Assembly (NCBI GenBank): GCA_030425045.1
Contig: JAUHVL010000002.1
Location: 1 to 64,000 of the forward strand
Length of the DNA stretch: 64,000 nucleotides
Reading direction: 5' to 3'
Source of the DNA: a bacterium
GTDB taxonomy: Bacteria; Bdellovibrionota; Bacteriovoracia; Bacteriovoracales; Bacteriovoracaceae
Shown: positions 1 through 64,000 of the stretch, in pieces
Layout of the letters: the number at the start of each line of letters is the position of its first letter
Position numbering within the stretch: position 1 is the first letter of the stretch
Made by a program: the position numbers and the translations under genes
The notes under the pieces: generated by a model
Databases searched by the model: none
The model's input: the letters and a program-made list of their open reading frames with translations, nothing else
Told to the model about the DNA's origin: nothing

Positions 1-1280
1 TATTCTCTCATTACCGTATCAAAGTTTATTTTAATATTTTCACCATTAAAGTTATCTAACTCCAGCGTTACAGCTAAAACATCATTAATCAAATCGACTC
101 TACTAAAAGGGATATCCCAAAGAAGAGCAGATGAGCCGTCCCATTCAATTTCTATTGGGACTTGTTTCCAGTCCTCAACTTTCTGAATTTTTGATTTTTG
201 TGTAATCAGCTCTTTATTATTGATATCACAAATATTGTGATAATCCTGACCAAAGCGCAATTGATACTGATCGCTATATTTAACTTGATTTCTCTTCAGA
301 ATAATTCCAGGCTTAACAAACTCTCCTCTCAAATAAATTGTCACTTCATCATTTGAGCTCTCAAGATCGAAGTTCCAAGGTTTATCAACGTGCTTTATTT
401 TACGTTGCCAATTTTTCTGGGGGTTCACAATTTCTCTATCAGAGGCATTAAAAATATAATGAATTGAATCGTTTTCAAACGAGTGCCACTTTTTCTGATC
501 AATTACAGGAGTAATACTCTTCTTCTCTAGTTCTAACTGTTTCGTCTTTTTTGAAGTAAGAAAGTAATAACTTTTCAACTTCTCTAAAACAACAATCAGT
601 TTATGATTGGTCATCTGCTTCTCAAGGTTAAAAAAGTAATTTTCACCATTTTTTAATTCAATCTCTTCAAAAGACATCAGCAAACGACCTCTATTTTTTA
701 ATAATGAATGACAAACTTCTTTTTCTAGATCATCTCTGCTTTTTAAATGAAAGATTTTTTCACCATTTAAAAGATGATGAGCACTCCTAATATGGGCCGG
801 AACTTCAATCTCTTCATTATTTATAAGCTCGATTTTAAAATTTAAACTTAATCCCTCTAATTCTAGTTTTTTAATGAGCTTTTGAGGAACATCAAATACG
901 GCCTCAACCTCTAAAGAACAACGTCCCTCTGGAGTAGGATTTTTCTTTAACTCATCTTTAAATACAGCGACCTCTTTTTGATGAATCAACTTTAAAAAAT
1001 CAATATCCCTTGTGATGGTAAAGTTTTTCAGAACACTCTCATAGAGAATGTTTTCTCGATACAGGAAATTACTTTGCTCAAATAAGGTCTTCTCTTTTGA
1101 TTTGATTTTTAAATGATGAAAGCTTTTAAATTTTAAAAAATTAAACTCTTGAACCAGTTTCTCTTCAACTTGATTTGCATGAAAGATTGGTGGATTAATA
1201 TTTTCATCAAGTGATGAATCACTCTCTTTAGAGCACGAACAAACAAACAACATTAGCAAACACAGACTTAACAACTTCAT
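1..1280 (-). CDS. Hypothetical lipoprotein, C-terminus cut by window edge
   Basis: The frame is open from an ATG at 1280 to the window edge (426 complete codons), with no stop inside the window. A GGAG ribosome binding site lies at 1286-1289. The N-terminus (MKLLSLCLLMLFVCSCSKES) is a lipoprotein signal peptide, followed by a long, charged, probably beta-rich region. I recognise no family. It would be anchored in the periplasm or outer membrane by a lipidated cysteine (Cys14 or Cys16). The gene is separated by about 80 bases from the rho-to-HIT operon upstream on the same strand, so it may have its own promoter. That it is a gene is clear; its function is unknown. Confidence 0.8.
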   Translation of the reverse strand, partial: MKLLSLCLLMLFVCSCSKESDSSLDENINPPIFHANQVEEKLVQEFNFLKFKSFHHLKIKSKEKTLFEQSNFLYRENILYESVLKNFTITRDIDFLKLIHQKEVAVFKDELKKNPTPEGRCSLEVEAVFDVPQKLIKKLELEGLSLNFKIELINNEEIEVPAHIRSAHHLLNGEKIFHLKSRDDLEKEVCHSLLKNRGRLLMSFEEIELKNGENYFFNLEKQMTNHKLIVVLEKLKSYYFLTSKKTKQLELEKKSITPVIDQKKWHSFENDSIHYIFNASDREIVNPQKNWQRKIKHVDKPWNFDLESSNDEVTIYLRGEFVKPGIILKRNQVKYSDQYQLRFGQDYHNICDINNKELITQKSKIQKVEDWKQVPIEIEWDGSSALLWDIPFSRVDLINDVLAVTLELDNFNGENIKINFDTVMRE

Positions 1281-1289
1281 AGTTTCTCC

Positions 1290-1323
1290 TTTTAGTTAAG
1301 AGAAAACTAAAACGTCAGTGACG
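1290..1323 (-). terminator. Possible weak terminator after the HIT gene
   Basis: Downstream of the HIT stop on the minus strand, the palindrome CGTCACTGACG (1313-1323) is followed by TTTTAGTTTTC. A second AT-rich inverted repeat (TTTTAGTT / AACTAAAA, 1290-1312) overlaps that T-rich stretch. The stem is short, so this is only a candidate end for the rho-HIT transcript. Confidence 0.3.
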
Positions 1324-1361
1324 GTATTTCTTTTTAGAATTTTGATAATTTCAAAAACGAA

Positions 1362-1706
1362 CTAATTCAGACCAGGGTTCAGTTTTTCTCCTCCAAGTAC
1401 ATGAAAATGCGTATGAAAAATGGTTTGACCCCCGTGATCTCCGAGGTTATTTATGATCCTAAATCCTGATTTATCGAGACCTTCTTGTTGAGTCCATTCG
1501 GCCATAGCAGAAAAGATATCGGTAACCTGCCCAATATCGGTATTACATATTTCAACTATATTTTCTGTATGTTTTTTATGAATGAAGAGGATATGTGTTT
1601 TAGCGGCGGGATAAATATCTTTGAAGGCCAACACGTTTTCATTTTCAAAGACTTTATGAGTATTGAGTTCACCACTGATAAATTTACAAAACAAACATTC
1701 AGACAT
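1362..1706 (-). CDS. HIT family (histidine triad) nucleotide-binding protein
   Basis: This 114-residue protein carries the histidine triad HTHFHVLGG with His98, His100 and His102 near the C-terminus, the signature of Hint/HIT nucleotide hydrolases and transferases. Two cysteines in the N-terminal CLFCKFISGE match the usual start of Hint proteins. Family members hydrolyse nucleoside phosphoramidates such as AMP-lysine in the cytosol; the substrate here is not known. Its ATG overlaps the murA stop by one base (TAATG), so it is translationally coupled and is the last gene of the rho-prfA-prmC-murA operon. Length is normal for the family. Confidence 0.93.
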   Translation of the reverse strand: MSECLFCKFISGELNTHKVFENENVLAFKDIYPAAKTHILFIHKKHTENIVEICNTDIGQVTDIFSAMAEWTQQEGLDKSGFRIINNLGDHGGQTIFHTHFHVLGGEKLNPGLN

Positions 1707-2953
1707 TATTTTACCCTTTGAATTTTAGCACCAAGGCTTGAAAACTTTTCATCAAGTTTCTCATAACCTCTATCGAGGTGATAAATTCTTTGAATTTCTG
1801 TTTCACCTTCAGCACAAAGAGCTGTTAAAACCAAAGCTGCACTCGCTCTCAAGTCAGTACACATAATGGGAGCTGCCTTTAAAGGATTTCCCCCCTCAAT
1901 AAAGGCCGACTTTCCTTTAAGTGATATTTGAGCTCCCAACCTTTTCAGCTCAGGAATATGCATAAATCTGTTTTCAAATATGTTTTCAGTGATAACACTC
2001 GCCCCAGGAATCTGCGTACAAAGAGCAATAATCTGGGCCTGAACATCCGTTGGAAAACCAGGATAAGGAGCGGTATCGAGCTTTAAACCTTTTAAGATCG
2101 AGGCTTTCGTTTTCACAAAGTCATCCCCTATTTCAAGCTTGGCCCCGGCCGCAACTAACTTCTCTAATATAAATTCAATATGTGCAGGTTTAAATCCAGT
2201 TACCGTTATCTCAGAGTTTGTCATCAGTCCGGCTAGCACATAAGTCGCCGCCTCGATTCGATCTCCAATGGCCTCATAATCACAACCACCAAGTTCGGCC
2301 ACACCTTCAATCGTTATGGTTTTTGTACCAATACCTGAAATATTTGCACCCAATGCTTTTAAAAAATATGCCAAGTCTGAAACCTCAGGTTCAAGAGCAC
2401 AGTTTTCCATGATCGTGGTCCCCTCTGCTAAAGTGGCCGCCATCATTAAATTTTCAGTTGCTCCTACAGAAGGAAAATCGAGTACTAAATGCGCTCCTTT
2501 GAGACCGTTTGTTTTGGCCTCAACATAACCAGACTCAATATTAATTTCAGCACCAAGCTTTGCGAGGTTTTCTAAATGTAAATTCACAGGACGAGATCCG
2601 ATGGCACATCCCCCGGGAAGAGAAACTTTCGCATGGTGAAAGCGAGCAAGTAATGGACCGAGTACCGTAATAGAGGCCCTCATGGTTTTAACCAGATCAT
2701 AAGTTGCTTCTTGGGATGTAATGCTATCAGCAGTATAAATAATATCTCGTCCCTCTTTTTCAATCTTTATACCTAACTGAGAGAGAAGAGAGTTCATCGT
2801 ATTAATGTCTCTTAAGGCCGGTACTTTCTGAAGACGAATACTCTCTTTCGTTAAAAGAACACCGCACATAATAGGCAAATATGCATTTTTTGCTTTAGAT
2901 ATTTCAACACTTCCATTTAACTTACACGGTCCATTGATTAATAATTTATCCAT
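1706..2953 (-). CDS. murA: UDP-N-acetylglucosamine 1-carboxyvinyltransferase
   Basis: MurA transfers enolpyruvate from PEP to UDP-GlcNAc, the first committed step of peptidoglycan precursor synthesis in the cytosol. At 415 residues it is full length. Visible signatures are SKAKNAYLP near residue 20 (the Lys-Asn pair that binds substrate), PGGCAIGSRPV with the catalytic Cys116 that fosfomycin alkylates, GFPTDVQAQ with the catalytic aspartate, and HLDRGYEKL near the C-terminus. It sits 12 bases after prmC and overlaps the HIT gene by one base. Having Cys116 rather than Asp, the enzyme is predicted to be fosfomycin-sensitive, an inference from the family. Confidence 0.97.
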   Translation of the reverse strand: MDKLLINGPCKLNGSVEISKAKNAYLPIMCGVLLTKESIRLQKVPALRDINTMNSLLSQLGIKIEKEGRDIIYTADSITSQEATYDLVKTMRASITVLGPLLARFHHAKVSLPGGCAIGSRPVNLHLENLAKLGAEINIESGYVEAKTNGLKGAHLVLDFPSVGATENLMMAATLAEGTTIMENCALEPEVSDLAYFLKALGANISGIGTKTITIEGVAELGGCDYEAIGDRIEAATYVLAGLMTNSEITVTGFKPAHIEFILEKLVAAGAKLEIGDDFVKTKASILKGLKLDTAPYPGFPTDVQAQIIALCTQIPGASVITENIFENRFMHIPELKRLGAQISLKGKSAFIEGGNPLKAAPIMCTDLRASAALVLTALCAEGETEIQRIYHLDRGYEKLDEKFSSLGAKIQRVK

Positions 2954-2965
2954 GAGTCTTCCTTT

Positions 2966-3769
2966 TTAGAGATATGCTACCAGGTATCGATCTCTGCCGG
3001 TGAGGTCTTTACAAACGTCACACCTTTTAAAATATTTTTCAGCCATTTCTCTTAATCGTTGTAAATGATTTTCATGACCTTCCATTAAGAGTTTACCGCT
3101 TTCCTCTAAATGATTCACAGCTTGAAAGAAAAAATCTTCGAACCACTTGTCATAATCTTCGTCATTCAAAAAAAGAGCAAGGTGAGGTTCATACTTTAAA
3201 ACCTGTTGATGAACTTCTTTTTCATCAGCATGACGTTTGATATAAGGAGGGTTTGAAATGATGAGGTTGTACTTATTCGAGTCTCCGTCGAAGCGATCTT
3301 GTAAACAAAATTCAATCTTCGTCATTGGATGAAATTTAAATCTCAACCGAAAACCATTTATTTCTGAAATTTTTATACACTCATTCGAAACATCGACACC
3401 TTTAGCATGAACAGGAAAATTTACCTCTTGAATAAGAGATAAAATAATATTTCCACAACCAGTTCCAATATCGATAACGTTATCGTTTTTATTCAAAAAA
3501 CCTTTTGCTAATTCTACTAAACCTTCCGTTTCAAACCGAGGAATCAAAGTGTTTTGATTGACGATAAATTCGCTATTATAAAAATAACTTTTGCCACTAA
3601 TATACTCGAGCGGAATACCTAGAGAGAGTTTTGAAAAATGTTCGTTTAGCTGTTCTGGCTGATCATTTCCAAATTCTTCGACTAATCTTTTTTCTGTAAG
3701 ACCGGGGTAATGCTGAATAAGAATGGACTTATTATTTCGATAGAAATCTTTAATACTCTGGAGAACCAT
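2966..3769 (-). CDS. prmC: Release factor N5-glutamine methyltransferase
   Basis: PrmC (HemK) methylates the glutamine of the GGQ motif in class I release factors, using SAM. The 267-residue protein has an N-terminal helical domain (about 1-80), the SAM-binding loop VIDIGTGCGN (98-107) and the catalytic NPPY motif (172-175) in IISNPPYIK. Its start codon overlaps the last base of prfA, the gene for its substrate, which is the classical arrangement. Length and motifs are normal. Confidence 0.95.
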   Translation of the reverse strand: MVLQSIKDFYRNNKSILIQHYPGLTEKRLVEEFGNDQPEQLNEHFSKLSLGIPLEYISGKSYFYNSEFIVNQNTLIPRFETEGLVELAKGFLNKNDNVIDIGTGCGNIILSLIQEVNFPVHAKGVDVSNECIKISEINGFRLRFKFHPMTKIEFCLQDRFDGDSNKYNLIISNPPYIKRHADEKEVHQQVLKYEPHLALFLNDEDYDKWFEDFFFQAVNHLEESGKLLMEGHENHLQRLREMAEKYFKRCDVCKDLTGRDRYLVAYL

Positions 3770-4842
3770 TAATCTTCTTGGCCCTTGAGAAGTTCTGCTC
3801 TATTATAAGCGATTAACGAATTTGTAACTTCTTCTAAATCGCCTTCAATAATTTTGTCTAAATTATAGAGAGTTAAACCTATTCTATGATCCGTAAGACG
3901 GCCTTGGGGAAAATTGTACGTTCGAATTCTTTCAGAACGATCACCTCTACCAACGAGACCTTTTCTTTCTGCTGCTTCTTTATCGTTTTTTTCCTGCAAC
4001 ATCTGATCGTAAATTCGTGCCTTCAATATCGAGATGGCCTGCTCTTTATTTTTCAACTGTGATCTTTCATTTTGACAAGCAACCACAATCCCTGTTGGTT
4101 CATGAGTTACTCTTACCGCCGAATCTGTGGTGTTTACAGACTGCCCACCGGCCCCACTAGAGCGATAAACATCAATACGAACTTCATTCATATTTAATTC
4201 AAAATCTAAATCTTCAGCTTCCGGTAAGACGGCAACTGTAATCGTTGAAGTATGGATACGTCCTTGAGACTCTGTCTTTGGAACTCTTTGGACTCGATGA
4301 ACTCCTGATTCATATTTTAAGTTGGAGTAAACCTTTTCACCGGAGACACTAAAGACAACTTCTTTTATCCCCTCGTCACCTTCAGAGATTGAAACGATCT
4401 CCGTTTTGTAACCTAGGGCCCGACAATAGTTTTGATACATACGAAGGACATCACCAACAAAAATAGAGGCTTCATCACCACCAGCACCGGCCCTGATTTC
4501 GATCATCACGTTTTTATCATCGAGAGGGTCTCGTGGAAGTAATAACATTTTCAGCTCTTCTTCGAGTGCTGGAATTAAAACTTCGTTTTCTGCTAATTCC
4601 TCTTTTGCCATTTCACGAACTTCTTCATCTTTTTCGTTCGCTAATAAGTCCTTAGCACCATCAATATCTGATTTGATTTTTTTATACTTTTTGTAAGTAC
4701 CGACAATCTCTTCGAGATTAGATCGCTCTGTTGATATTTCTTTATATTCTTTTTGACGCTCGTAAAGAGTTGGATCGGCCATTTTCTCGGTCAATTCTTC
4801 AAATCTTTTAACAACACCTTCGAGTTTATCAAAAATAGACAT
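3769..4842 (-). CDS. prfA: Peptide chain release factor 1
   Basis: RF1 reads UAA and UAG stop codons and triggers peptidyl-tRNA hydrolysis on the ribosome. The 357-residue protein shows the tripeptide anticodon of RF1 type, PKT at 188-190 in RVPKTESQGRIHTS (RF2 would show SPF). It also has the catalytic GGQ at 232-234 in SSGAGGQSVNTTDSAVR. The N-terminal third is the expected helical domain. It lies between rho and prmC with gaps of 9 and -1 bases, clearly one transcription unit. Confidence 0.97.
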   Translation of the reverse strand: MSIFDKLEGVVKRFEELTEKMADPTLYERQKEYKEISTERSNLEEIVGTYKKYKKIKSDIDGAKDLLANEKDEEVREMAKEELAENEVLIPALEEELKMLLLPRDPLDDKNVMIEIRAGAGGDEASIFVGDVLRMYQNYCRALGYKTEIVSISEGDEGIKEVVFSVSGEKVYSNLKYESGVHRVQRVPKTESQGRIHTSTITVAVLPEAEDLDFELNMNEVRIDVYRSSGAGGQSVNTTDSAVRVTHEPTGIVVACQNERSQLKNKEQAISILKARIYDQMLQEKNDKEAAERKGLVGRGDRSERIRTYNFPQGRLTDHRIGLTLYNLDKIIEGDLEEVTNSLIAYNRAELLKGQED

Positions 4843-4851
4843 GATTACTGC

Positions 4852-6099
4852 CTATCCATTCATCGAGTCTAGGAACTCACCATTTGTCTTTGTTTTAGTA
4901 ATACGACTTAACATAAACTCCATGGCATCAATTGTATTCATGGGGTGAAGAACTTTTCTAAGAACATAAATTCTCGCCAGGTCTGCTTGATCCATAAGAA
5001 GGTCTTCCTTACGAGTGGCAGACTTGTTGATATCAAGAGCAGGGAAAATTCTCTTCTCCAATAATTTTCTATCGAGCTGAACTTCTGAGTTACCAGTACC
5101 TTTAAATTCTTCGAAAATAACTTCATCCATTCTAGAACCAGTATCGATAAGGGCCGTTGCAATAATCGTTAAAGAACCACCATTTTCAATATTTCTAGCA
5201 GCTCCAAAAAATCTTTTTGGTCTGTGAAGAGCATTTGAATCAACACCACCAGAAAGAATTTTTCCCGACGGAGGAACAACAGTGTTATAGGCACGGGCCA
5301 AACGAGTGATCGAATCGAGAAGAATCACGACATCTTTCCCTGCTTCTGTCATGCGTTTTGCTTTCTCTAGTACCATTTCAGCAACTTGAACGTGACGGTT
5401 TGCTGGTTCATCAAACGTAGATGAAATAACCTCAGCATCCACGTTTCTTTTCATATCAGTTACTTCTTCTGGTCTCTCATCAATAAGTAAAACAATCAAA
5501 TGAGCATCGTCATGATTGTCAGTTATTGAGTTAGCAATATCTTGAAGAAGAACGGTCTTACCAGCTTTTGGCGGAGCAACGATAAGGCAACGTTGACCAA
5601 AACCTTGGGGCACAAACATATCGATTATTCGAGTTGAGTAATTTGTTGGTTTACTCTCGAGGTTAATCTTCTTTTCTGGATAAAGAGGCGTAAGGTTATC
5701 AAAAAGAATAGTTTTCTTATGATCTTCAGGAGTTCGACTATTAACGGTACTTAACTTCAAAAGAGCAAAGTATCTTTCCCCATCTTTTGGAGGTCTGATC
5801 TCACCCTCTAGAGAATCACCTTTTCTCAATCCAAATCTTCTAATTTGCGAGGGACTGACATAAATATCATCGGCACCAGGAAGATAGTTATAATTTGGAG
5901 ACCTTAAAAATCCAAATCCATCTGGTAAAATCTCGAGAACTCCTCCACCAAAGATCTGTTCTTTATTAGCAGCTTTTGCCTTTAAAATGGCAAAGATCAA
6001 CTCATGTCTTTTCATACTTGATGAGTTATCGATCTCATTTTCTTTGGCCAATTCACTTAGTTTTGCAATTTCGAGAATACGAAGGTCGTTAAGGTGCAT
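4852..6099 (-). CDS. rho: Transcription termination factor Rho
   Basis: Rho is a hexameric RNA-dependent ATPase/translocase that ends transcription. At 415 residues it has the standard length without the long insertions seen in some phyla. Visible parts are the N-terminal helical domain (1-45), the cold-shock-like primary RNA site with GFGFLR (61-66), the Walker A loop APPKAGKT (175-182), and the Walker B region [15 protein letters not shown]. It is the first gene of the minus-strand operon running to the HIT gene. Few intrinsic terminators are visible in this window, so Rho may do much of the termination here (inference). Confidence 0.97.
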
Positions 6100-6225
6100 G
6101 TAACTTACCCCTGGATAAATAATGTTAAAATGTTAGCTGTTTTGTTAATATATTTTGTCATTTAGATTAATGAATAAGAATCGGTTGAATAAACCTTTCT
6201 ACCCTCTTAATAAATCTCCGTGTTG

Positions 6226-6231
6226 TATAAT
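6226..6231 (+). promoter_or_regulatory. -10 box of the ruvX-mltG promoter
   Basis: A perfect TATAAT lies in the divergent region between rho and ruvX. The -35 region is poor (CTCTTA about 17 bases upstream). Transcription would start near 6238. That makes the TTG at 6243 almost leaderless and favours the GTG at 6318 as the ruvX start. Confidence 0.5.
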
Positions 6232-6317
6232 ATGAGAGGGATTTGGTTGAAGTTTCTTTTTCGGGAAATTCTAATGCAAATATTAACGCGAAATGCTTTA
6301 AAGTCAAGGACATATTC

Positions 6318-6791
6318 GTGAGTTATTCACAAGAAAGTAATTTTTATCTTTTTCAAAATCAACAATTACTCGCCATTGATTACGGAGAGAAAGTCACAGG
6401 TATTGCCACGTTCATCCCGGGAAATGACCCCTTTCCTCTCATGGGCGAAAGAATACTTTTCAAATCAAAACCTCAATTGACCAAGAGCGTAATCAAGCAG
6501 GCAAATGAGCTCGATGTTCAGGCATTGGTATTAGGAAAACCTCTTTTAACCGATGGTAGAGTCAGTGACATGACTAAGAAGGTTTTATCTTTCGGTCAAT
6601 TTTTAGCAGACCAGTCAGGTCTTCCGGTCTACCTCCAAGATGAAACCCTTTCCACCGAAACGGCAAAAGATCGCATGAAGAACTCTCCCGAGTTCAACTT
6701 TAAAGTTGATCTAAAAAAAATAGACTGCTTATCGGCGGTGATCATACTTGAGGACTTTTTAAAAGCAAACGACAGTGATAAATTGGACTAA
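6318..6791 (+). CDS. ruvX: RuvX/YqgF family Holliday junction resolvase-like nuclease
   Basis: The protein has the RNase H-fold motif LLAIDYGEKVTGIA, followed by ALVLGKPLLTDGR and VYLQDETLSTETA, the three conserved blocks of YqgF proteins. Family members act in 16S rRNA 5'-end maturation or as putative Holliday junction resolvases. The frame extends upstream to a TTG at 6243, but I chose GTG 6318. It is preceded by AAGGA at 7 bases, it yields 157 residues (close to the family length), and the promoter's -10 box sits just before 6243. mltG follows in the same orientation about 26 bases downstream. The metal-binding first aspartate is present. Confidence 0.88.
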   Translation: MSYSQESNFYLFQNQQLLAIDYGEKVTGIATFIPGNDPFPLMGERILFKSKPQLTKSVIKQANELDVQALVLGKPLLTDGRVSDMTKKVLSFGQFLADQSGLPVYLQDETLSTETAKDRMKNSPEFNFKVDLKKIDCLSAVIILEDFLKANDSDKLD

Positions 6792-6817
6792 ATCGAAATT
6801 ATAACCGTGAGGTTTTT

Positions 6818-7861
6818 ATCAAAAAATATTGGTGGGTCTTTCTCGTTATCGCCCCTGTTTTTTCAGTTATGCTTGCTGGCGTTCGTGTTTATCATGCCAT
6901 TGCCATTTGGGAATATGATGGTCCTGAAGTCGTCTTTGAAATTAAATCTGGTGAGCCATTTTCTAGTATTAATGGGCGGCTTTACCGAGAAAAGATCATC
7001 AGCAGTGCAAAGGTTTTCTACCGCTACTCTAAATACAATAAGATCATGACGTCGTTTCGTTCTGGTAAATTTTTAATTAAATCAAATTCAACTATGCTTG
7101 ACGTCATTAAGGAGTTAACAGAAGGAACCCCAATCACAACGAAGGTCACCATCCCTGAAGGAAAAAACCTCTATCAAATAGCAGAGATTTTAGAGGCAAA
7201 AAAAATTGTTAGTGCTGATGAATTTATAAAAGTTGCAAAAGATCCCACGACTGCTTCATCACTTAATATACCTTTTGAAACAGTTGAAGGTTATCTCTAT
7301 CCTGAAACCTATCAGTTTAATCAAAAGATGAAGCCGTTAGAAGTTATCAAAACAATGGTTAGAGTTTTTAACCAAAAAACAAAAGATCTCGATTTTTCTA
7401 TTAACCCAAGAAACTTAACGAAGGCCCAGTGTATTGTTCTTGCCTCTGTTGTGGAAAAAGAAACGGGTGCCGGACATGAAAGACCAATTATCGCCGGTGT
7501 CTTTTTTAACCGTTTGAAAAAGAGAATGAGATTACAATCTGATCCCACCACCATCTATGGAATTTGGGAGAGCTTTAATGGAAATCTCAAGAAAAAACAT
7601 TTGCTAGAAAAAACGCCTTACAATACCTATAAAATTGGTGGGCTTCCCAAAGGGCCTATATCCAATCCCGGGCTCGCCTCCATAAAGGCCGTCCTCAATC
7701 CTGAGTCTCATTCGTATCTCTATTTTGTTAGCCAAAATGATGGCACTCATGTCTTCTCTAAAACCTATGTTGAGCACAAAGAAGCCGTGAACCAATTTCA
7801 AAAGAATTACAAGGCGAGGCAGGGAAAAAGTTGGCGAAATTTGAACAAGTCCAAAAACTAG
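6818..7861 (+). CDS. mltG: Endolytic murein transglycosylase MltG
   Basis: MltG is an inner-membrane lytic transglycosylase that cuts nascent glycan strands. The YceG-like domain is clear: LASVVEKETG with the catalytic glutamate, then FFNRLKKRMRLQSDPTTIYG and KGPISNPG. The first ATG in frame (6869) falls inside the N-terminal membrane anchor. The anchor (YWWVFLVIAPVFSVMLAGV) begins upstream, and there is no ATG, GTG or TTG between the in-frame stop at 6779 and 6869. The best start is an ATC at 6818 preceded by GAGG at 5 bases, giving 347 residues, the usual size. Product identity is sure; the start is uncertain. Confidence 0.9.
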   Translation: MKKYWWVFLVIAPVFSVMLAGVRVYHAIAIWEYDGPEVVFEIKSGEPFSSINGRLYREKIISSAKVFYRYSKYNKIMTSFRSGKFLIKSNSTMLDVIKELTEGTPITTKVTIPEGKNLYQIAEILEAKKIVSADEFIKVAKDPTTASSLNIPFETVEGYLYPETYQFNQKMKPLEVIKTMVRVFNQKTKDLDFSINPRNLTKAQCIVLASVVEKETGAGHERPIIAGVFFNRLKKRMRLQSDPTTIYGIWESFNGNLKKKHLLEKTPYNTYKIGGLPKGPISNPGLASIKAVLNPESHSYLYFVSQNDGTHVFSKTYVEHKEAVNQFQKNYKARQGKSWRNLNKSKN

Positions 7862-7928
7862 CCTTACTGTAATTTCAGATATTTACATTTTTTTTATCGT
7901 CAAATCTATAGTTACCTTAGAATACCTT

Positions 7929-7981
7929 CTGTCGTGAAAAACAATTTAACGACAGGCAAAAAATGCATAGTTTCTTTTTGC
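7929..7981. repeat. Two adjacent inverted repeats upstream of the dksA-type gene
   Basis: CTGTCGT (7929-7935) and ACGACAG (7949-7955) form a 7-bp inverted repeat. It abuts a second one, GCAAAAA (7956-7962) and TTTTTGC (7975-7981). They end immediately before a candidate -35 box. They could be an operator or the 3'-end hairpins of the mltG transcript. Confidence 0.4.
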
Positions 7982-8011
7982 TTGAACGCGTAATGCACCT
8001 GCTAATAAAAT
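7982..8011 (+). promoter_or_regulatory. Candidate promoter of the DksA/TraR gene
   Basis: TTGAAC (7982-7987) and TAAAAT (8006-8011) are 18 bases apart, about 45 bases before the start codon at 8054. They are directly downstream of the paired inverted repeats. Confidence 0.4.
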
Positions 8012-8053
8012 AAGGAATAGGCTTATTATAACGATAGGCCCTCGGAGGTTAAG

Positions 8054-8428
8054 ATGAACAAGAAGCAAGTTGACGAATTAAAAGAGAATCTCTTGAAAAT
8101 GAAGCAGGAGATTATTAATGGTGGCCAACTCACAAGAACAGATGACCTTCATGTTCAACCTGAAGATCTACCTGATGATGCTGACCTAGCAACAAATATC
8201 ATTAACCAACAAGTAACATTCAATATGAGAAACAGAGAACTTGCCAAGCTACGTGCTATTGAAGAAGCTCTCGATCGTATTGAAAATGGAGTCTATGGCT
8301 CGTGTGAAGAATGTGATGAGCCAATTGGTTTTAAAAGACTTAAAAACCAACCTTTTACCTCTCTTTGTATTACCCACGCTGAAGAAGCAGAAAGAGAACA
8401 GCAACAACACTTTCAAAGAGCGTCTTAG
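8054..8428 (+). CDS. DksA/TraR family zinc-finger regulator
   Basis: At 124 residues it has an N-terminal coiled coil and an acidic middle (QPEDLPDDADLATN) resembling the DksA tip. The C-terminal zinc finger uses Cys84, Cys87, Cys105 and His108 (CEEC ... CITH), a C3H variant of the usual C4. Such proteins bind in the RNA polymerase secondary channel and modulate promoters with ppGpp. A strong CGGAGG site precedes the ATG. It is transcribed alone, after a 192-base gap, or with the downstream photolyase. A second, degenerate family member lies at 41810-42139. Confidence 0.88.
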   Translation: MNKKQVDELKENLLKMKQEIINGGQLTRTDDLHVQPEDLPDDADLATNIINQQVTFNMRNRELAKLRAIEEALDRIENGVYGSCEECDEPIGFKRLKNQPFTSLCITHAEEAEREQQQHFQRAS

Positions 8429-8469
8429 TTTTAACAAAACTATCGTAATGCAACTAACTAATGTTAAAG

Positions 8470-8491
8470 TGCCGTATGATGAAATACGGCA
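8470..8491 (+). promoter_or_regulatory. RNA hairpin carrying the photolyase start codons
   Basis: TGCCGTAT (8470-8477) and ATACGGCA (8484-8491) are perfect 8-base complements around a GATGAA loop. The in-frame ATG at 8479 is in the loop, and the ATG at 8476 straddles the stem end. It may modulate photolyase translation or help end the preceding transcript. Confidence 0.4.
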
Positions 8492-9927
8492 TACATTGGT
8501 TTAGAAGAGATCTAAGAGTTGCGGGAAACCCTGCTCTTCAACAACAATTTAAAAAATACGACGGGAAAGTTATTGGCATCTTTTGTTTCGACAAAAAGTT
8601 TCTTTCCCGAAAAGACATGTCCTTTAATCGGTTTCAATTCTTTTTAAAATCTTTGGCCCAATTAAAAAAAGAGTTGAAAAACATCGGTAGTGATCTTTTG
8701 GTTCTTGATGTCGGACCACAATCGGCCTTCGAAGAACTTTTTGAAAAACTCAAAGCGGCGCAGATAGATTTACCAGAAACATTCACATGGTGTAGAGACT
8801 ATGAACCTTTTGCTCTAAAAAGAGACAAAGCAATTCAAAAGTTTATGGAAGGATATAATATAGAGGTCAATACATTTCGAGACCATCTTATTATTGAGCC
8901 CCATGAACTTTCAAAACCCAGCGGTGGAGCTTATCAAGTCTACACTCCCTTTTCGAGAAAATGGTTAGAAATATATCAGCAAGATGAAGTCAGAGTGCGC
9001 ACCCTAAGTCAAAAAAATGGGTTTCACTACATTAAAAATCTTAAGCAAAATAACGTTGAAAAAGTTTTTAAACTCTCTTGGAAAAAACTATTTAGGGGAA
9101 AAGTTGAGATGAAAGATCATCTCGATGACTATCTAGAGAGTAATGCAAAAAAAGTAACAATACCGATTCCAGAAGCTGGTACTCTCGAAGCGATAAAATA
9201 TCTCGATGCCTTTAAGAAAAAGATGAATGCCTATGATCATGACCGAGACATTCCTTCAATTCCAGGAACCTCCAAGCTTTCACTTTTTCTTAAAAACGGC
9301 TCAATCACCACTTCTCAAATCATTTATTATTATAAACTTGAAGACGGAAAGTTTTTAAAAGAGCTCATATGGCGAGAGTTTTATTATCATATTATGACTC
9401 ATTTTCCCTACGTCGAAAAAAGTGCTTTTCTAGAAAAGTATAAAGACTTGAAATGGGAAAATAATAAAAAATGGTTTCAGGCCTGGAAAGATGGACTGAC
9501 GGGATTTCCTATCGTCGATGCAGGTATGCGTGAGCTAAAAGAAACTGGTTGGATGCATAATAGAGTACGAATGATTGTCGCTTCCTTTTTAACTAAGGAC
9601 TTATTAATAGACTGGCGATGGGGTGAACAATACTTTATGGAGCAATTACTTGATGGTGACCTTGCTCCTAATAATGGAGGCTGGCAGTGGGCCGCTTCTA
9701 CAGGCTGTGATGCTCAACCTTATTTTAGAATTTTTAATCCTTGGTCTCAGAGTAAAAGGTTCGATCCAAATGGTGAGTATATTAAAAAGTATTTACCAGA
9801 GCTTTCTGATATCCCGGCAAAAAAGCTTCACGTACCTATTCTAGATCACGAAAGCTACCCGGCTCCAATTGTAGAACATAAAGTTCAACGAGAGAAAGCT
9901 CTCGCCATGTATAAGTTTGAGATTTAG
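8476..9927 (+). CDS. phrB: Deoxyribodipyrimidine photolyase (CPD photolyase)
   Basis: Light-driven repair of cyclobutane pyrimidine dimers. The N-terminal antenna-binding domain starts with GIHWFRRDLR. The C-terminal FAD domain shows ELIWREFYYHIM, GWMHNRVRMIVASFLTKD, WRWGEQYFMEQLLDGDLAPN and NGGWQWAASTGCDAQPYFRI, all closely matching class I CPD photolyases. The frame opens at ATG 8461, but two ATGs at 8476 and 8479 give the expected N-terminus; none has a good ribosome binding site. About 483 residues, normal length. It ends one base before the convergent glutaminase-like gene. A cryptochrome role cannot be excluded. Confidence 0.94.
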   Translation: MMKYGIHWFRRDLRVAGNPALQQQFKKYDGKVIGIFCFDKKFLSRKDMSFNRFQFFLKSLAQLKKELKNIGSDLLVLDVGPQSAFEELFEKLKAAQIDLPETFTWCRDYEPFALKRDKAIQKFMEGYNIEVNTFRDHLIIEPHELSKPSGGAYQVYTPFSRKWLEIYQQDEVRVRTLSQKNGFHYIKNLKQNNVEKVFKLSWKKLFRGKVEMKDHLDDYLESNAKKVTIPIPEAGTLEAIKYLDAFKKKMNAYDHDRDIPSIPGTSKLSLFLKNGSITTSQIIYYYKLEDGKFLKELIWREFYYHIMTHFPYVEKSAFLEKYKDLKWENNKKWFQAWKDGLTGFPIVDAGMRELKETGWMHNRVRMIVASFLTKDLLIDWRWGEQYFMEQLLDGDLAPNNGGWQWAASTGCDAQPYFRIFNPWSQSKRFDPNGEYIKKYLPELSDIPAKKLHVPILDHESYPAPIVEHKVQREKALAMYKFEI

Positions 9928-9928
9928 T

Positions 9929-10696
9929 TTACTTCCAAGGGGGATTATCACCCAGCTCGGTGTATGGGTCTCGCCCAAGACTTATAAGATTGCGCCATTC
10001 AAAGTCTAAATAAAGTTTTTGATAACTAATAGAACTTTGCTTTTCAACTTCAATAGTATCAGAACATTTACTATAAGGATCATAAGAATCAGCTTCACAA
10101 AGTGAGATATGAGCATTGTCATCATTCATTGTTTTGATCCAATCATTCAAAAGAAGAGGTCCATCAGGATGAATCGCAGGATCGAGAATATAAAGTGACT
10201 GGTTAACGTAAACAGCGTTGGCCACGTGATACCACCAGTAGACTTCACCATAAACGGAGTTCTCAGTTTCAACTTTTAAATTCCCAAAGATGTATAACTT
10301 ATAGGTTTCAGGGTAATTCCAATCTTCTAAGTTAAACTTGGCAAGTTCGGCCCTTAACCAGCAACCATCTTCGGGTAAAAGCCAAGAAGATCTTCTAAGA
10401 AACAAATTATTATCAACCTCGGTCTCAATAAATCTTTTATTTCTCATTTCAACAAACGCTTTATTTACCTGCCTTAAGTCTTTCCACTCAATCAGATTAT
10501 TACTCACATTGAACTTATTCCAATGAATTGCCTGATCATAAGGATTATCTTGTGAGGACTTTCTGGCCGAAAAAAAGTTATTTTCTAAGCTGACTCGATT
10601 AAAAGCATCTTCAAAATTTTCGTACGCTTTTCGTTTTGCCGAAATCCCATAAGCAGAATGTGAAAGTATAAATAGTGATAAAAGTAAAAACTTCAT
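9929..10696 (-). CDS. Secreted protein-glutaminase-like enzyme
   Basis: The 255-residue protein has a signal peptide (cleavage likely after SAYG). Its core has the order and spacing of the Chryseobacterium protein glutaminase fold: GCWLRAE (Cys112), LYIFGNL (135-140), WWYHVA (His157) and YILDPA (Asp172). This is the Cys-His-Asp triad of enzymes that deamidate protein-bound glutamine. The family also includes bacterial effector toxins. The gene stands alone and converges with the photolyase gene. Export of such an enzyme fits modification of envelope or prey proteins, which is inference. Confidence 0.72.
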   Translation of the reverse strand: MKFLLLSLFILSHSAYGISAKRKAYENFEDAFNRVSLENNFFSARKSSQDNPYDQAIHWNKFNVSNNLIEWKDLRQVNKAFVEMRNKRFIETEVDNNLFLRRSSWLLPEDGCWLRAELAKFNLEDWNYPETYKLYIFGNLKVETENSVYGEVYWWYHVANAVYVNQSLYILDPAIHPDGPLLLNDWIKTMNDDNAHISLCEADSYDPYSKCSDTIEVEKQSSISYQKLYLDFEWRNLISLGRDPYTELGDNPPWK

Positions 10697-10711
10697 GGGA
10701 TACCTTTTTCT

Positions 10712-10731
10712 ATGATTTGATACAAAATCAT
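10712..10731. repeat. Inverted repeat in a divergent promoter region
   Basis: ATGATTT (10712-10718) and AAATCAT (10725-10731) form a 7-bp inverted repeat with a 6-base spacer. It lies just upstream of the glutaminase-like gene and facing the ABC operon. Candidate operator only. Confidence 0.3.
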
Positions 10732-10825
10732 GACAAAAGACTTACTCTTTTACAATGCCGCAACGAGACATTCGTTTTAAGTACTTGAGTATACAAAGTA
10801 AAATGGCCTTTGCTAGAATTTCTCC

Positions 10826-11530
10826 ATGAATCAAAGTTTGGCCTTACAAGTTAAAAACCTACACAAAGAATACCCTGGGGTTGAAGTCATCAAAAACATC
10901 AGCTTTGATGTCAAAAAAAATAATATTCATGCTTTCTTAGGACCAAATGGAGCGGGAAAATCAACGACCATGAGAATTATCTCAGGTTTGCTGCCCGCGA
11001 GCTCTGGTGAAATTTTTGTTAATGACAAACTCATCGATACCAACCCAGCCTACTGCCATCAAAACATTGGTTTTTTACCAGAGAATCTCCCCCTTTATCA
11101 GGACATGTCTGTTGAAGAGTATTTGGTTTTTGTAAGAAATATTCACACCATTAAAACCCATGACAAAACAATAGACTTTGAAACCATTATAAAAAGATGT
11201 GGTCTCGATAAGGTGAGAAATAAACTTATTCGAAAACTGTCTAAGGGCTACAAGCAAAGAGTCGGTATTGCTCAAACTCTCAGTTATGATGCCGACTTGA
11301 TTATTCTTGATGAGCCACTCGTTGGTCTAGACCCTAATGCCATAAGTGAGATAAGAGAGCTCATATTAGACTTAAAAGAAAGGCACACCGTTTTATTATC
11401 CACACATCAACTCCACGAAGTGGATCTTCTCTGTGATGAGATTACCATTATCAATAATGGTAAAATTTTAATCAACGCAAAAAAAGGTGAACTTGAATTA
11501 GAGAAATACTTCAAGGAGAACGTTCACTAA
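10826..11530 (+). CDS. ABC transporter ATP-binding protein (GldA-like)
   Basis: A 234-residue ABC ATPase with Walker A GPNGAGKST, signature LSKGYKQRVGIAQ, Walker B LIILDEPLVGLDP and the switch histidine in LLSTHQLHE. It heads a five-gene operon whose order (ATPase, ABC-2 permease, auxiliary GHGE protein, DUF4340 protein) matches the Gld-type ABC system. In Bacteroidetes that system is linked to gliding; in other phyla its role is unknown. Its stop overlaps the next start by one base. The translocated substrate cannot be read from sequence. Confidence 0.92.
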   Translation: MNQSLALQVKNLHKEYPGVEVIKNISFDVKKNNIHAFLGPNGAGKSTTMRIISGLLPASSGEIFVNDKLIDTNPAYCHQNIGFLPENLPLYQDMSVEEYLVFVRNIHTIKTHDKTIDFETIIKRCGLDKVRNKLIRKLSKGYKQRVGIAQTLSYDADLIILDEPLVGLDPNAISEIRELILDLKERHTVLLSTHQLHEVDLLCDEITIINNGKILINAKKGELELEKYFKENVH

Positions 11531-12273
11531 TGATCAATTTAAATGCCATATCTCTTGTTTATCAAAAGGAATTAAAAGCACTTTTTAAATCATCGCTTAT
11601 TTATATCGTTGCGAGTTTATTTTGTATTATCTCTGGTTGGCTTTTTTACAATTATCTCATTTCAGCTCAAGAGTTTACCAACAGAACGATCGATCAACTG
11701 GTAATCGCTCCTCTGTATGGTAATATCAATTTTCTCTTTTTAGTTTTCTCTCCACTTCTCACAATGAATTCCTTTGCAGAGGAAAGAAAGAATCACACTT
11801 TAGATCTTTTACTCACCAGTGACCTCACTGAGATGGATATTATTCTGGGAAAACTCCTAGGTATGATGACGGGAGTTTGCTTCTTACTACTGTTAACACT
11901 TATCTTTCCCATAACCTTATCACTATCAGGCCATGGCAATTGGCCTGTCATCTTATCAAATTATTTAGGTATCTTTTTTTGTACTTTTTGTTATTTAAGT
12001 GTTGGTGTTTTTGCTTCAAGTTTAACAGAGAATCAAATTGTTTCTTCTTTATTAGGTTTTTCTATTCTCATGGCCGTTTTGTTAATGGCGGCATCAGGGG
12101 GAATCACCAAAAACTATATTGTTGGTCAAATCTTTAGCTATTTAAGTACTCCTTTTCATTTTGAAGCACTTTCGAGAGGCTCTATACGAAGTTATGACTT
12201 TATTTATTTTTTAAGCTTTAGTGGAATATTTATTTACTTAACTTTTATCAAATTAATTTCTAGGAAGTGGTAG
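11530..12273 (+). CDS. ABC-2 type permease (GldF-like)
   Basis: A 247-residue integral membrane protein with about six hydrophobic segments and the conserved SFAEERKNHTLDLLLTSDLT segment typical of ABC-2 permeases between the first helices. It is the membrane partner of the preceding ATPase, with which it overlaps by one base. It shares a TAGTG junction with the next gene. The export function is inferred from family. Confidence 0.87.
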   Translation: MINLNAISLVYQKELKALFKSSLIYIVASLFCIISGWLFYNYLISAQEFTNRTIDQLVIAPLYGNINFLFLVFSPLLTMNSFAEERKNHTLDLLLTSDLTEMDIILGKLLGMMTGVCFLLLLTLIFPITLSLSGHGNWPVILSNYLGIFFCTFCYLSVGVFASSLTENQIVSSLLGFSILMAVLLMAASGGITKNYIVGQIFSYLSTPFHFEALSRGSIRSYDFIYFLSFSGIFIYLTFIKLISRKW

Positions 12274-13799
12274 TGAATAAAAAGACGTTAAACTTTATTT
12301 TTATTTTTATTAATATTCTTCTCTATTTAATTGCGATTGGTCTTTGGCTTTCGATTACTGATGAATTTTTACTCAATAGTAGTGTCACCGTCGTCTCTCT
12401 TGTTCTGACAGTCATCCTTCTCATCACTAATCAAAACTCATTTAAACATTTTTATAAAAGCCGCTACTTTGCCCAGTTATCTTCTTATCTTTTCACTATT
12501 TTTCTTTCTGTCTTTATTTTAGGGCTTATCAATTACTTTGCATTTAAAAACCCTATTTCGATTGATGTTAGTCCCCAAAAAATAAATAGTCTCACCACAA
12601 AAAGTAAGAGCATCGTCAAAGAAGCAAACGATGTTACCTTGACTGTTTTTACCTTGGCATCAGGCTTTAGACAGATTAGTGCTTTCTTAGAACTCTATCG
12701 CCTAGAAAATAGATCCTTAAAGATTGAAATGATTGATGCTGAAGTCAATCCTGTAAAAGTAAAAGAGTTTGGAGTAACAAAAATCCCTACAATCCACTTT
12801 CAAAAAGGGGAACGTCAAAAATCAATTACAGAGCTTTCTGAACTTTCGATTACCAATGCGATTTACCAAGTTAACTCTGGTGAAATCCCCGAGGTCTATA
12901 TCACCACTGGACATGGAGAAATAGACTTTAATTCAAAAGAAAATGAAGGAGCATCTGTTCTCTTTCAGCAACTTAAAAACTCAAATCTTAAGTTAAATTT
13001 TGTTAACTTAAGTGAAGTGGAAAAAATACCTGTTAATGTCAAAGCTCTCATTATCTGGGGGCCACAGTCTTCTTTCTTTCAAGAAGAACTCAAAATGATC
13101 GATGAATATATTTTAAATGGTGGTAACCTAATGTTAGCACTTGATCCCCAGCTAAACTCAGATAACAACTCTGTTGTTCGGGACTGGTTATCAAAAAAAT
13201 GGGGCATATCCCTTGATAATAATGTCGTCATCGATAGACTTAAACATATCAAAGGTTCAGACGGTACCGTCCCTATTTTAGCTCAATTTGATAAAGAACA
13301 TCCTATCACCAAAGATATTAAACATGTGGTCTTCTTTCCCATTACAAGTGCAGTGGGTCTCACAGATGAAGTTATGGATAAAAACTTTACCATCTTAGCA
13401 AGTTCTATGCCCTATCCAGCGGCATGGGCCGAGTATGGTCTAGGAGAAATCATTTCTCAAAAGCCACTTTTTACTAAAGGTGAAGATGTTGAAGGTCCTG
13501 TTGGTTATGCTGGAGCACTTGAATTGAAAAACAACCGTATTCTTATTTATGGGAACTCGACTTTTGTTATCAATACCTATCAAAAGTTTCCTAAAAATGC
13601 CGGCTTCTTTCTCAGCGGCCTAAGTTGGCTACTGGGAAGAGACGAAATGATTACTCTCGACTCTCCTGTAGTAAAAGAAAGTCCTGTCTTTATTAATCAG
13701 CATCAAATTGGACTCATTTTATATGCAACAGTCCTTTTTATCCCGTTGCTTCTCATTGCGACGGCCATCTTCTTTTATTGGCGTAAGAGAGCTTCGTGA
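12273..13799 (+). CDS. Gld-type ABC transport auxiliary protein (GldG-like)
   Basis: About 508 residues: three N-terminal hydrophobic segments, then a large extracytoplasmic region, then a C-terminal helix (about 480-500). The segment VYITTGHGEIDF carries the GHGE motif of GldG/ABC_transp_aux proteins, followed by LIIWGPQSSF and GGNLMLALDPQ. The open frame extends to a GTG at 12267, but the GTG at 12273, overlapping the previous TAG stop and preceded by AGGA, is the better start. Membrane-anchored periplasmic partner of the two upstream ABC subunits. Confidence 0.83.
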   Translation: MNKKTLNFIFIFINILLYLIAIGLWLSITDEFLLNSSVTVVSLVLTVILLITNQNSFKHFYKSRYFAQLSSYLFTIFLSVFILGLINYFAFKNPISIDVSPQKINSLTTKSKSIVKEANDVTLTVFTLASGFRQISAFLELYRLENRSLKIEMIDAEVNPVKVKEFGVTKIPTIHFQKGERQKSITELSELSITNAIYQVNSGEIPEVYITTGHGEIDFNSKENEGASVLFQQLKNSNLKLNFVNLSEVEKIPVNVKALIIWGPQSSFFQEELKMIDEYILNGGNLMLALDPQLNSDNNSVVRDWLSKKWGISLDNNVVIDRLKHIKGSDGTVPILAQFDKEHPITKDIKHVVFFPITSAVGLTDEVMDKNFTILASSMPYPAAWAEYGLGEIISQKPLFTKGEDVEGPVGYAGALELKNNRILIYGNSTFVINTYQKFPKNAGFFLSGLSWLLGRDEMITLDSPVVKESPVFINQHQIGLILYATVLFIPLLLIATAIFFYWRKRAS

Positions 13800-15049
13800 A
13801 AAGAAACTTAATCCTAACGACGCTTCTCTCTTTGTTATTAGTCATTGCTTATTTTGCCTATGAAAAGCCAACTCATCCACAAACAAGCCTAGGTGAGGCC
13901 AAGGCTTTGATGAATTTTTCAAACTTAGGAGAGCTAAAAAGTTTTAAGAATAATCTCGTCAGTATTATCGTAAAAGATCAACAATATTTCATTGGAAACC
14001 CTAGTAACCAGCACCTTGCCGATAAAAAAAATGTTGATCTTTTTTTAAATTATCTGGGAAACCTCCACCATAAAACGATAATCGACAGTGGTGAACGTTC
14101 AGACTTTATCCCCAACGATAATAACCAGATCATCTTTCAATTTGAAAATGAAAAGCTCGTTTTTACTTTAGGTGAAAAATTACAATTTTCTCCCGAGTAT
14201 TATCTCGAGCTAAAGCGTAATAACAAATCACTAATTGTTCTCGTTGAAGATAAAAACATCCCCGATGGTGTCTATCAAAAAGAAGATTCTCATAATCATG
14301 ATTTAAACTATCGCCAAATTTTATCGTTGATGAACCTCGATCAACAGTTTTTTGAAGACAAAAAAGTCTTTAGAAAACTTCCTCATTTGAACGTTAGTCG
14401 TATTGAACTCACTAACTTTAGAGGTCACTCTTATGTCGTCGATTTTAAAAACAAAACAACGAAACCACCGAAGCCATCTTATCTCAAAATGGATGATCAT
14501 AATATTATTCGTTTTATGGAGTCCCTTGAAAAACTGAGAGCAAAGAAAATAATAACAAACAAGTCATTACCTGATTTAAAACAAAAGCTCTCTGAAATGG
14601 TCGTTATTTCTCATGATAATCGTAAAATAACCCTATCTCTTTTCAATAAATACAAAGATCGTGCTGGATACTTTCTTGTTAATGACCATGATCCTTTTAT
14701 CTTTGAAATGCAACGAGCGGACTGTGAGTTTCTTTTTAAAAAAGTCGATCATTATTGGAATTTAAGGTTTACGACAAATCTTGAGCAAACTATTTCAATT
14801 AATAACAAAACTTTCCAATCCAATGATCAGCGCATTCAAAAAATAACAAATCTCTTAAAGTCACGAGCGATGCTGATGAAAGAAGTCGATATAAAAAATG
14901 AAGGATATCAATACCTTTACCAACTTCGAAACAACGATCAAACGTTCAAGTTCTTTCACAAGGATGAAGAAATTTTGATAACCATAGACGGAAAATCGGG
15001 TCTCCTATATTATGGTGGAAAGGACTTTCCTTTAAAAATTGAGAAATAA
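13796..15049 (+). CDS. DUF4340 domain protein
   Basis: A 417-residue protein with an N-terminal signal anchor and a long periplasmic part rich in beta strands, repeated in the pattern typical of DUF4340. This family is nearly always encoded beside GldG-like proteins, as here. The GTG start overlaps the gldG-like stop by four bases, and its own stop overlaps the next start (TAATG). Function is unknown; position implies a subunit of the same envelope complex. Confidence 0.75.
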   Translation: MKRNLILTTLLSLLLVIAYFAYEKPTHPQTSLGEAKALMNFSNLGELKSFKNNLVSIIVKDQQYFIGNPSNQHLADKKNVDLFLNYLGNLHHKTIIDSGERSDFIPNDNNQIIFQFENEKLVFTLGEKLQFSPEYYLELKRNNKSLIVLVEDKNIPDGVYQKEDSHNHDLNYRQILSLMNLDQQFFEDKKVFRKLPHLNVSRIELTNFRGHSYVVDFKNKTTKPPKPSYLKMDDHNIIRFMESLEKLRAKKIITNKSLPDLKQKLSEMVVISHDNRKITLSLFNKYKDRAGYFLVNDHDPFIFEMQRADCEFLFKKVDHYWNLRFTTNLEQTISINNKTFQSNDQRIQKITNLLKSRAMLMKEVDIKNEGYQYLYQLRNNDQTFKFFHKDEEILITIDGKSGLLYYGGKDFPLKIEK

Positions 15050-15744
15050 TGAACGAGATCTTAAAAAACTTTTTTATTACTTTTTTCCATCCTTTTAAAG
15101 TTCATAAAACTTTTCATGAAAATAGAATGAATCGAAGTGATGTCCACAACAGACTTTTAACTCTCGTCAGCGACCAATCAGATCTCACACCAGAGTTTCA
15201 AGGGCTACAGTTCACAGAGGTCCTCTGTGTTTCTTGGCTTATGGCCTGTATTAAGGCCATCTATGGCATCGTCGCTCTCTACACCGGATTAGCAGGAGCA
15301 CAATACCTTAGTGAGAGCGGAAATATTGCGATCATGGGCAGTGACCTGACCAAGTACCAATGGACAATTATTACTCTGATTTTAAATGTTGTTTTATTTC
15401 CTTTATTTATTTTGATCTATACGAGATTTTGGATTGCGATCGTTAAGTTTTTTGGAAATATTTTTAATAAGACTTACCAACTTGATGCTATTGCCTCAGA
15501 AACCGTTAACCATGCTCTTGTAAGTTATACATTTTACCTCATCCCCATTTTTGGACCGATCATTCAGGCCATCGCTTTTATTATTTATCTTTACGCAGGG
15601 CTCAAAAATAATTTACAACTTTCACTTTTGCAAAGTATTGTTGTGATCATCACACCGCTCTTTATTGTTTTCTTACTGCTCACGCTAATGACAGTAATGT
15701 TTGTCATGATGCTCATGGCGGCATTCCCAACCCTCTTTTCCTAA
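15049..15744 (+). CDS. Yip1-like multi-pass membrane protein
   Basis: A 231-residue protein with a cytosolic N-terminus of about 60 residues and four to five membrane helices, including VLFPLFILIYTRFWIAIV and an extremely hydrophobic C-terminus. The helix pattern and the YTFYLIPIFGPIIQ segment resemble Yip1-domain proteins, though no decisive motif is present. It is the last gene of the Gld-like operon, coupled to the DUF4340 gene by a one-base overlap. Role unknown. Confidence 0.6.
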   Translation: MNEILKNFFITFFHPFKVHKTFHENRMNRSDVHNRLLTLVSDQSDLTPEFQGLQFTEVLCVSWLMACIKAIYGIVALYTGLAGAQYLSESGNIAIMGSDLTKYQWTIITLILNVVLFPLFILIYTRFWIAIVKFFGNIFNKTYQLDAIASETVNHALVSYTFYLIPIFGPIIQAIAFIIYLYAGLKNNLQLSLLQSIVVIITPLFIVFLLLTLMTVMFVMMLMAAFPTLFS

Positions 15745-15847
15745 TCACAAACACTGTAAGAAAGTTTAAACTGGCCAATATCAGTCGGCCCTGAAAACAT
15801 TAGTTTAGGCGAGACATTCAAGACACACACATTTTTGGGAGGCTAAG

Positions 15848-16489
15848 TTGAACAACTTTCATGGCGGATTATCTGGTTGCGTAGAAGTAATTTGTGGACC
15901 TATGTTTTCAGGGAAAACCGAAGAACTTATTAGAAGAGTGAGAAGAGCGCAGATCGCACGTCAAAAAGTTCAAATCTTTAAACCCGCTATCGATGACCGT
16001 TATCACGAAACAGACATTGTGAGTCATAACTCTCTTAAGATTGAAGGCACTCCGGTCAATACTGCAGCTGAAATTTTAGAAAACCTATATGATAGCACCA
16101 GAGTCGTTGGAATCGATGAAATTCAATTTTTCGATGAAGATATTATTATCGTCGTGAAAAAACTCTCTCGCAGAGGCATTCGCGTGATCTGTGCGGGCCT
16201 CGATCAAGACTTTAGAGGTACTCCTTTTGGGCCTATCCCAACCCTCTTATGTATTGCAGATCGAATCGAAAAAATTCAGGCCATTTGTACTGTTTGTGGT
16301 AATGCAGCTAGTAGAACATACCGTAAAGATCCAGAATCAAACTCAGACCAAGTTTTGGTTGGGGAAAACGATCTCTACGAAGCTCGTTGTGCTATTCATT
16401 GGAATTATGACCAAGAAGATGAAGACTTGCGTGCCTATTTTGCTCTCAAGAAAAATATGGTAGATGAGAGTCAAACGACAACTCTCTAA
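15848..16489 (+). CDS. tdk: Thymidine kinase
   Basis: Type II thymidine kinase, 213 residues, making dTMP from thymidine in the salvage pathway. It shows the P-loop GPMFSGKTEELIRRV near the N-terminus, VVGIDEIQFFDED, RVICAGLDQDFRGTPFG, and zinc ligands CTVCGN and CAIH. The start is a TTG preceded by an excellent GGGAGG at 5 bases. hpt follows 45 bases downstream. In a predator, salvage of prey nucleosides would be natural; that is inference. Confidence 0.95.
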   Translation: MNNFHGGLSGCVEVICGPMFSGKTEELIRRVRRAQIARQKVQIFKPAIDDRYHETDIVSHNSLKIEGTPVNTAAEILENLYDSTRVVGIDEIQFFDEDIIIVVKKLSRRGIRVICAGLDQDFRGTPFGPIPTLLCIADRIEKIQAICTVCGNAASRTYRKDPESNSDQVLVGENDLYEARCAIHWNYDQEDEDLRAYFALKKNMVDESQTTTL

Positions 16490-16534
16490 CAAGCTTTTAA
16501 GTGTCCATCACTTTTAAAAAGCAAAGGACATCTT

Positions 16535-17053
16535 ATGGCCATCGAAACTTATATCTCTCGTGAAAAAATCGATCAAAGACTTGAAGAAATAGCAGCACAA
16601 ATTAATCAAGACTATGCTGGACAAGAGCTCTATGTCGTCTGTGTTTTACGAGGCTCGTTTATTTTTTGTGCTGACTTGGTAAGAAAAATAAAAGTACCTG
16701 TCGAAATAGATTTTGTCGCTGCCTCCTCTTACGGTGACGCCAAAGAAAGCTCCGGTGCTGTAAGAATTGATCTCGATGTCAAAAAAGATATTACCGGAAG
16801 AAACGTTCTTCTTGTTGAAGACATTGTCGATACTGGCTTAACCATCACTTATCTAAATGAGATTTTTGAAGCCAGGCATCCCAAATCTTTAAAGCTTGCC
16901 TCTCTTTTATATAAACCAGCAAGATTAAAACACGATGTAAAAATAGATTACCTTGCTTTTGAAATTGAAGATAATTTTGTTATTGGATATGGACTCGACT
17001 ATGCTCAAAAATATCGAGAACTTCCCTACATAGGTATTTATTCGGATGATTAA
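16535..17053 (+). CDS. hpt: Hypoxanthine phosphoribosyltransferase
   Basis: A 172-residue purine salvage enzyme converting hypoxanthine or guanine with PRPP to IMP or GMP. The PRPP-binding motif VLLVEDIVDTGLT is intact, and the N-terminal VVCVLRGSFIFCADL and C-terminal FVIGYGLDYAQKYRELPYIG match the family. It overlaps the next gene by eight bases, indicating coupling with the GHMP kinase. Whether it prefers hypoxanthine or guanine cannot be told. Confidence 0.95.
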   Translation: MAIETYISREKIDQRLEEIAAQINQDYAGQELYVVCVLRGSFIFCADLVRKIKVPVEIDFVAASSYGDAKESSGAVRIDLDVKKDITGRNVLLVEDIVDTGLTITYLNEIFEARHPKSLKLASLLYKPARLKHDVKIDYLAFEIEDNFVIGYGLDYAQKYRELPYIGIYSDD

Positions 17054-18059
17054 AACATCAGGAAGCGTTAGAGTTGATTTACTCGGAGGAACATTAGATA
17101 TTTCTCCTATACACCTTATCATCCCTAACGCTTTCACTCTCAACCTTGCAACAACTCTTAAAGCTGAAGTTTGTATTGAACCTCAAGAGCAAAATAATAT
17201 TATCATCGAATCAAAAGACTATAACTCTTCACAAACTTACTCGTTAAAAGAATTTAACAAAGAGAATTTACAGTCTGATTTTTTTGGCCCGTTAAAATTT
17301 ATCGCTCTTATACTTAATCATTTCAAATTGGACTCCGGATATAAGATAACTCTCAGCTCAGGCTCTCCAACGGGAGCAGGACTAGGCGGTTCTTCATCCA
17401 TGGGTGCTGTTTTATACAAAGCTCTATGTCAGCTTACAAATCAAACATTTGATAAAACGGCATGTATTAATATTGTTCAAGGTTACGAGTCAATTATTCT
17501 AAATAAAGGACCAGCAGGTTACCAAGATTATCACCCTGCTGTTTACGGTGGGGTGCTTGCTTTAAAACCACAAGTTGGAAAAATTGAAGTAGAGCAGCTT
17601 TATCAACTTGAGTTAAAAGAATTCTTAGAAAAACGAATGACACTTATTTACTCAGGAGAGACAAGACTTTCTGGTATCAATAACTGGGAAGTATACAAAG
17701 GTTTCTTCGATGGAGAAGATAAGATTGTCTCAGGTTTAAAGAAAATTGCCGACTTATCTTACCAAGCCTATCTTGCTATCAAAAATAAAGAATACGCAAA
17801 GCTCATTACTCTCATTGGAGAAGAGGGAGCAACGAGAAAAGTACTTTTTCCGGGAATCGTTTCACCTTCGATGGATTCATTGTATAATGAAATGAGAGAA
17901 GAGCTTACCGAGCTCAAGATGAAGGTTTGCGGTGCTGGTGGTGGTGGATGCTTCTTACTTCTTCACAATGAAAGCGAAAGAGGTATCATTATCAATCATT
18001 TAAAAAAGTACCCAAAAATGCGTATCTTGGATTTTGAAGTAGACTCTCCTCTAAATTAA
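17046..18059 (+). CDS. GHMP-family small-molecule kinase
   Basis: A 337-residue GHMP kinase with N-terminal SVRVDLLGGTLDI, the ATP loop SGSPTGAGLGGSSSMG, and the C-terminal motif KVCGAGGGGCFLLL. This layout is nearest to the sugar-kinase branch (heptose-phosphate kinase or galactokinase-like) rather than homoserine kinase, but the substrate is not readable. It overlaps hpt by eight bases and is followed 12 bases later by a DUF429-like gene, so it belongs to a tdk-hpt-kinase operon. Confidence 0.85.
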   Translation: MIKTSGSVRVDLLGGTLDISPIHLIIPNAFTLNLATTLKAEVCIEPQEQNNIIIESKDYNSSQTYSLKEFNKENLQSDFFGPLKFIALILNHFKLDSGYKITLSSGSPTGAGLGGSSSMGAVLYKALCQLTNQTFDKTACINIVQGYESIILNKGPAGYQDYHPAVYGGVLALKPQVGKIEVEQLYQLELKEFLEKRMTLIYSGETRLSGINNWEVYKGFFDGEDKIVSGLKKIADLSYQAYLAIKNKEYAKLITLIGEEGATRKVLFPGIVSPSMDSLYNEMREELTELKMKVCGAGGGGCFLLLHNESERGIIINHLKKYPKMRILDFEVDSPLN

Positions 18060-18071
18060 CTTAGAGGAAAT

Positions 18072-19037
18072 ATGGACCGTAAAATTGTTGGAGGATTAAG
18101 TTTCAAGGGTGGAAGAAAAGATCAGTTCTTTTTTTCATTACTTGAATTTTATCCAGACAGAAATCGATGGTTCCTCAATTCACTTCTCCAAACGAAGGGA
18201 GAAAAAGAACATCACGAAGGTGATCAAGTTATCACCGACTGGCTAAACCAACTTCCCATCAATAGTGTTGTCGTCGACTTCCCTCTCGATCTCCCTGCTT
18301 GTCAGACATGTCTGTTGACCTGTCCAGGGATTGATCTTTGCCCTGATGAAAGTGTTAAAACGATTCAGTCGAAAATTTCTTGGCTTTTAAAACAAGATAA
18401 GAATTGGCAATCGGATAACCCCAAACAATACGAAAAAGACCGAAATAGAGATGAGGAATTTGACCATAACCGTGACACCATCTCGAAATCACCCAGTAGT
18501 TATCTTATGAGTCGCTCTTTCAAACGTCGACTTAAAAAAGGTTATCTTCCCTATTGGAATCGTCCTATCGATTTATGGGTCTGGTGTCATTATTACGATC
18601 AGCTCCTTGATATCTTCAATGGCATTTATGATAGTTTTGGTCAAAGCTCACTGATGATTCAATCGCGATTTAATTATCTAAGAAGGCATATCCCAGCGGA
18701 AATTGATCTTTATGAATCATTTTCTCCCATGATTATGATTGAGCTTTTACGAGCAAAAATTATTACCAAAAAAGATATTATCAACTTAACTGATATTCAT
18801 TTAGGTATTGAAGCAAGGTTAAACATCATTAAGGCCATAGAACACTCTCTCGATATTTTTATTTATGATAAAGATATGGAAAATCTCTGCCGTCATCCAA
18901 GGGCCTTTGATAGTTTTCTTCTCTCAATAGCAGGTCTCGTCCATCGTAAGAAAAAATCTAAAGAAATAGACGATTGGGCAAAAGCCGATCAATCTCATTT
19001 CATAGCTCCGAATTTTTCCATTGAAGATTCGTTATAA
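18072..19037 (+). CDS. DUF429-like (RNase H fold) protein with a cysteine cluster
   Basis: A 321-residue cytosolic protein. VVVDFPLDLPAC, LYESFSPMIMIELL and HPRAFDSFLLSIAGLVHR resemble the conserved acid/hydrophobic blocks of DUF429 predicted nucleases, so an RNase H-like fold is likely. Directly after the first block is a C-x2-C-x3-C-x5-C cluster (CQTCLLTCPGIDLC), which looks like a metal or iron-sulfur site. It is the last gene of the salvage operon. Its stop overlaps the convergent gene by six bases. Function unknown; family assignment is moderate. Confidence 0.6.
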   Translation: MDRKIVGGLSFKGGRKDQFFFSLLEFYPDRNRWFLNSLLQTKGEKEHHEGDQVITDWLNQLPINSVVVDFPLDLPACQTCLLTCPGIDLCPDESVKTIQSKISWLLKQDKNWQSDNPKQYEKDRNRDEEFDHNRDTISKSPSSYLMSRSFKRRLKKGYLPYWNRPIDLWVWCHYYDQLLDIFNGIYDSFGQSSLMIQSRFNYLRRHIPAEIDLYESFSPMIMIELLRAKIITKKDIINLTDIHLGIEARLNIIKAIEHSLDIFIYDKDMENLCRHPRAFDSFLLSIAGLVHRKKKSKEIDDWAKADQSHFIAPNFSIEDSL

Positions 19038-19499
19038 ACTGCTTGATTGATAATAAGTCATACCTGCCATATTGAAATAATGGCCTAGACCTAACATTAG
19101 AAACAACACTCCCCAAACGGGATCACTCAGAAGAAGAAAAATTCCCATCAAAGGAAAACCAACCATCCCCATTTTAAAATAAAGTTTTACATACTTTGTT
19201 GGAGAAACTTTTTTTGCCTGCCAAAGAACATAGATTAAGAGATGAAATCCCCCTATTAAAAGAAGCATAAAAATAAGGCTTTTATTCCAGACCTGAAAGA
19301 GCTCTGTTACAAAGTGAGCAGGGGGTTGACCTTGATGGTTCTGTGTTTTCCAAGCCTCGTTTAGAACTTTCTCAAAAATCTCTTTTTCTGTGAACTTTAA
19401 ATAAATATAAGAAAAGAGTAAGCCATCAGCAATCAACGCAATACAAAATGAAAAGAAGTGAAAAGATTTAATGTCTATTGTTCGATAAAGATTTTTCAT
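19032..19499 (-). CDS. Small four-helix membrane protein
   Basis: About 155 residues with four hydrophobic segments (near 12-32, 68-90, 110-125, 130-148 of the shorter form) and no recognised motif. The frame opens at 19553, but the ATG at 19499 with AAGAGG five bases upstream is the better start and avoids overlapping the divergent antiporter gene. It lies head to head with the Ca/Na antiporter gene and tail to tail with the DUF429-like gene. Function unknown. Confidence 0.7.
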   Translation of the reverse strand: MKNLYRTIDIKSFHFFSFCIALIADGLLFSYIYLKFTEKEIFEKVLNEAWKTQNHQGQPPAHFVTELFQVWNKSLIFMLLLIGGFHLLIYVLWQAKKVSPTKYVKLYFKMGMVGFPLMGIFLLLSDPVWGVLFLMLGLGHYFNMAGMTYYQSSSL

Positions 19500-19532
19500 T
19501 ACAACCTCTTGGGGTATACTTCTCATCATAAA

Positions 19533-20480
19533 ATGGACACGATTACTATTCAATTTATTTACTTTCTTTTTTCAATTTGGGCCCTTTATTGGGGTGCTGA
19601 ACTGGCTTTAGAAGCGGCAGAAAGAATTGGGCTCTATTTGGGAATGTCTCCCTTAGTCATTGGCTTGGTCTTAATTGGCTTCGGAACATCTCTTCCAGAA
19701 ATGTTTGTCTCTCATTTGGCCGTAGGTCAAGGCGACTCTTCTATTGCGATTGGAAATATTATTGGATCAAATGTCGCCAATATTTTTCTCATCATGGGTG
19801 TTTCATCTCTTCTGGCCCCCTTATTTATTTTGAGAAAAGAAATCCTTGTTCAACTTTTTATTCACCTTGGGCTCACTAGCTTATTGGCCGTGATAGCATT
19901 TTTCTGGGGCTTTAACCGAGCTAGTTCTATCACTCTTCTAATTTTCTTTATCTCTTATCTTGCTTTCACTTTTTACGACATGATCAAAAGTAGAAAGCTT
20001 AGACAAATTGAAGAAGAAGATGTGGAAGAAGTCACGAAAATTGGAGTAATGGTTGTTCTTAAACTTCTAGGTGGATTTGCTCTTCTCTATATTGGCGGAG
20101 AACTCATCGTCTCTTCTGGATCGGCAATCGGCAAACATTTTGGCATTTCGACCTACGTCATCTCTGCTATTTTTATGGCCCTCGGAACATCCTTTCCAGA
20201 ACTCATCACTGCTATACTAGCTTGTTATAGAAAGAAAAATACCGACTTAATAACAGGTAATATTATCGGTAGTAATATCTTTAATGTCGCTTTGGTTTTA
20301 GGAAGCATTGGCATTTATGCTCCCCTAGATCAAGTCAACGTTCACACTGAAGTCTATTTACTTTTAGCTGTTTCTCTACTCTTTCTTATTCTCTATGCAG
20401 TTAAACAAAACTTAGGTAAAGCAAGCGGCATAACTTTTCTCGCAGCATATGGTTATGCCGTTTATCATTGGATTTCTTAA
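19533..20480 (+). CDS. Calcium/sodium antiporter, CaCA family (YrbG-like)
   Basis: About 315 residues with ten predicted membrane helices and the two inverted alpha-repeats of the CaCA superfamily: GFGTSLPEMFVS with GNIIGSNVANIFLI, and ALGTSFPELITA with GNIIGSNIFNVALV. It exchanges cations across the inner membrane, probably exporting Ca2+ for Na+ or H+. The frame extends to 19458 but ATG 19533 gives the normal N-terminus just before the first helix. Confidence 0.92.
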   Translation: MDTITIQFIYFLFSIWALYWGAELALEAAERIGLYLGMSPLVIGLVLIGFGTSLPEMFVSHLAVGQGDSSIAIGNIIGSNVANIFLIMGVSSLLAPLFILRKEILVQLFIHLGLTSLLAVIAFFWGFNRASSITLLIFFISYLAFTFYDMIKSRKLRQIEEEDVEEVTKIGVMVVLKLLGGFALLYIGGELIVSSGSAIGKHFGISTYVISAIFMALGTSFPELITAILACYRKKNTDLITGNIIGSNIFNVALVLGSIGIYAPLDQVNVHTEVYLLLAVSLLFLILYAVKQNLGKASGITFLAAYGYAVYHWIS

Positions 20481-20486
20481 AAAATC

Positions 20487-21272
20487 TTAGAAGCCCCAAT
20501 TTTGATTTGGGTTTTGAGACTCGAGATCCTTTAGTGAAATATCAAAATAATAGGTTTGACCATTTCTTTCATAGGAAAAACAACCATCTTTAGACCCTGA
20601 AATATTAAAGCCTGCTCCCCAATAGCGATACTCTCCTTCTGCTCCATAATCATGGGCAGTATTAAAAGCACTTTTTTCATTCACAATTACTTCCATATCA
20701 GATCCATTCATATCACCAACAATATTTCTAGTCTGATAACGCCAGATGAGTTTTTTATCATTGATCAGATTTTTATTCTCATCAAGCATCTTTAATTGCT
20801 CGGCCGTATGATAAAGAATTTTAAGCTCAGGGAGAGAGTACATTTTTTCATAAAGCTCTTTTTTATCTTTGATCGGTCTCAGCTCGTTTTTATAAATATC
20901 CATAGGGATGAAAAAATGAGAGTGCCCCATATCCGGAAAGACGAGAGCATCAACATAGTTTTGCTTAAAGGCATTCTCCACTTGTTTGACGAGGGCCTCA
21001 ATAAACATCTGACTTATTTCAACCTCTCTTGCATCCAAAGGAAAGTAAACCTTTCCGTCTCTGGTATAGGCCCTCTCCTTTAATCTTTTTCCTGATAAGT
21101 ATATTAACTCTTCACTTTTTTTAATCTCGTCCAGACTCATTCCCCAGGAGAAATCTTCAGAATAAACAAAGTCAGATGAAATTTCTTTTCCACATTTCTC
21201 TGTTCGAATAATATTTGCTTTAAGTTGAAATGAAGTCAGAAAAAATAAAGTAATAATAACGAGTTGTTGCAT
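20487..21272 (-). CDS. Secreted protein of unknown function
   Basis: 261 residues with a signal peptide (likely cut after FQLKA) and no membrane segment thereafter. I do not recognise the family. A histidine-rich stretch MGHSHFFIP and the C-terminal YYFDISLKDLES are visible. The gene is monocistronic, converging on the antiporter gene with six bases between the stops. A 13-bp palindrome overlaps its ribosome binding site (21279-21291). Confidence 0.75.
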   Translation of the reverse strand: MQQLVIITLFFLTSFQLKANIIRTEKCGKEISSDFVYSEDFSWGMSLDEIKKSEELIYLSGKRLKERAYTRDGKVYFPLDAREVEISQMFIEALVKQVENAFKQNYVDALVFPDMGHSHFFIPMDIYKNELRPIKDKKELYEKMYSLPELKILYHTAEQLKMLDENKNLINDKKLIWRYQTRNIVGDMNGSDMEVIVNEKSAFNTAHDYGAEGEYRYWGAGFNISGSKDGCFSYERNGQTYYFDISLKDLESQNPNQNWGF

Positions 21273-21278
21273 ATGTCC

Positions 21279-21291
21279 CCCTAAATTAGGG
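21279..21291 (-). promoter_or_regulatory. Palindrome overlapping a ribosome binding site
   Basis: CCCTAAATTAGGG is a perfect 13-bp palindrome. On the minus strand its right arm runs into the GGGGG of the ribosome binding site for the secreted protein at 21272. Folding as RNA would pair part of that site. Confidence 0.35.
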
Positions 21292-21376
21292 TAACCATGC
21301 TTTATCTCATATGAATTGGTAACTTAACGAATCTTGCAAGGGCCAATAAGGTCTTACAATATGAAAAAGCAAAGAC

Positions 21377-21826
21377 TTAAGAGTAATCACCTCTTCTTAA
21401 CTTTCTTTCAACATCTTTCTTTGCCTTGTCATGACGCTTATCGTGTTGTTTCTTCCCTTTACCAAGAGCAATGCCAAGTTTGATTTTACTATCTTTAAAG
21501 TAGATATGGGTGGGAACAATCGTCATACTTCCCGCTTTCAATTTGTGATAAATTTCAGCGATTTCTTTTTTGTTTAATAAGAGTTTTCTTTTTCTCGTTT
21601 CGTTATGATTAAACTGATTTCCAAATTCAAAATGAGCGATATTCATATTATGAACCCAAACTTCGCCATAGGGATCAATCGCAACATAGGCCTCTGCCAA
21701 ACTCACTTTTCCGGCCCTTAAGCTTTTTACCTCTGTACCTTTTAGAGACAAGCCTGCTTCATACTTTTCTTCTAGTGCATAATCGTAAGAAGCTCTTTTG
21801 TTTTTGGCGATTACTTTTATTCCCAT
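21377..21826 (-). CDS. smpB: SsrA-binding protein SmpB
   Basis: SmpB delivers tmRNA to stalled ribosomes for trans-translation. The 149-residue protein shows NKRASYDY, LKGTEVKSLRAGKVSLAEAY, GEVWVHNMNI and the basic C-terminal tail (KKQHDKRHDKAKKDVERK) that reaches the decoding centre. It is the last gene of tsaD-rsmA-smpB and overlaps the rsmA stop by one base. No tmRNA gene is visible next to it. Confidence 0.96.
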   Translation of the reverse strand: MGIKVIAKNKRASYDYALEEKYEAGLSLKGTEVKSLRAGKVSLAEAYVAIDPYGEVWVHNMNIAHFEFGNQFNHNETRKRKLLLNKKEIAEIYHKLKAGSMTIVPTHIYFKDSKIKLGIALGKGKKQHDKRHDKAKKDVERKLRRGDYS

Positions 21827-22614
21827 TATTTAAAATTCCGATACAAACGATAGACTTGCTCTAATGATAGGGCCTCTGCTCTGATTTTGACATCAATCGC
21901 TGTAAGATTCAATACATTATCAATTTTATCTTTTGGAAAATAGTTTTTCAAAACCGTTCCCAATTGTTTTCGTTTAAAAGAAAATAGTTTTCTTAAAAAT
22001 GACTCGAACTCACTGAACTCTTCTAAAGCAACTTCAACTTCATTTTTTCTATAATAAGATAGAACCTGTGATTCAACTTTTGGTGGCGGGTTAAACGCTC
22101 CTTTGGCAACTTTACAAAGCGATTCTACATCAAAGAAGTTTTGGCATAGCACGAGCAATGATCCTTGCTCATTTTTTTTCCCGTCACCAAGAATTTTAGA
22201 AGCGACCTCTCTTTGGTACATGAGTGACATATAAGAGATTTCTCTTTGTTGTAAAAACTTTATCGTAAGAGGTGCACTAATATTATAAGGAAGATTACTC
22301 ACTAGCCAAATTTTCTTATCTTCCCATCCCCAAATTTTAAAAGCTTCTTCTAAGTCAAATTCAAGAGCATCGGCAAAAATAATATTTTCTTCGGGCAAAT
22401 GAGAAATTAAATATTCATGAAAACGTCTATCAGCTTCAATTACTTTATAAGGTCTATTAAGCTTTGTTAAGTTTTCTGAAAGAACCCCAGGTCCAGGCCC
22501 AATCTCTAAGATAACATCAACATCCTCATCAGGAAGTTCTGTTATTTTATTAATCACATTTTGATCTTTTAGGAAGTGCTGTCCGAGATCTTTATTGGCC
22601 TGAGGATATTTCAT
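21826..22614 (-). CDS. rsmA: 16S rRNA dimethyladenosine transferase
   Basis: RsmA (KsgA) dimethylates two adjacent adenines near the 3' end of 16S rRNA. The 262-residue protein has NKDLGQHFLKD, the SAM motif ILEIGPGPGVLSENL, NLPYNISAPLTIKFL (motif IV) and AFNPPPKVESQVL. It begins directly after the tsaD stop and overlaps smpB by one base, forming a translation-quality operon. Length is normal. Confidence 0.96.
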   Translation of the reverse strand: MKYPQANKDLGQHFLKDQNVINKITELPDEDVDVILEIGPGPGVLSENLTKLNRPYKVIEADRRFHEYLISHLPEENIIFADALEFDLEEAFKIWGWEDKKIWLVSNLPYNISAPLTIKFLQQREISYMSLMYQREVASKILGDGKKNEQGSLLVLCQNFFDVESLCKVAKGAFNPPPKVESQVLSYYRKNEVEVALEEFSEFESFLRKLFSFKRKQLGTVLKNYFPKDKIDNVLNLTAIDVKIRAEALSLEQVYRLYRNFK

Positions 22615-23652
22615 TTAAAAAGGAGCCTTTTGAACTTCATTTTTATCAATGAACCTTCCTCGAGCATCAATCTTTAAACTATCGGGATAAGGAATGGCGA
22701 GTTTGTGGCATCTGGCCGCATAATTTGCGATCATCGCTCCATTATCAGTACAAAATTTTGGAAGTACGATATGAACATTATCATAATACTCTTTTAAGAC
22801 GGCCCTTACTCTTGAGTTACACGCAACTCCTCCACCAACGACAAGAGGAAGGTTGCCAGCTTTTTGAAAGGCATATTTCGTTTTAATTCTCAACGCTTCA
22901 ACAATCGCTTCTTGGTAAGAAGCACAGACATCAAACATGTTCGTTGATTCGGCATCAGGCTTTCCTTCTTTTTCAACCCAAGTTCTCAACGATGTTTTTA
23001 AACCAGAAAAAGAAAAATTTGCATCCTTAGAATGCTCCATTCCAATTGGAAAAGAATGGGCCTTTTTATTTCCTTTTTTTGCCAAATCATCAATATGGCG
23101 ACCAGCTGGATAAGGTAATCCCAACAACTTGCCACCTTTATCAAATGCTTCACCAACAGCATCATCAATCGTGCTGCCAAGTATTTCGAATTGCTCTACT
23201 CCGGAGACTTTTAAAAAAAGAGTATGCCCTCCCGAAATAACAAGACCTAAATAAGGATAAGGAACTTCCTCAGAGAGATGAATTGCTTCAAGATGAGCGT
23301 ATAAATGGTTCACGGGATAAACCGGAACTTTAGTAAGTAAACTAATTGTTTTGGCCAAGTTTAAACCAGTTAGAAGTGGGCCTAAAAGACCGGGGTAAGA
23401 CGTCACTCCAACTAAATCAACTTCAGTAAGCTTCACTGACGCCGCATCAAAAACATATTCGATTAAGGGCTGTAATTTTTCTAAGTGATTTCGCGCTGCA
23501 ATCTCAGGGACAACCCCACCCCATTTGGCGAGAATCTTCTCTTGAGAAAAAGACTCATGGGCCAAAACTTCAGGGCTAAGCCCCTGCTGATCCGTTTTTA
23601 AAAGGCAAATTGAAGTATCATCACAACTCGTTTCTACACCAAGCGTTATCAT
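22615..23652 (-). CDS. tsaD: tRNA N6-threonylcarbamoyladenosine synthase, TsaD
   Basis: TsaD transfers threonylcarbamoyl to A37 of ANN-decoding tRNAs. The 345-residue protein has GVETSCDDTSI, the metal-binding histidines His116 and His120 in VNHLYAHLEAIHL, YPYLGLVISGGHT and VVGGGVACNSRVR. It heads the minus-strand operon with rsmA and smpB. Length and motifs are standard. Confidence 0.96.
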   Translation of the reverse strand: MITLGVETSCDDTSICLLKTDQQGLSPEVLAHESFSQEKILAKWGGVVPEIAARNHLEKLQPLIEYVFDAASVKLTEVDLVGVTSYPGLLGPLLTGLNLAKTISLLTKVPVYPVNHLYAHLEAIHLSEEVPYPYLGLVISGGHTLFLKVSGVEQFEILGSTIDDAVGEAFDKGGKLLGLPYPAGRHIDDLAKKGNKKAHSFPIGMEHSKDANFSFSGLKTSLRTWVEKEGKPDAESTNMFDVCASYQEAIVEALRIKTKYAFQKAGNLPLVVGGGVACNSRVRAVLKEYYDNVHIVLPKFCTDNGAMIANYAARCHKLAIPYPDSLKIDARGRFIDKNEVQKAPF

Positions 23653-23674
23653 TTTCCCCTCTTAGGTTTTGCAA

Positions 23675-23703
23675 TTGACGTACATTTGAAGCCACTCTAG
23701 CAT
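23675..23703 (+). promoter_or_regulatory. Promoter of the DUF3015-DUF4105 operon
   Basis: TTGACG (23675-23680) and TAGCAT (23698-23703) are 17 bases apart, about 40 bases before the ATG at 23741. A CGGAGG ribosome binding site follows. The overlapping CATAAT is an alternative -10. Confidence 0.5.
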
Positions 23704-23740
23704 AATAGATACACACAATAAAATTTCGACGGAGGAAACC

Positions 23741-24220
23741 ATGTTTAATTGGAGTAAATGGATTGTCTTAGTGGCCCTAATTGTTCTCGGAAGAGCAACT
23801 TTTGCATCAGATAAATCAAGTGGATGTGGACTAGGTTGGCAAGTTTTCAAAAAGAACTCACTGGTTTCATCTTCATTAAGAGCTACCACTAACGCTTTTT
23901 TTCTAAACTCAATCGCGATGACTTTTGGAACATCAGGATGTGCCAAGCACTCAATCGTTAAGAACGATAAAAAATCACTACATTTTTTAGAGAATAACTT
24001 ACCAATGGTCCAAGCTGAAATGGCCATGGGAAGTGGTGAGTATATCAACGGCCTAGCTCAAACTTTTGGTTGTGATGAATCTGCCTTTTCTGGTCACATG
24101 CAAAATCAGTATGCTGAAATCTTTAATCAAAATAATCAAAAGGCTTACGACGTTCTCATCGCAATAGAAAAAGAAATTGTCGTAAACCCAACAATGCTTA
24201 AGGCGTGCGGACTTATCTAA
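23741..24220 (+). CDS. DUF3015 family secreted protein
   Basis: 159 residues with a signal peptide ending near ATFA. The mature N-terminus SGCGLGW, the following serine/threonine-rich stretch and FGTSGCA match DUF3015. The last 16 bases overlap the next gene, which belongs to DUF4105; these two families often sit together. Four cysteines in the mature part probably form disulfides. Function not established. Confidence 0.8.
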   Translation: MFNWSKWIVLVALIVLGRATFASDKSSGCGLGWQVFKKNSLVSSSLRATTNAFFLNSIAMTFGTSGCAKHSIVKNDKKSLHFLENNLPMVQAEMAMGSGEYINGLAQTFGCDESAFSGHMQNQYAEIFNQNNQKAYDVLIAIEKEIVVNPTMLKACGLI

Positions 24221-26034
24221 GACTTACACTTTTTAGCTTTTTAATATGTGAAGCCGCTTGTATCCAAGCGGTTTCTTTTTATGATGACCTACAAGATAAT
24301 CAAAAAACATTATGGTTAAAACTTCTCCATTACTCACCTTTACGCTTGAGTGGAATATCACTTGCTGATGGAAAATCTTTTTTTATTCATGAAAAGGGAA
24401 ACCATGATGCAAAAGCAGAGCTCACCGCGACCATAGAAGCTTTTCAAGATGAAACTCAACTTTTTGGTAAGGGAAAATTAAAAGCTGCGTGTGCTTTTCC
24501 TGCAAGAAGAATATTTTTAGAAAATAATAAGCTTATAAATAAAAACGCTATCACGTGTCCGAACTGGGAGAGATGGATTGAGGAAATAAATCCAACCAGT
24601 ATGAGTTTAGTTTTTAGTGATGCTTATCCCAATAATCCCGCTTCGATGTTTGGTCACACTTTCATCCGTTTTAATAAAAAAAATAAAACAAACGATCTTC
24701 TCGATTACGGTGCTTCTTATGAGGCGATTACAGATCCATCTGACAATGCAATTATTTATACTCTCAAAGGGTTATTTGGTGGATATCCAGGGCTTTTTGA
24801 CCTGCACCCATACTATAAAAAAGTTAATTCCTATTCCAATAGTGAAGGACGAAACCTTTGGGAGTACAAGCTAAAACTAACTAAGGATCAAGTCTTTTTC
24901 CTATTGGCCCACGTTTGGGAAATTTATAATACGACGTATTTTGACTATTATTTTCTCGATGAGAATTGTAGTTACCATCTTTTAGAACTAATTCAAATTG
25001 TAAGTGATAAAAAATTTCGCGTTCCTCTTCGTTGGTTTTATCTCCCTCGCGATATTGTAATCGAACTTTTTGATCAAGGCTTGTTGGAAGAACCCATCTT
25101 TCGCCCCTCTCTAAAAGAGCAGTTTCGACAACGATTTGAATCCCTTTCAAAGAAAGACCAAAGAATTATCCGTCAAGCCTATCAAAATAAAAGTCTAGAT
25201 TTAAATAAAGATCAAATTGATGCCATGATACACCTCATGCAACTTGATCGTTATCGCGCGGAAGGAAAACTAGATCAAGAGGAGTTGCAGTTTTTAAATC
25301 AGCTTTTTTTAAAACGATCTAAAATAAAAGAAGAAAAAAAAGAAATTACTTATAGGCCAACGTCAACCACTCCACACCTTGGACATGGAACAGAACGGTT
25401 TCGTTTAGGACAAAGTTATCAACATGAACAAATGATTAGTCATGTTTCCTACCGATCGGGATACCACTCTTTAACAGAGTCAGACCTTGGGTATTCCCCT
25501 TTTAGTGAATTCACTTTTTTAGGAGGTGACTTAAACTATCTTCATAAAGAAAAAAAAATAAGCTACGACCATATCAATGTCATTTCAGTGACAAGTCTGC
25601 ATCCATGGTCATTTTATTACTCTCAGCTAAGCTGGAGGATTCAGTTAATCAATGAAGAACTCATGGAAACAGACTCAGTTAATGATCACGCCACAAACTT
25701 GAAGTTCCATCTTGGGTTATCCTATGGCAATGACCATTATATCCTCTCACTTTTAGCAGGAGCAAAACTCAGGTATAGTAGCCACTTCAATAAAAATTTT
25801 GAGTTCGGCCCCTCTGCAGACTTTATTTTCGGCTATCAAATTTTTAATAGAGCAAAATTAATCATGGATATAAATTATTATGCGAATCTGATTGATAAAA
25901 GTTTCCCGAGAGTGACAATTAACCCCATTTTTAATTATTATATAAGCCGTAATGTCGATATCGAGCTATTTTACAAGCATCTTACGAACTTTAATAAAAA
26001 GAAGTACGGAATACATCTAGGATATTCGTTTTGA
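24205..26034 (+). CDS. DUF4105 (Lnb N-terminal type) envelope protein with C-terminal barrel
   Basis: 609 residues starting at a GTG inside the preceding gene. A signal peptide covers about 1-22. The DUF4105 domain (about 30-330) shows SMFGHTFIRF with His151 and LDENCSYHLLELI with Cys255, the presumed catalytic pair of this papain-like family. DUF4105 proteins of Bacteroidetes have been linked to lipoprotein N-acylation (Lnb). The C-terminal half (about 380-609) has alternating beta strands and ends in a phenylalanine, like an outer-membrane barrel. It is coupled to the next gene by overlapping TTG/TGA codons. Confidence 0.78.
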   Translation: MRTYLRLTLFSFLICEAACIQAVSFYDDLQDNQKTLWLKLLHYSPLRLSGISLADGKSFFIHEKGNHDAKAELTATIEAFQDETQLFGKGKLKAACAFPARRIFLENNKLINKNAITCPNWERWIEEINPTSMSLVFSDAYPNNPASMFGHTFIRFNKKNKTNDLLDYGASYEAITDPSDNAIIYTLKGLFGGYPGLFDLHPYYKKVNSYSNSEGRNLWEYKLKLTKDQVFFLLAHVWEIYNTTYFDYYFLDENCSYHLLELIQIVSDKKFRVPLRWFYLPRDIVIELFDQGLLEEPIFRPSLKEQFRQRFESLSKKDQRIIRQAYQNKSLDLNKDQIDAMIHLMQLDRYRAEGKLDQEELQFLNQLFLKRSKIKEEKKEITYRPTSTTPHLGHGTERFRLGQSYQHEQMISHVSYRSGYHSLTESDLGYSPFSEFTFLGGDLNYLHKEKKISYDHINVISVTSLHPWSFYYSQLSWRIQLINEELMETDSVNDHATNLKFHLGLSYGNDHYILSLLAGAKLRYSSHFNKNFEFGPSADFIFGYQIFNRAKLIMDINYYANLIDKSFPRVTINPIFNYYISRNVDIELFYKHLTNFNKKKYGIHLGYSF

Positions 26035-26864
26035 ACATTTTAATATTATTACTTTCACTTATTACTTTTACTTCATGCACTTCACTTTTCTATCAACCAG
26101 ACCCCTACCTTTATGCTCATCCTAAAACATTAGGCTTAGAATATGATGACCTTTTCTTTTATAGTGATGATGGAACAAGACTTCATAGTTGGTACCTTCG
26201 AAGTAAAAAAAATATTCCTAAAAAAGGATTTGTCTTTTTCTTTCATGGAAATGCACAAAACCTTTCGTCTCACATGATGAATATTCAATGGATTGTCGAT
26301 CACGGCTATGATGTTTTAATCTGGGATTACAGAGGTTATGGGATTTCTAAAGGAAAATCCAGCTCTAGTGGAATCTATCGAGACACAAAAGCTGCCTACA
26401 CTCATGCTCATAATATTTTTAAAAATAATAATTACCCTAAATTTATTGTCTACGCTCAAAGTTTAGGGGGAAATATAGCCTTGAGAGGCTATCAGGATTT
26501 CCCTCATAAAAAAGATATTAGCCTTCTTGTGCTCGACTCAACTTTTATGTCTTATCAAAAAATTGCTGCTGATATTTTAAGACAAACATGGGTTGGTTAT
26601 GTTCTTAGTCCACTCGCTTACGTTCTCGTCTCTGATAAATATGCAACAAATAAGGCTGCTAAAAATGTAAAAACGCCAACTTTAGTCGTTCACGGAACAA
26701 AGGATCGAGTCGTCCCCTATAAATTTGGAAAAGATCTTTATGAAAACCTGAGTGCTAAGCCGAAGTGGATGTGGACTATCGAAGATGGAATCCATATTGA
26801 TGTTTTTTATGCTCATGAAAAAAAATATCAAAAGAAATTTCTGAAACTTTTAGAACAAATTTAG
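26031..26864 (+). CDS. Alpha/beta hydrolase lipoprotein
   Basis: 277 residues. Lipobox LITFTSC places the acylated cysteine at 16. The hydrolase core shows FFFHGNAQN (oxyanion region), nucleophile Ser144 in YAQSLGGN, Asp225 in VVHGTKDRVVP and His255 in DGIHIDV: a complete triad of the BEM46/YhhT-like type. The start is TTG overlapping the DUF4105 stop. A periplasmic esterase or lipase acting with the upstream envelope proteins is plausible; the substrate is unknown. Its stop shares TTAG with the convergent gene. Confidence 0.85.
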   Translation: MNILILLLSLITFTSCTSLFYQPDPYLYAHPKTLGLEYDDLFFYSDDGTRLHSWYLRSKKNIPKKGFVFFFHGNAQNLSSHMMNIQWIVDHGYDVLIWDYRGYGISKGKSSSSGIYRDTKAAYTHAHNIFKNNNYPKFIVYAQSLGGNIALRGYQDFPHKKDISLLVLDSTFMSYQKIAADILRQTWVGYVLSPLAYVLVSDKYATNKAAKNVKTPTLVVHGTKDRVVPYKFGKDLYENLSAKPKWMWTIEDGIHIDVFYAHEKKYQKKFLKLLEQI

Positions 26865-27373
26865 TTAAGTATTCTAAATTCACCAATTTCATTAGTCGAT
26901 AAATAGGTCATAACTGTAGAGTCAAATCTATCTGAAGGATTATAGACTGACCGACTTAAAGAAACAGATATCTCACTATTTTCACAAACTGTTTTTAGCT
27001 CATTAACAACTCTACAATTTAGTGAATAACTGGCCTCTTTACAAACTTTCTCTGAAAGAACTTCTGCATAGTAAAAATTATTAATCGAACTTTTCTTTAA
27101 AGTTATTTCAAAACTACAAAGCTTCTTATTCTCATCATTTATATTTTGATCGATTAATTTCATATTATCATAACGACTTGTCTTAATCTGGTTACATGCA
27201 AAACCAGCTTCAATTTCTGCAGCGGAAAGATATTGAATAATTCCATCTATACAAATAATCTGAAAGCTATCATTACCATAGGGCTTCATTTGCTTAATAT
27301 CATTTGTGGCCCTTTCTCCTGCAAAAGTAGCAGCACTAATAAATAGGAAAAGGGAAAGCATCTTAATAAACAT
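26861..27373 (-). CDS. Small secreted protein, unknown
   Basis: 170 residues with a signal peptide (cut near FAGE) and six cysteines in the mature region, suggesting a disulfide-bonded periplasmic or secreted protein. No family recognised. It is monocistronic; its stop codon is interlocked with that of the convergent hydrolase gene (TTAG). Confidence 0.7.
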   Translation of the reverse strand: MFIKMLSLFLFISAATFAGERATNDIKQMKPYGNDSFQIICIDGIIQYLSAAEIEAGFACNQIKTSRYDNMKLIDQNINDENKKLCSFEITLKKSSINNFYYAEVLSEKVCKEASYSLNCRVVNELKTVCENSEISVSLSRSVYNPSDRFDSTVMTYLSTNEIGEFRILN

Positions 27374-27470
27374 AAAAAGCCTTTTGTTTAGATTCTCTAA
27401 AATAATAATACATAATTTAGTAAACGCAGTATGACAGGAAATTAAATCCTACCACACAGCACCATCAGAA

Positions 27471-29087
27471 CTAGCTTTTAGGACAACTGAAGCGCTTATA
27501 GTACTTATCAATAACTTTCCAATTGGGCTTTTCAGGCAGTCCTCGATCGTTTTTGGTATACCAATTCGGTGATTGATCGGGATCGTGACAACCGAGACAT
27601 TTATTTTTGAGAGAAGTAGGATTGATTTTCACCAGATTCCTTTTTGACTCTTCTTCAAATGGATGTTCCACGTCCATGCCATGACAATGCATGCACTGAA
27701 CTCCTGAAAAATTATGAGTGATCTGATGTTTTCTCTCTAACTCCAATATCTTTTCAGTGTAAGAAGCTGTTTTCTCAGAGCTTAAGGCACGACTACTTTC
27801 AATTGGTTTTACTAATTTTTTATAAGCAGCTAGAAATTTTTGCTGAACAGCTTTTTTATTTTCAACTTCTTCATCGACGATAAAGATATCTTCTGCATTA
27901 TTAAAACCTTCATCAACTCCCAACCCAATTGAATGACATTTTATACAATTTAAATTCTTATACTCATTAGCATTAAGTAACGTGGCATAGGCCAAAGCGT
28001 GGGGTGTTTTTTTCCAATGTTCACCTTGATCGTTATGACATTCAATACAAGACAACGCTGTAATATATTTCTTCTGTACCGTTTCACCAGAGTGAACCTG
28101 AGACATCATCGCCTGTTCTTTAATTTGGAACTCTTTCATTTTTGCTTTATGTGCATCAATAAATGATAAAAATTCATTTGGCTTTAAGACATCTTTTAAC
28201 TCATCTCTAATTTCATGAACGGTATACTTATCTTCATTACCAAAAGAGATTTCACCTAGATAATGGTTCCTAGATAATACCTGACCAATCTTTACTTTTC
28301 CGATATCTTTACTAAATCTAAAAAAGCTTTGAGTATGAGCTCCAACAATCCAGTCAATCCCCTTAAATCGTTTCGCTATTTTTTCATCAAAACTTATCCC
28401 AGAATGGGAAAGTACAATGAGTCTATGATTCTTATTATTTTCATCATATCCATTCTTTTTTAGTGTATTAATTCCGCTTTCAAGTGAAGCAAAGACGGGC
28501 AAAAACTTTAATCGATCTTTAATATTTATAACTTCAGGATTAACAAAACCTAACAGGAAAATTCTTTGCTGACCATTTTTTACCATGGCCCATTTTTTAT
28601 GTTTAATTTTTATTTTGGGACTTAAGTTTGAAATTAAAAAATCAAATTTATACTTATTAGATAATTCAGCGAGAAAATCCCATCCTGCTGCGAGGTCTTG
28701 ATCTCCAGGGACAAAATAGCGAAGCCCCATTTTATCCATTCCTTTTGCTAAGTTATCTGCAGCATACTTTAAACTCATCTCAACACTTTTTGGTAATGTT
28801 GAGGAGGGAAAAAATGTATCTCCGGTATCAACATATAAAATATTATTTTTCTTTCGAATCTTCTCCATTTGTCCTGCGACTTGAGGCAGTCCACCAAGTG
28901 GAAAGTGGCGGCATCCACATGGATGAGTCTCTCCATTGATATTATGAGAAAAGATAAGACTTAAAGGACGGTCTGGTAGTTGAACAATTTCATGATCTTT
29001 ATCGTCAAAGCTTTCAACAAGATAAGTACAAGAGACGATTGATAAGGCCAATAGAATAAAAAGGAATGTTTTTTTCATTTTGTTCAT
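27471..29087 (-). CDS. Metallophosphatase/tetrahaem cytochrome c fusion lipoprotein
   Basis: A lipoprotein signal (LALSIVSC) is followed by a UshA-like metallophosphatase domain (about 40-300) with SHNINGETHPCGCRHFPLGG, YVDTGDTF, LSHSG and GAHTQ. The C-terminal half has four CxxCH haem sites (CIECH, CIKCH, CMHCH, CLGCH), like cytochrome c-554. The frame opens at TTG 29099; ATG 29087 or 29078 are better, with AGGAGG near 29092. It is the last gene of the pal operon. Likely an envelope-anchored redox protein; the reaction is unknown. Confidence 0.85.
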   Translation of the reverse strand: MNKMKKTFLFILLALSIVSCTYLVESFDDKDHEIVQLPDRPLSLIFSHNINGETHPCGCRHFPLGGLPQVAGQMEKIRKKNNILYVDTGDTFFPSSTLPKSVEMSLKYAADNLAKGMDKMGLRYFVPGDQDLAAGWDFLAELSNKYKFDFLISNLSPKIKIKHKKWAMVKNGQQRIFLLGFVNPEVINIKDRLKFLPVFASLESGINTLKKNGYDENNKNHRLIVLSHSGISFDEKIAKRFKGIDWIVGAHTQSFFRFSKDIGKVKIGQVLSRNHYLGEISFGNEDKYTVHEIRDELKDVLKPNEFLSFIDAHKAKMKEFQIKEQAMMSQVHSGETVQKKYITALSCIECHNDQGEHWKKTPHALAYATLLNANEYKNLNCIKCHSIGLGVDEGFNNAEDIFIVDEEVENKKAVQQKFLAAYKKLVKPIESSRALSSEKTASYTEKILELERKHQITHNFSGVQCMHCHGMDVEHPFEEESKRNLVKINPTSLKNKCLGCHDPDQSPNWYTKNDRGLPEKPNWKVIDKYYKRFSCPKS

Positions 29088-29114
29088 TGCCTCCTGCAAT
29101 TCACCTTAAACAGA

Positions 29115-29861
29115 TTATATCTTTTTAAGTAAATCCCCTGCTTCTTTAGCATGTTTTGAAGTAGGAAAGTTTTTGATTAACATTTTATAAGTTTCCTTTG
29201 CTTCATCATTTTTTTTCATCGCCTGAAATGTTTTTCCAAGATGAAGTAAGCCATTTTTATTATAAGCACTCTTAGGGTATTCAGTATAAAGTCGACTGAG
29301 ATAAGTTAAGGCGTCGTTGTAGTTTTTCGTTAAATATTCAACTATTCCTAAGTTATGCAATAATCTTTTTTTTCTATTTTCTGTTTGTTTTTGTTTAAGA
29401 AGAGAAATAAAAATGGGCCTGGCCTTATCGTACTTACCTGATTTGTAATACCTCATCGCTGTTTCAAAAGGTGTACTTTTTCTTTTAGGAGCCTTTTTTC
29501 CCGACATGGACTCTAACGTGGTTAAAACTTTTTTAATATAAGCTTCTTGCTGTGTTAACTGATCACTCATTTCACTTAACTTTTCGTCATTCTCTTGTAG
29601 TTGAATTTCCAACTGGTTAACCTGTGATTGAAGCTGTTCAATTTTACTTTTATTCTCTTGTGACGCCTCTTCTACTTTTCCATTTGCAAGAGCTATTTGC
29701 TCTTCAAGAGATTGAATTTTTGTAAGACTATCAGACTGAAGCTCCTGCCCATCTTTAAGTTGATTGGCAATATCGTCAACAAGCTTCTCTCTTGCTATTT
29801 GCTCTCTAGTTTTACATGCAGTGATGAGTAAAATGGGAATGAGAAGAAAGTAGGTTTTCAT
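29115..29861 (-). CDS. CpoB/YbgF-like TPR lipoprotein
   Basis: 248 residues: lipobox LLITAC (Cys16), a long coiled coil (about 35-120), then tandem TPR units (about 130-245) with the YDKARPIFISLL and YPKSAYNKNGLLHLGKTF pattern of YbgF/CpoB. CpoB coordinates peptidoglycan synthesis and Tol-Pal constriction. Lipidation differs from E. coli CpoB, which is soluble, but is common in other phyla. It lies 11 bases after the DUF4398 gene in the pal operon. Confidence 0.82.
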   Translation of the reverse strand: MKTYFLLIPILLITACKTREQIAREKLVDDIANQLKDGQELQSDSLTKIQSLEEQIALANGKVEEASQENKSKIEQLQSQVNQLEIQLQENDEKLSEMSDQLTQQEAYIKKVLTTLESMSGKKAPKRKSTPFETAMRYYKSGKYDKARPIFISLLKQKQTENRKKRLLHNLGIVEYLTKNYNDALTYLSRLYTEYPKSAYNKNGLLHLGKTFQAMKKNDEAKETYKMLIKNFPTSKHAKEAGDLLKKI

Positions 29862-29872
29862 GAATATCTTCC

Positions 29873-30172
29873 TTACAGATTTTCTAAGGCCTTCTTTCTT
29901 TCAGTAGCGTATTCCGCCTCTTCTGAAAACTTTGTCGAAAGAAGAGCGTATTGTTTTGCCTTATTAAAATATTTTCTTCGATAAGCTGATTTCGCTTTTA
30001 AATAGTAAAATTCTGCTTTTCGATAAAGGGCAGGGGCTGAGACTTGAGCACCTGCATTTTTTGCTGCGATGAACGCACTTTGGGCATAAGCCATCTCTAT
30101 TTTAGGACGTGTGGTTGCTACACCACACGCCATAATAAAAAGAGAAGAAAAAATTATTAAAATCTTAGGCAT
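29873..30172 (-). CDS. DUF4398 lipoprotein
   Basis: 99 residues with a lipoprotein signal (FIMACGVATT). The rest is helical, with AYAQSAFIAAKNAGA and the YYLKAKSAYRRKYFNKAKQYA pattern of DUF4398, TPR-like proteins found beside OmpA-type lipoproteins. Its start overlaps the pal stop by one base. Probably a periplasmic partner of Pal. Confidence 0.8.
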   Translation of the reverse strand: MPKILIIFSSLFIMACGVATTRPKIEMAYAQSAFIAAKNAGAQVSAPALYRKAEFYYLKAKSAYRRKYFNKAKQYALLSTKFSEEAEYATERKKALENL

Positions 30173-30711
30173 TATTTTGCTGTAACAACAAAATTGGCCC
30201 TTCTATTTAATCTCCATGAACTTTCGTCGTGACCAAAAGCAAGTGGTCTTTCTTTACCAAAAGAAATTGTACTTAGCTGGCTTCTTTTCACACCTTGAGA
30301 AATTAAATAAGAACGAACATTTTTTGCTCTTTGCTCACCAAGTGCCAAGTTAAACTGAACACCACCTCTCTCATCACAATGTCCTTCAACTTGAACTTGA
30401 ACATTTGAGTTTGATTTAAGAAATGCTGCATTAGCTTGAAGTTTTCTTTTTGCATCACCTCTAAGTGTCGCAGAGTTAAAATCAAAGTTTACTGTTTGAA
30501 GTGGTCCAGCCTTACCAGAGTCTGAGTCACTGTTAACAGAAAGATTTGAACTACCTGCATTTGCAGCTCTTTCAATATCTTCATTTGGTGCATCCATACT
30601 TGTATTTTGAGATCCGTCATTAGCATTTTTCTTTTTGCTAGAACCACATGAACTCAGGCCCATTAGTACGGTTAAAATTAAAGCGAGGGGTAAAATTCTC
30701 ATGAGGGTCAT
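30172..30711 (-). CDS. pal: Peptidoglycan-associated lipoprotein Pal
   Basis: 179 residues: lipobox MGLSSC, a Ser/Asn/Asp-rich linker (about 25-65), then an OmpA-like domain with VNFDFNSATL, VEGHCDERGGVQFNLALGEQRA and SWRLNRRANFVV, including the Asp and Arg that bind diaminopimelate. It ties the outer membrane to peptidoglycan. A GGAG site supports the ATG at 30711. It heads an operon with DUF4398, CpoB-like and the phosphatase/cytochrome gene. tolB, usual upstream of pal, is absent here. Confidence 0.94.
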   Translation of the reverse strand: MTLMRILPLALILTVLMGLSSCGSSKKKNANDGSQNTSMDAPNEDIERAANAGSSNLSVNSDSDSGKAGPLQTVNFDFNSATLRGDAKRKLQANAAFLKSNSNVQVQVEGHCDERGGVQFNLALGEQRAKNVRSYLISQGVKRSQLSTISFGKERPLAFGHDESSWRLNRRANFVVTAK

Positions 30712-30857
30712 TAAAATCTCCTTTTTTATTTTAAAAATATTTCTTCATTTATTTCAGTAAAATGAACTACACTCTATCTAAAATTAATAAGTCATAGAGA
30801 TTATATAGAAAAAATATCAACCATAAAAGCTAAGATCTTAAAAAAGCTTGGATTCAT

Positions 30858-33653
30858 ATGAAGAATTTAATTTTATCACTTGCCTTTATCCTACCATTCT
30901 ACTCAGAAGTTTTGGCCTCACCAAATTCAAATATCACAATTGACCTAAGCGTTAAAACAACGCGAGGAGAAGTTGTTTTTGAAATACATGGAACGGAGTC
31001 TGACTTACCCTTTATGAGAAGAGTCGATACTATTCTCAAAGACCATTCTTTAGCTATCCTCGATTATTTTGAATACAAACCAACGACAGCTATCCATATC
31101 ACTTTAAATAAGCAAGCAACCTCGGCCAATGGCTCAGCAACAGTCTTTCCAAGAAATATTATTAATCTTCACACCTTTCCTCCTTATGGGAACGGACATC
31201 TCGTAACAGGGGAAGACTGGTTGCTTGGCCTGGTTCTTCACGAGCTCGTTCACATTGTTCATCTCGACCAAACGTCTGGTATTCCCGACTATATAAGGAC
31301 AGTATTTGGAAGTATTGCAAAATGGGGTGGAATTGTTCCGAGATGGTTTAGTGAGGGAATAGCCATGTGGGCCGAAACTCACTTTACAAATGGAGGAAGG
31401 CTGAGACAAAAAATGCTTCTCTACGAAGCAGAAGCAAGATTCTCTGATCCTGACTTTTGTAAAACGATCGACTGTCTAGATGACCCGGGAAAATATCCAT
31501 ATGGACAATACCCCTATTGGGTTGGGGGAGCTTTTTTAAATTGGATTGAAAGTCAAAAAGAAGGAAACATAAGATGTCTTGTCAAAAACAATAGCTCGAG
31601 TATTCCTTTTTTACTCAATGATACCTTCACTTCTTGCTTAGGACATAACGCCTCAAGTGCTTTTCAATTATTTCGCAACGACCTTTTAAATACTGTGAGA
31701 AAGAAAGATCAAATTGCCCACCCACTGGCCAGTAAGAAACAAAAACTTCGCTTTTCAACATCTGAAATTCCACTATTTCAGAAAGGATGGCAAGTTAGTG
31801 ACAATAAACTTCTCTTTTTAGAAGATAACGACAAAATTGAAACTTTAATCATAAGAGACTTATACGATGGAAAGTCCAAGCGAGTAAGACTTCCCTATCA
31901 TATCGACCAAATCTACAAAAGTGTCGATGACCAATCAAAGCTCATCTTAAACAATTCAATCTATGATCGTTATGCACGAAAAAGAAAAATCTCTCATTTC
32001 GATTTAAAAACACTTGAAGATGAAGAAACCGAATTTACGGGCGAATATGCCACTATTCTCAATGGAGATATTTTTCATTTAGAAAATAAAGAGTTTCATT
32101 GGTCAGTATTTCGCAACGGTGACGAAGTTTTTACTTTTCCTAAGCTCATACAGGTAAACTCTGTTTCTTATTTTAAAAAAGAGAAAAGAGAATATCTAAA
32201 CGCAAAAGTTGTAAACCCCTTTGTCGAAAACCCATATCAAGTTTGGACCGTTGAATTAGGTGGAAACGATGTTCCCTCAAAAGCTCATGCACTCTGGAAA
32301 CAAAAACTCCCATTTAATCTTCTTCTCAGTTGTAATGGTACACAGCTTATCCAAGATCAAGAAAACCTCCACGGTGTAGAGCTTACGGCCCTCGATCAAA
32401 AAAGAACGAGAAGTGTAAAACTCCCATGGATTAAAGATATCGTCCAAATAAGATCGGATCGTAGTAATACAGTGGTTTTACTCGCTAGCCGACCAGGCTT
32501 TGCCTATGTACAAGATAAAAGCTGTAATGAGTTTATCAATGAGCTTTTATATGAATCTAAAAAATCAAGACCTAAGACTTTAGCGATTGAAAGTACTGAT
32601 GATCAAAAAGTTGATAAAGAAAACAATATTACATCATATCCAAGGTTCTCTCACTTTCTGCCTCACTGGTGGGCCTTTAGTTATTATGCAGGCTCTCAAC
32701 TAGCGAACTGGCAAGTTAATACAAATATTAACGATCCAAGAAATAAACACAATCTCAGCTTCGCCTTAAAATATTTTCCGGATTTAGAAGAAGCTACTCC
32801 AAGTGGTGTTTATAATTATAATTTTGGAAATAATAATATTGGTTTTGGATACGATCGTATTTATATCAATAGCAGTTTAAAAATTAGTCCCGACTTAACA
32901 GAAAGTCGATATGCCTATATTTCTCGAGCGATGAAACGGTGGGGTTGGACATTTGTCCCTAGACTTTCTTATAACAAAAAGGTTACCCAAGATATTTTTG
33001 GAGAAAGAAATATAACGAATACTTCCCTTTATACTATTTTGTATAAAGAGCCTCTCTTTGCTGACTCTTTTTTTAAACATACGGCGATTTACGCTAATGC
33101 CTATTATGAAGATATAGAAAATATCGCTAGCTTTTGGGCCAATGAGTTTAAAATCAAAGAAACATTACAACCACTTCGAAGATTCTACCTTCACCTCCAG
33201 GGAACTTATGCCAAACTTTATAACGACAATTTTCTTGAAGGTGTCGTCTACTCTGGTGGTTTTGATGACTATTCTGTCAGCAGTTTTCATCCCTTTTATG
33301 GAATCGCTGTTAATGATGCCTACGGAAGACAGGTCACAACACTACGAGCGCAATTTGATGCCACAATTACCGAATCTCATCGAGGTATGGGACTTTTCCC
33401 CGTTTTCATCAAGACACTTTCTCTTCTTGCCGGTCTTGAGTACTTAGAAACAGATCGAATTTTCCTTTCAGAAACAAAGCAATTTGTGATTGATGATAAG
33501 GTAACTGGAGCCCATATCGGCCTGAGAGCAAGAACAACGATTGGATACTTTGTTCCTGTTGAGTTTGATACCATCGTTAATCAAACCCAAAACCCCGTTG
33601 GTAGCGACTACACCAATTATCTCTTTTTGATGAAAGCCTCTTTTTTCTTATAA
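30858..33653 (+). CDS. Outer-membrane zinc protease/barrel protein
   Basis: 931 residues. After a signal peptide, a gluzincin-like peptidase domain carries HELVH (128-132) and the third ligand in WFSEGIAMW (Glu166), as in peptidase MA-type proteins. A central region of repeated strands (about 290-560) resembles a beta-propeller. The C-terminal 300 residues have alternating aromatic strands and end in phenylalanine, typical of an outer-membrane barrel. It may display or secrete its protease. It converges on the hybrid kinase with one base between stops. Confidence 0.8.
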   Translation: MKNLILSLAFILPFYSEVLASPNSNITIDLSVKTTRGEVVFEIHGTESDLPFMRRVDTILKDHSLAILDYFEYKPTTAIHITLNKQATSANGSATVFPRNIINLHTFPPYGNGHLVTGEDWLLGLVLHELVHIVHLDQTSGIPDYIRTVFGSIAKWGGIVPRWFSEGIAMWAETHFTNGGRLRQKMLLYEAEARFSDPDFCKTIDCLDDPGKYPYGQYPYWVGGAFLNWIESQKEGNIRCLVKNNSSSIPFLLNDTFTSCLGHNASSAFQLFRNDLLNTVRKKDQIAHPLASKKQKLRFSTSEIPLFQKGWQVSDNKLLFLEDNDKIETLIIRDLYDGKSKRVRLPYHIDQIYKSVDDQSKLILNNSIYDRYARKRKISHFDLKTLEDEETEFTGEYATILNGDIFHLENKEFHWSVFRNGDEVFTFPKLIQVNSVSYFKKEKREYLNAKVVNPFVENPYQVWTVELGGNDVPSKAHALWKQKLPFNLLLSCNGTQLIQDQENLHGVELTALDQKRTRSVKLPWIKDIVQIRSDRSNTVVLLASRPGFAYVQDKSCNEFINELLYESKKSRPKTLAIESTDDQKVDKENNITSYPRFSHFLPHWWAFSYYAGSQLANWQVNTNINDPRNKHNLSFALKYFPDLEEATPSGVYNYNFGNNNIGFGYDRIYINSSLKISPDLTESRYAYISRAMKRWGWTFVPRLSYNKKVTQDIFGERNITNTSLYTILYKEPLFADSFFKHTAIYANAYYEDIENIASFWANEFKIKETLQPLRRFYLHLQGTYAKLYNDNFLEGVVYSGGFDDYSVSSFHPFYGIAVNDAYGRQVTTLRAQFDATITESHRGMGLFPVFIKTLSLLAGLEYLETDRIFLSETKQFVIDDKVTGAHIGLRARTTIGYFVPVEFDTIVNQTQNPVGSDYTNYLFLMKASFFL

Positions 33654-33654
33654 G

Positions 33655-36600
33655 TTAAGAAGCTTCACTAAAAGAAGAGCTTTCACAGAGTTTAGAACTT
33701 ATTTTTTCTAAGCGATTGATCAGTTCAGAATAAGAAACAGAATCAAATGTTTCTTTTTTTGTAATTTCTTTACAGAATTGAGAATAATCATGGAGATAAA
33801 AGTTCACGACAGAAACTGAAAGCTCCCTTATGACTTTATCCGCCTGTTTCTTCTTACCCTTCTCAAAAGCATACGTTATGTCATCTCTCATACGACTGAG
33901 TTCTGTTATGAAGAGCTTTATACTTTCATCGAGAAATCTCTTATCATAACCAAAATCATTCTCTAATGAAGTCCAATTGATAAAATCATGATCAATTTCT
34001 TTATGCTCTTTCTTTTCAGTCTTTTCAAAATTTAATAAGAAGCTTGCAAGAGAATCAGGCATCAGTGGCTTTGACAAAAAATCATCCATACCAGATTGAT
34101 AACACCGATCGATATCACTTTTCATCGCACTTGCCGTGAGTGCAATAATAGATGGTCTTTCATGTCCAAATTTAGAAATAATCTTTTTGGTTGTTTCAAA
34201 ACCGTTCATTTCTGGCATATGGCAATCCATAAAAACCATATCATAATTATTTTTCTCAATTAGATCGATCGCTTCCTTTCCATTATTAATTGTTCTCACA
34301 TGACAACCAAGCTTACTCAGCATACCGTCAGCAATTTTTAAGTTAATTTCATTATCATCAACGACAAGCACATTAAAATTTATCTCACGATTTGATTTTA
34401 ACTCCTCAAAAGTTAGAACTTTAGAGTCTTGTGCCTCTGCTGGAGTAAATGGAACTTCAAAGTTGAAGGTCGTTCCTACTCCAAGAGTACTTTCTACAGA
34501 GATCTCTCCCCCCATCAGCTCGACAAGCTTTTTAGAAATCGACAGACCAAGGCCAGTTCCACCAAACTTTCTAGTTGTCGATGCATCGACCTGAGAGAAG
34601 TTCTTAAAGAGTTTTGAAATCCCCTCTTCGTCAATACCGATCCCTGTATCAGAGACACTTATTTTTAAACGCTCACCTTCAACTCCACAACGAATAGTAA
34701 CATTACCTTCTTTAGTGAACTTAATGGCATTACTCAAAAGATTATTTAGGACTTGTCTAAGCCTCGTGGGATCACCATGAATCCAAACTGGTAATCTCTC
34801 AGCTTTATCAACCTCTAAAAAAACACCATTTTCAGATGCCTTTACAGAAAATAAGGTATACTGCTCATCAAGCAATCGATGAAAATCAAAAGCAATATTT
34901 TCAATTTCAATTTTCCCTGCCTCTAACTTAGAAAAATCGAGAATATCATTGATAATAGTAAGGAGAGACTCTCCACAACTTTGGATAACCCCGAGCCTCT
35001 CTTTATCTTTATCTGACGTGAGATGATCTTTCATAATATTAGTCATCCCAATAATACCATTCATCGGTGTTCTAATTTCGTGACTCATATTCGCCAAGAA
35101 TTCTGACTTCATCTGCTCGGCATTTTCGGCCTTCACTTTTGCTGTGATCAACTCTTCTTGATTTTTATGAGATAAAATCATTCGTCCAACAATATCAGCA
35201 CAAGACTTTAAAAAAGAAATTTCGTCAGGATGTTGCTCTTGTCCTGGGAAAAGATCAAAAATCATCATACCGATAACTTCTTTATCATAGCGAATGGGAA
35301 TATTATAATGATCAGAGGGTAAATCACTCATTTGTGCTTCATCAAAAGATTTGAATGAACTCAGCTCATACGAAGAAGCGAGGACCAACTCTTCATTTTC
35401 AACAAGAAAAATTCCTCCCTTTTCCATAAAACTTAAAAAAGGTGCTTTCATGATAAAATTGACTGATCGATCTAGTTTTTCATTTAAATTAATATCTAGA
35501 CCACGAGGAATATTTAAAAGATTATTTAAAATATCTTTTTCTAATAAGTTTTGCTCAATTTTTAGATTTTGCTTTTTTCTTTCAGCAATCTGATCAGTAA
35601 TATCCATAATCGTCAAAACACAACAATCCCTGTCTTTGTAGTAAATTAATTGCATATCAACTTGAACATCGTAAAAAACGCCAATTTTTCTTCTATGGCG
35701 AGTGACAAACGTTTGCCTTTTAACTTCTCTCATCTGTAATAAGGTGACTTTTTCGCCATAACCTTTCACCCCAAGATCAGGACAAATTTCATCGAGAGTT
35801 ATCTTCTTAAATTCTTTTTGAGAGATACCTAAGTTATTAAGTGCCCCAGAGTTACAATAAACAGGTTTTAAATCAAAGCAATCGATAATAATAACTTCAT
35901 TAAGAGATTCTTTAATAATTTTACTCGTCGACAAAAGTTCTAACTCAAGAACTTTTCTCTCATGAATATCCTCAATACACCCAATCATCTTAACGGGCTC
36001 TTTATTTTTATACACAACTTCACCAGTTGATCTAAACCATCGATACTTTCCACCATTACAACGAAGTCTATGCTCTTGATCAAAAGGAATACTGTGATTT
36101 ACCTGCTGATCAATCGCATTCATTATGTGTTTTCGATCCATGGGATGAAGAATCTTTTCTAACGAATCTAATTTAAAATGCTTTTGGTCTTCACCTTTAA
36201 AACCTAATAGCTCCAAAAACTTTGGACTCCAACGATATTTTTTATCCTTGAGATCCACCATTTCCCAAATTCCAACCCCAGTCCCTTTTAAGGCACTGTC
36301 AAAAAGATTTCTCGTTTCTAAAATTGTCCAGGCATCTGAAACGAGCTTTTTCCCAAGAATAACGAGAAGTCCTGTCAAAACTAGAATCAAACTAAAAAAG
36401 AGATAAATCAATCCAGAAGCTTCTTTATCGACTCTTTTTTGGCTTTTACTAAAGGCGCGGCTAGAAATTTTTTCTAGCTCCAGTTCCAATTGCTCAAAAC
36501 CAATAAGTGCAGGAGTATCATCAACTTTTACAAATTTATCGAGCTCTTTTGCATTTAAGTTTGTTTGTTGATTTAAAGTTTGTATTTTCTTTTGATAACT

Positions 36601-36954
36601 CAAAACAACAGAATGAATAGAGGCCAATGCTTTAAATTCTTCTTGGGTGAGATCTTTAATCTGAGTATATTCTTTTAAATACTTTAACGTGTTATCAACT
36701 TTCTTTTCACTCGACTCTAAGTAAGAACGATCACGCCTAATCACGTAATTTTTAAAATCATGAATAAAGCCACCGTAACCCATATTGCTTTTGATATTGA
36801 AAAGAGCTCTCTCTCTTTTAACGACAGAGTTACCAATCCGACTCATTTCCACTTTAAAACTTCTGTTTTTTACGTAGAAATAATAAAAGACTGAGCCGCC
36901 AACAGCGGTCAAAAATAAGAATAAAGTGACTAATGTTATCTTGAGTTGTCTCAA
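33655..36954 (-). CDS. Hybrid sensor histidine kinase (PAS-PAS-GAF-HisKA-HATPase-REC-degenerate HPt)
   Basis: 1099 residues. Two membrane helices (about 5-27, 182-202) flank a periplasmic helical sensor. Then come two PAS domains (about 215-335, 340-455), a GAF-like domain (470-600), HisKA with His625 in ANMSHEIRTP, HATPase with NNLLSNAIKF and SDTGIGID, and a REC domain with Asp910 in VFMDCHMPEMNG. The C-terminal region (about 993-1090) looks like an HPt, but the place of the phosphoacceptor His reads IRELSV. The start is TTG, set unusually close to AAGGGA. No partner regulator is adjacent. Input signal unknown. Confidence 0.9.
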   Translation of the reverse strand: MRQLKITLVTLFLFLTAVGGSVFYYFYVKNRSFKVEMSRIGNSVVKRERALFNIKSNMGYGGFIHDFKNYVIRRDRSYLESSEKKVDNTLKYLKEYTQIKDLTQEEFKALASIHSVVLSYQKKIQTLNQQTNLNAKELDKFVKVDDTPALIGFEQLELELEKISSRAFSKSQKRVDKEASGLIYLFFSLILVLTGLLVILGKKLVSDAWTILETRNLFDSALKGTGVGIWEMVDLKDKKYRWSPKFLELLGFKGEDQKHFKLDSLEKILHPMDRKHIMNAIDQQVNHSIPFDQEHRLRCNGGKYRWFRSTGEVVYKNKEPVKMIGCIEDIHERKVLELELLSTSKIIKESLNEVIIIDCFDLKPVYCNSGALNNLGISQKEFKKITLDEICPDLGVKGYGEKVTLLQMREVKRQTFVTRHRRKIGVFYDVQVDMQLIYYKDRDCCVLTIMDITDQIAERKKQNLKIEQNLLEKDILNNLLNIPRGLDINLNEKLDRSVNFIMKAPFLSFMEKGGIFLVENEELVLASSYELSSFKSFDEAQMSDLPSDHYNIPIRYDKEVIGMMIFDLFPGQEQHPDEISFLKSCADIVGRMILSHKNQEELITAKVKAENAEQMKSEFLANMSHEIRTPMNGIIGMTNIMKDHLTSDKDKERLGVIQSCGESLLTIINDILDFSKLEAGKIEIENIAFDFHRLLDEQYTLFSVKASENGVFLEVDKAERLPVWIHGDPTRLRQVLNNLLSNAIKFTKEGNVTIRCGVEGERLKISVSDTGIGIDEEGISKLFKNFSQVDASTTRKFGGTGLGLSISKKLVELMGGEISVESTLGVGTTFNFEVPFTPAEAQDSKVLTFEELKSNREINFNVLVVDDNEINLKIADGMLSKLGCHVRTINNGKEAIDLIEKNNYDMVFMDCHMPEMNGFETTKKIISKFGHERPSIIALTASAMKSDIDRCYQSGMDDFLSKPLMPDSLASFLLNFEKTEKKEHKEIDHDFINWTSLENDFGYDKRFLDESIKLFITELSRMRDDITYAFEKGKKKQADKVIRELSVSVVNFYLHDYSQFCKEITKKETFDSVSYSELINRLEKISSKLCESSSFSEAS

Positions 36955-37051
36955 TCCCTTCTCAGTACATTATATTTACACGTACTTATCGGAAGATCGA
37001 AGGCACAATCTTAATAGATAAATGAAAAAGAAATCATCTAATTTCAGTAGT

Positions 37052-37615
37052 TTACTTAGAAGTAAAGACTTTCTTGGAAACTTCGATCCACTTTCCAGGA
37101 TGGAGCCCATCTATGGGGTTAATAAAGTAATCACCAAGGCCTACTCTAATCAAACGAAGAGTCGGAAAACCTATCGCGGCCGTCATTCTTCGGACTTGTC
37201 TGTTTCGCCCTTCATTAAGTGATAGTTTAATCCAGCTAGTGGGAATCGACTTTCTCTCTCTTATGGGTGGATCTCTAGGAGGAAGCTCAAAATCAAGAGG
37301 CAGTAGTCTGGCCTTACAAGACTTGGTGATACCATCATTTAACATCACCCCACCTCTCAGTTTTATTAAGTCTGACTCTTCTGGAATACCCTCTACCTGT
37401 GCGATATAAGTCCGTGGATGATCTTTCAAGAATTCATTAATAAAAGGGCCATCATTAGTTAATAAAAGCAGTCCCTCACTATCTTTATCGAGCCTTCCTG
37501 CAGCGTACACCCCTTTTGGAAGACAAAACTCCGACAAGTTTCGGTGAATATCCTCGGAGGTAAACTGCGAGAGAACCCCATAGGGCTTGTGAAGAACTAT
37601 GTATTTTTTTTTCAT
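37052..37615 (-). CDS. RluE-like 23S rRNA pseudouridine synthase
   Basis: 187 residues of the RsuA/RluE family, lacking the N-terminal S4 domain as RluE does. The catalytic block AAGRLDKDSEGLLLLTNDG holds the active-site aspartate, and NEGRNRQVRRMTAAIGFPTLRLIRVGLGDY matches RluE closely. It would make pseudouridine in 23S rRNA. It is divergent from another rRNA-modifying gene, with 38 bases between starts. Confidence 0.87.
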   Translation of the reverse strand: MKKKYIVLHKPYGVLSQFTSEDIHRNLSEFCLPKGVYAAGRLDKDSEGLLLLTNDGPFINEFLKDHPRTYIAQVEGIPEESDLIKLRGGVMLNDGITKSCKARLLPLDFELPPRDPPIRERKSIPTSWIKLSLNEGRNRQVRRMTAAIGFPTLRLIRVGLGDYFINPIDGLHPGKWIEVSKKVFTSK

Positions 37616-37653
37616 TCTTAACGAACCTTATTTTTCAAGATATAGAGACCTAA

Positions 37654-38811
37654 ATGAAAAAGAAGACATTTAAAATTCACCCTCTCACATTGAAATCTCT
37701 CAAGAAGGGCCACCCTTGGGTAACTCTAGATCAGTTTAGTGAAAAATTCCCGGAAGATAAACCATTTATAGATATTTATCACCCAGAGAATAATGAATAC
37801 CTAGGGACATTTTTAAATGACAAAAAACACCCTCGAGTAAAAGCCCGTTTCTGGAGTATCGAAAATAATAAACCATTTGAGCAACTTTTCAAAGATCGGC
37901 TAAAGCAGGCGATTAATAAGAGATCAAAACAAGACCTGAAAAGAAATAATTTCTATCTGGTTTTTGGAGAAGCTGATCTACTGCCTGGGTTATTCATTCA
38001 AGTTCTGTCTCAAAATATACTTATTCAATATCAATCCTATTTTTGGATCAAATACGAAAACTTTGTCATTAATTGTTTAAAAGAGAGTTATCCCCAAGCT
38101 CATTTTTGGACCCAAAAAAGAATTACCGGGGAAAGTAAAGTGCCTCCTCAAGCCATTGAGAACAACCAAGAAACAGAGTTTCACATTGATGAGTTTGGAA
38201 TTAAATATATTATAAGAATGAATCTATTCCACGACATTGGAATTTTTTCTGATATGAGCGCTCTTAGAGGGCAATTGATTGGCCACTTTAAAGATGCAGG
38301 TGAAGTACTTAATCTTTTTTGCTACACGGGGGCTTTTTCTCTTTACGCCCTGAAGGCCGGCGCTCGTGTGACCTCTGTCGATTTATCAAAAAAGTATATC
38401 TCATGGTTAGAGGACAATATTAAATTAAACCAATTCGACGATAATCAACACGTATCTCTCGTTAAATCTTGCCAAAAACAAATCGAAAACTTCATCGAGC
38501 AAAAAAGAAGATTCGACCTCATTATTTGTGACCCTCCCACCGTCTCAACAGATGGGAAAAAGAGAATGAAGGCCACAGACTTTTATAAAAAATACACAGA
38601 TGGAATTCTTACGCTGTTAAATAAAAATGGGAAGGCCATTATTGTCTTAAATACTCATAGTATTAACTTAAAAAAGTTCAAAGAGCTCTTAATCAAAAGT
38701 ACCAAACAAAAGTTCTCCATTGTTGAGCAACTGGAGTTATCGTCCGACTGTTCTCCTCTGCCAAATTTTCCGGAAGGTAATTATCTTAAATGTCTAATAC
38801 TAAAGAAGTGA
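37654..38811 (+). CDS. RlmI-like class I rRNA methyltransferase
   Basis: 385 residues with an N-terminal PUA-like domain (LTLKSLKKGHPWV), a middle EEHEE-like domain and a C-terminal Rossmann methyltransferase with SAM loop VLNLFCYTGAFSLYALKAGA and DLIICDPPTVST. This is the RlmI architecture (m5C in 23S rRNA). The RlmI catalytic cysteine would lie near the C-terminus in SSDCSPLPNFPEGNYLK; this is the YunF/YwbD-like pattern, so the exact target is uncertain. Confidence 0.82.
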   Translation: MKKKTFKIHPLTLKSLKKGHPWVTLDQFSEKFPEDKPFIDIYHPENNEYLGTFLNDKKHPRVKARFWSIENNKPFEQLFKDRLKQAINKRSKQDLKRNNFYLVFGEADLLPGLFIQVLSQNILIQYQSYFWIKYENFVINCLKESYPQAHFWTQKRITGESKVPPQAIENNQETEFHIDEFGIKYIIRMNLFHDIGIFSDMSALRGQLIGHFKDAGEVLNLFCYTGAFSLYALKAGARVTSVDLSKKYISWLEDNIKLNQFDDNQHVSLVKSCQKQIENFIEQKRRFDLIICDPPTVSTDGKKRMKATDFYKKYTDGILTLLNKNGKAIIVLNTHSINLKKFKELLIKSTKQKFSIVEQLELSSDCSPLPNFPEGNYLKCLILKK

Positions 38812-38861
38812 GCTAAAGAAAATCTGTAGTTTACCGATATAGGGCCCGTGAGGAGCACAAT

Positions 38862-40064
38862 TTGAGCACGGATTTCCTAACAGATATCTTCTTTTACTTT
38901 CTGGCGACAGTAAGTTTCATCCCTTTATTTAAAAAAATTGGGTTTGGCCCAATTACGGGATATCTATGTGCTGGTCTCGTATTAGGACCAAACGTGCTGG
39001 CCATTTTAGAAAATAGCGGTGAAGTTGAAACGATCAGTGAAATTGGCGTTATTCTTCTCATGTTTATCATTGGTCTAGAACTTAGTTTCTCGAGACTTTT
39101 CTACTTAAAGAACTTTATTTTTAAATACGGAGTTGGACAATTTGCCCTCACAACAACAGTTCTCACTCTTTTGAGTAATCTTGTTTTAAAAAGCTGGCCA
39201 GCTTCACTCATTGTCGCTTTCTCACTAACACTCTCCTCTACTGCTTTTAGCTTAAAGTACTTAAGAGATAGTAAAATGCTGACAAAAAGTTATGGGCAGA
39301 TTTCTTTCTCAATCTTGCTTTTTCAAGACATCATCGTCATTCCCATTATGGCCCTCATTCCTCTTATGACTCTTCAAAGTGAAATGAACTTTTCATTTGA
39401 AAATATTTTTAAAGGCCTTCTTTTTTGTGGTCTTATTGTTTCAGGAAAAAAAGTTTTACCTCAAATGGTTAGTAAGGTTCATAAGTTAGAAAACAAAGAG
39501 CTTTTTATCTCTATAAACCTACTCATCATCTCTGGTTGCGCTCTCTTAGCAAACTCGCTTGGGTTATCAAAAGCTCTCGGAGCTTTTTTAGCAGGGCTCT
39601 TTTTATCTGAGTCTGCTCTTAAAAATGAAATCCAAAATCTCACACTTCCCCTTAAATCTATGCTCCTCGGGGTTTTCTTTATGGCCTTCGGACTTAAAAT
39701 TGATTTAAGCATTTTTAATACTCATTCGGTCCCAATTGTCCTCTCTACCTTTCTTTTTATGAGTGTTAAATTTCTTATTATTTTTGCGATGATTAAAAGA
39801 AAGCATCAAACTCTCTCTGCCAATATTACCGGTATCGTTCTTTGTTCTGGGGGAGAATTTGGTCTATTAACCTTGGCCATCGCTCATCAAAACTTTGTTA
39901 TCACAGACTTCGTTTATCAGTTTGTTTCATCCATCACGATCCTCAGTATCTTTTTTGCTCCTATACTCTCTAAAGTATTAGACAAAATTGTCTTACCTGA
40001 TGAGACTGCAACCGTTGATAAAAGTGAAGATCAGGCTGATTTTCCGATTAAAAAAGTTGCCTAA
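38862..40064 (+). CDS. CPA2 family cation:proton antiporter
   Basis: 400 residues, about twelve membrane helices, with the CPA2/KefB signature GPITGYLCAGLVLGPN and SLTLSSTAFSLKYL in the exchanger core. It lacks a C-terminal RCK/TrkA-N domain, so it is not a gated KefB/KefC. The start is TTG with GAGGAG upstream. The next gene encodes a second exchanger 49 bases downstream. Probably moves Na+ or K+ against H+ across the inner membrane. Confidence 0.88.
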   Translation: MSTDFLTDIFFYFLATVSFIPLFKKIGFGPITGYLCAGLVLGPNVLAILENSGEVETISEIGVILLMFIIGLELSFSRLFYLKNFIFKYGVGQFALTTTVLTLLSNLVLKSWPASLIVAFSLTLSSTAFSLKYLRDSKMLTKSYGQISFSILLFQDIIVIPIMALIPLMTLQSEMNFSFENIFKGLLFCGLIVSGKKVLPQMVSKVHKLENKELFISINLLIISGCALLANSLGLSKALGAFLAGLFLSESALKNEIQNLTLPLKSMLLGVFFMAFGLKIDLSIFNTHSVPIVLSTFLFMSVKFLIIFAMIKRKHQTLSANITGIVLCSGGEFGLLTLAIAHQNFVITDFVYQFVSSITILSIFFAPILSKVLDKIVLPDETATVDKSEDQADFPIKKVA

Positions 40065-40113
40065 AGTCACGTTTCTCCCATAAAATAGAATAAATTCAAC
40101 AGGATGAAATTCA

Positions 40114-41259
40114 TTGAACAGTATTAATCTAACATCTGACCTGGAGTACTTAGCGATTTTCATCACTGTCTTAATTCTTCCCAAAATCTTATTAAGAGCA
40201 AGAATCCCCTCAGGAATTACGGCACTCGTTATCGGTGTAATATTTGCACATTACGATCCATCAATTAATAAAGAATCACTATTTCGCTTTCTCTCTCAAA
40301 TTGGTATCACCTCTCTCTTTTTATTTGCAGGACTTGAGGTAGATGTCAAAGAGCTAAAAGAAGATAAACCCTATTTGATAAAGTATTTAAGCAAATTTGT
40401 GATCGTCTTAGCTCTTATCACCTATGGCTTTTCCGTTACGCTTGGTATACCTCTGCAAAGCTCACTCATTTTCTCTCTTGGGATTTGTACTCCTTCAGCT
40501 GGGTTTATTATGAACTCACTTCACTCTTTTAATGTGAATGAGGATCAAGAGTATTGGATTAAATCAAAGGCTATTAGTAAGGAAGTTATCTCTATTTTAT
40601 TACTATTTGTTGCCCTTCAATGGAGTGCACCAAAGTCTATGTTAATTTCGAGTCTCTTCTTTATTGCTCTTTTTATTTTTCTTCCTAAGATCTTTAAACT
40701 CTTTTTTAAATTTATATCTCCCTATGCTCCAAACTCTGAGATCCCCTTCCTCGTGGCCCTTTCTCTCATCTCGGGAATTATCTCTAAGGAACTTGGGGCT
40801 TATTATCTCGTTGGTGCTTTTATCGTTGGACTGATCGGCTCTCGCTTTAAAACAAGTATTTTCAAAGAAGGTGAAGAAACCCTGTTTAGATCACTCTCCG
40901 GCTTTTTTAACGTCTTTCTCCCCTTCTATTTTTTCTATGCAGGGACAAGCATTGCTCTAGGAGATATATCAATTGACTCTTTAAAATATGCTCTCATCCT
41001 ACTTGTTATTTTTATCCCCATTAGAATGCTTATTATTAAGACAAGTTTCAGGTTCTTTTTAAATGAAATCGTTGAAAACACCTATAAAGTTTCTTTTTCT
41101 CTTATGCCTACTCTGATTTTTGGATTAGTCATCGCCAATATCCTTATGGAAAGAAAATTGCTGGCTAATGAGTATTGTTATGCGCTTATCATCTACACCT
41201 TACTCTCAAGTATGATGCCTTCAATAATCTTTTCCTTTAGAAAATTTCAGAAACATTGA
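40114..41259 (+). CDS. Second cation:proton antiporter (CPA family)
   Basis: 381 residues, about eleven membrane helices, with LFLFAGLEVDVKEL matching the conserved helix pair of Na+/H+ exchangers. It is diverged from the preceding antiporter and also lacks a regulatory domain. It starts with TTG, AGGA lying 9 bases upstream. Its stop codon lies inside the LysR-type palindrome that starts the next promoter. The two exchangers may be independent transporters or a heteromer (inference). Confidence 0.82.
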   Translation: MNSINLTSDLEYLAIFITVLILPKILLRARIPSGITALVIGVIFAHYDPSINKESLFRFLSQIGITSLFLFAGLEVDVKELKEDKPYLIKYLSKFVIVLALITYGFSVTLGIPLQSSLIFSLGICTPSAGFIMNSLHSFNVNEDQEYWIKSKAISKEVISILLLFVALQWSAPKSMLISSLFFIALFIFLPKIFKLFFKFISPYAPNSEIPFLVALSLISGIISKELGAYYLVGAFIVGLIGSRFKTSIFKEGEETLFRSLSGFFNVFLPFYFFYAGTSIALGDISIDSLKYALILLVIFIPIRMLIIKTSFRFFLNEIVENTYKVSFSLMPTLIFGLVIANILMERKLLANEYCYALIIYTLLSSMMPSIIFSFRKFQKH

Positions 41260-41320
41260 TTTAATCAATACTTTCCATAAAAATTATCTATTTTATTAAT
41301 CCTAACCTAAGTAATACATT
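41255..41320 (+). promoter_or_regulatory. LysR-type composite promoter, copy 1
   Basis: A perfect 15-bp palindrome ATTGATTTAATCAAT (41255-41269, a T-N11-A box) begins 31 bases before ATCTATTTTAT (41286-41296), which begins 29 bases before TACATT (41315-41320) as -10. This places the palindrome centre near -65 and the second site over -35, as in LysR-type activated promoters. A near-identical copy lies at 43075-43140. It drives 41351-42139. Confidence 0.75.
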
Positions 41321-41350
41321 AGACTCGTAACAGTCACTAAGGAGGTTTTT

Positions 41351-41512
41351 ATGAGTGAGTTACTGATTATTACACTCTGTTTTATGCCACTTGTACTTTA
41401 TATAACGTTGAATGCTAAAGCTAAAGATTCAGAGGAAAGCACCAATGCTTTATTTGAAAAGTATATACCAGCAACGAAAAGCATTAAGCAAGACATCTCA
41501 AGTAACAACTAA
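41351..41512 (+). CDS. Small single-pass membrane protein (53 aa)
   Basis: A 53-residue frame with a strong AAGGAGG at 41339-41345 and an ATG at 41351. It has one N-terminal helix (LLIITLCFMPLVLYITL) followed by a charged 33-residue tail. It is the first gene of an operon with an HPF-like and a DksA-like gene, 13 bases before the next start, and sits under the LysR-type composite promoter. Function unknown; size and topology suggest a stress-associated small membrane protein. Confidence 0.75.
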   Translation: MSELLIITLCFMPLVLYITLNAKAKDSEESTNALFEKYIPATKSIKQDISSNN

Positions 41513-41525
41513 GTAAGGGATTATA

Positions 41526-41813
41526 ATGACTGAAAAAGATATTGATTATTTAATTAATAAACAATCTACAAGTATAAAAAAGACTTCTCCCCAACTAGAA
41601 AATCTAGAAGTGAGATATGAACAAAAAACAAATGGCCTCTTTAGCACCAAAGTAAAGGCCAAAATCAAACAAAAGACTGTTCATTTAAGCAGCAAAGATT
41701 TTTGTATTGAGAGTTCATTAAAAAAGCTCTTTAGAAAGCTAAACCGTGTACTTCAAAGAAAAAAGTACAGAGCTTCTAAAAAATTTCATTTAACCTTTGA
41801 GGAGGTAGCATGA
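41526..41813 (+). CDS. HPF/RaiA-like ribosome hibernation factor (putative)
   Basis: A 95-residue basic protein. The pattern LENLEVRYEQKTNG, STKVKAKIKQKTVHLSSKDFCIESSLKKLFRKLNRVLQRKK follows the beta-beta-alpha layout of short HPF/S30AE proteins, which bind the 30S decoding region and hibernate ribosomes. Identity is by pattern only. AAGGGA precedes the ATG. Its stop overlaps the DksA-like start (ATGA). Genes for ribosome hibernation and RNA polymerase control in one operon support a stress function. Confidence 0.55.
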   Translation: MTEKDIDYLINKQSTSIKKTSPQLENLEVRYEQKTNGLFSTKVKAKIKQKTVHLSSKDFCIESSLKKLFRKLNRVLQRKKYRASKKFHLTFEEVA

Positions 41814-42139
41814 CAGATAGAGAGTTATTCGAAGAGTGTAGATTACAACTATTAGAACTTAAAGATCAGTATAGTAATACAATAAATCGACCTCGCCACT
41901 ACTCGGGGGAAGGAGACATAATAGACTTAGCCTATAAGGAAAATTACATCCATCATTCTAATGCTTTCAGGTCCAGGATGCATTTTCTTCTCCCCGAAAT
42001 CGATAGGGCGCTAGAAAGGATCGATGACGGCACATTTGGTATTTGTGAAATTACCGGTAATAAGATTGAGCCGAAAAGACTACTGGCAGTACCCTGGACA
42101 CGCATTAGTATGATGGCCATAGATACAGAGGCTTCGTGA
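41810..42139 (+). CDS. DksA/TraR-like protein lacking the zinc ligands
   Basis: 109 residues with the DksA C-terminal pattern ALERIDDGTFGICEITGNKIEPKRLLAVPWTRISMMA, aligned with the fold of the TraR/DksA finger. Only one of the four cysteines remains (CEIT in place of CxxC, and no second pair), so zinc binding is probably lost. The N-terminal part is helical. A GAGGAGG site within the upstream gene supports coupling. It may still bind the polymerase secondary channel. Compare the intact family member at 8054-8428. Confidence 0.8.
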   Translation: MTDRELFEECRLQLLELKDQYSNTINRPRHYSGEGDIIDLAYKENYIHHSNAFRSRMHFLLPEIDRALERIDDGTFGICEITGNKIEPKRLLAVPWTRISMMAIDTEAS

Positions 42140-42165
42140 TCAAATCTAGTCCTGTTCAACTTTGC

Positions 42166-43062
42166 TCAGCCTAGCCTCATTTTTTCAAAGTCCTGCATTA
42201 GAACCAGCTCTAATGCAGGATTCTCTATTACTCGCTTAGTATAAATCAAATAGTACTCTACATAGAGATTATCCATATTACCTAATTTAATGAGTTTCTT
42301 TTCTTTAATTAACTCTTTTGTTGAAAAGTCAGGTAAAAAAATAACACCATCTCCTTTAGTAGAGAGAATTTTTTGTAGTGAAGTATCTTGAGTTTCAGCA
42401 ATAATTTTTGGGTTAATATTATTTAAATGAAAATAATTATCCAACTCTCCTCGTATAGGAGTATGAACTGTCGGTAAAATACAGGGGGCATTATTTAATG
42501 ACTGCGGAAACCCTTTTTTGAGTGACTTAAACTTATTTGAAGCGTAAGCACTAACAGATTTCTTCAAAATTCTTTTAGAAAAAATATTTTTATTCTTAAA
42601 GCTATTATTTTCATGATCAGCAATGATGACTTCAACTTGATGAGCAAGTAACATTCTAATCAGCTGATCCATTGACTCTTCATAAATAGAGAGGAAACAA
42701 TCCGTTTTTTTATGTGCAAAATCAACAATGTCACAAATCAAATGTTTGGGAACACTATCTAAGGCACCAACACTTAGGTTTACCTGATTTGTAAAAACTT
42801 TATCATCAATCAGCTGGATCAGCTCTTGGCCTAGATCATTAATTTTATTGGCATACTCTAGAGTCACACGACCTGGCTCAGTTAAAAATAGTTTTCTATT
42901 TTTTCTTTCAAAAAGTTTTATACCAAGATACTCTTCTAAACTTTTTAGCTGAGAGCTAAGAGCTGGTTGACCAACCTTTAATATCTCCGAAGCCTTAGAA
43001 ATACTTCCCTGCTTTGCAATTTCTTTAAAATAGATAAGATGGTGGTAGTTAATCCATTTCAT
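42166..43062 (-). CDS. LysR family transcriptional regulator, NhaR-like
   Basis: 298 residues. The N-terminal winged helix (1-62) contains INYHHLIYFKEIAKQGSISKASEIL and QPALSSQLKSLEEYLGIKLFER; the INYHHLIYF start is characteristic of NhaR-type regulators, which answer Na+ and pH. The effector domain follows. A perfect T-N11-A palindrome starts 13 bases upstream of its ATG, fitting autoregulation. The same element drives the 41351 operon. Proximity to two cation antiporters fits an NhaR-like role, though no such element precedes them. Confidence 0.88.
   Translation of the reverse strand: MKWINYHHLIYFKEIAKQGSISKASEILKVGQPALSSQLKSLEEYLGIKLFERKNRKLFLTEPGRVTLEYANKINDLGQELIQLIDDKVFTNQVNLSVGALDSVPKHLICDIVDFAHKKTDCFLSIYEESMDQLIRMLLAHQVEVIIADHENNSFKNKNIFSKRILKKSVSAYASNKFKSLKKGFPQSLNNAPCILPTVHTPIRGELDNYFHLNNINPKIIAETQDTSLQKILSTKGDGVIFLPDFSTKELIKEKKLIKLGNMDNLYVEYYLIYTKRVIENPALELVLMQDFEKMRLG
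42191..42220. repeat. 12-bp perfect hairpin inside the lysR 3' end
   Basis: TCCTGCATTAGA (42191-42202) and TCTAATGCAGGA (42209-42220) are perfect complements with a 6-base loop. The hairpin lies within the last codons of the LysR gene, 52 bases past the convergent DksA-like stop. It could end or stabilise that plus-strand transcript; there is no clear T-run. Confidence 0.6.
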
Positions 43063-43074
43063 AATTTCCTCTTT

Positions 43075-43140
43075 ATTGATTTAATCAATACTTTAGCTCA
43101 ATTTAATCTATTTTATATATATTTAAAAATGTCGTATAGT
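43075..43140 (+). promoter_or_regulatory. LysR-type composite promoter, copy 2
   Basis: ATTGATTTAATCAAT (43075-43089), ATCTATTTTAT (43106-43116) and TATAGT as -10 (43135-43140) have the same order and exactly the same spacing (31 and 29 bases between starts) as copy 1 at 41255. It lies between the lysR gene and 43156 and would activate the latter while the palindrome overlaps the lysR promoter region. Confidence 0.78.
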
Positions 43141-43155
43141 AAATACGGAGTTTAA

Positions 43156-43386
43156 ATGAAAAAATTACTACTTTTCACCATATTTCTCTTTACCTGTCTT
43201 AGTATTTCTAAATATTTTGTCTCAAGTTTTAGAGGAACAGAGTTTAATATCTCACTTGTCATCAACTACACTCTTTTATCCGCCGCCATTCTTATGGTAA
43301 CAAACTATGCCATGAAGAAAGTCTTCGGAGATACCTTTCAAAAAGAAAAATCAAATCAATCAAAAAGAATTAATGCTTGGAACTAA
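43156..43386 (+). CDS. Small two-helix membrane protein under LysR-type promoter
   Basis: 76 residues with two hydrophobic segments (about 3-23 and 33-52) and a basic tail (KEKSNQSKRINAWN). It is divergent from the LysR gene and directly downstream of the second composite promoter, so it is a predicted target. CGGAG precedes the ATG. No family recognised. Its 3' end overlaps the convergent membrane protein gene by 17 bases. Confidence 0.72.
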   Translation: MKKLLLFTIFLFTCLSISKYFVSSFRGTEFNISLVINYTLLSAAILMVTNYAMKKVFGDTFQKEKSNQSKRINAWN

Positions 43387-43747
43387 GTGAAAAAGGTTTA
43401 AAAGTCAGATAAGAAAGAGCAACACTAATAAAAGCACAAAATCCAAGTGCGCCTCCCATACCATTTAAGAAGGGAATTAGTTTTATATAAAGAATTAAAA
43501 AGATTAAACAGGCTAAGGCCAAATGAAATCGAGTAAAAATTTTGGCTGAAGACATTCCAATAAATGTTGCCCCAAAAAAAGCATTAATCAAAAACGGATT
43601 TTTAAAATTCTGAATAAGAAAGACTGTAGAAATCATTAAGCCCATAAGCGCTGAAACAAAGACTGGTGAAAGCTGATACTTTCTACAGTTCTCATATGTT
43701 CCAAAGGCACCTGCTATAATGACAATCAATAAGAGAAATATATTCAT
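43370..43747 (-). CDS. Small membrane protein, paralogue of the adjacent gene
   Basis: 125 residues and four hydrophobic segments. GATFIGMSSAKIF and GMGGALGFCAFISV align with GSFAGMSSAVYF and GWGGKLGAIAFLSL of the upstream gene, so the two are tandem paralogues. It overlaps the upstream gene by four bases and the convergent small gene by 17. Function unknown; probably forms a complex with its neighbour. Confidence 0.7.
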   Translation of the reverse strand: MNIFLLLIVIIAGAFGTYENCRKYQLSPVFVSALMGLMISTVFLIQNFKNPFLINAFFGATFIGMSSAKIFTRFHLALACLIFLILYIKLIPFLNGMGGALGFCAFISVALSYLTFKPFSLSSKH

Positions 43748-44097
43748 AAGTTAAAAATAACCAAGCTTAAAAAAGCAATGGCCCCTAGCTTACCACCCCA
43801 TCCAACAAATTTTTTTTCCAAAGTGATCAACAACAATGCACCAAGTAACGCGCTAATGACAAACTTCCACCAAAGTGAAAAATAAACAGCAGAGCTCATT
43901 CCTGCGAAACTTCCACAATAAAAAATTAAATCCAAGTCTTTTACTCTTCCTTTTTCAGCGATTGAAAAGCCGATCAAACCAATAACCGAAGAGGCCATAA
44001 CAGGGTTAATGAAATCTATTTGGTGAAGAGCAAAGCAAGCGGCTGATGAGAGTAAAAAAAGAAAGAAAATTTTAGAAAAGCGAAACAACTTCTTCAT
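43744..44097 (-). CDS. Small membrane protein, first of a tandem paralogous pair
   Basis: About 117 residues from ATG 44097 (an upstream TTG at 44106 is less likely), with four hydrophobic segments and the GSFAGMSSA and GWGGKLGAIAF motifs shared with the next gene. It is divergent from endonuclease I. Unknown function, expected in the inner membrane. The pair lies next to the LysR-controlled small membrane genes, but I see no copy of the composite promoter upstream of it. Confidence 0.7.
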   Translation of the reverse strand: MKKLFRFSKIFFLFLLSSAACFALHQIDFINPVMASSVIGLIGFSIAEKGRVKDLDLIFYCGSFAGMSSAVYFSLWWKFVISALLGALLLITLEKKFVGWGGKLGAIAFLSLVIFNL

Positions 44098-44200
44098 AAC
44101 CAACAAATCCAGTCACATTCTTAACAATATTCTAAAAAACAATCCTTGTAACTCCGTATATCGCCAGATAGCATTTAATAAACTTAAAGGACTAGGTTTC

Positions 44201-44974
44201 ATGAAAAAATTAATTGTCTCTCTCTCTGTGTTATTTTTAATTACACCAGCGCATGCCTCATTGCAAAATTTCTACACTTCTCATCAAGAGCAGGAATTAG
44301 AAGTTGGTGTCACTATCAACAATCAACTTAAAGATACGGTGAAAAGGGCTGCAAAGCACAACTTTCATCCGCTTGGGTACAAAAAAGGAGCCAAAAAAGA
44401 GCTCTTTGGAGAAACGGACCTCCACCAAGATTCTGACGGTTTTTACGTAAAGGATGTTTATTGCAATATCATCGTCCGTAACAAAGTCGGACCGAACAAA
44501 ATCCCTAAAAATAATGTCATCAACGTAGAGCATACTTGGCCTCAATCAAAAGGTTCAAAAAGAGAGCCTGCAAGAGGTGACCTTCACCACCTATTTCCTG
44601 CAAACTCCAGGGCCAATAGTACGAGAGGAAATCATCCTTTTGGAGAAGTTCTCGGTGAGGATGTTGCTCATAACTGTATCGACTCACAAAAAGGAAAAAT
44701 TATCTCTCCTACCACAGGAAAAATTACAGGGACTCACGGTTACCAACCACCCCTTGAGCATAGAGGAAATGTGGCCAGAGCCATGTTCTATGTCTCCGCT
44801 GTTTACAATTATGATATTCCAGCCATTGAAGAGTACTACTTAAGAAAGTGGCATAAAGAAGATCCTGTTGATTTACAAGAAATGTTAAGAAACGATGCTA
44901 TTGAAAAAGCACAAGGAAATCGTAATCCTTTTATCGATTTTCCCTCTCTTGTCGATCGAATTAGTAATCTATAA
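44201..44974 (+). CDS. endA: Secreted endonuclease I
   Basis: 257 residues with a signal peptide (cut after PAHA). The catalytic region VEHTWPQSKG, RGDLHHLFPANSRANSTRGNHPFG is the beta-beta-alpha metal nuclease core of endonuclease I, including the catalytic His. It degrades DNA in the periplasm or outside the cell. For a predatory bacterium this would help digest prey DNA (inference). AAAGGA precedes the ATG. The next gene starts only three bases later. Confidence 0.93.
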   Translation: MKKLIVSLSVLFLITPAHASLQNFYTSHQEQELEVGVTINNQLKDTVKRAAKHNFHPLGYKKGAKKELFGETDLHQDSDGFYVKDVYCNIIVRNKVGPNKIPKNNVINVEHTWPQSKGSKREPARGDLHHLFPANSRANSTRGNHPFGEVLGEDVAHNCIDSQKGKIISPTTGKITGTHGYQPPLEHRGNVARAMFYVSAVYNYDIPAIEEYYLRKWHKEDPVDLQEMLRNDAIEKAQGNRNPFIDFPSLVDRISNL

Positions 44975-44977
44975 TTA

Positions 44978-45511
44978 ATGTTTCGGCTTTCTTGTTTAGA
45001 AAATATTCAAGAAAGCCAAACTTCTCATGTTCATTTATCTATATCTTCTCATCCGCTAATCTTTAACTTTCAAATTAAACTTCATGAATTTCCCTATACC
45101 TGTGATTTAAGAGGAAAGAGCATATGGGGGTTATGGGATTACGACGTTGTTGAAGTATTTATTCAATATCGTCATACATTTGATGAGGTAAGCTCACCCT
45201 ATTTTGAACTCCAGCTTTCTCCTCATAACCAGAAATTCTCTCTTCTCATACACGAACCAAGAAGAGTTTATTGTTCACCTCTTGATCTCGATTGGACCTC
45301 GAAATCTAAACTCGATCAACAGCTATGGAATGCAGAATTTAAACTTACAGATCCTCGGTTCCAAGAGATCGAAAATCTTTATTTTAGTGCTTTTGCTATT
45401 TTGGGACAAGATTCAAGACAACACTACTCCCTCACCCCAAAAGACAGAGTTATCGATTACCATAGGCCACAAAATTTCCTGAAGCTAAGTGACTATTTGC
45501 CTAAAAGCTAG
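44978..45511 (+). CDS. CBM9-like/DOMON-type protein, cytosolic
   Basis: 177 residues without a signal peptide. SIWGLWDYDVVEVFIQY followed by SPYFELQLSPHNQKF follows the W-x2-D-x2-E-x-F ... Y-x-E-x3-SP pattern of carbohydrate-binding family 9 proteins. The lack of a signal is unusual for that fold. It starts three bases after endA and 21 bases before srkA, so it is in one plus-strand run. Ligand unknown. Confidence 0.55.
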   Translation: MFRLSCLENIQESQTSHVHLSISSHPLIFNFQIKLHEFPYTCDLRGKSIWGLWDYDVVEVFIQYRHTFDEVSSPYFELQLSPHNQKFSLLIHEPRRVYCSPLDLDWTSKSKLDQQLWNAEFKLTDPRFQEIENLYFSAFAILGQDSRQHYSLTPKDRVIDYHRPQNFLKLSDYLPKS

Positions 45512-45532
45512 AAAGAATTTAAATTGTAGATT

Positions 45533-46558
45533 ATGAGTTATATCTGGGGTGGAAAAGAGACCCAATACTTTTTTGAATTAAGCCCTGATGTTATCTTAGA
45601 TACGTGCTCCCTTCATCAGTTTGACATTACTGGACGCTGTCTTCCTCTCAACAGTATGGAAAATCGAGTTTATGAAATTGAAATTGAAAATCCACAGCGG
45701 TTTGCTTTTACAAATAATGCTGTCATCGCAAAGTTTTATCGACCTGGCAGATGGAGTGAAAACCAAATTAAGAGTGAGCATCAGTTTCTTCTCGACCTTA
45801 AAGAAAATGATCTTCCTATTATAGCTCCCCTTGAATTTGATGGTGAAACACTATTCAAGCTAGAAAAAGAAGGGCTCTATTATACTTTTTTTCCGAAAAA
45901 AGGTGGTCGAGCACCTGATGAAATGAATCCTGAACAGCTGCAAATTCTCGGAAGAACTCTCGCGAGATTACATAATATAGGTGAGCAAAAAGAAGCACCT
46001 GATAGAATTTTAATATCACCAAAAAGTTTTGGACTCGATAACTTGAAATTTCTTCTGGAGAAAAATGTATTACCTCTGCATATTGAAAAGGGTTATCAAC
46101 AAACCGTCGAAGAGATATGTTCTCTCATCACCCCACTCTTTGAAGGTATTAAAACCTTTAGAATTCATGGAGACTGCCATCTTGGAAATATAATCTCTAG
46201 GGATAATGAAGGTCTTTTTTTAATCGACTTTGATGATATGCTCATCGGACCTGCCATACAAGACCTATGGCTTGTTAACCCCGGCTACGATGAGTACGCG
46301 ATGAGGAATCAACATATTTTACTTGAAGCCTATCAAACGATGAGAGAGTTTAACCCAAGAGAACTCAAACTGATCGAGCCACTCAGAACATTACGTTATA
46401 TCCATTTTTCAGCTTGGATGGCCAAACGTTGGGATGATCCCGCTTTTAAAGTTGCATTTCCTCATTTCGAAGACTCACAATATTGGGATATCCAGCTTGG
46501 GGACTTAAGACAACAAAAAAATAAAATTGAACTAAGTCTAGATCAAGGATTTTTATAA
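45533..46558 (+). CDS. srkA: Stress response kinase SrkA (YihE)
   Basis: 341 residues of the aminoglycoside-phosphotransferase-like Ser/Thr kinase family. It shows NRVYEIEIE and VIAKFYRPGRWS (phosphate loop and lysine), RTLARLHNIG, the catalytic IHGDCHLGNII and metal-binding LIDFDDMLIGPAIQDLW. SrkA protects against stress-induced death in E. coli. It sits between the CBM9-like gene and a His-rich membrane protein gene, three bases from the latter. Confidence 0.9.
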   Translation: MSYIWGGKETQYFFELSPDVILDTCSLHQFDITGRCLPLNSMENRVYEIEIENPQRFAFTNNAVIAKFYRPGRWSENQIKSEHQFLLDLKENDLPIIAPLEFDGETLFKLEKEGLYYTFFPKKGGRAPDEMNPEQLQILGRTLARLHNIGEQKEAPDRILISPKSFGLDNLKFLLEKNVLPLHIEKGYQQTVEEICSLITPLFEGIKTFRIHGDCHLGNIISRDNEGLFLIDFDDMLIGPAIQDLWLVNPGYDEYAMRNQHILLEAYQTMREFNPRELKLIEPLRTLRYIHFSAWMAKRWDDPAFKVAFPHFEDSQYWDIQLGDLRQQKNKIELSLDQGFL

Positions 46559-46561
46559 AAT

Positions 46562-47575
46562 ATGACAAACCAGTGGTCTTGGATCAGAGGTCCTGTATTT
46601 GATAGTTTCTTTTTTATATCAGGTGTCGTCTTTTCTCCCCTTGCTTTTTTTTCCTTTATTTTTTTACTCGATCACTTTCATCTACATCCTCAGCAAGCAG
46701 CTATTTATCTCTATGCCGGCTTCCTCTTATTATTTGATCAGGCCCATATTTTTCAAACTTTTTCCAGATCACATCTTGATTCCGATGAGTTTAAAAGAAA
46801 TAAAAAGTGGCATATCTCATTGCCTATTCTTATCATAGGCCTGTCTCCTGTTTATTATCTATTAGAGCTAGATGACTTTATAGAAACACTTTTTATCTTT
46901 TTTGGAATGTATCATATTCTCAAACAAAATATGGGAATCATGCGTATCTACCAAAAGAAAAACGGTGAATATGGAGGAGTCGATCATTTTATCGATACAA
47001 ATTTAATGTGGTCATGCCTACTGGTTGCCGTAGCGCCTGAAGTAATAGAACTACTTCATATGGACTTCAATATCGAACTTCTATCATTCCTTCCTCTTAC
47101 AAAAAATATCTCAAGAGGAATCTTTGTTTTGTTTATACTTTTATTTATTTCGCGAGTGACTTATAGGTACTTAAAAACTAAAAAAATAAATTTACCGAAG
47201 GTTCTTTTTGTTAGTGCCATTCTTTTGCACTACTGTTTTCTGTATATCTATCTCTATGAGAGTTATACAATCCCTCTTCTTGTCATTACCGTTATTGATA
47301 CCATTTATCATGATATACAATACCAAGGATGGATGTATCATTACCATGATAAAAGATGGCCTAAAAAGCCTTTCATAAAAAATAAGATGCTTATAGCAAG
47401 TTATTGTTATGCAGGAGTGGTCTTTCTTCTCTATAGTACAAAGGATATCTACCCTCAGTTTGTACATGAGTTTTTAACATTAACGGTGATGTTAATTGTC
47501 CTCTATCACTATGTGGTCGATGGAATGATTTGGAAATTTGATCGAGCTCCTGAAATTAGGACCCTTTTGCATTAA
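46562..47575 (+). CDS. Histidine-rich multi-pass membrane protein
   Basis: 337 residues with about nine hydrophobic segments. Histidines and glutamines cluster near membrane ends: LFDQAHIFQTFSRSHL, MYHILKQNMG, TIYHDIQYQGWMYHYHDKRW and LYHYVVDGMIWKFDRA. The arrangement recalls, without matching, metal-dependent membrane hydroxylases or desaturases. It follows srkA by three bases and its stop shares TTAA with arfB. Substrate unknown. Confidence 0.72.
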   Translation: MTNQWSWIRGPVFDSFFFISGVVFSPLAFFSFIFLLDHFHLHPQQAAIYLYAGFLLLFDQAHIFQTFSRSHLDSDEFKRNKKWHISLPILIIGLSPVYYLLELDDFIETLFIFFGMYHILKQNMGIMRIYQKKNGEYGGVDHFIDTNLMWSCLLVAVAPEVIELLHMDFNIELLSFLPLTKNISRGIFVLFILLFISRVTYRYLKTKKINLPKVLFVSAILLHYCFLYIYLYESYTIPLLVITVIDTIYHDIQYQGWMYHYHDKRWPKKPFIKNKMLIASYCYAGVVFLLYSTKDIYPQFVHEFLTLTVMLIVLYHYVVDGMIWKFDRAPEIRTLLH

Positions 47576-47973
47576 TAATGTTTTTCCGACCTTAAGTTTT
47601 TCTTTACTGAGTTTAATTTTTTATTTTTTATTCTTTTTTCGATTGCGCTTTTTGATGGTTTGGTCTTTTTTCTTTTTCGAGGCTCTTTAGAAGCTGAAAC
47701 AAGCATTTGTTTTAGCTTTTCTAAGCAATCCTCTTTATTCATTTGCTGTGAGCGATATCGTTGAGAGCTAATTTTAAAAACGCCATCATAAATAAACTTT
47801 TGATATTTTTTTTCAAACCTTTTTATCAACCTGATATCGAGGTTTTCATTTTCAGCAATAGGCCAAGATAATAATGCCTTTGTATTAACTTTATTAACAT
47901 TTTGCCCCCCAGCTCCCGAACTTCTGGCAAAAGAAAAACTTATTTCATTTAAAATTTTATCGAGGTAACTCAT
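47572..47973 (-). CDS. arfB: Ribosome-rescue peptidyl-tRNA hydrolase ArfB
   Basis: 133 residues with the GGQ domain SFARSSGAGGQNVNKVNTKA and the basic C-terminal tail (KEPRKRKKTKPSKSAIEKRIKNK region) that enters the empty mRNA channel of stalled ribosomes. It releases peptide independently of a stop codon. Together with SmpB (21377) the window has two rescue factors. It is 14 bases after the methyltransferase-like gene on the same strand. Confidence 0.92.
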   Translation of the reverse strand: MSYLDKILNEISFSFARSSGAGGQNVNKVNTKALLSWPIAENENLDIRLIKRFEKKYQKFIYDGVFKISSQRYRSQQMNKEDCLEKLKQMLVSASKEPRKRKKTKPSKSAIEKRIKNKKLNSVKKNLRSEKHY

Positions 47974-47987
47974 TTCTAGATTTTAGT

Positions 47988-48776
47988 TTAAACGATACGT
48001 TTCTGGAAACGATTTGTCGTTGAATACAAATTCCAGTCTGATTGACCGTCTATATTATTCTCAATAATAAAGAAATTATCAAAATAGTCTCGAATCAACT
48101 CGATCGTACTACTTCCTTTAGCAGCAATTAAAAAGTTTTGCCCACATGAGGATAGATAGTTGAGCTGTTTTAAAATTTTAAAAATATCCGCATCATTACT
48201 AAAGTCATAAATAATATAGAGATCGACGAGAGGAAATTCTTCTTCGAAGATACTACAATTTTTCATATCAAGATGATGAAGCTTTAAATTTTTAAATACT
48301 TTTAAAGCATACTCCGCTCGCTGCTTAACAATTTCATACCCTGTATACTGGACATGAGAAAAAACGGCATTTTTAACGATAGCGGCCCTTCCATAAGCAG
48401 CCCCCACATCAACCATTGAGTGGATTTCAAAATGATGATCAATATATTCAAATAAACTTAAAAAAGAACTATAGGGTGTTTGAAGAGTATCAAAGCTCAA
48501 GCCGATCCATGGCTGGCTATAATTAAAAAGAGTACTTTTTTCATAATCATAATCATTAAAAGCTGGATAAGATTCTTGTAATTTGTATTCTACTTTTCTC
48601 GCCTCAGGGTAGAGATAAAAATCTAAAACTTCAGATAAATAATAAGGGTCTTGCCCCTCGATTTGTTTAAATAGTTCTCGGGAGTTTAATAATTTTTTAA
48701 TTCCATTTCTTTTAATAAGATTGGAGGTAAAAAATTTAAAATTTTGTACAGTATTCGAGATTTTATTCTTCATCAT
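47988..48776 (-). CDS. SAM methyltransferase-like protein
   Basis: About 262 residues. SMVDVGAAYGRAAIV followed by YTGYEIVKQRAEYAL and LVDLYIIYDFS has the layout of a Rossmann methyltransferase: motif I, an acidic end of strand 2, and a motif IV-like strand. The frame opens at a TTG (48782), and ATG 48776 is preferred. The N-terminal 100 residues are helical and not recognised. Substrate unknown. Confidence 0.6.
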   Translation of the reverse strand: MMKNKISNTVQNFKFFTSNLIKRNGIKKLLNSRELFKQIEGQDPYYLSEVLDFYLYPEARKVEYKLQESYPAFNDYDYEKSTLFNYSQPWIGLSFDTLQTPYSSFLSLFEYIDHHFEIHSMVDVGAAYGRAAIVKNAVFSHVQYTGYEIVKQRAEYALKVFKNLKLHHLDMKNCSIFEEEFPLVDLYIIYDFSNDADIFKILKQLNYLSSCGQNFLIAAKGSSTIELIRDYFDNFFIIENNIDGQSDWNLYSTTNRFQKRIV

Positions 48777-48959
48777 CTGCAATGGAAAAGAATAAAGTAG
48801 ATCAGCTCAATTGGTTGCGTTCAACTTGGACTTTCTTTAACAATAAAAGTTTTCCTTAAGTTGCTTCCTCCTTGAAGTATCACACAATACTATTTTAACA
48901 ATTTTTGGAAATAACTCAAACGGACTAATATTTTTGATAACTTAGGTGAGAAAATATAC

Positions 48960-48995
48960 ATCGCCCTTAAGTGCGTTATCACAATTAAGGGCGAT
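48960..48995 (-). terminator. Terminator hairpin of the metalloprotease gene
   Basis: ATCGCCCTTAA (48960-48970) and TTAAGGGCGAT (48985-48995) are perfect 11-bp complements, and GTG/CAC in the loop can extend pairing. The stem lies 15 bases past the stop at 49010 and is followed on the minus strand by GTATATTTTCTC. Confidence 0.65.
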
Positions 48996-49009
48996 TAAGA
49001 GTAGTGAAA

Positions 49010-50308
49010 CTAGTAGTAGTTTCTCTCAACGGCGTCGGATTCCTCGACTTTTTCGTTTTTGAGGGCACCAATTTCACTATAAAGTAACGGTGGAAATACT
49101 TTGTGTAGAGCTGTTAAATCATTTGATGAGTACTTTATCTTTATCGCTGAAGAACCCAAGGCTTCATGAATCAGTGGAAATTGCTCACCGATAAACATCG
49201 CAACACCAAACACTCTCTCATTTACATCACATCTAATTTCGGTAGGTCTATTCCATTTACTACCTTCGTAATATGTCCAATGTCCGAAAAAGCTATTGGT
49301 TTGATTATCTGACATTTTAATATTGGTGGCGATATAAGATGAAAGGTCACTCTCCCAATATTTAACGCTGCCATTAACTTTTAAATAACTCGCTAAATTT
49401 TGCGGACTAACAAGATCACATCCATAAGAATTTAATTCATCTTTTAAGTTTCTTGCTTCATTTTCTAAATCTACATCGAGAGTTGTTGCCTCAACTGCAA
49501 TTTCACTAATCATTGCTTGCTCAAGCATTGCTAGAATATGTCTTGGTAAAAAGTCTGCTGAAGGATCAGTATGATCTTTCATCATGCTAGGTCCCTCTGA
49601 GGCAAAAGTTGAAGAACGACAAGTTCCTGATTCTGAATACTCATCGGGAAGACCAAGGAGGTGGCCTATCTCGTGAATAATGACTCGGCATTCATGACTA
49701 TATGAATTGGCATACCAATGACGAGATGAAGCTCGTCCATCATTTGAGTCGAGAACAACAGTGACATCAGCTTCAGGCTGAGTAAACTTTCCGCCAAACT
49801 CTGAGGCGTAAGACCAATCAAAAATAATATTGTATCTGCCGTAAAAGTCTTGCACAGGCTTTCGACATTTATTTGTCTTTGTGAGCATTTCTCTTTTTGC
49901 CGTTAAATCCATTCCATCTTGGAAAGCAAAATATGTTCTCAGAGAAATTTTCATAAAGTCGTTAACAGGAGTAACGGTATAACTATAATCAATCCCACCA
50001 CATTGAGTTGCGGTTCTTCCTTTTGCTTTGATTGACTGACCAGAAGGAAGTTGAAGCATCATATCGGCAATAATTTTCTTATTGGCCTCAGCAGCAGTTA
50101 AAGAAGTTAAGTTAACGACATTTGGATCTGGCTTTGGTTTAACAACAACCTTGCCACCAGGGTTCGCCGTACCACCGCCACCAGAGTCTCCCGCAGGAGC
50201 TGGACTAGGAGCAGGTACACCTCCACCACCACTGCCACCATCGTCGCTACCGCCACAAGATGTAAGTGTAAGAGTTGCTATTAGTGCTAATAGTGTTAAG
50301 AATTTCAT
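49010..50308 (-). CDS. Metzincin-like zinc metalloprotease lipoprotein
   Basis: 432 residues. Lipobox TLTSC (Cys18) is followed by a low-complexity Gly/Ser/Pro linker (about 19-65). The catalytic site HEIGHLLGLPDEYSE (212-226) has the HExxHxxGxxD signature of metzincins with Asp as third ligand, as in snapalysin-like enzymes. Upstream lies VVLDSNDGRASSRHW. The C-terminal 200 residues are not recognised. Surface-exposed through the flexible linker, it may act on host or prey proteins (inference). A clear terminator follows. Confidence 0.88.
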   Translation of the reverse strand: MKFLTLLALIATLTLTSCGGSDDGGSGGGGVPAPSPAPAGDSGGGGTANPGGKVVVKPKPDPNVVNLTSLTAAEANKKIIADMMLQLPSGQSIKAKGRTATQCGGIDYSYTVTPVNDFMKISLRTYFAFQDGMDLTAKREMLTKTNKCRKPVQDFYGRYNIIFDWSYASEFGGKFTQPEADVTVVLDSNDGRASSRHWYANSYSHECRVIIHEIGHLLGLPDEYSESGTCRSSTFASEGPSMMKDHTDPSADFLPRHILAMLEQAMISEIAVEATTLDVDLENEARNLKDELNSYGCDLVSPQNLASYLKVNGSVKYWESDLSSYIATNIKMSDNQTNSFFGHWTYYEGSKWNRPTEIRCDVNERVFGVAMFIGEQFPLIHEALGSSAIKIKYSSNDLTALHKVFPPLLYSEIGALKNEKVEESDAVERNYY

Positions 50309-50384
50309 TTGTTTACCCCAAGTCTAATTTGGCTTGGAATATACAGAAATGTCAGCTTAACGTCATGAGAGCATTTCTCACATT

Positions 50385-50401
50385 TTCTTAACTTTTAAGA
50401 A
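50385..50401. repeat. Short inverted repeat in intergenic region
   Basis: TTCTTAA (50385-50391) and TTAAGAA (50395-50401) with a 3-base loop lie about 25 bases past the fumarylacetoacetase-like stop. There is no T-run on either side, so this is a possible weak 3' end only. Confidence 0.3.
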
Positions 50402-50423
50402 GAAAGATAAGCTATGAGAATAA

Positions 50424-51398
50424 TTATACTTTAACTACTTTCTGGTAGATAGTACCGAAAAGATTTTGCCCGGCGTTGTCAAACATTTCTATCTTTATCG
50501 TTTCACCGTCATTCATAAAAGGAGTTTTCATCTCACCTTCGTTGATCTTCTCAAGCATTCTCTTTTCTGCAAGACAAGAACTTCCTACTGTTTCATCCTC
50601 ATTAGAAACAGTACCGCTTCCAATAATTGTTCCAGCGGCAAGGTCACGAGTTTTAGCAGCATGCTCGATTAATTGATGAAAACTAAAATGCATATCTTTT
50701 GCGTTGGGATGACCAAACCACTCCCCTTTGTATTCACTCTTAAGTGGAAGGTGAACTCTTCCCTCACTCCAAGCATCACCGAGTTCATCGGGAGTTAGAG
50801 CAAAAGGAGCAAAAGCAGAAGCTGGCTTTGATTGCATAAAACCAAATCCATTTTTTAATTCCGCTGGCACTAGGCCTCTAAGAGAAACATCATTTACGAT
50901 CATCACAAGTCTAATATACTTTTCTGCATCTTCAGCTTTTGTCCCCATCGGAACGTCACCAGTAACAACAGCAACTTCACCTTCAAAATCAACTCCGTAA
51001 GCAAAATCTCTCATAGGAATATCTTCTCTTGGTGCTAAAAACTTATCACTTCCCCCTTGATACATAAGAGGGACCGTTTTTAATGTTTCTGGTGGCTCAG
51101 CATTTCTCGCTTTTCTCACAAGGATGACGTGTTGAATATAGGCCGAACCGTCTAACCATTGATAGGCCCTTGGTAAGGGTGAGTGCAAAGCCTCCTCATC
51201 GACAGGCATGGCCTCAGCAAGTTGTCCTTTATTAAGTTCATCATAAACGTTTTGCAATTGCGGCTGGCACTCATTCCAGTTTTCTAATGCAAATTGAACT
51301 GTGGGGATTCCATCAACTTTGACTGCATTTTTATTATCTTTACTGACCACAACCAATTGGCCATCACGTGTATTATTTTTAAGAGTTGCCAGTTTCAT
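50424..51398 (-). CDS. Fumarylacetoacetate hydrolase family protein
   Basis: 324 residues of the FAH superfamily. DFEGEVAVVTG carries metal-binding acids, and KPASAFAPFALTPDELG and GTIIGSGTVSNEDE match the catalytic domain; the N-terminal extension suits the two-domain bacterial type. It cleaves fumarylacetoacetate or a related acylpyruvate. It is divergent from maleylacetoacetate isomerase, which supplies its substrate, so both likely serve tyrosine or homogentisate breakdown. hmgA and hppD are not in the window. Confidence 0.9.
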   Translation of the reverse strand: MKLATLKNNTRDGQLVVVSKDNKNAVKVDGIPTVQFALENWNECQPQLQNVYDELNKGQLAEAMPVDEEALHSPLPRAYQWLDGSAYIQHVILVRKARNAEPPETLKTVPLMYQGGSDKFLAPREDIPMRDFAYGVDFEGEVAVVTGDVPMGTKAEDAEKYIRLVMIVNDVSLRGLVPAELKNGFGFMQSKPASAFAPFALTPDELGDAWSEGRVHLPLKSEYKGEWFGHPNAKDMHFSFHQLIEHAAKTRDLAAGTIIGSGTVSNEDETVGSSCLAEKRMLEKINEGEMKTPFMNDGETIKIEMFDNAGQNLFGTIYQKVVKV

Positions 51399-51477
51399 AC
51401 CTGCTCCTTGCGTTATGCATTTTAATTAATTCTAGGCCATATTAAGCCAAGCAAATGAATTGATCAAATGAGGAAAA

Positions 51478-52122
51478 ATGAAGCCAATTTTATATAGTTA
51501 TTACAGAAGTTCTTGCTCTTATCGAGTTCGAATCGCCCTCAACATCAAAGAGATTGATTATGATTATCGTAGCGTGCACCTGGTCAAAGAAGGTGGTGAA
51601 CAGTTCAAGCCCGAGTACGTCGAACTCAATCCAAAATCAGAGGTTCCCCTTTTAATTCATGAGGGAGTAGAAATTAGTCAATCGATGGCCATCATCGATT
51701 ATCTTGATCGAAGCTTTGAGGGAATAAACCTCTTCCCTAAAAAAGATCATAAAAGAGCAAAATGTATTGAACTTTGTGAGATTATTAATAGTGGAATTCA
51801 GCCTCTACAAAACTTAAAAGTCTTAAAAGAAATTGTGAGCAGATTCAAGTTAGATAAAGCAGAGAAAAAACAGTGGGGACAATTTTGGATTGAAGAAGGG
51901 TTTCATGCTCTTGAAAAGAACCTCGCTAAAACCGCCAAAACTTTTTCATTAGGAGACAAGGTCAGCGCTGTAGATTGTTTTTTAGTCCCTCAAGTTTATA
52001 ATGCCAATCGCTTTGGGATTGATATGGACCGCTTCCCTACAATTAAAAAAGTAAATGAACACTGTCTTTCGATGAAAGAATTTATTGATGCTGCTCCAGA
52101 GCAGCAAGAAGATGCTGTTTAA
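51478..52122 (+). CDS. maiA: Maleylacetoacetate isomerase (zeta-class GST)
   Basis: 214 residues. YSYYRSSCSYRVRIAL contains the SSC catalytic motif (Ser11-Ser12-Cys13) of zeta glutathione transferases, and NPKSEVPLLIHEGVEISQSMAIIDYLD is the glutathione site. It isomerises maleylacetoacetate to fumarylacetoacetate, the step before FAH. It is divergent from the FAH gene across 79 bases. Its stop shares TTAA with the convergent gene. Confidence 0.93.
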   Translation: MKPILYSYYRSSCSYRVRIALNIKEIDYDYRSVHLVKEGGEQFKPEYVELNPKSEVPLLIHEGVEISQSMAIIDYLDRSFEGINLFPKKDHKRAKCIELCEIINSGIQPLQNLKVLKEIVSRFKLDKAEKKQWGQFWIEEGFHALEKNLAKTAKTFSLGDKVSAVDCFLVPQVYNANRFGIDMDRFPTIKKVNEHCLSMKEFIDAAPEQQEDAV

Positions 52123-52685
52123 AAGCTTGCCATTAATTCATCGAGGTCACGAAAACTATAAAAGTTGTCCTCTTCAACTAGCCACCATGTACAATCAGGA
52201 AAGCGACGAAAACCAGTCTCAAGATTAGCGACCAGGTCACTACTGGTATAAACATTAAAGCTATTATTAAGTGCCCCCTGGGCCGTTTCTTGAACACAAT
52301 AGGGACCATTTACTCCAGTAATAATTAAATTATCGATAAACCAACTTCTTAACAGCATTGAAGGATCAACTCTATTATGATGATGAAAATAAAAACCACC
52401 GTTTTGATATTTCGTCACAATAGCTTTTTTATCGTATTGATCAATTAACTTTTTAAGAGGCTCTAATGTTTCTCCTCCTTGATCAAACTCAAAAACAATA
52501 AGCGCTAAATTATTTAATAGCCCCCAACTTAAGAGTTCTCTTTGTTTTTCAAGTAAGACCTTTGCCTTTCGAGAATCTTCTGGAATAAACTCTGGCTGCA
52601 TATCAACTAAAACAATGGCCGTATTTGCATGGGCAAAGCTAAAAAAAGATAAAAGGCATATGAGCTGGAAAGGTATTTTTAACAT
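52119..52685 (-). CDS. Exported isochorismatase-like hydrolase
   Basis: 188 residues. A signal peptide (cut after FAHA) is followed by an isochorismatase fold with Asp28 in VLVDMQPEF, Lys92 in VTKYQNGGFY and the nucleophile Cys130 in GVNGPYCVQETAQGA, the complete Asp-Lys-Cys triad. Most family members are cytosolic amidases or isochorismatases; export is uncommon. It is transcribed alone or with the glycosyltransferase gene ending at 52729. Substrate unknown. Confidence 0.8.
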   Translation of the reverse strand: MLKIPFQLICLLSFFSFAHANTAIVLVDMQPEFIPEDSRKAKVLLEKQRELLSWGLLNNLALIVFEFDQGGETLEPLKKLIDQYDKKAIVTKYQNGGFYFHHHNRVDPSMLLRSWFIDNLIITGVNGPYCVQETAQGALNNSFNVYTSSDLVANLETGFRRFPDCTWWLVEEDNFYSFRDLDELMASF

Positions 52686-52728
52686 CGTGCCCTTCTATCG
52701 AACTTGACACAAAGTGGGAATAAAAAAA

Positions 52729-54159
52729 TTAGGCCGCTTTTTTAAAGCCAGTTCTGGTCATCTCTCCCCAATTCTTACTTCCTCTGAAGTAGCGCCACAT
52801 ACCTCGTAAACGCCAGAAAAGATTGATTTGATGATAGCCAAATTGCTCAAGTATAACACCGATAAAAAGCTTGAAATAATCTTTCATACCTTTGTATTTT
52901 CTAAAGGTGACTTCTTCAATAATGAGTGCCCCTAGAGTTAAGATCCATCCATAGAGCATTGAGACAACTAAGAATGTTGTGGCAACCTCTGTACTAATCA
53001 CCCCTAGTGAAAAGCCAATAATGGTCACGATATAACCAAACAACTCAATGGGAGCTGATAAGAGCTCAAAAAGAAGAAGATAAGGAAGGGCGATATTTCC
53101 AATAACTCCCGACCATGGACGAAAGAGCATTCGTCTACTGATCCACATCCCTTCCATTAAGCCTTGTTGCCACCTTGAACGCTGTTTTCCGAGTACGCTA
53201 AAACTTGAAGGAACCTCAGTCCAACAAACCGGATCGGGTAAAAACCTCACTTGGTACTTTCGTTTTCTTTTTAAGTAATGTTCGTGAATTCGCAATAATA
53301 ATTCGAGATCTTCACCAATAGTGTTGGTTCCGTAACCACCAACTTCAATGATGGCCTTCTTTTTAAAAAGTCCAAACGCTCCACTAATAATGGTTGTCGC
53401 ATTGATATAATCCCATCCCATGCGGCCAACAAGAAAGGCCCTCAAATATTCGACGATCTGAATAAGAGATAAATAACTCCAACCAACGGTCACCTTTTGT
53501 ACCCGCCCGTGTTCGACTTTGGTATTATTGACGACTCTGATCGTTCCCCCTACAGCAAGCATCTCTGCTGGATTTTCAAAAAAGGGATAGGATAACTGGA
53601 CAAGGCCATTTTCATCTAAAATGGTATCAGAGTCGATACAGCAAACCAGAGGAAAGTTAGAGAAGTTTATCGCTGTATTAAGAGCGTCTGCTTTTCCTCC
53701 ATTCTCTTTATCTACCACAAAGAGGTTGGGATAATTTTTAGAAACATATGTTGCTTTAATTTCTTTTGTTGGAAGAACTTTTGGTGGGTTATAAAAAACA
53801 CTTTGAAGATTAAACTCACTTTTCAGCTTCTCAATCGTAGTATCTTTACTTCCGTCATTAACAACAATCACTTCAAAGTTGGGATAATTGAGTCTTAAAA
53901 GAGAATAGACAGACTCACAAACGGTCGCTTCTTCATTATAGGCGGGAACTAAGATACTGATTGGTTTTAATAAATCTGTAACGGAGTTGAGAGAGGCACT
54001 CTGCTGTTCTGAGTGAAGAAACCTTTTCCTTGAATTCACCAAACCGAGAATTAAAATGACAAGATAACTAGAGTTAGCAATAAATAAATAAAGAATAGCA
54101 AAAATTTCAAAGCGTAGGATAAAATTGTAAAAGAGTTCTTGTAAAAGCTCATGCGACAT
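52729..54159 (-). CDS. Membrane glycosyltransferase family 2 (processive type)
   Basis: About 476 residues. An N-terminal helix precedes the GT2 domain with SILVPAYNEEATV, VVNDGSKDTT, CIDSDTILDENG (DxD), GTNTIGEDLELL (catalytic ED) and QRSRWQQG (QxxRW). Three to four C-terminal helices follow, the layout of PgaC/BcsA-like polysaccharide synthases. The GTG at 54183 is upstream, but ATG 54159 is the better start. It is the last gene of a response regulator-HEAT-GT2 operon, overlapping the HEAT gene by 11 bases. The polymer is unknown. Confidence 0.9.
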   Translation of the reverse strand: MSHELLQELFYNFILRFEIFAILYLFIANSSYLVILILGLVNSRKRFLHSEQQSASLNSVTDLLKPISILVPAYNEEATVCESVYSLLRLNYPNFEVIVVNDGSKDTTIEKLKSEFNLQSVFYNPPKVLPTKEIKATYVSKNYPNLFVVDKENGGKADALNTAINFSNFPLVCCIDSDTILDENGLVQLSYPFFENPAEMLAVGGTIRVVNNTKVEHGRVQKVTVGWSYLSLIQIVEYLRAFLVGRMGWDYINATTIISGAFGLFKKKAIIEVGGYGTNTIGEDLELLLRIHEHYLKRKRKYQVRFLPDPVCWTEVPSSFSVLGKQRSRWQQGLMEGMWISRRMLFRPWSGVIGNIALPYLLLFELLSAPIELFGYIVTIIGFSLGVISTEVATTFLVVSMLYGWILTLGALIIEEVTFRKYKGMKDYFKLFIGVILEQFGYHQINLFWRLRGMWRYFRGSKNWGEMTRTGFKKAA

Positions 54160-55201
54160 AATTAGTCTCAACTTGTTCAACACTCAGTTCATGATGCAAT
54201 ATTTCTCGAGAGGGATGTCCGCTATCAATTAAAATTGATTCAATCTCATGATTACTTAAAGGTCTAAAGTTCATTAAAGCTTTACATGCAGCTGATCTCA
54301 CATGAAAGTTTTCTTCTTCAAGAAGAGATTTTAACATAGCATGTACTTCTTGATAATCATAAGAGTGCATAAGCTTTGCAATATAGATTTTCAAAATCCA
54401 TTCTTTTTGCCTTGCTAGAATTTTCATCAGCTTTAGTGTGCGCTCACTTTTGTACTGATCAAGGATTTTGAGGGCCATAATTTTATTTTCTAGCGGAGAC
54501 GAGTTTTTGACAGAGTGAAAAACTGTTTCATCGACATCTTCAACAGGAGAATAATAAATGGCCGTTAAGAGGGCCTCTTGAAACGATTCTTCTTCTACAC
54601 GTTCTAAGAGAAATTTCAATCCACCGGCATCAACTTTTCCATAGTACTTAAGAATATTAAATAATATCCCTTTCGAATAATCTTGATGTCCGTGAAAGAA
54701 GCTGAAGACGTAGGGAGCGGCCTTATTTTTATGGGTTTTAATCATATTAAATAGCACTGCCGTGGCAAAAAAAGTATCACGATGGGATAAAAACTGTTCG
54801 AGAAAGGCCAGAGGAAGAGCAATTCCCGTATCTTCGATTCTTCTAAGGGCCCGCAGGCGATCACTTCTTGAGTAGGAAAAAAGAAGTTTTTTATCTTTTT
54901 CAAGAAACCCCTTGTCTCTATAAAGCCTATCTAGTTCGAGGCGGTATTTGCCTTTGAAAGTTTTTGCATATTCCGCAAGAAACTGTTGGAAAGAAAAAGA
55001 ATCAGGAAAACTTACTTCTTTTTTCTCAATAAGAAATTTAATAATCTGTCTTCTCCAGATAACAATCTTACGTAGTTCCACTTTACGAGATAAATTTTTA
55101 AAGAATTTTATTTTGGTCGTGATTGTAAAAATTAAAAACAAGATGAAAACTTGAGCAAGAATAACTTTATTTACAAAATCTAATGTTAGACTAAGCTGCA
55201 T
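54149..55201 (-). CDS. Membrane-anchored HEAT-repeat protein
   Basis: 350 residues: an N-terminal membrane helix (about 8-28), then a basic stretch and alpha-helical repeats, e.g. RLRALRRIEDTGIALPLAFLEQFL and FHVRSAACKALMNFRPLSNHEIESIL, typical of HEAT/PBS-lyase repeats. It overlaps the response regulator gene by 11 bases at its start and the glycosyltransferase gene by 11 bases at its end. Likely a scaffold coupling regulator and synthase (inference). Confidence 0.75.
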   Translation of the reverse strand: MQLSLTLDFVNKVILAQVFILFLIFTITTKIKFFKNLSRKVELRKIVIWRRQIIKFLIEKKEVSFPDSFSFQQFLAEYAKTFKGKYRLELDRLYRDKGFLEKDKKLLFSYSRSDRLRALRRIEDTGIALPLAFLEQFLSHRDTFFATAVLFNMIKTHKNKAAPYVFSFFHGHQDYSKGILFNILKYYGKVDAGGLKFLLERVEEESFQEALLTAIYYSPVEDVDETVFHSVKNSSPLENKIMALKILDQYKSERTLKLMKILARQKEWILKIYIAKLMHSYDYQEVHAMLKSLLEEENFHVRSAACKALMNFRPLSNHEIESILIDSGHPSREILHHELSVEQVETNYVA

Positions 55202-55784
55202 TTGATTCTAAATTCCTTTTAATAATCAAAACCAATTCACTTAAATCGTAAGGTTTACCAATAAAATCGAGTGCTCCCATTTTTAGAGCATTCATTCTGT
55301 CGAGTTGATTACTTTTCGCGGAGCCCACGATTATTTTCGTTTCATTGATATCTATTTTCTTTTTTACTTTTTGAATAAATTCAAAGCCCGTCATTTCAGG
55401 CATCATGAGATCCACAAGAAGAAGGTCGTACTTCTTTTTTCCCATTTCAGCTAATGCATCGATGGCAGAAAGATAACTAACGACAGCGATATCATGCTTT
55501 TTAAAATAAAACTTTAACAAGTTTTGAGTATCTTGATCATCATCGATAATGGCCACAGAGTACATTGCTGATTCTTCTTCAAAAAGTGGCAAAGGAGGAA
55601 GCTCTTGTTCTTCTCGTCGATCAACTGAACTTGTCTCTAATGAATTTTTCAGATCGACAATAATTTCTCGCAAATTCTCAGCAACGACTAAATTATGAAA
55701 AGATAAATTCTCATCATCAAATTTAGACATTTCTGAAAATAAGTCATCTACTAGTTTAGAAGCATTTTTACTCTTCTTATTCAT
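55191..55784 (-). CDS. Response regulator receiver protein with N-terminal extension
   Basis: 197 residues: a helical N-terminal extension (1-70), then one REC domain with the acidic pocket IIDDDQD (79-85), phosphoacceptor Asp125 in LLVDLMMPEMTG and the switch lysine in FIGKPYD. There is no output domain, so it must signal by protein contact, as in chemotaxis-type single-domain regulators. It heads the HEAT-GT2 operon, suggesting it controls polysaccharide synthesis. No cognate kinase is adjacent. Confidence 0.87.
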   Translation of the reverse strand: MNKKSKNASKLVDDLFSEMSKFDDENLSFHNLVVAENLREIIVDLKNSLETSSVDRREEQELPPLPLFEEESAMYSVAIIDDDQDTQNLLKFYFKKHDIAVVSYLSAIDALAEMGKKKYDLLLVDLMMPEMTGFEFIQKVKKKIDINETKIIVGSAKSNQLDRMNALKMGALDFIGKPYDLSELVLIIKRNLESNAA

Positions 55785-55876
55785 ACTGATCTTATCGGAA
55801 AAATGATGGTGAAACTGAAAGAATTAATTAAGCTAAGTCACTAATTTTAAAGCACAAATATTAAATAGGATTTATT

Positions 55877-57250
55877 TTAAAGAACAAACTCTTCATTCGC
55901 TTTAGCTATTGTGGTGACCAAACCTAACTGACTTTCAAGAATGACTTTTAAATGGGCCGAGGCCATTTTTTCTCCATGATTTAAGATAGTTAAACGAGGG
56001 TTAATATCAGAGCTCTCTATCCAATCAATTAAGTCAAGATAATCAGCATGGGCCGAAAGAGAATTGAGATAGAATACACTGGCCTCTACAGGAAATACTT
56101 CTTTATGAAGGCGAAGTTTCTTTTCCCCATCCATTAAAATTCTTCCCTTTGTTCCCTTTGGTTGAAAACCAACAAGAATCACACCATTTTTCTTATCACT
56201 GATACGTTTCTTTACATGATGAACAACTCTTCCTCCATCAAGCATCCCAGAAGCACTAATCACAATAAGGGGACCTTCTTCTTCAGTTAGGGCCTTAGAA
56301 TCCTCCACTGTTTCAATTTCTTTAAATGAATATGGATAAATACTTCCCTCATCAAGTACTTCTTGTTTTACAAATTGAGGGTTCATACATTTATTAAAAA
56401 TGGCATTGGCCTTTCTTGAAAGAGGACTATCTAAATAAACAGGGACCAGAGGAATTTTTTTATCCTTTATCAACTCTTTCACCAAATAAAGAATATCTTG
56501 AGTCCTTCCCACTGAAAAAGAAGGAATAATTGCGACTCCTCCTCTTTTTAAAATCGTATTGAGATAAATTCCTAGAACTTCTTTTGCAGGAATTCTAGAA
56601 TGAAGTTTATCACCATAAGTAGACTCAAGAATGAGATAATCTACACGACTTAGGGGCTCAGGTGGTGTGAGTAAAATATTTCTTTTGTGGCCGACATCAC
56701 CTGAAAAAATAAGACTTTTTTCTTCGTTTTTATCCCTTACTTTTAAATTAACAAAACTCGCTCCAATAATATGCCCTGCCCAATGAAAACTTGCCTTTAG
56801 GTTTTCTGACACATGAAACATTTCTCCTAATTCCACTTCTTCCATCAGTGAGCAAATTTCAGCAACCTCTTCTTGACTGGTCAAAGGAAGAGCCGGTTTA
56901 TGGCGTGAGTACTGTTTACGATTTGCATACTCAGCATCTTCAGCATGAATTTTTGCAGAGTCTTCCAAAAGGATTTGAGCGAGTTTTTTTGTATCTTTAG
57001 TGCAGTATACTTTTCCTCTAAAACCATCTCTCCATAACCTTGGAAGTAAACCGCAATGATCAATATGAGCGTGAGTGAGAAAGACAGCGTTGATATCACT
57101 TGCTTCTTTTAAAGTTTCCCAGTTACGCTCTCTACTTTTTGAAGACCCCTGAAAAAGCCCATAATCGACAAGGTACTTTTCATTATCTACTTCTAATAAT
57201 GTTTTAGAGCCTGTCACTTCTTCTGAAGCTCCAATAAACTTTAACTTCAT
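55877..57250 (-). CDS. Metallo-beta-lactamase/beta-CASP RNA-processing nuclease
   Basis: 457 residues. Motifs: FLTHAHIDHCG (metal-binding HxHxDH), SGDVGHKRN, LILESTYGD, the beta-CASP region with IPSFSVGRTQDIL, VISASGMLDGGRVVHHV, and LSAHADYLDLIDWI, LNHGE near the end. This is the YSH1/CPSF73-like branch of bacterial beta-CASP proteins, probably an RNA endonuclease, with RMMBL domain. It is followed on the same transcript by nothing; upstream is the 164-residue gene 10 bases away. Confidence 0.92.
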   Translation of the reverse strand: MKLKFIGASEEVTGSKTLLEVDNEKYLVDYGLFQGSSKSRERNWETLKEASDINAVFLTHAHIDHCGLLPRLWRDGFRGKVYCTKDTKKLAQILLEDSAKIHAEDAEYANRKQYSRHKPALPLTSQEEVAEICSLMEEVELGEMFHVSENLKASFHWAGHIIGASFVNLKVRDKNEEKSLIFSGDVGHKRNILLTPPEPLSRVDYLILESTYGDKLHSRIPAKEVLGIYLNTILKRGGVAIIPSFSVGRTQDILYLVKELIKDKKIPLVPVYLDSPLSRKANAIFNKCMNPQFVKQEVLDEGSIYPYSFKEIETVEDSKALTEEEGPLIVISASGMLDGGRVVHHVKKRISDKKNGVILVGFQPKGTKGRILMDGEKKLRLHKEVFPVEASVFYLNSLSAHADYLDLIDWIESSDINPRLTILNHGEKMASAHLKVILESQLGLVTTIAKANEEFVL

Positions 57251-57260
57251 GGTTAACCTT

Positions 57261-57755
57261 CTAAATAAAAATATCCGTTAGCTCTTCTAACCAACTGGCA
57301 TGTTTATTTCTTAATTCAAAATAATCTTCAAAGTGGTGAGTTGATTCTCTTAAAATTTCCTTATCCTTAGATTTAAACTCAGGAAAATCCCAGTTGATTA
57401 AAGCCTGACAATGAATCTTATTTTCTTTTAACGTGGAATTAAGTTCTAATCGAATTGAAATTTCTTTTGATCTAGGCCCTGGATACTCTTTACATAAATC
57501 GATAAGAGCTGCTTTAACTTCTTTATTCTTCCACTTAAGAGCTTCAAGTATATCGTTCTCAGTAGACTCAACCCAAAACTTGTGCCCTTCTAAAAGGCAA
57601 TTTATATTTTGATTTTCGCTAGTTTCTAAATACCGATAAGCAAAGTTTTCTAAATTATGAATAATTAAATTGGCTGGTCCCTCTTCTTTTAGATTTTCCT
57701 GAATCTTTTCACGCATTTTTTTCGCTAATTCTTCTTTGGAAAGGTCTTCATACAT
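57261..57755 (-). CDS. Hypothetical cytosolic protein upstream of the beta-CASP nuclease
   Basis: 164 residues, acidic, no signal or membrane segment, no family recognised. A GGAG site precedes the ATG. The gene ends 10 bases before the nuclease start and is likely cotranscribed with it, so a partner role in RNA processing is possible but unsupported by motifs. It is divergent from a small gene at 57783. Confidence 0.65.
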   Translation of the reverse strand: MYEDLSKEELAKKMREKIQENLKEEGPANLIIHNLENFAYRYLETSENQNINCLLEGHKFWVESTENDILEALKWKNKEVKAALIDLCKEYPGPRSKEISIRLELNSTLKENKIHCQALINWDFPEFKSKDKEILRESTHHFEDYFELRNKHASWLEELTDIFI

Positions 57756-57782
57756 AGTAGAATCTCCTAAAGGTGTTCCGTC

Positions 57783-58076
57783 ATGGTCAAAAACAAAAGT
57801 ATACTATCAGGCGATAAGATTAGCACTAGGCACACCACCTTTAATACCGTAGCTGGTGCTATTATCAAAAAACTCAAAAACCTCGAAGAGGTGAGAAAAA
57901 TCGCGTTAGGACCAATAAAAAAAGCAAAGCACTCCTCCACAAAGCGCTTTACCGTAAAAGAAGACAAGGGTCAGGCTAAAATTATGTGCCGTGACACAGG
58001 TAGTATTCAAGTCCTTTGGGTCATAGGAGCCGATGTCGATGTTCTCGAAGAGGCCCTTAAAGATGTCTTAAAATGA
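57783..58076 (+). CDS. Small basic protein, possibly DUF2103-like
   Basis: 97 residues, basic in the first two thirds. KHSSTKRFTVKEDKGQAKIMCRDTGSIQVLWVIGADVDVLEEAL suggests a small alpha/beta fold; HTTFNTVAGAIIKKLKNLEEVRKIALGPIKK recalls DUF2103 proteins, but the assignment is weak. Its stop overlaps the EamA transporter start (ATGA), so they are coupled. Function unknown. Confidence 0.55.
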   Translation: MVKNKSILSGDKISTRHTTFNTVAGAIIKKLKNLEEVRKIALGPIKKAKHSSTKRFTVKEDKGQAKIMCRDTGSIQVLWVIGADVDVLEEALKDVLK

Positions 58077-58957
58077 ATATCTCAGCTCCACTTTATTATG
58101 CGCTTGGCGCTAATATTTGTTTCTCTATTGCCATAATTTTTTTTACTTCTATCTCTAATAAAGCGAACTCACTGTGGACGAACGCTTTTAAGGCCGTCGT
58201 CGCTCTCCTTTGTTTTTTCATTTTTATTATTTTCGGAGAGGGATTTCATCAGATCTCTTTTTACCCGCTAACTGCTTTTTTTATTAGTGGTGCTATCGGC
58301 TTGGCGGTAGGAGATATTTTTTTAATCAAAGCTTTTACAATCATTGGTCCCTCTCGAACGATGGTTTTATTTGGATTCCAACCATTACTTATGGCCGTCT
58401 TTGGGCTGCTCTTATTTAATCAATCGATTTCAAACAATAAACTTTTTGCTGTAATCTTTCTTATTGGCTGTTTGTTATGTTTTAGCCTTGAACGCTTTAA
58501 GGAAAATAAAAACTGGGGCCTTAAAGGAATTTTTTATGCCTTTATTGGAGTCTTTCTAGATGGTACCGGTATTCTTTTAACTCGTTATTCTTTTGACAAC
58601 TCTCCAGACATCCATGTTTTTGAGGGTAATTTTTATCGTTGTTTGGGTGCCTTAGTTGCTTTTATCGTTTTAAATTTCTTCTATAAAAAAGTTAACCTGA
58701 TTAGCACTTTTAAATTACTTAACATCAAAGAGAAGTGGACTATCTTGTTTGCATCTTTTTTGGGAACTTTTTTATCTCTTGCGCTTTATTTAAATGCGAT
58801 TAAAGATGGTCACCTCGCTTCCGTTACCGCCATTGCTATCACGGGACCTTTTTTTAGTGCTATTTTTGAACATCTTTATTTTAAGAAAAAACCTACAGGA
58901 TATTTTTATTTATCTTTTGCCTTTTTTATTATTGGTTTTTACCTGCTTAACTTTTAG
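58073..58957 (+). CDS. EamA/DMT family transporter
   Basis: 294 residues, ten hydrophobic segments in two five-helix halves, with GAIGLAVGDIFLIKAFTIIGPSR and GFQPLLMAVFGLLLFNQS in the first half. These match drug/metabolite transporters of the EamA type. Likely exports a small metabolite. It overlaps the small upstream gene by four bases and the convergent lipocalin gene by 11. Confidence 0.87.
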   Translation: MNISAPLYYALGANICFSIAIIFFTSISNKANSLWTNAFKAVVALLCFFIFIIFGEGFHQISFYPLTAFFISGAIGLAVGDIFLIKAFTIIGPSRTMVLFGFQPLLMAVFGLLLFNQSISNNKLFAVIFLIGCLLCFSLERFKENKNWGLKGIFYAFIGVFLDGTGILLTRYSFDNSPDIHVFEGNFYRCLGALVAFIVLNFFYKKVNLISTFKLLNIKEKWTILFASFLGTFLSLALYLNAIKDGHLASVTAIAITGPFFSAIFEHLYFKKKPTGYFYLSFAFFIIGFYLLNF

Positions 58958-59471
58958 ACCATTTTTGAGGCACATACTTTAAATCAACTGTTGGGTATCC
59001 AAGCTCATTTAGCTTTTTCACAACTGACTCAACCTTCTCTTTTGAAAACTGCCAATCTCTTGCCATAATCCACAAGTACTTACCACTTGGTACACCAACG
59101 GCCGTCCATGAATAGTCATCCGCTACGGCGATAACCAAATAATCTAATTTTAATGGCCAAAAAGGTCTTACTTTCCAATGAGATTTACTTTCTTGATTAT
59201 ATATCCAACCCGTCTGCGTTATTTCTTTTTGCTTACCTTCAAAAGAGTCTTTCCTAAAAGTAAAACTTATATCAACTTGCTTTTTCTCTTCATTCCATTC
59301 GTAACGTTCTAAACCATTATGGGCGCCCTTTTCAAAAATGGTAAACCGACCAGCAATGACAAACCAGTCACCCATAAAACGATTTAAATCGAGCCGATCA
59401 ACAGTCTTGTTATAATTCATACTTGAGCAACCTGATAGGAAAATTAAAAAACTTATTAAGATATATTTCAT
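58947..59471 (-). CDS. Lipocalin lipoprotein (Blc-like)
   Basis: 174 residues with lipobox LIFLSGC (Cys15). The mature part shows the bacterial lipocalin pattern: LNRFMGDWFVIAGR (GxW), THE phenyl-rich strand ISFTFRKDSFEG, WKVRPFWPLKLDYLVIAVADDYSW and GKYLWIMAR. Blc-type lipocalins bind lysophospholipids at the outer membrane. It overlaps the EamA gene at its 3' end. Confidence 0.9.
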   Translation of the reverse strand: MKYILISFLIFLSGCSSMNYNKTVDRLDLNRFMGDWFVIAGRFTIFEKGAHNGLERYEWNEEKKQVDISFTFRKDSFEGKQKEITQTGWIYNQESKSHWKVRPFWPLKLDYLVIAVADDYSWTAVGVPSGKYLWIMARDWQFSKEKVESVVKKLNELGYPTVDLKYVPQKWSKS

Positions 59472-59570
59472 ACGTTGATAATGCCCTTATTACTCACAAA
59501 AAACAAAATTATTGTAATTCTTAGACGGCGTAACCTTGACAAAAATTTAAGAAACACCATCTTATGTAAG

Positions 59571-59879
59571 ATGATGAAATTACTTTGTCCCACATTATTG
59601 TTCGCACTAGTCCTTGCTGGCATCTCCACAAGTACGAATAGTAGTACTTCTAAGAGAGCACAATGTATCAAAAGCTCTTGCCTCGACTTCACGACCAAAA
59701 ATGCCACATTCGAAAAGTATAAGTGTGATGATAAAAGCCATATCATCGTCTCTTTTGGCAATTTAGATATTTATTTTTCTAAAAACTACGAAAAAACTTT
59801 TCCAAGCCAATATAAAATTGGCTTTAAAAATATATCTTATAACCCTCTTCGCCCAAGACCTCCCCCAAAACTCTTTTAA
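59571..59879 (+). CDS. Small secreted cysteine-containing protein
   Basis: About 102 residues from ATG 59571 (frame opens at 59475, but that gives an implausible arginine-rich leader). A signal peptide (MMKLLCPTLLFALVLAGIS) precedes a mature part with CIKSSC and a further cysteine, then a proline-rich end (RPRPPPKLF). No family recognised. A TTGACA at 59536-59541 lies very close upstream. It is 37 bases before the SecD-head-like gene. Confidence 0.55.
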   Translation: MMKLLCPTLLFALVLAGISTSTNSSTSKRAQCIKSSCLDFTTKNATFEKYKCDDKSHIIVSFGNLDIYFSKNYEKTFPSQYKIGFKNISYNPLRPRPPPKLF

Positions 59880-59916
59880 ACGCTAAAGTACATTAATTTT
59901 TTACAAGGAGTTTTAA

Positions 59917-60378
59917 ATGAAAAAACGTGTCTTATTTTTAAGTGCACTTGCTACCGTATTTATGAATTTAGGAGCAGAAGAGCTACAAGAGTTTTCGCAA
60001 GGGAAGAAGAAGTTTTCAAAAAATAGCACACTCGAAATTTTCCCTAGCAAGTTAAGTAAAACAAAAGATAAAAAGAGTTGGACATATGGAAAGGAGCAGA
60101 TCATTCCCTTGACTAACAAACCCGTTCTCTCTTTAGCAGATTTCGAGTATCGAAAAGTTGCTGGCGATGAGCCTGGTATTGAAGTTTTTCTTAACGAAAG
60201 AAATGCAAAGCAACTAGAGAAGATAAGTAAGAAATATCTTAAAGAAAGACTAGCACTCGTTTTCAATGGTGAAGTCATTTTTGCCCCAACGGTAAAAAGC
60301 ATCCTCGATGACGGAAAATTTAAATTAACGTTCAGAGATGAGAAGTCTTATAAAAAAGTTCTCGAGAGCCTTAACTAA
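59917..60378 (+). CDS. Secreted stand-alone SecD-P1-head-like protein
   Basis: 153 residues with a signal peptide (cut near LGAEE). The C-terminal part, EVFLNERNAKQLEKISKKYL followed by KERLALVFNGEVIFAPTVKSIL, repeats the pattern of the P1 head subdomain of SecD, including the LALVFNGEVIFAP block. No membrane helix remains, so it is not SecD itself. AAGGAG precedes the ATG. A strong terminator follows. Its role, perhaps in periplasmic folding or protein handling, is inferred. Confidence 0.7.
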   Translation: MKKRVLFLSALATVFMNLGAEELQEFSQGKKKFSKNSTLEIFPSKLSKTKDKKSWTYGKEQIIPLTNKPVLSLADFEYRKVAGDEPGIEVFLNERNAKQLEKISKKYLKERLALVFNGEVIFAPTVKSILDDGKFKLTFRDEKSYKKVLESLN

Positions 60379-60408
60379 AAGATGGGGAGACAAGCTCCCC
60401 ATTTTTAT
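60378..60408. terminator. Bidirectional intrinsic terminator
   Basis: ATGGGGAG (60382-60389) and CTCCCCAT (60395-60402) with a 5-base loop are flanked by AAAAG on the left and TTTTTATAA on the right. This serves both the SecD-head-like gene (plus) and the dioxygenase gene (minus), whose stops are 60378 and 60405. Confidence 0.88.
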
Positions 60409-61082
60409 AAACTTCTGATGGAGATATCGAAAATACCAGTACGAGGCGAAACGTTGGAACTATCAGAAGTTTTATTTTTCGTACCAAGATCAACGATGAC
60501 CTTTTTACGATCGGCAGGGTGAAGAGACTGTAAAACCCTGTCAAATTTGTTTAGTGGATGGTCTTTGAAGTAAAACTGACTCGTTAACTCTTCAAACCCT
60601 CTGCGGTGAACTTTAAAGTGAATATGCGGTGGTCTTACCCAGTCCTGTGCTGCTTGATACTCTCCAGGCAGAATCGTCTTAAAAGAGTATTCTCCCTTTT
60701 TATTTGTAATGGCCCTTCCCCAGTATTGAAAATTGGGATCGAGTTTAGCAGGGTTTGGATCGGCGGGGTGATTATACTTACCCGTATGACATGCTTGCCA
60801 TATCTCAACTAAAACCTGCTCGACGGGAGCGCAGTTTTCGTCAATCACTCTCCCTTTGATAATAATCACTTCACCTTCTGCTTGCTTATTTTTACCTTGC
60901 ACATTAATAAGGTTGTTATCTTTATCAAATTGATCTCTAATGGGATAAAAAGGCCCCTCTGTTTGCTCTGGTGTAAGTTGGTGGCACTGCTCTAAAGCTT
61001 GGGCCGTTTTAGACAAACTAAGCGCAGCTCCAAGGGAAAGTAAGCCGCCTTTTAAATAATCTCTTCTCGATTTATTCATCAT
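60405..61082 (-). CDS. Tat-exported intradiol ring-cleavage dioxygenase
   Basis: 225 residues. The N-terminus has a twin-arginine signal (KSRRDYLKGG and a hydrophobic stretch to QAL). The dioxygenase core shows TEGPFYP, iron ligands Tyr103 in GKYNHP, Tyr142 in PGEYQ, and His153/His155 in RPPHIHFKV, matching protocatechuate 3,4-dioxygenase beta. The substrate is a catechol-type diol. Export and the absence of other aromatic catabolism genes nearby are unusual. Confidence 0.88.
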   Translation of the reverse strand: MMNKSRRDYLKGGLLSLGAALSLSKTAQALEQCHQLTPEQTEGPFYPIRDQFDKDNNLINVQGKNKQAEGEVIIIKGRVIDENCAPVEQVLVEIWQACHTGKYNHPADPNPAKLDPNFQYWGRAITNKKGEYSFKTILPGEYQAAQDWVRPPHIHFKVHRRGFEELTSQFYFKDHPLNKFDRVLQSLHPADRKKVIVDLGTKNKTSDSSNVSPRTGIFDISIRSL

Positions 61083-61224
61083 AACCTCCTGATGAACAAG
61101 TTTTACCGAGGTTTGAGATATAATGAAAATAATTAATAAATATCGCTAAAAACAAATATTTTTATATCTTATCTTTCATGACAATAGCCGCCAAAAGCGC
61201 TATAAAGAGCCTAAGGAGCTATTC

Positions 61225-62205
61225 ATGAACTATGAATTAATAATTGTAGGTGCTGGGCCCGCTGGAATTAGTATCGCAGCAGAAGCCGTAAAATCAGGAA
61301 TTCCAACAGAAAAAATTCTCGTTATCGAAAAGGGTGAAGCTCATAGTTGGTCTATTAGAAAGTTCTATCCAGAACAAAAGCTTGTCACTGCGAACTACAA
61401 AGGAAACGCTGCGGTCTGTAGAGGGACCATGTGTATTGATGACATCTCTAAGAATGAAACTCTTAGTTATATCGATAAAAAAATTGAAGAATATAAACTG
61501 ACTGTTCGCTACGGTGAGGGCGTTTGGAAAATTCATAAAGAAAATGACACCTTTACTGTGCTAACAGATAAAAGTGAATACACAGCTAAGGTTTGTGCTC
61601 TCGCTATAGGTATCATGGGAAAGCCAAATAAACCTGACTACACTATCCCTGCTCCCATAAGAAATCGTGTTACTTTTGATATAACTTCAAAGCCCATTAA
61701 TGGAGAGCATGTTCTTGTGGTTGGTGGAGGAGACTCTGCCTCAGAGTACGCCCAGTACTTAATTCAAGAAGGTAAAAAAGTTATTTTTTCATACCGAAAA
61801 AATGAGTTTTTAAGAATGAATGAAATAAATCGTGAATCCTTACTCGCTCTTGAAAAAAGAGAAGAAATCGAGATTCTTTATAGCAGTAATATTGACGCTT
61901 TAAATGAAAGTGATCAACAAGTAGAAGTTGTTTTCAAAGAAAAGCAGTATCAACCACTCAAAGTTGATCATGTGGTGCTGGCCCTTGGTGGAAGCACACC
62001 AAAAAACTTTTTAACCTTACTTGGTATCGAATTTAATCAAGAGGGACCTATTCTTAGCGAAGGGTTTGAAACAAGTGTCCCTGGACTTTTTCTTATTGGT
62101 GATTTGAGTGCCGGAAAAAGAGGAGGAAGTATCATCTCCGCTTTTAACTCATCTCATACGGCCATGAGAAAAATTTGTGACAATTATCTAAACTGTGAAC
62201 TATAA
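61225..62205 (+). CDS. FAD/NAD(P)-dependent oxidoreductase (YpdA/TrxB-like)
   Basis: 326 residues with two Rossmann motifs: IIVGAGPAGISIAAEA (FAD) and VLVVGGGDSASEYAQYL (NADPH), and GLFLIGDLSAGKRGGSII at the C-terminus. It resembles thioredoxin reductase-like YpdA, but the redox CxxC of thioredoxin reductase is absent. It may reduce a low-molecular-weight thiol or serve as a ferredoxin-NADP reductase. GGAG precedes the ATG. It ends overlapping the convergent gene by six bases. Confidence 0.88.
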   Translation: MNYELIIVGAGPAGISIAAEAVKSGIPTEKILVIEKGEAHSWSIRKFYPEQKLVTANYKGNAAVCRGTMCIDDISKNETLSYIDKKIEEYKLTVRYGEGVWKIHKENDTFTVLTDKSEYTAKVCALAIGIMGKPNKPDYTIPAPIRNRVTFDITSKPINGEHVLVVGGGDSASEYAQYLIQEGKKVIFSYRKNEFLRMNEINRESLLALEKREEIEILYSSNIDALNESDQQVEVVFKEKQYQPLKVDHVVLALGGSTPKNFLTLLGIEFNQEGPILSEGFETSVPGLFLIGDLSAGKRGGSIISAFNSSHTAMRKICDNYLNCEL

Positions 62206-63252
62206 CGCTGCCTGAATTGTTTCATTCGTTAAAGCAGCAGTAACCTGTCCTTCGAGATAAAATGATCTTTCGCCATTGTCCATACCCGGGATAACCACTG
62301 CACTTTGAAACTCAATATTTGTATCGACATTAAAGATAAATGACGATGCCCTTCCCGTAACATCAATTCCGGAAAATTGCATATAGAGAGGATGCATCCC
62401 AGAAGAAAGATAATCTCCTGATCGTATATGACCTAACGCTGCTGATTGCTGCTCTTGAGTTATTGCATTCTTTTCAAAACTAAAATCATTAACATCACTA
62501 AGCATTTCTTCGGCGGCATGACCAGTATTACAGGTACTCATATTTCTTATGCTACCATCAGGTTGTCTTATCTCACAATTAGTTAACCTCGCTCTTTCTG
62601 TAGCAAAGACAATCCGAGCACCATTTTGAATTCTCAAACGCTTTAATCTATTACTACTGCCTGCCTGATCTCCTAACAGTTCTGGTCTAGTCAAATCAAG
62701 CTCTATTGGCCTTCCGTTTTTAGTGGAAATGGTTAATTGTTGTATCCCTCTTCCTGATTGAACAGAGAGTTCATCAATATTTGTTAAGACATCCATCGCA
62801 ACCTGAGGAATATTTATGCCATAATGATTTTGTAAAATACTTAAGACAATCTCTAAATCTTCATGATCAATACTCTCACCACTACTAGCACTTATCTCTG
62901 CAAAGACCTGCAAGGTAGACATAATATAAGCAAGGAAATAAGGATCATTTTCTGTGGTATAAGCACGGTTAATTCTTGCTAACTCATCAAGTGATCCGAG
63001 TAACCCTCGAAATATTCCCTCGTTAGATGTAATTAATGGTTCCCAAATCCTCATCACTTCATCTATGTCTGCCGTTTCGAGATTGCCGGGGTTAACATCA
63101 CAGTGGCACACATCAGAAATATCTTCACCGAGGTTGCGAAGCTGATCTAGCACCATTCGTCTTTGCTCATCGGTCATGCGAGTTGCTGAAGCATTTTGGA
63201 GGAATAAGAAAATTAAAAGAAGCGTTTGGGGGATTAAATACATTTTTTTCAT
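62200..63252 (-). CDS. Secreted protein of unknown function
   Basis: About 350 residues from ATG 63252 (the frame extends to TTG 63288; a second ATG lies at 63243). A signal peptide (cut near NASA) leads to a helical N-terminal half and a strand-rich C-terminal half with ARIVFATERARLTNCEI, STCNTGHAAEEML and FIFNVDTNIEF. Cysteines CHCDVNPG and NCEI/STC may pair. No family recognised. Confidence 0.65.
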   Translation of the reverse strand: MKKMYLIPQTLLLIFLFLQNASATRMTDEQRRMVLDQLRNLGEDISDVCHCDVNPGNLETADIDEVMRIWEPLITSNEGIFRGLLGSLDELARINRAYTTENDPYFLAYIMSTLQVFAEISASSGESIDHEDLEIVLSILQNHYGINIPQVAMDVLTNIDELSVQSGRGIQQLTISTKNGRPIELDLTRPELLGDQAGSSNRLKRLRIQNGARIVFATERARLTNCEIRQPDGSIRNMSTCNTGHAAEEMLSDVNDFSFEKNAITQEQQSAALGHIRSGDYLSSGMHPLYMQFSGIDVTGRASSFIFNVDTNIEFQSAVVIPGMDNGERSFYLEGQVTAALTNETIQAAL

Positions 63253-63377
63253 ATAAGCCAGTATGGGCGTATTCTGAAAAACCACCAACTTTTTTTGTCA
63301 CTGATTGAATTATTAATACCTTATGAAAAAAGCTTAAAAAACCGCTGCCCATTATTTGTGGCAAAAAGAAGAATTAG

Positions 63378-63878
63378 CTAAGCGTCTCCCAATAGTTTTT
63401 TTCGTAGCTTAGGAGCACGAGACTTCTCTGATAACCAGATATTAAGAAATTTTACAGAAAGAGCTTGATCTTTGATCGCCCCTAACTTTTTTTCGAGATT
63501 TAAGTAGAAAGATAGTCCTTTCTCAGGGTGATAATTTGCGGTTATGGTGTCTCCCTTTTTGATATTGGGAAATATCGCCATGAGATCTGGCTTCCATTTT
63601 TTCAAACTTTCTTCTTCTTCCCCAAGGTGCTTTAATTCTTTAAGGGTTTGTTCGACAATATCTTCACCATCAAATTCCATTTTATAAGTAAGCTCGAGAG
63701 AAAATGGCTTTTCATAAAGAGAAGTGGCATCAGTGGCCCATAATCTCGCTTCGTAAACATCAAAAAATAACCAACTCAAATCACCTTTCCCCAGCAGATT
63801 GTCACTCATTCTTGGGATTTGTGCCGAAAGAGAAAGCTGAATAAAAGAAAACAATAGGATAAAAATTATCTTTTTCAT
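63378..63878 (-). CDS. Chalcone isomerase-like secreted protein
   Basis: 166 residues with a signal peptide (cut after LSA). GKGDLSWLFFDVYEARLWA and PFSLELTYKMEFDGEDIVEQTLKEL match the bacterial chalcone isomerase-like family (PF16036 type), as do GDTITANYHPEKGLSFYLN and FLNIWLSEKSRAPKLRKKLLG. The family probably binds fatty acids or other lipids; catalysis as chalcone isomerase is not expected. Confidence 0.82.
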   Translation of the reverse strand: MKKIIFILLFSFIQLSLSAQIPRMSDNLLGKGDLSWLFFDVYEARLWATDATSLYEKPFSLELTYKMEFDGEDIVEQTLKELKHLGEEEESLKKWKPDLMAIFPNIKKGDTITANYHPEKGLSFYLNLEKKLGAIKDQALSVKFLNIWLSEKSRAPKLRKKLLGDA

Positions 63879-63933
63879 AAAACTATTATAGCAATTGAAA
63901 CTATCAGAAAAAAGACGAAGAGGATGTCTTAGA

Positions 63934-64000
63934 CTAGTCTACCCAGGCGTATAAGTCTTCATTATCAAAGTAAAGATCTTCTAAAACATACTCAGCCACC
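63934..64000 (-). CDS. C-terminal end of an unidentified protein, cut by window edge
   Basis: On the minus strand the last 21 codons before a TAG at 63934-63936 read VAEYVLEDLYFDNEDLYAWV plus Asp. The frame is open to the window edge. Too short to identify. It may be read towards the chalcone isomerase-like gene, 55 bases downstream. Confidence 0.5.
   Translation of the reverse strand, partial: VAEYVLEDLYFDNEDLYAWVD

Follow-up and report, generated by a model that had tools for sequence, protein, structure and literature searches.

A recurrent gene block of a stand-alone receiver, a HEAT-repeat protein and a synthase-type glycosyltransferase, with a possible role in phosphorelay control of polysaccharide synthesis

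Organisation of the locus

Examination of the window, by which we mean the whole 64,000-nucleotide stretch of DNA analysed here, revealed three overlapping genes on one strand (Table 1). The reading frames and the Pfam assignments agree on a receiver-only response regulator (RR), a putatively membrane-anchored HEAT protein and a GT2 glycosyltransferase (GT), as the initial annotation had claimed. An in-frame ATG at 54159 provides an alternative start for the GT gene and a product of 476 aa.

Table 1. Position of the three genes and of their overlaps in the window.
Feature	Position	Strand	Length	Basis
Stand-alone receiver (RR)	55191..55784	minus	197 aa	Pfam PF00072
HEAT protein, predicted membrane-anchored	54149..55201	minus	350 aa	HEAT_2, AlphaFold model, hydrophobicity
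Synthase-type GT2	52729..54183	minus	484 aa from GTG	Pfam GT2 families
RR/HEAT reading-frame overlap	55191..55201	minus	11 nt	
HEAT/GT overlap	54149..54183	minus	35 nt from GTG; 11 nt from ATG 54159	

A gene for a beta-CASP metallo-beta-lactamase RNase-like protein (55877-57250, minus) lies 92 bases upstream of the receiver gene, a gap that the operon may or may not span. Its nearest NCBIfam models are type VII CRISPR Cas14 (364.5 of 800 bits) and aCPSF1 (275.9 of 580.2), and it is preceded by a gene for a 164-aa protein (57261-57755, minus) with no family match over cut-off. The promoter and terminator scan returned 20 promoter-like sites against 16.0 (sd 3.9) in shuffled sequences and 6 terminator-like sites against 3.6 (sd 2.1).

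According to the ORF list and Pfam, the trio in the window has no kinase, Hpt, outer-membrane barrel or sulfatase-fold gene next to it, and a profile search of the window's own genome gave no match to YaiO (PF19413). Eight Hpt domains over cut-off are encoded elsewhere in that genome, and a hybrid histidine kinase (PAS, HisKA, HATPase, receiver) at 33655-36954 of the window, minus strand, may be a partner of the receiver in trans. Between 49010 and 50308 (minus) the window also encodes a glycine-rich, secreted-looking protein in which an HExxH-type motif was seen by eye, possibly a metalloprotease. The same genome contains another HEAT-GT pair that has no receiver (L102, G000:C62:1500-15500) and is flanked by genes for a two-CBS-domain protein upstream and a 639-aa DUF3485-domain protein downstream.

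Domain content and predicted functions

The only Pfam domain of the window RR is Response_reg (residues 77-188 of 197; 83.8 bits, cut-off 30.2), with no output domain after it and no Pfam match in the 75-residue N-terminal extension. Asp125, the residue that the initial annotation had singled out for mutation, occupies the phospho-acceptor column; together with Asp82 and Lys177 it is invariant in all 24 rows of the receiver alignment. Ser155 is the switch residue, its position read by eye. The protein thus combines the acidic pocket, phospho-acceptor aspartate and lysine of a single-domain response regulator with the absence of an output domain. The 24-row alignment omits the receiver of L134, which is cut by a contig end.

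HEAT_2 scored just over its Pfam cut-off in the second protein (30.6 bits against 27.7). In its AlphaFold model (pLDDT 89.2) a long helix at the N-terminus leads into an alpha-solenoid, and the best PDB matches in a fold search were designed armadillo proteins, importin-alpha and the PP2A scaffold, so that both the domain match and the fold are those of a HEAT repeat protein. The alpha-solenoid is a fold typical of protein docking. A hydrophobic segment lies near residue 9, with seven Lys/Arg residues after it and none before; because the basic residues follow this segment, the solenoid should be cytoplasmic, which supports a predicted topology with an N-terminal membrane anchor and a cytoplasmic C-terminus. 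Such a segment, scoring at least 1.6, was found in 37 of 39 HEAT proteins, the two below the threshold being those of L124 (1.54) and L149 (a split frame).

The window GT matches Glycos_transf_2 (80.2 bits against a cut-off of 23.3). Residues D102, D106, D176, D178, E283-D284 and Q326-R327-R329-W330 (ATG numbering), which we take to be the GT-A aspartate motifs, the ED base motif and the Q(Q/R)xRW motif of synthase-type GT2s, are invariant in all 36 aligned rows. In the AlphaFold model (pLDDT 91.3) a GT-A domain lies between N- and C-terminal membrane helices; the top PDB matches were hyaluronan synthases (E 2e-16), then BcsA and cellulose/chitin synthases, and the search also returned structures of a synthase:pEtN transferase complex. 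Both marks of a synthase-type GT2, the motifs and a hyaluronan synthase/BcsA fold with flanking helices, are therefore present, and the enzyme probably polymerises a sugar and threads the polymer through the inner membrane. Two narrower assignments were rejected: the PNAG synthase PgaC/IcaA (TIGR03937; 152.7 bits against a cut-off of 422.3) and the cellulose synthase CelA (TIGR03030; 57.3 against 699.1). PilZ, by which a c-di-GMP-controlled synthase would be recognised, found no Pfam match in the window RR, HEAT or GT protein.

Recurrence in other genomes

Used alone as query, the window HEAT protein reached just 2 of 59 genomes, one of them its own; it was replaced by the GT as bait and later by a HEAT profile. 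The search for the trio that the initial annotation had suggested as a check revealed that the gene block recurs in distant bacteria. It is widespread, hence not peculiar to the window, and because of this recurrence the adjacency of the three window genes is, on genome comparison, far beyond chance.

In a sample of Flavobacteriaceae (the family of Mesonia), the GT bait found a close GT in 17 of 60 genomes, at 18 places. A HEAT gene lies directly upstream of the GT in all 18, and a stand-alone receiver precedes it in 15 (14 directly, one with a YaiO gene between). If a receiver were expected at 0.5-2% per place, 15 or more of 18 would have a chance of 2e-32 to 3e-23, a figure that ignores the relatedness of the genomes. 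At the remaining three places, the receiver is downstream in the cluster (L156), absent (L155) or divergent (L169); the last is a 115-aa receiver-like frame directly upstream, with E 0.0019 in Pfam, below cut-off, and E 5e-9 with a trio-receiver profile. In the same 60 genomes the HEAT profile (E <= 1e-15) found 19 places, 18 of them beside the GT, the nineteenth being the weakest (4e-23). Long HEAT variants of 859-985 aa occur in several members of the family.

Some of the loci described in this section went into the HEAT profile, which inflates their E-values; an independent test is provided by 15 new places in Bacteroidota, the phylum of Mesonia. There, the profile (E <= 1e-40) matched in 16 of 148 genomes at 18 places, three of them already known. 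A GT follows HEAT directly at all 15 new places, and a receiver lies directly upstream at 10, elsewhere in the cluster at three (L213, L215 and the second copy in L206) and was not seen at two (L209, L217). In most Bacteroidota places the receiver stands immediately before HEAT, and in many of them the two frames overlap slightly or are a few bases apart.

In the window's own phylum the profile (E <= 1e-15) found 26 places in 22 of 290 genomes. All 16 of the strongest (E <= 7e-69) are beside a related GT, as is at least one (G054:C19) of the 10 weaker ones, and a stand-alone receiver lies upstream in eight of the 16 (the window, L124, L125, L128, L129, L131, L134 and L140). Four of these eight loci have one or more small ORFs between RR and HEAT, the main one encoding a protein that we call barrel-like after a weak partial match to YaiO (profile comparison, probability 91.9, 87 columns); no barrel-like protein passes the Pfam YaiO cut-off, one reaching 14.3 of 23.9 bits. 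HEAT-GT pairs with no nearby receiver make up the other eight places, which include the window genome's own paralogue L102 and L127, whose upstream side is cut by a contig end, and are also found in Bacteroidota (L155, L209, L217, L035, L149), so the receiver is not obligatory. In a sample of the phylum of G315, labelled Myxococcota through L033 in the tree, the profile (E <= 1e-40) matched in none of 148 genomes, a zero that says little since G315, which has a HEAT-GT pair (L033), was missed at the same threshold. The GT places in G116 and G102 were covered as short loci only.

In the GT tree, a starred branch (98) separates the HEAT-neighboured GTs from 15 others, which belong to the window's own family and lack a HEAT gene; most of these have a small barrel-like gene in its place. 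The HEAT side holds five GTs without HEAT (L111, L136-L139), and presence of the receiver changes several times across the tree. This pattern points to HEAT and GT as the core, to which a receiver is often but not always attached. The tree omits L152 and L153, which repeat the genes of L035 and L033, the distant GTs of L115-L117, and L140, whose GT runs into a contig end; the L103 GT was cut to 470 aa for it.

Some GT loci have other partners. The L103 GT2 frame (L103:5401-8229) is 942 aa long; its relatives L104 and L105 have instead a GT gene and, after it, a distinct gene for a 435-438-aa protein of no clear family. Related GT2s in L136, L137, L138 and L139 are preceded by an 821-869-aa protein in place of HEAT, which in L137 contains a CBM30-like domain. 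Directly before a more distant GT2, L116 encodes a 305-aa protein with an N-terminal receiver and a C-terminal half of no assigned family (L116:4418-5335), possibly another receiver-GT coupling.

In the alignment the window receiver shares 23-33% identity with the other trio receivers, in which its 75-residue extension is missing or short. A single origin for all trio receivers was considered and set aside: the receiver tree gave several groups, with the window receiver outside them at weak support, and common descent is not claimed. In this same weak tree, trio receivers are the closest rows to the window receiver in both path and identity. The window's 3.97-Mb genome has 36 receiver matches, 10 of them in frames of 210 aa or less; 29 of the 36 supplied the own-genome receivers of the tree, some of which were read twice because their loci overlap.

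Phosphorelay and envelope genes near the block

Receiver, Hpt, hybrid kinase and outer-membrane genes frequently lie together with the HEAT-GT pair in relatives. L129 has the order RR, barrel-like, HEAT, GT, Hpt and hybrid kinase, and L150 the order hybrid kinase, Hpt, RR, HEAT and GT. The order of L150 is repeated in L151, with a receiver+Hpt protein in the middle, and in L212, where the middle gene falls outside the Hpt scan. An Hpt gene precedes RR in L140 and L161, as do Hpt frames in L165 and L166 (the latter at 24.5 of 24.6 bits), and a hybrid kinase gene lies directly before RR in L158, L159, L162, L164, L168, L211, L214, L216 and L218.

Downstream in Bacteroidota loci are genes for an approximately 800-aa protein with a sulfatase domain, presumably LtaS-like, and TPRs (L158), and for a TPR protein with a YaiO outer-membrane barrel; on frames of about 740-1013 aa, the YaiO label is probably due to the profile's TPR part. 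GT frames reach 1134-1260 aa in L209, L214, L216 and L218, and in L209 and L214 their C-terminal part resembles, by eye, the approximately 800-aa sulfatase-fold protein. Such a fusion of GT and sulfatase fold points to joint action.

Discussion

We infer direct, non-transcriptional control of the synthase as the best reading of the comparative data, because the receiver lacks an output domain, HEAT and GT are linked, and kinase and Hpt genes are often in the same run. In the mechanism that we propose, the trio would form the core, under signal control, of a synthase-dependent polysaccharide machine, in which the GT2 would polymerise and export the sugar chain. HEAT would be a partner dedicated to this GT, held in the membrane by a single N-terminal helix, with its solenoid in the cytoplasm beside the catalytic domain of the GT. 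A phosphorelay would run from a hybrid kinase through Hpt to the stand-alone receiver as its end point; the receiver would dock on HEAT, and its phosphorylation would change the HEAT-GT complex and so gate synthesis without transcription. In the window, the divergent receiver may have this function too, its kinase and Hpt being encoded at other sites of the genome. We consider this gating by phosphorylation state the best explanation of the trio and hold it with moderate confidence, while the HEAT-GT pairs with no nearby receiver, the position of the window receiver outside the trio-receiver groups of a weak tree, the lack of an adjacent kinase, Hpt or barrel gene in the window and the absence of YaiO from its genome count against it.

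An unlikely but still credible alternative is that the genes form a co-transcribed envelope module whose receiver acts elsewhere, as a phosphate sink or through a partner that controls transcription, motility or another machine, HEAT being a constitutive factor for assembly or stability of the GT. HEAT-GT pairs without a receiver are indeed common, and output-less receivers can be phosphate sinks, as PMC12802240 describes for Myxococcus DifD, but the immediate succession of receiver and HEAT in most Bacteroidota places, across many genomes and with such short overlaps or gaps, argues against this. Rather improbable, in our view, is a role of HEAT as a spatial scaffold that places the GT at a pole, at gliding or division machinery, or near periplasmic or outer-membrane parts, with the receiver setting where and not whether synthesis occurs. 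The docking-type solenoid, its single anchor helix and the long flavobacterial variants would fit such a role, but no observation points to localisation in particular, and the solenoid is predicted to be cytoplasmic, away from envelope partners. That the window receiver is an unrelated newcomer with no functional link to the pair would accord with its low identity, its extension and its place outside the trio-receiver groups, but is very improbable given frames that overlap on one strand in the order found in relatives, nearest tree rows that are trio receivers, and a chance of such placement estimated, from the 10 of 36 receivers in short frames, at the order of 1 in 200 or less.

Returning to gating by phosphorylation, the relatives would extend it to a widespread, undescribed class, which we put forward tentatively: a complete hybrid kinase-Hpt-receiver phosphorelay would act through a membrane-anchored HEAT receptor to gate a GT2 after translation, some versions having the GT2 fused to an LtaS-like transferase and a TPR/YaiO outer-membrane barrel at their end. 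The view of the initial annotation that no system with this trio had been described agrees with our search of open-access papers, which gave no description, but the trio itself is common in genomes. What is known of the control of polysaccharide synthases after translation concerns mainly c-di-GMP, and to our knowledge single-domain response regulators rarely have known targets. The operon offers a defined receiver, a candidate receptor in HEAT and a candidate effector enzyme as neighbours in many Flavobacteriaceae, so that both questions are accessible to experiment in tractable organisms; the frequency of the trio in this family gives it a high value for follow-up.

Comparison with known systems

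Hyaluronan, chitin and cellulose synthases are the best structural matches of the window GT and share its QRxRW-type motif; they differ from it in sequence, with about 17% identity, and the PgaC and CelA cut-offs were far from reached. Among c-di-GMP-controlled synthases are those with the PilZ domain of BcsA, with Alg44 and with PgaC/PgaD, and in E. coli the Bcs system includes BcsG, an alkaline-phosphatase-fold transferase. The present block resembles them in associating an inner-membrane GT2 and a regulatory domain or partner with a TPR/outer-membrane barrel and, as in E. coli Bcs, an alkaline-phosphatase-fold transferase, but PilZ is absent from the window GT and HEAT, and the linked input is a phosphorelay receiver with HEAT. 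By its gene content the operon looks like a synthase-dependent secretion system with a phosphorelay in place of c-di-GMP; if this is true, phosphorelay and HEAT would fill the place held by c-di-GMP and PilZ in cellulose secretion.

Control of polysaccharide synthases by c-di-GMP is stated as a general mechanism in PMC12802240, which also describes the nearest proven case to the one proposed here. In Myxococcus xanthus the phosphorylated single-domain response regulator EpsW raises polysaccharide synthesis after translation by contacting EpsZ, the initiating phosphoglycosyl transferase of a Wzx/Wzy pathway, and the kinase is chemosensory (PMC12802240). The enzyme class differs, a large monotopic phosphoglycosyl transferase there and a GT2 here; the available text of that paper describes no HEAT protein, whereas HEAT is the partner here, and the chemosensory kinase contrasts with the hybrid kinase and Hpt genes of the trio relatives. 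EpsW nevertheless provides a precedent for direct control of a polysaccharide enzyme by a single-domain response regulator.
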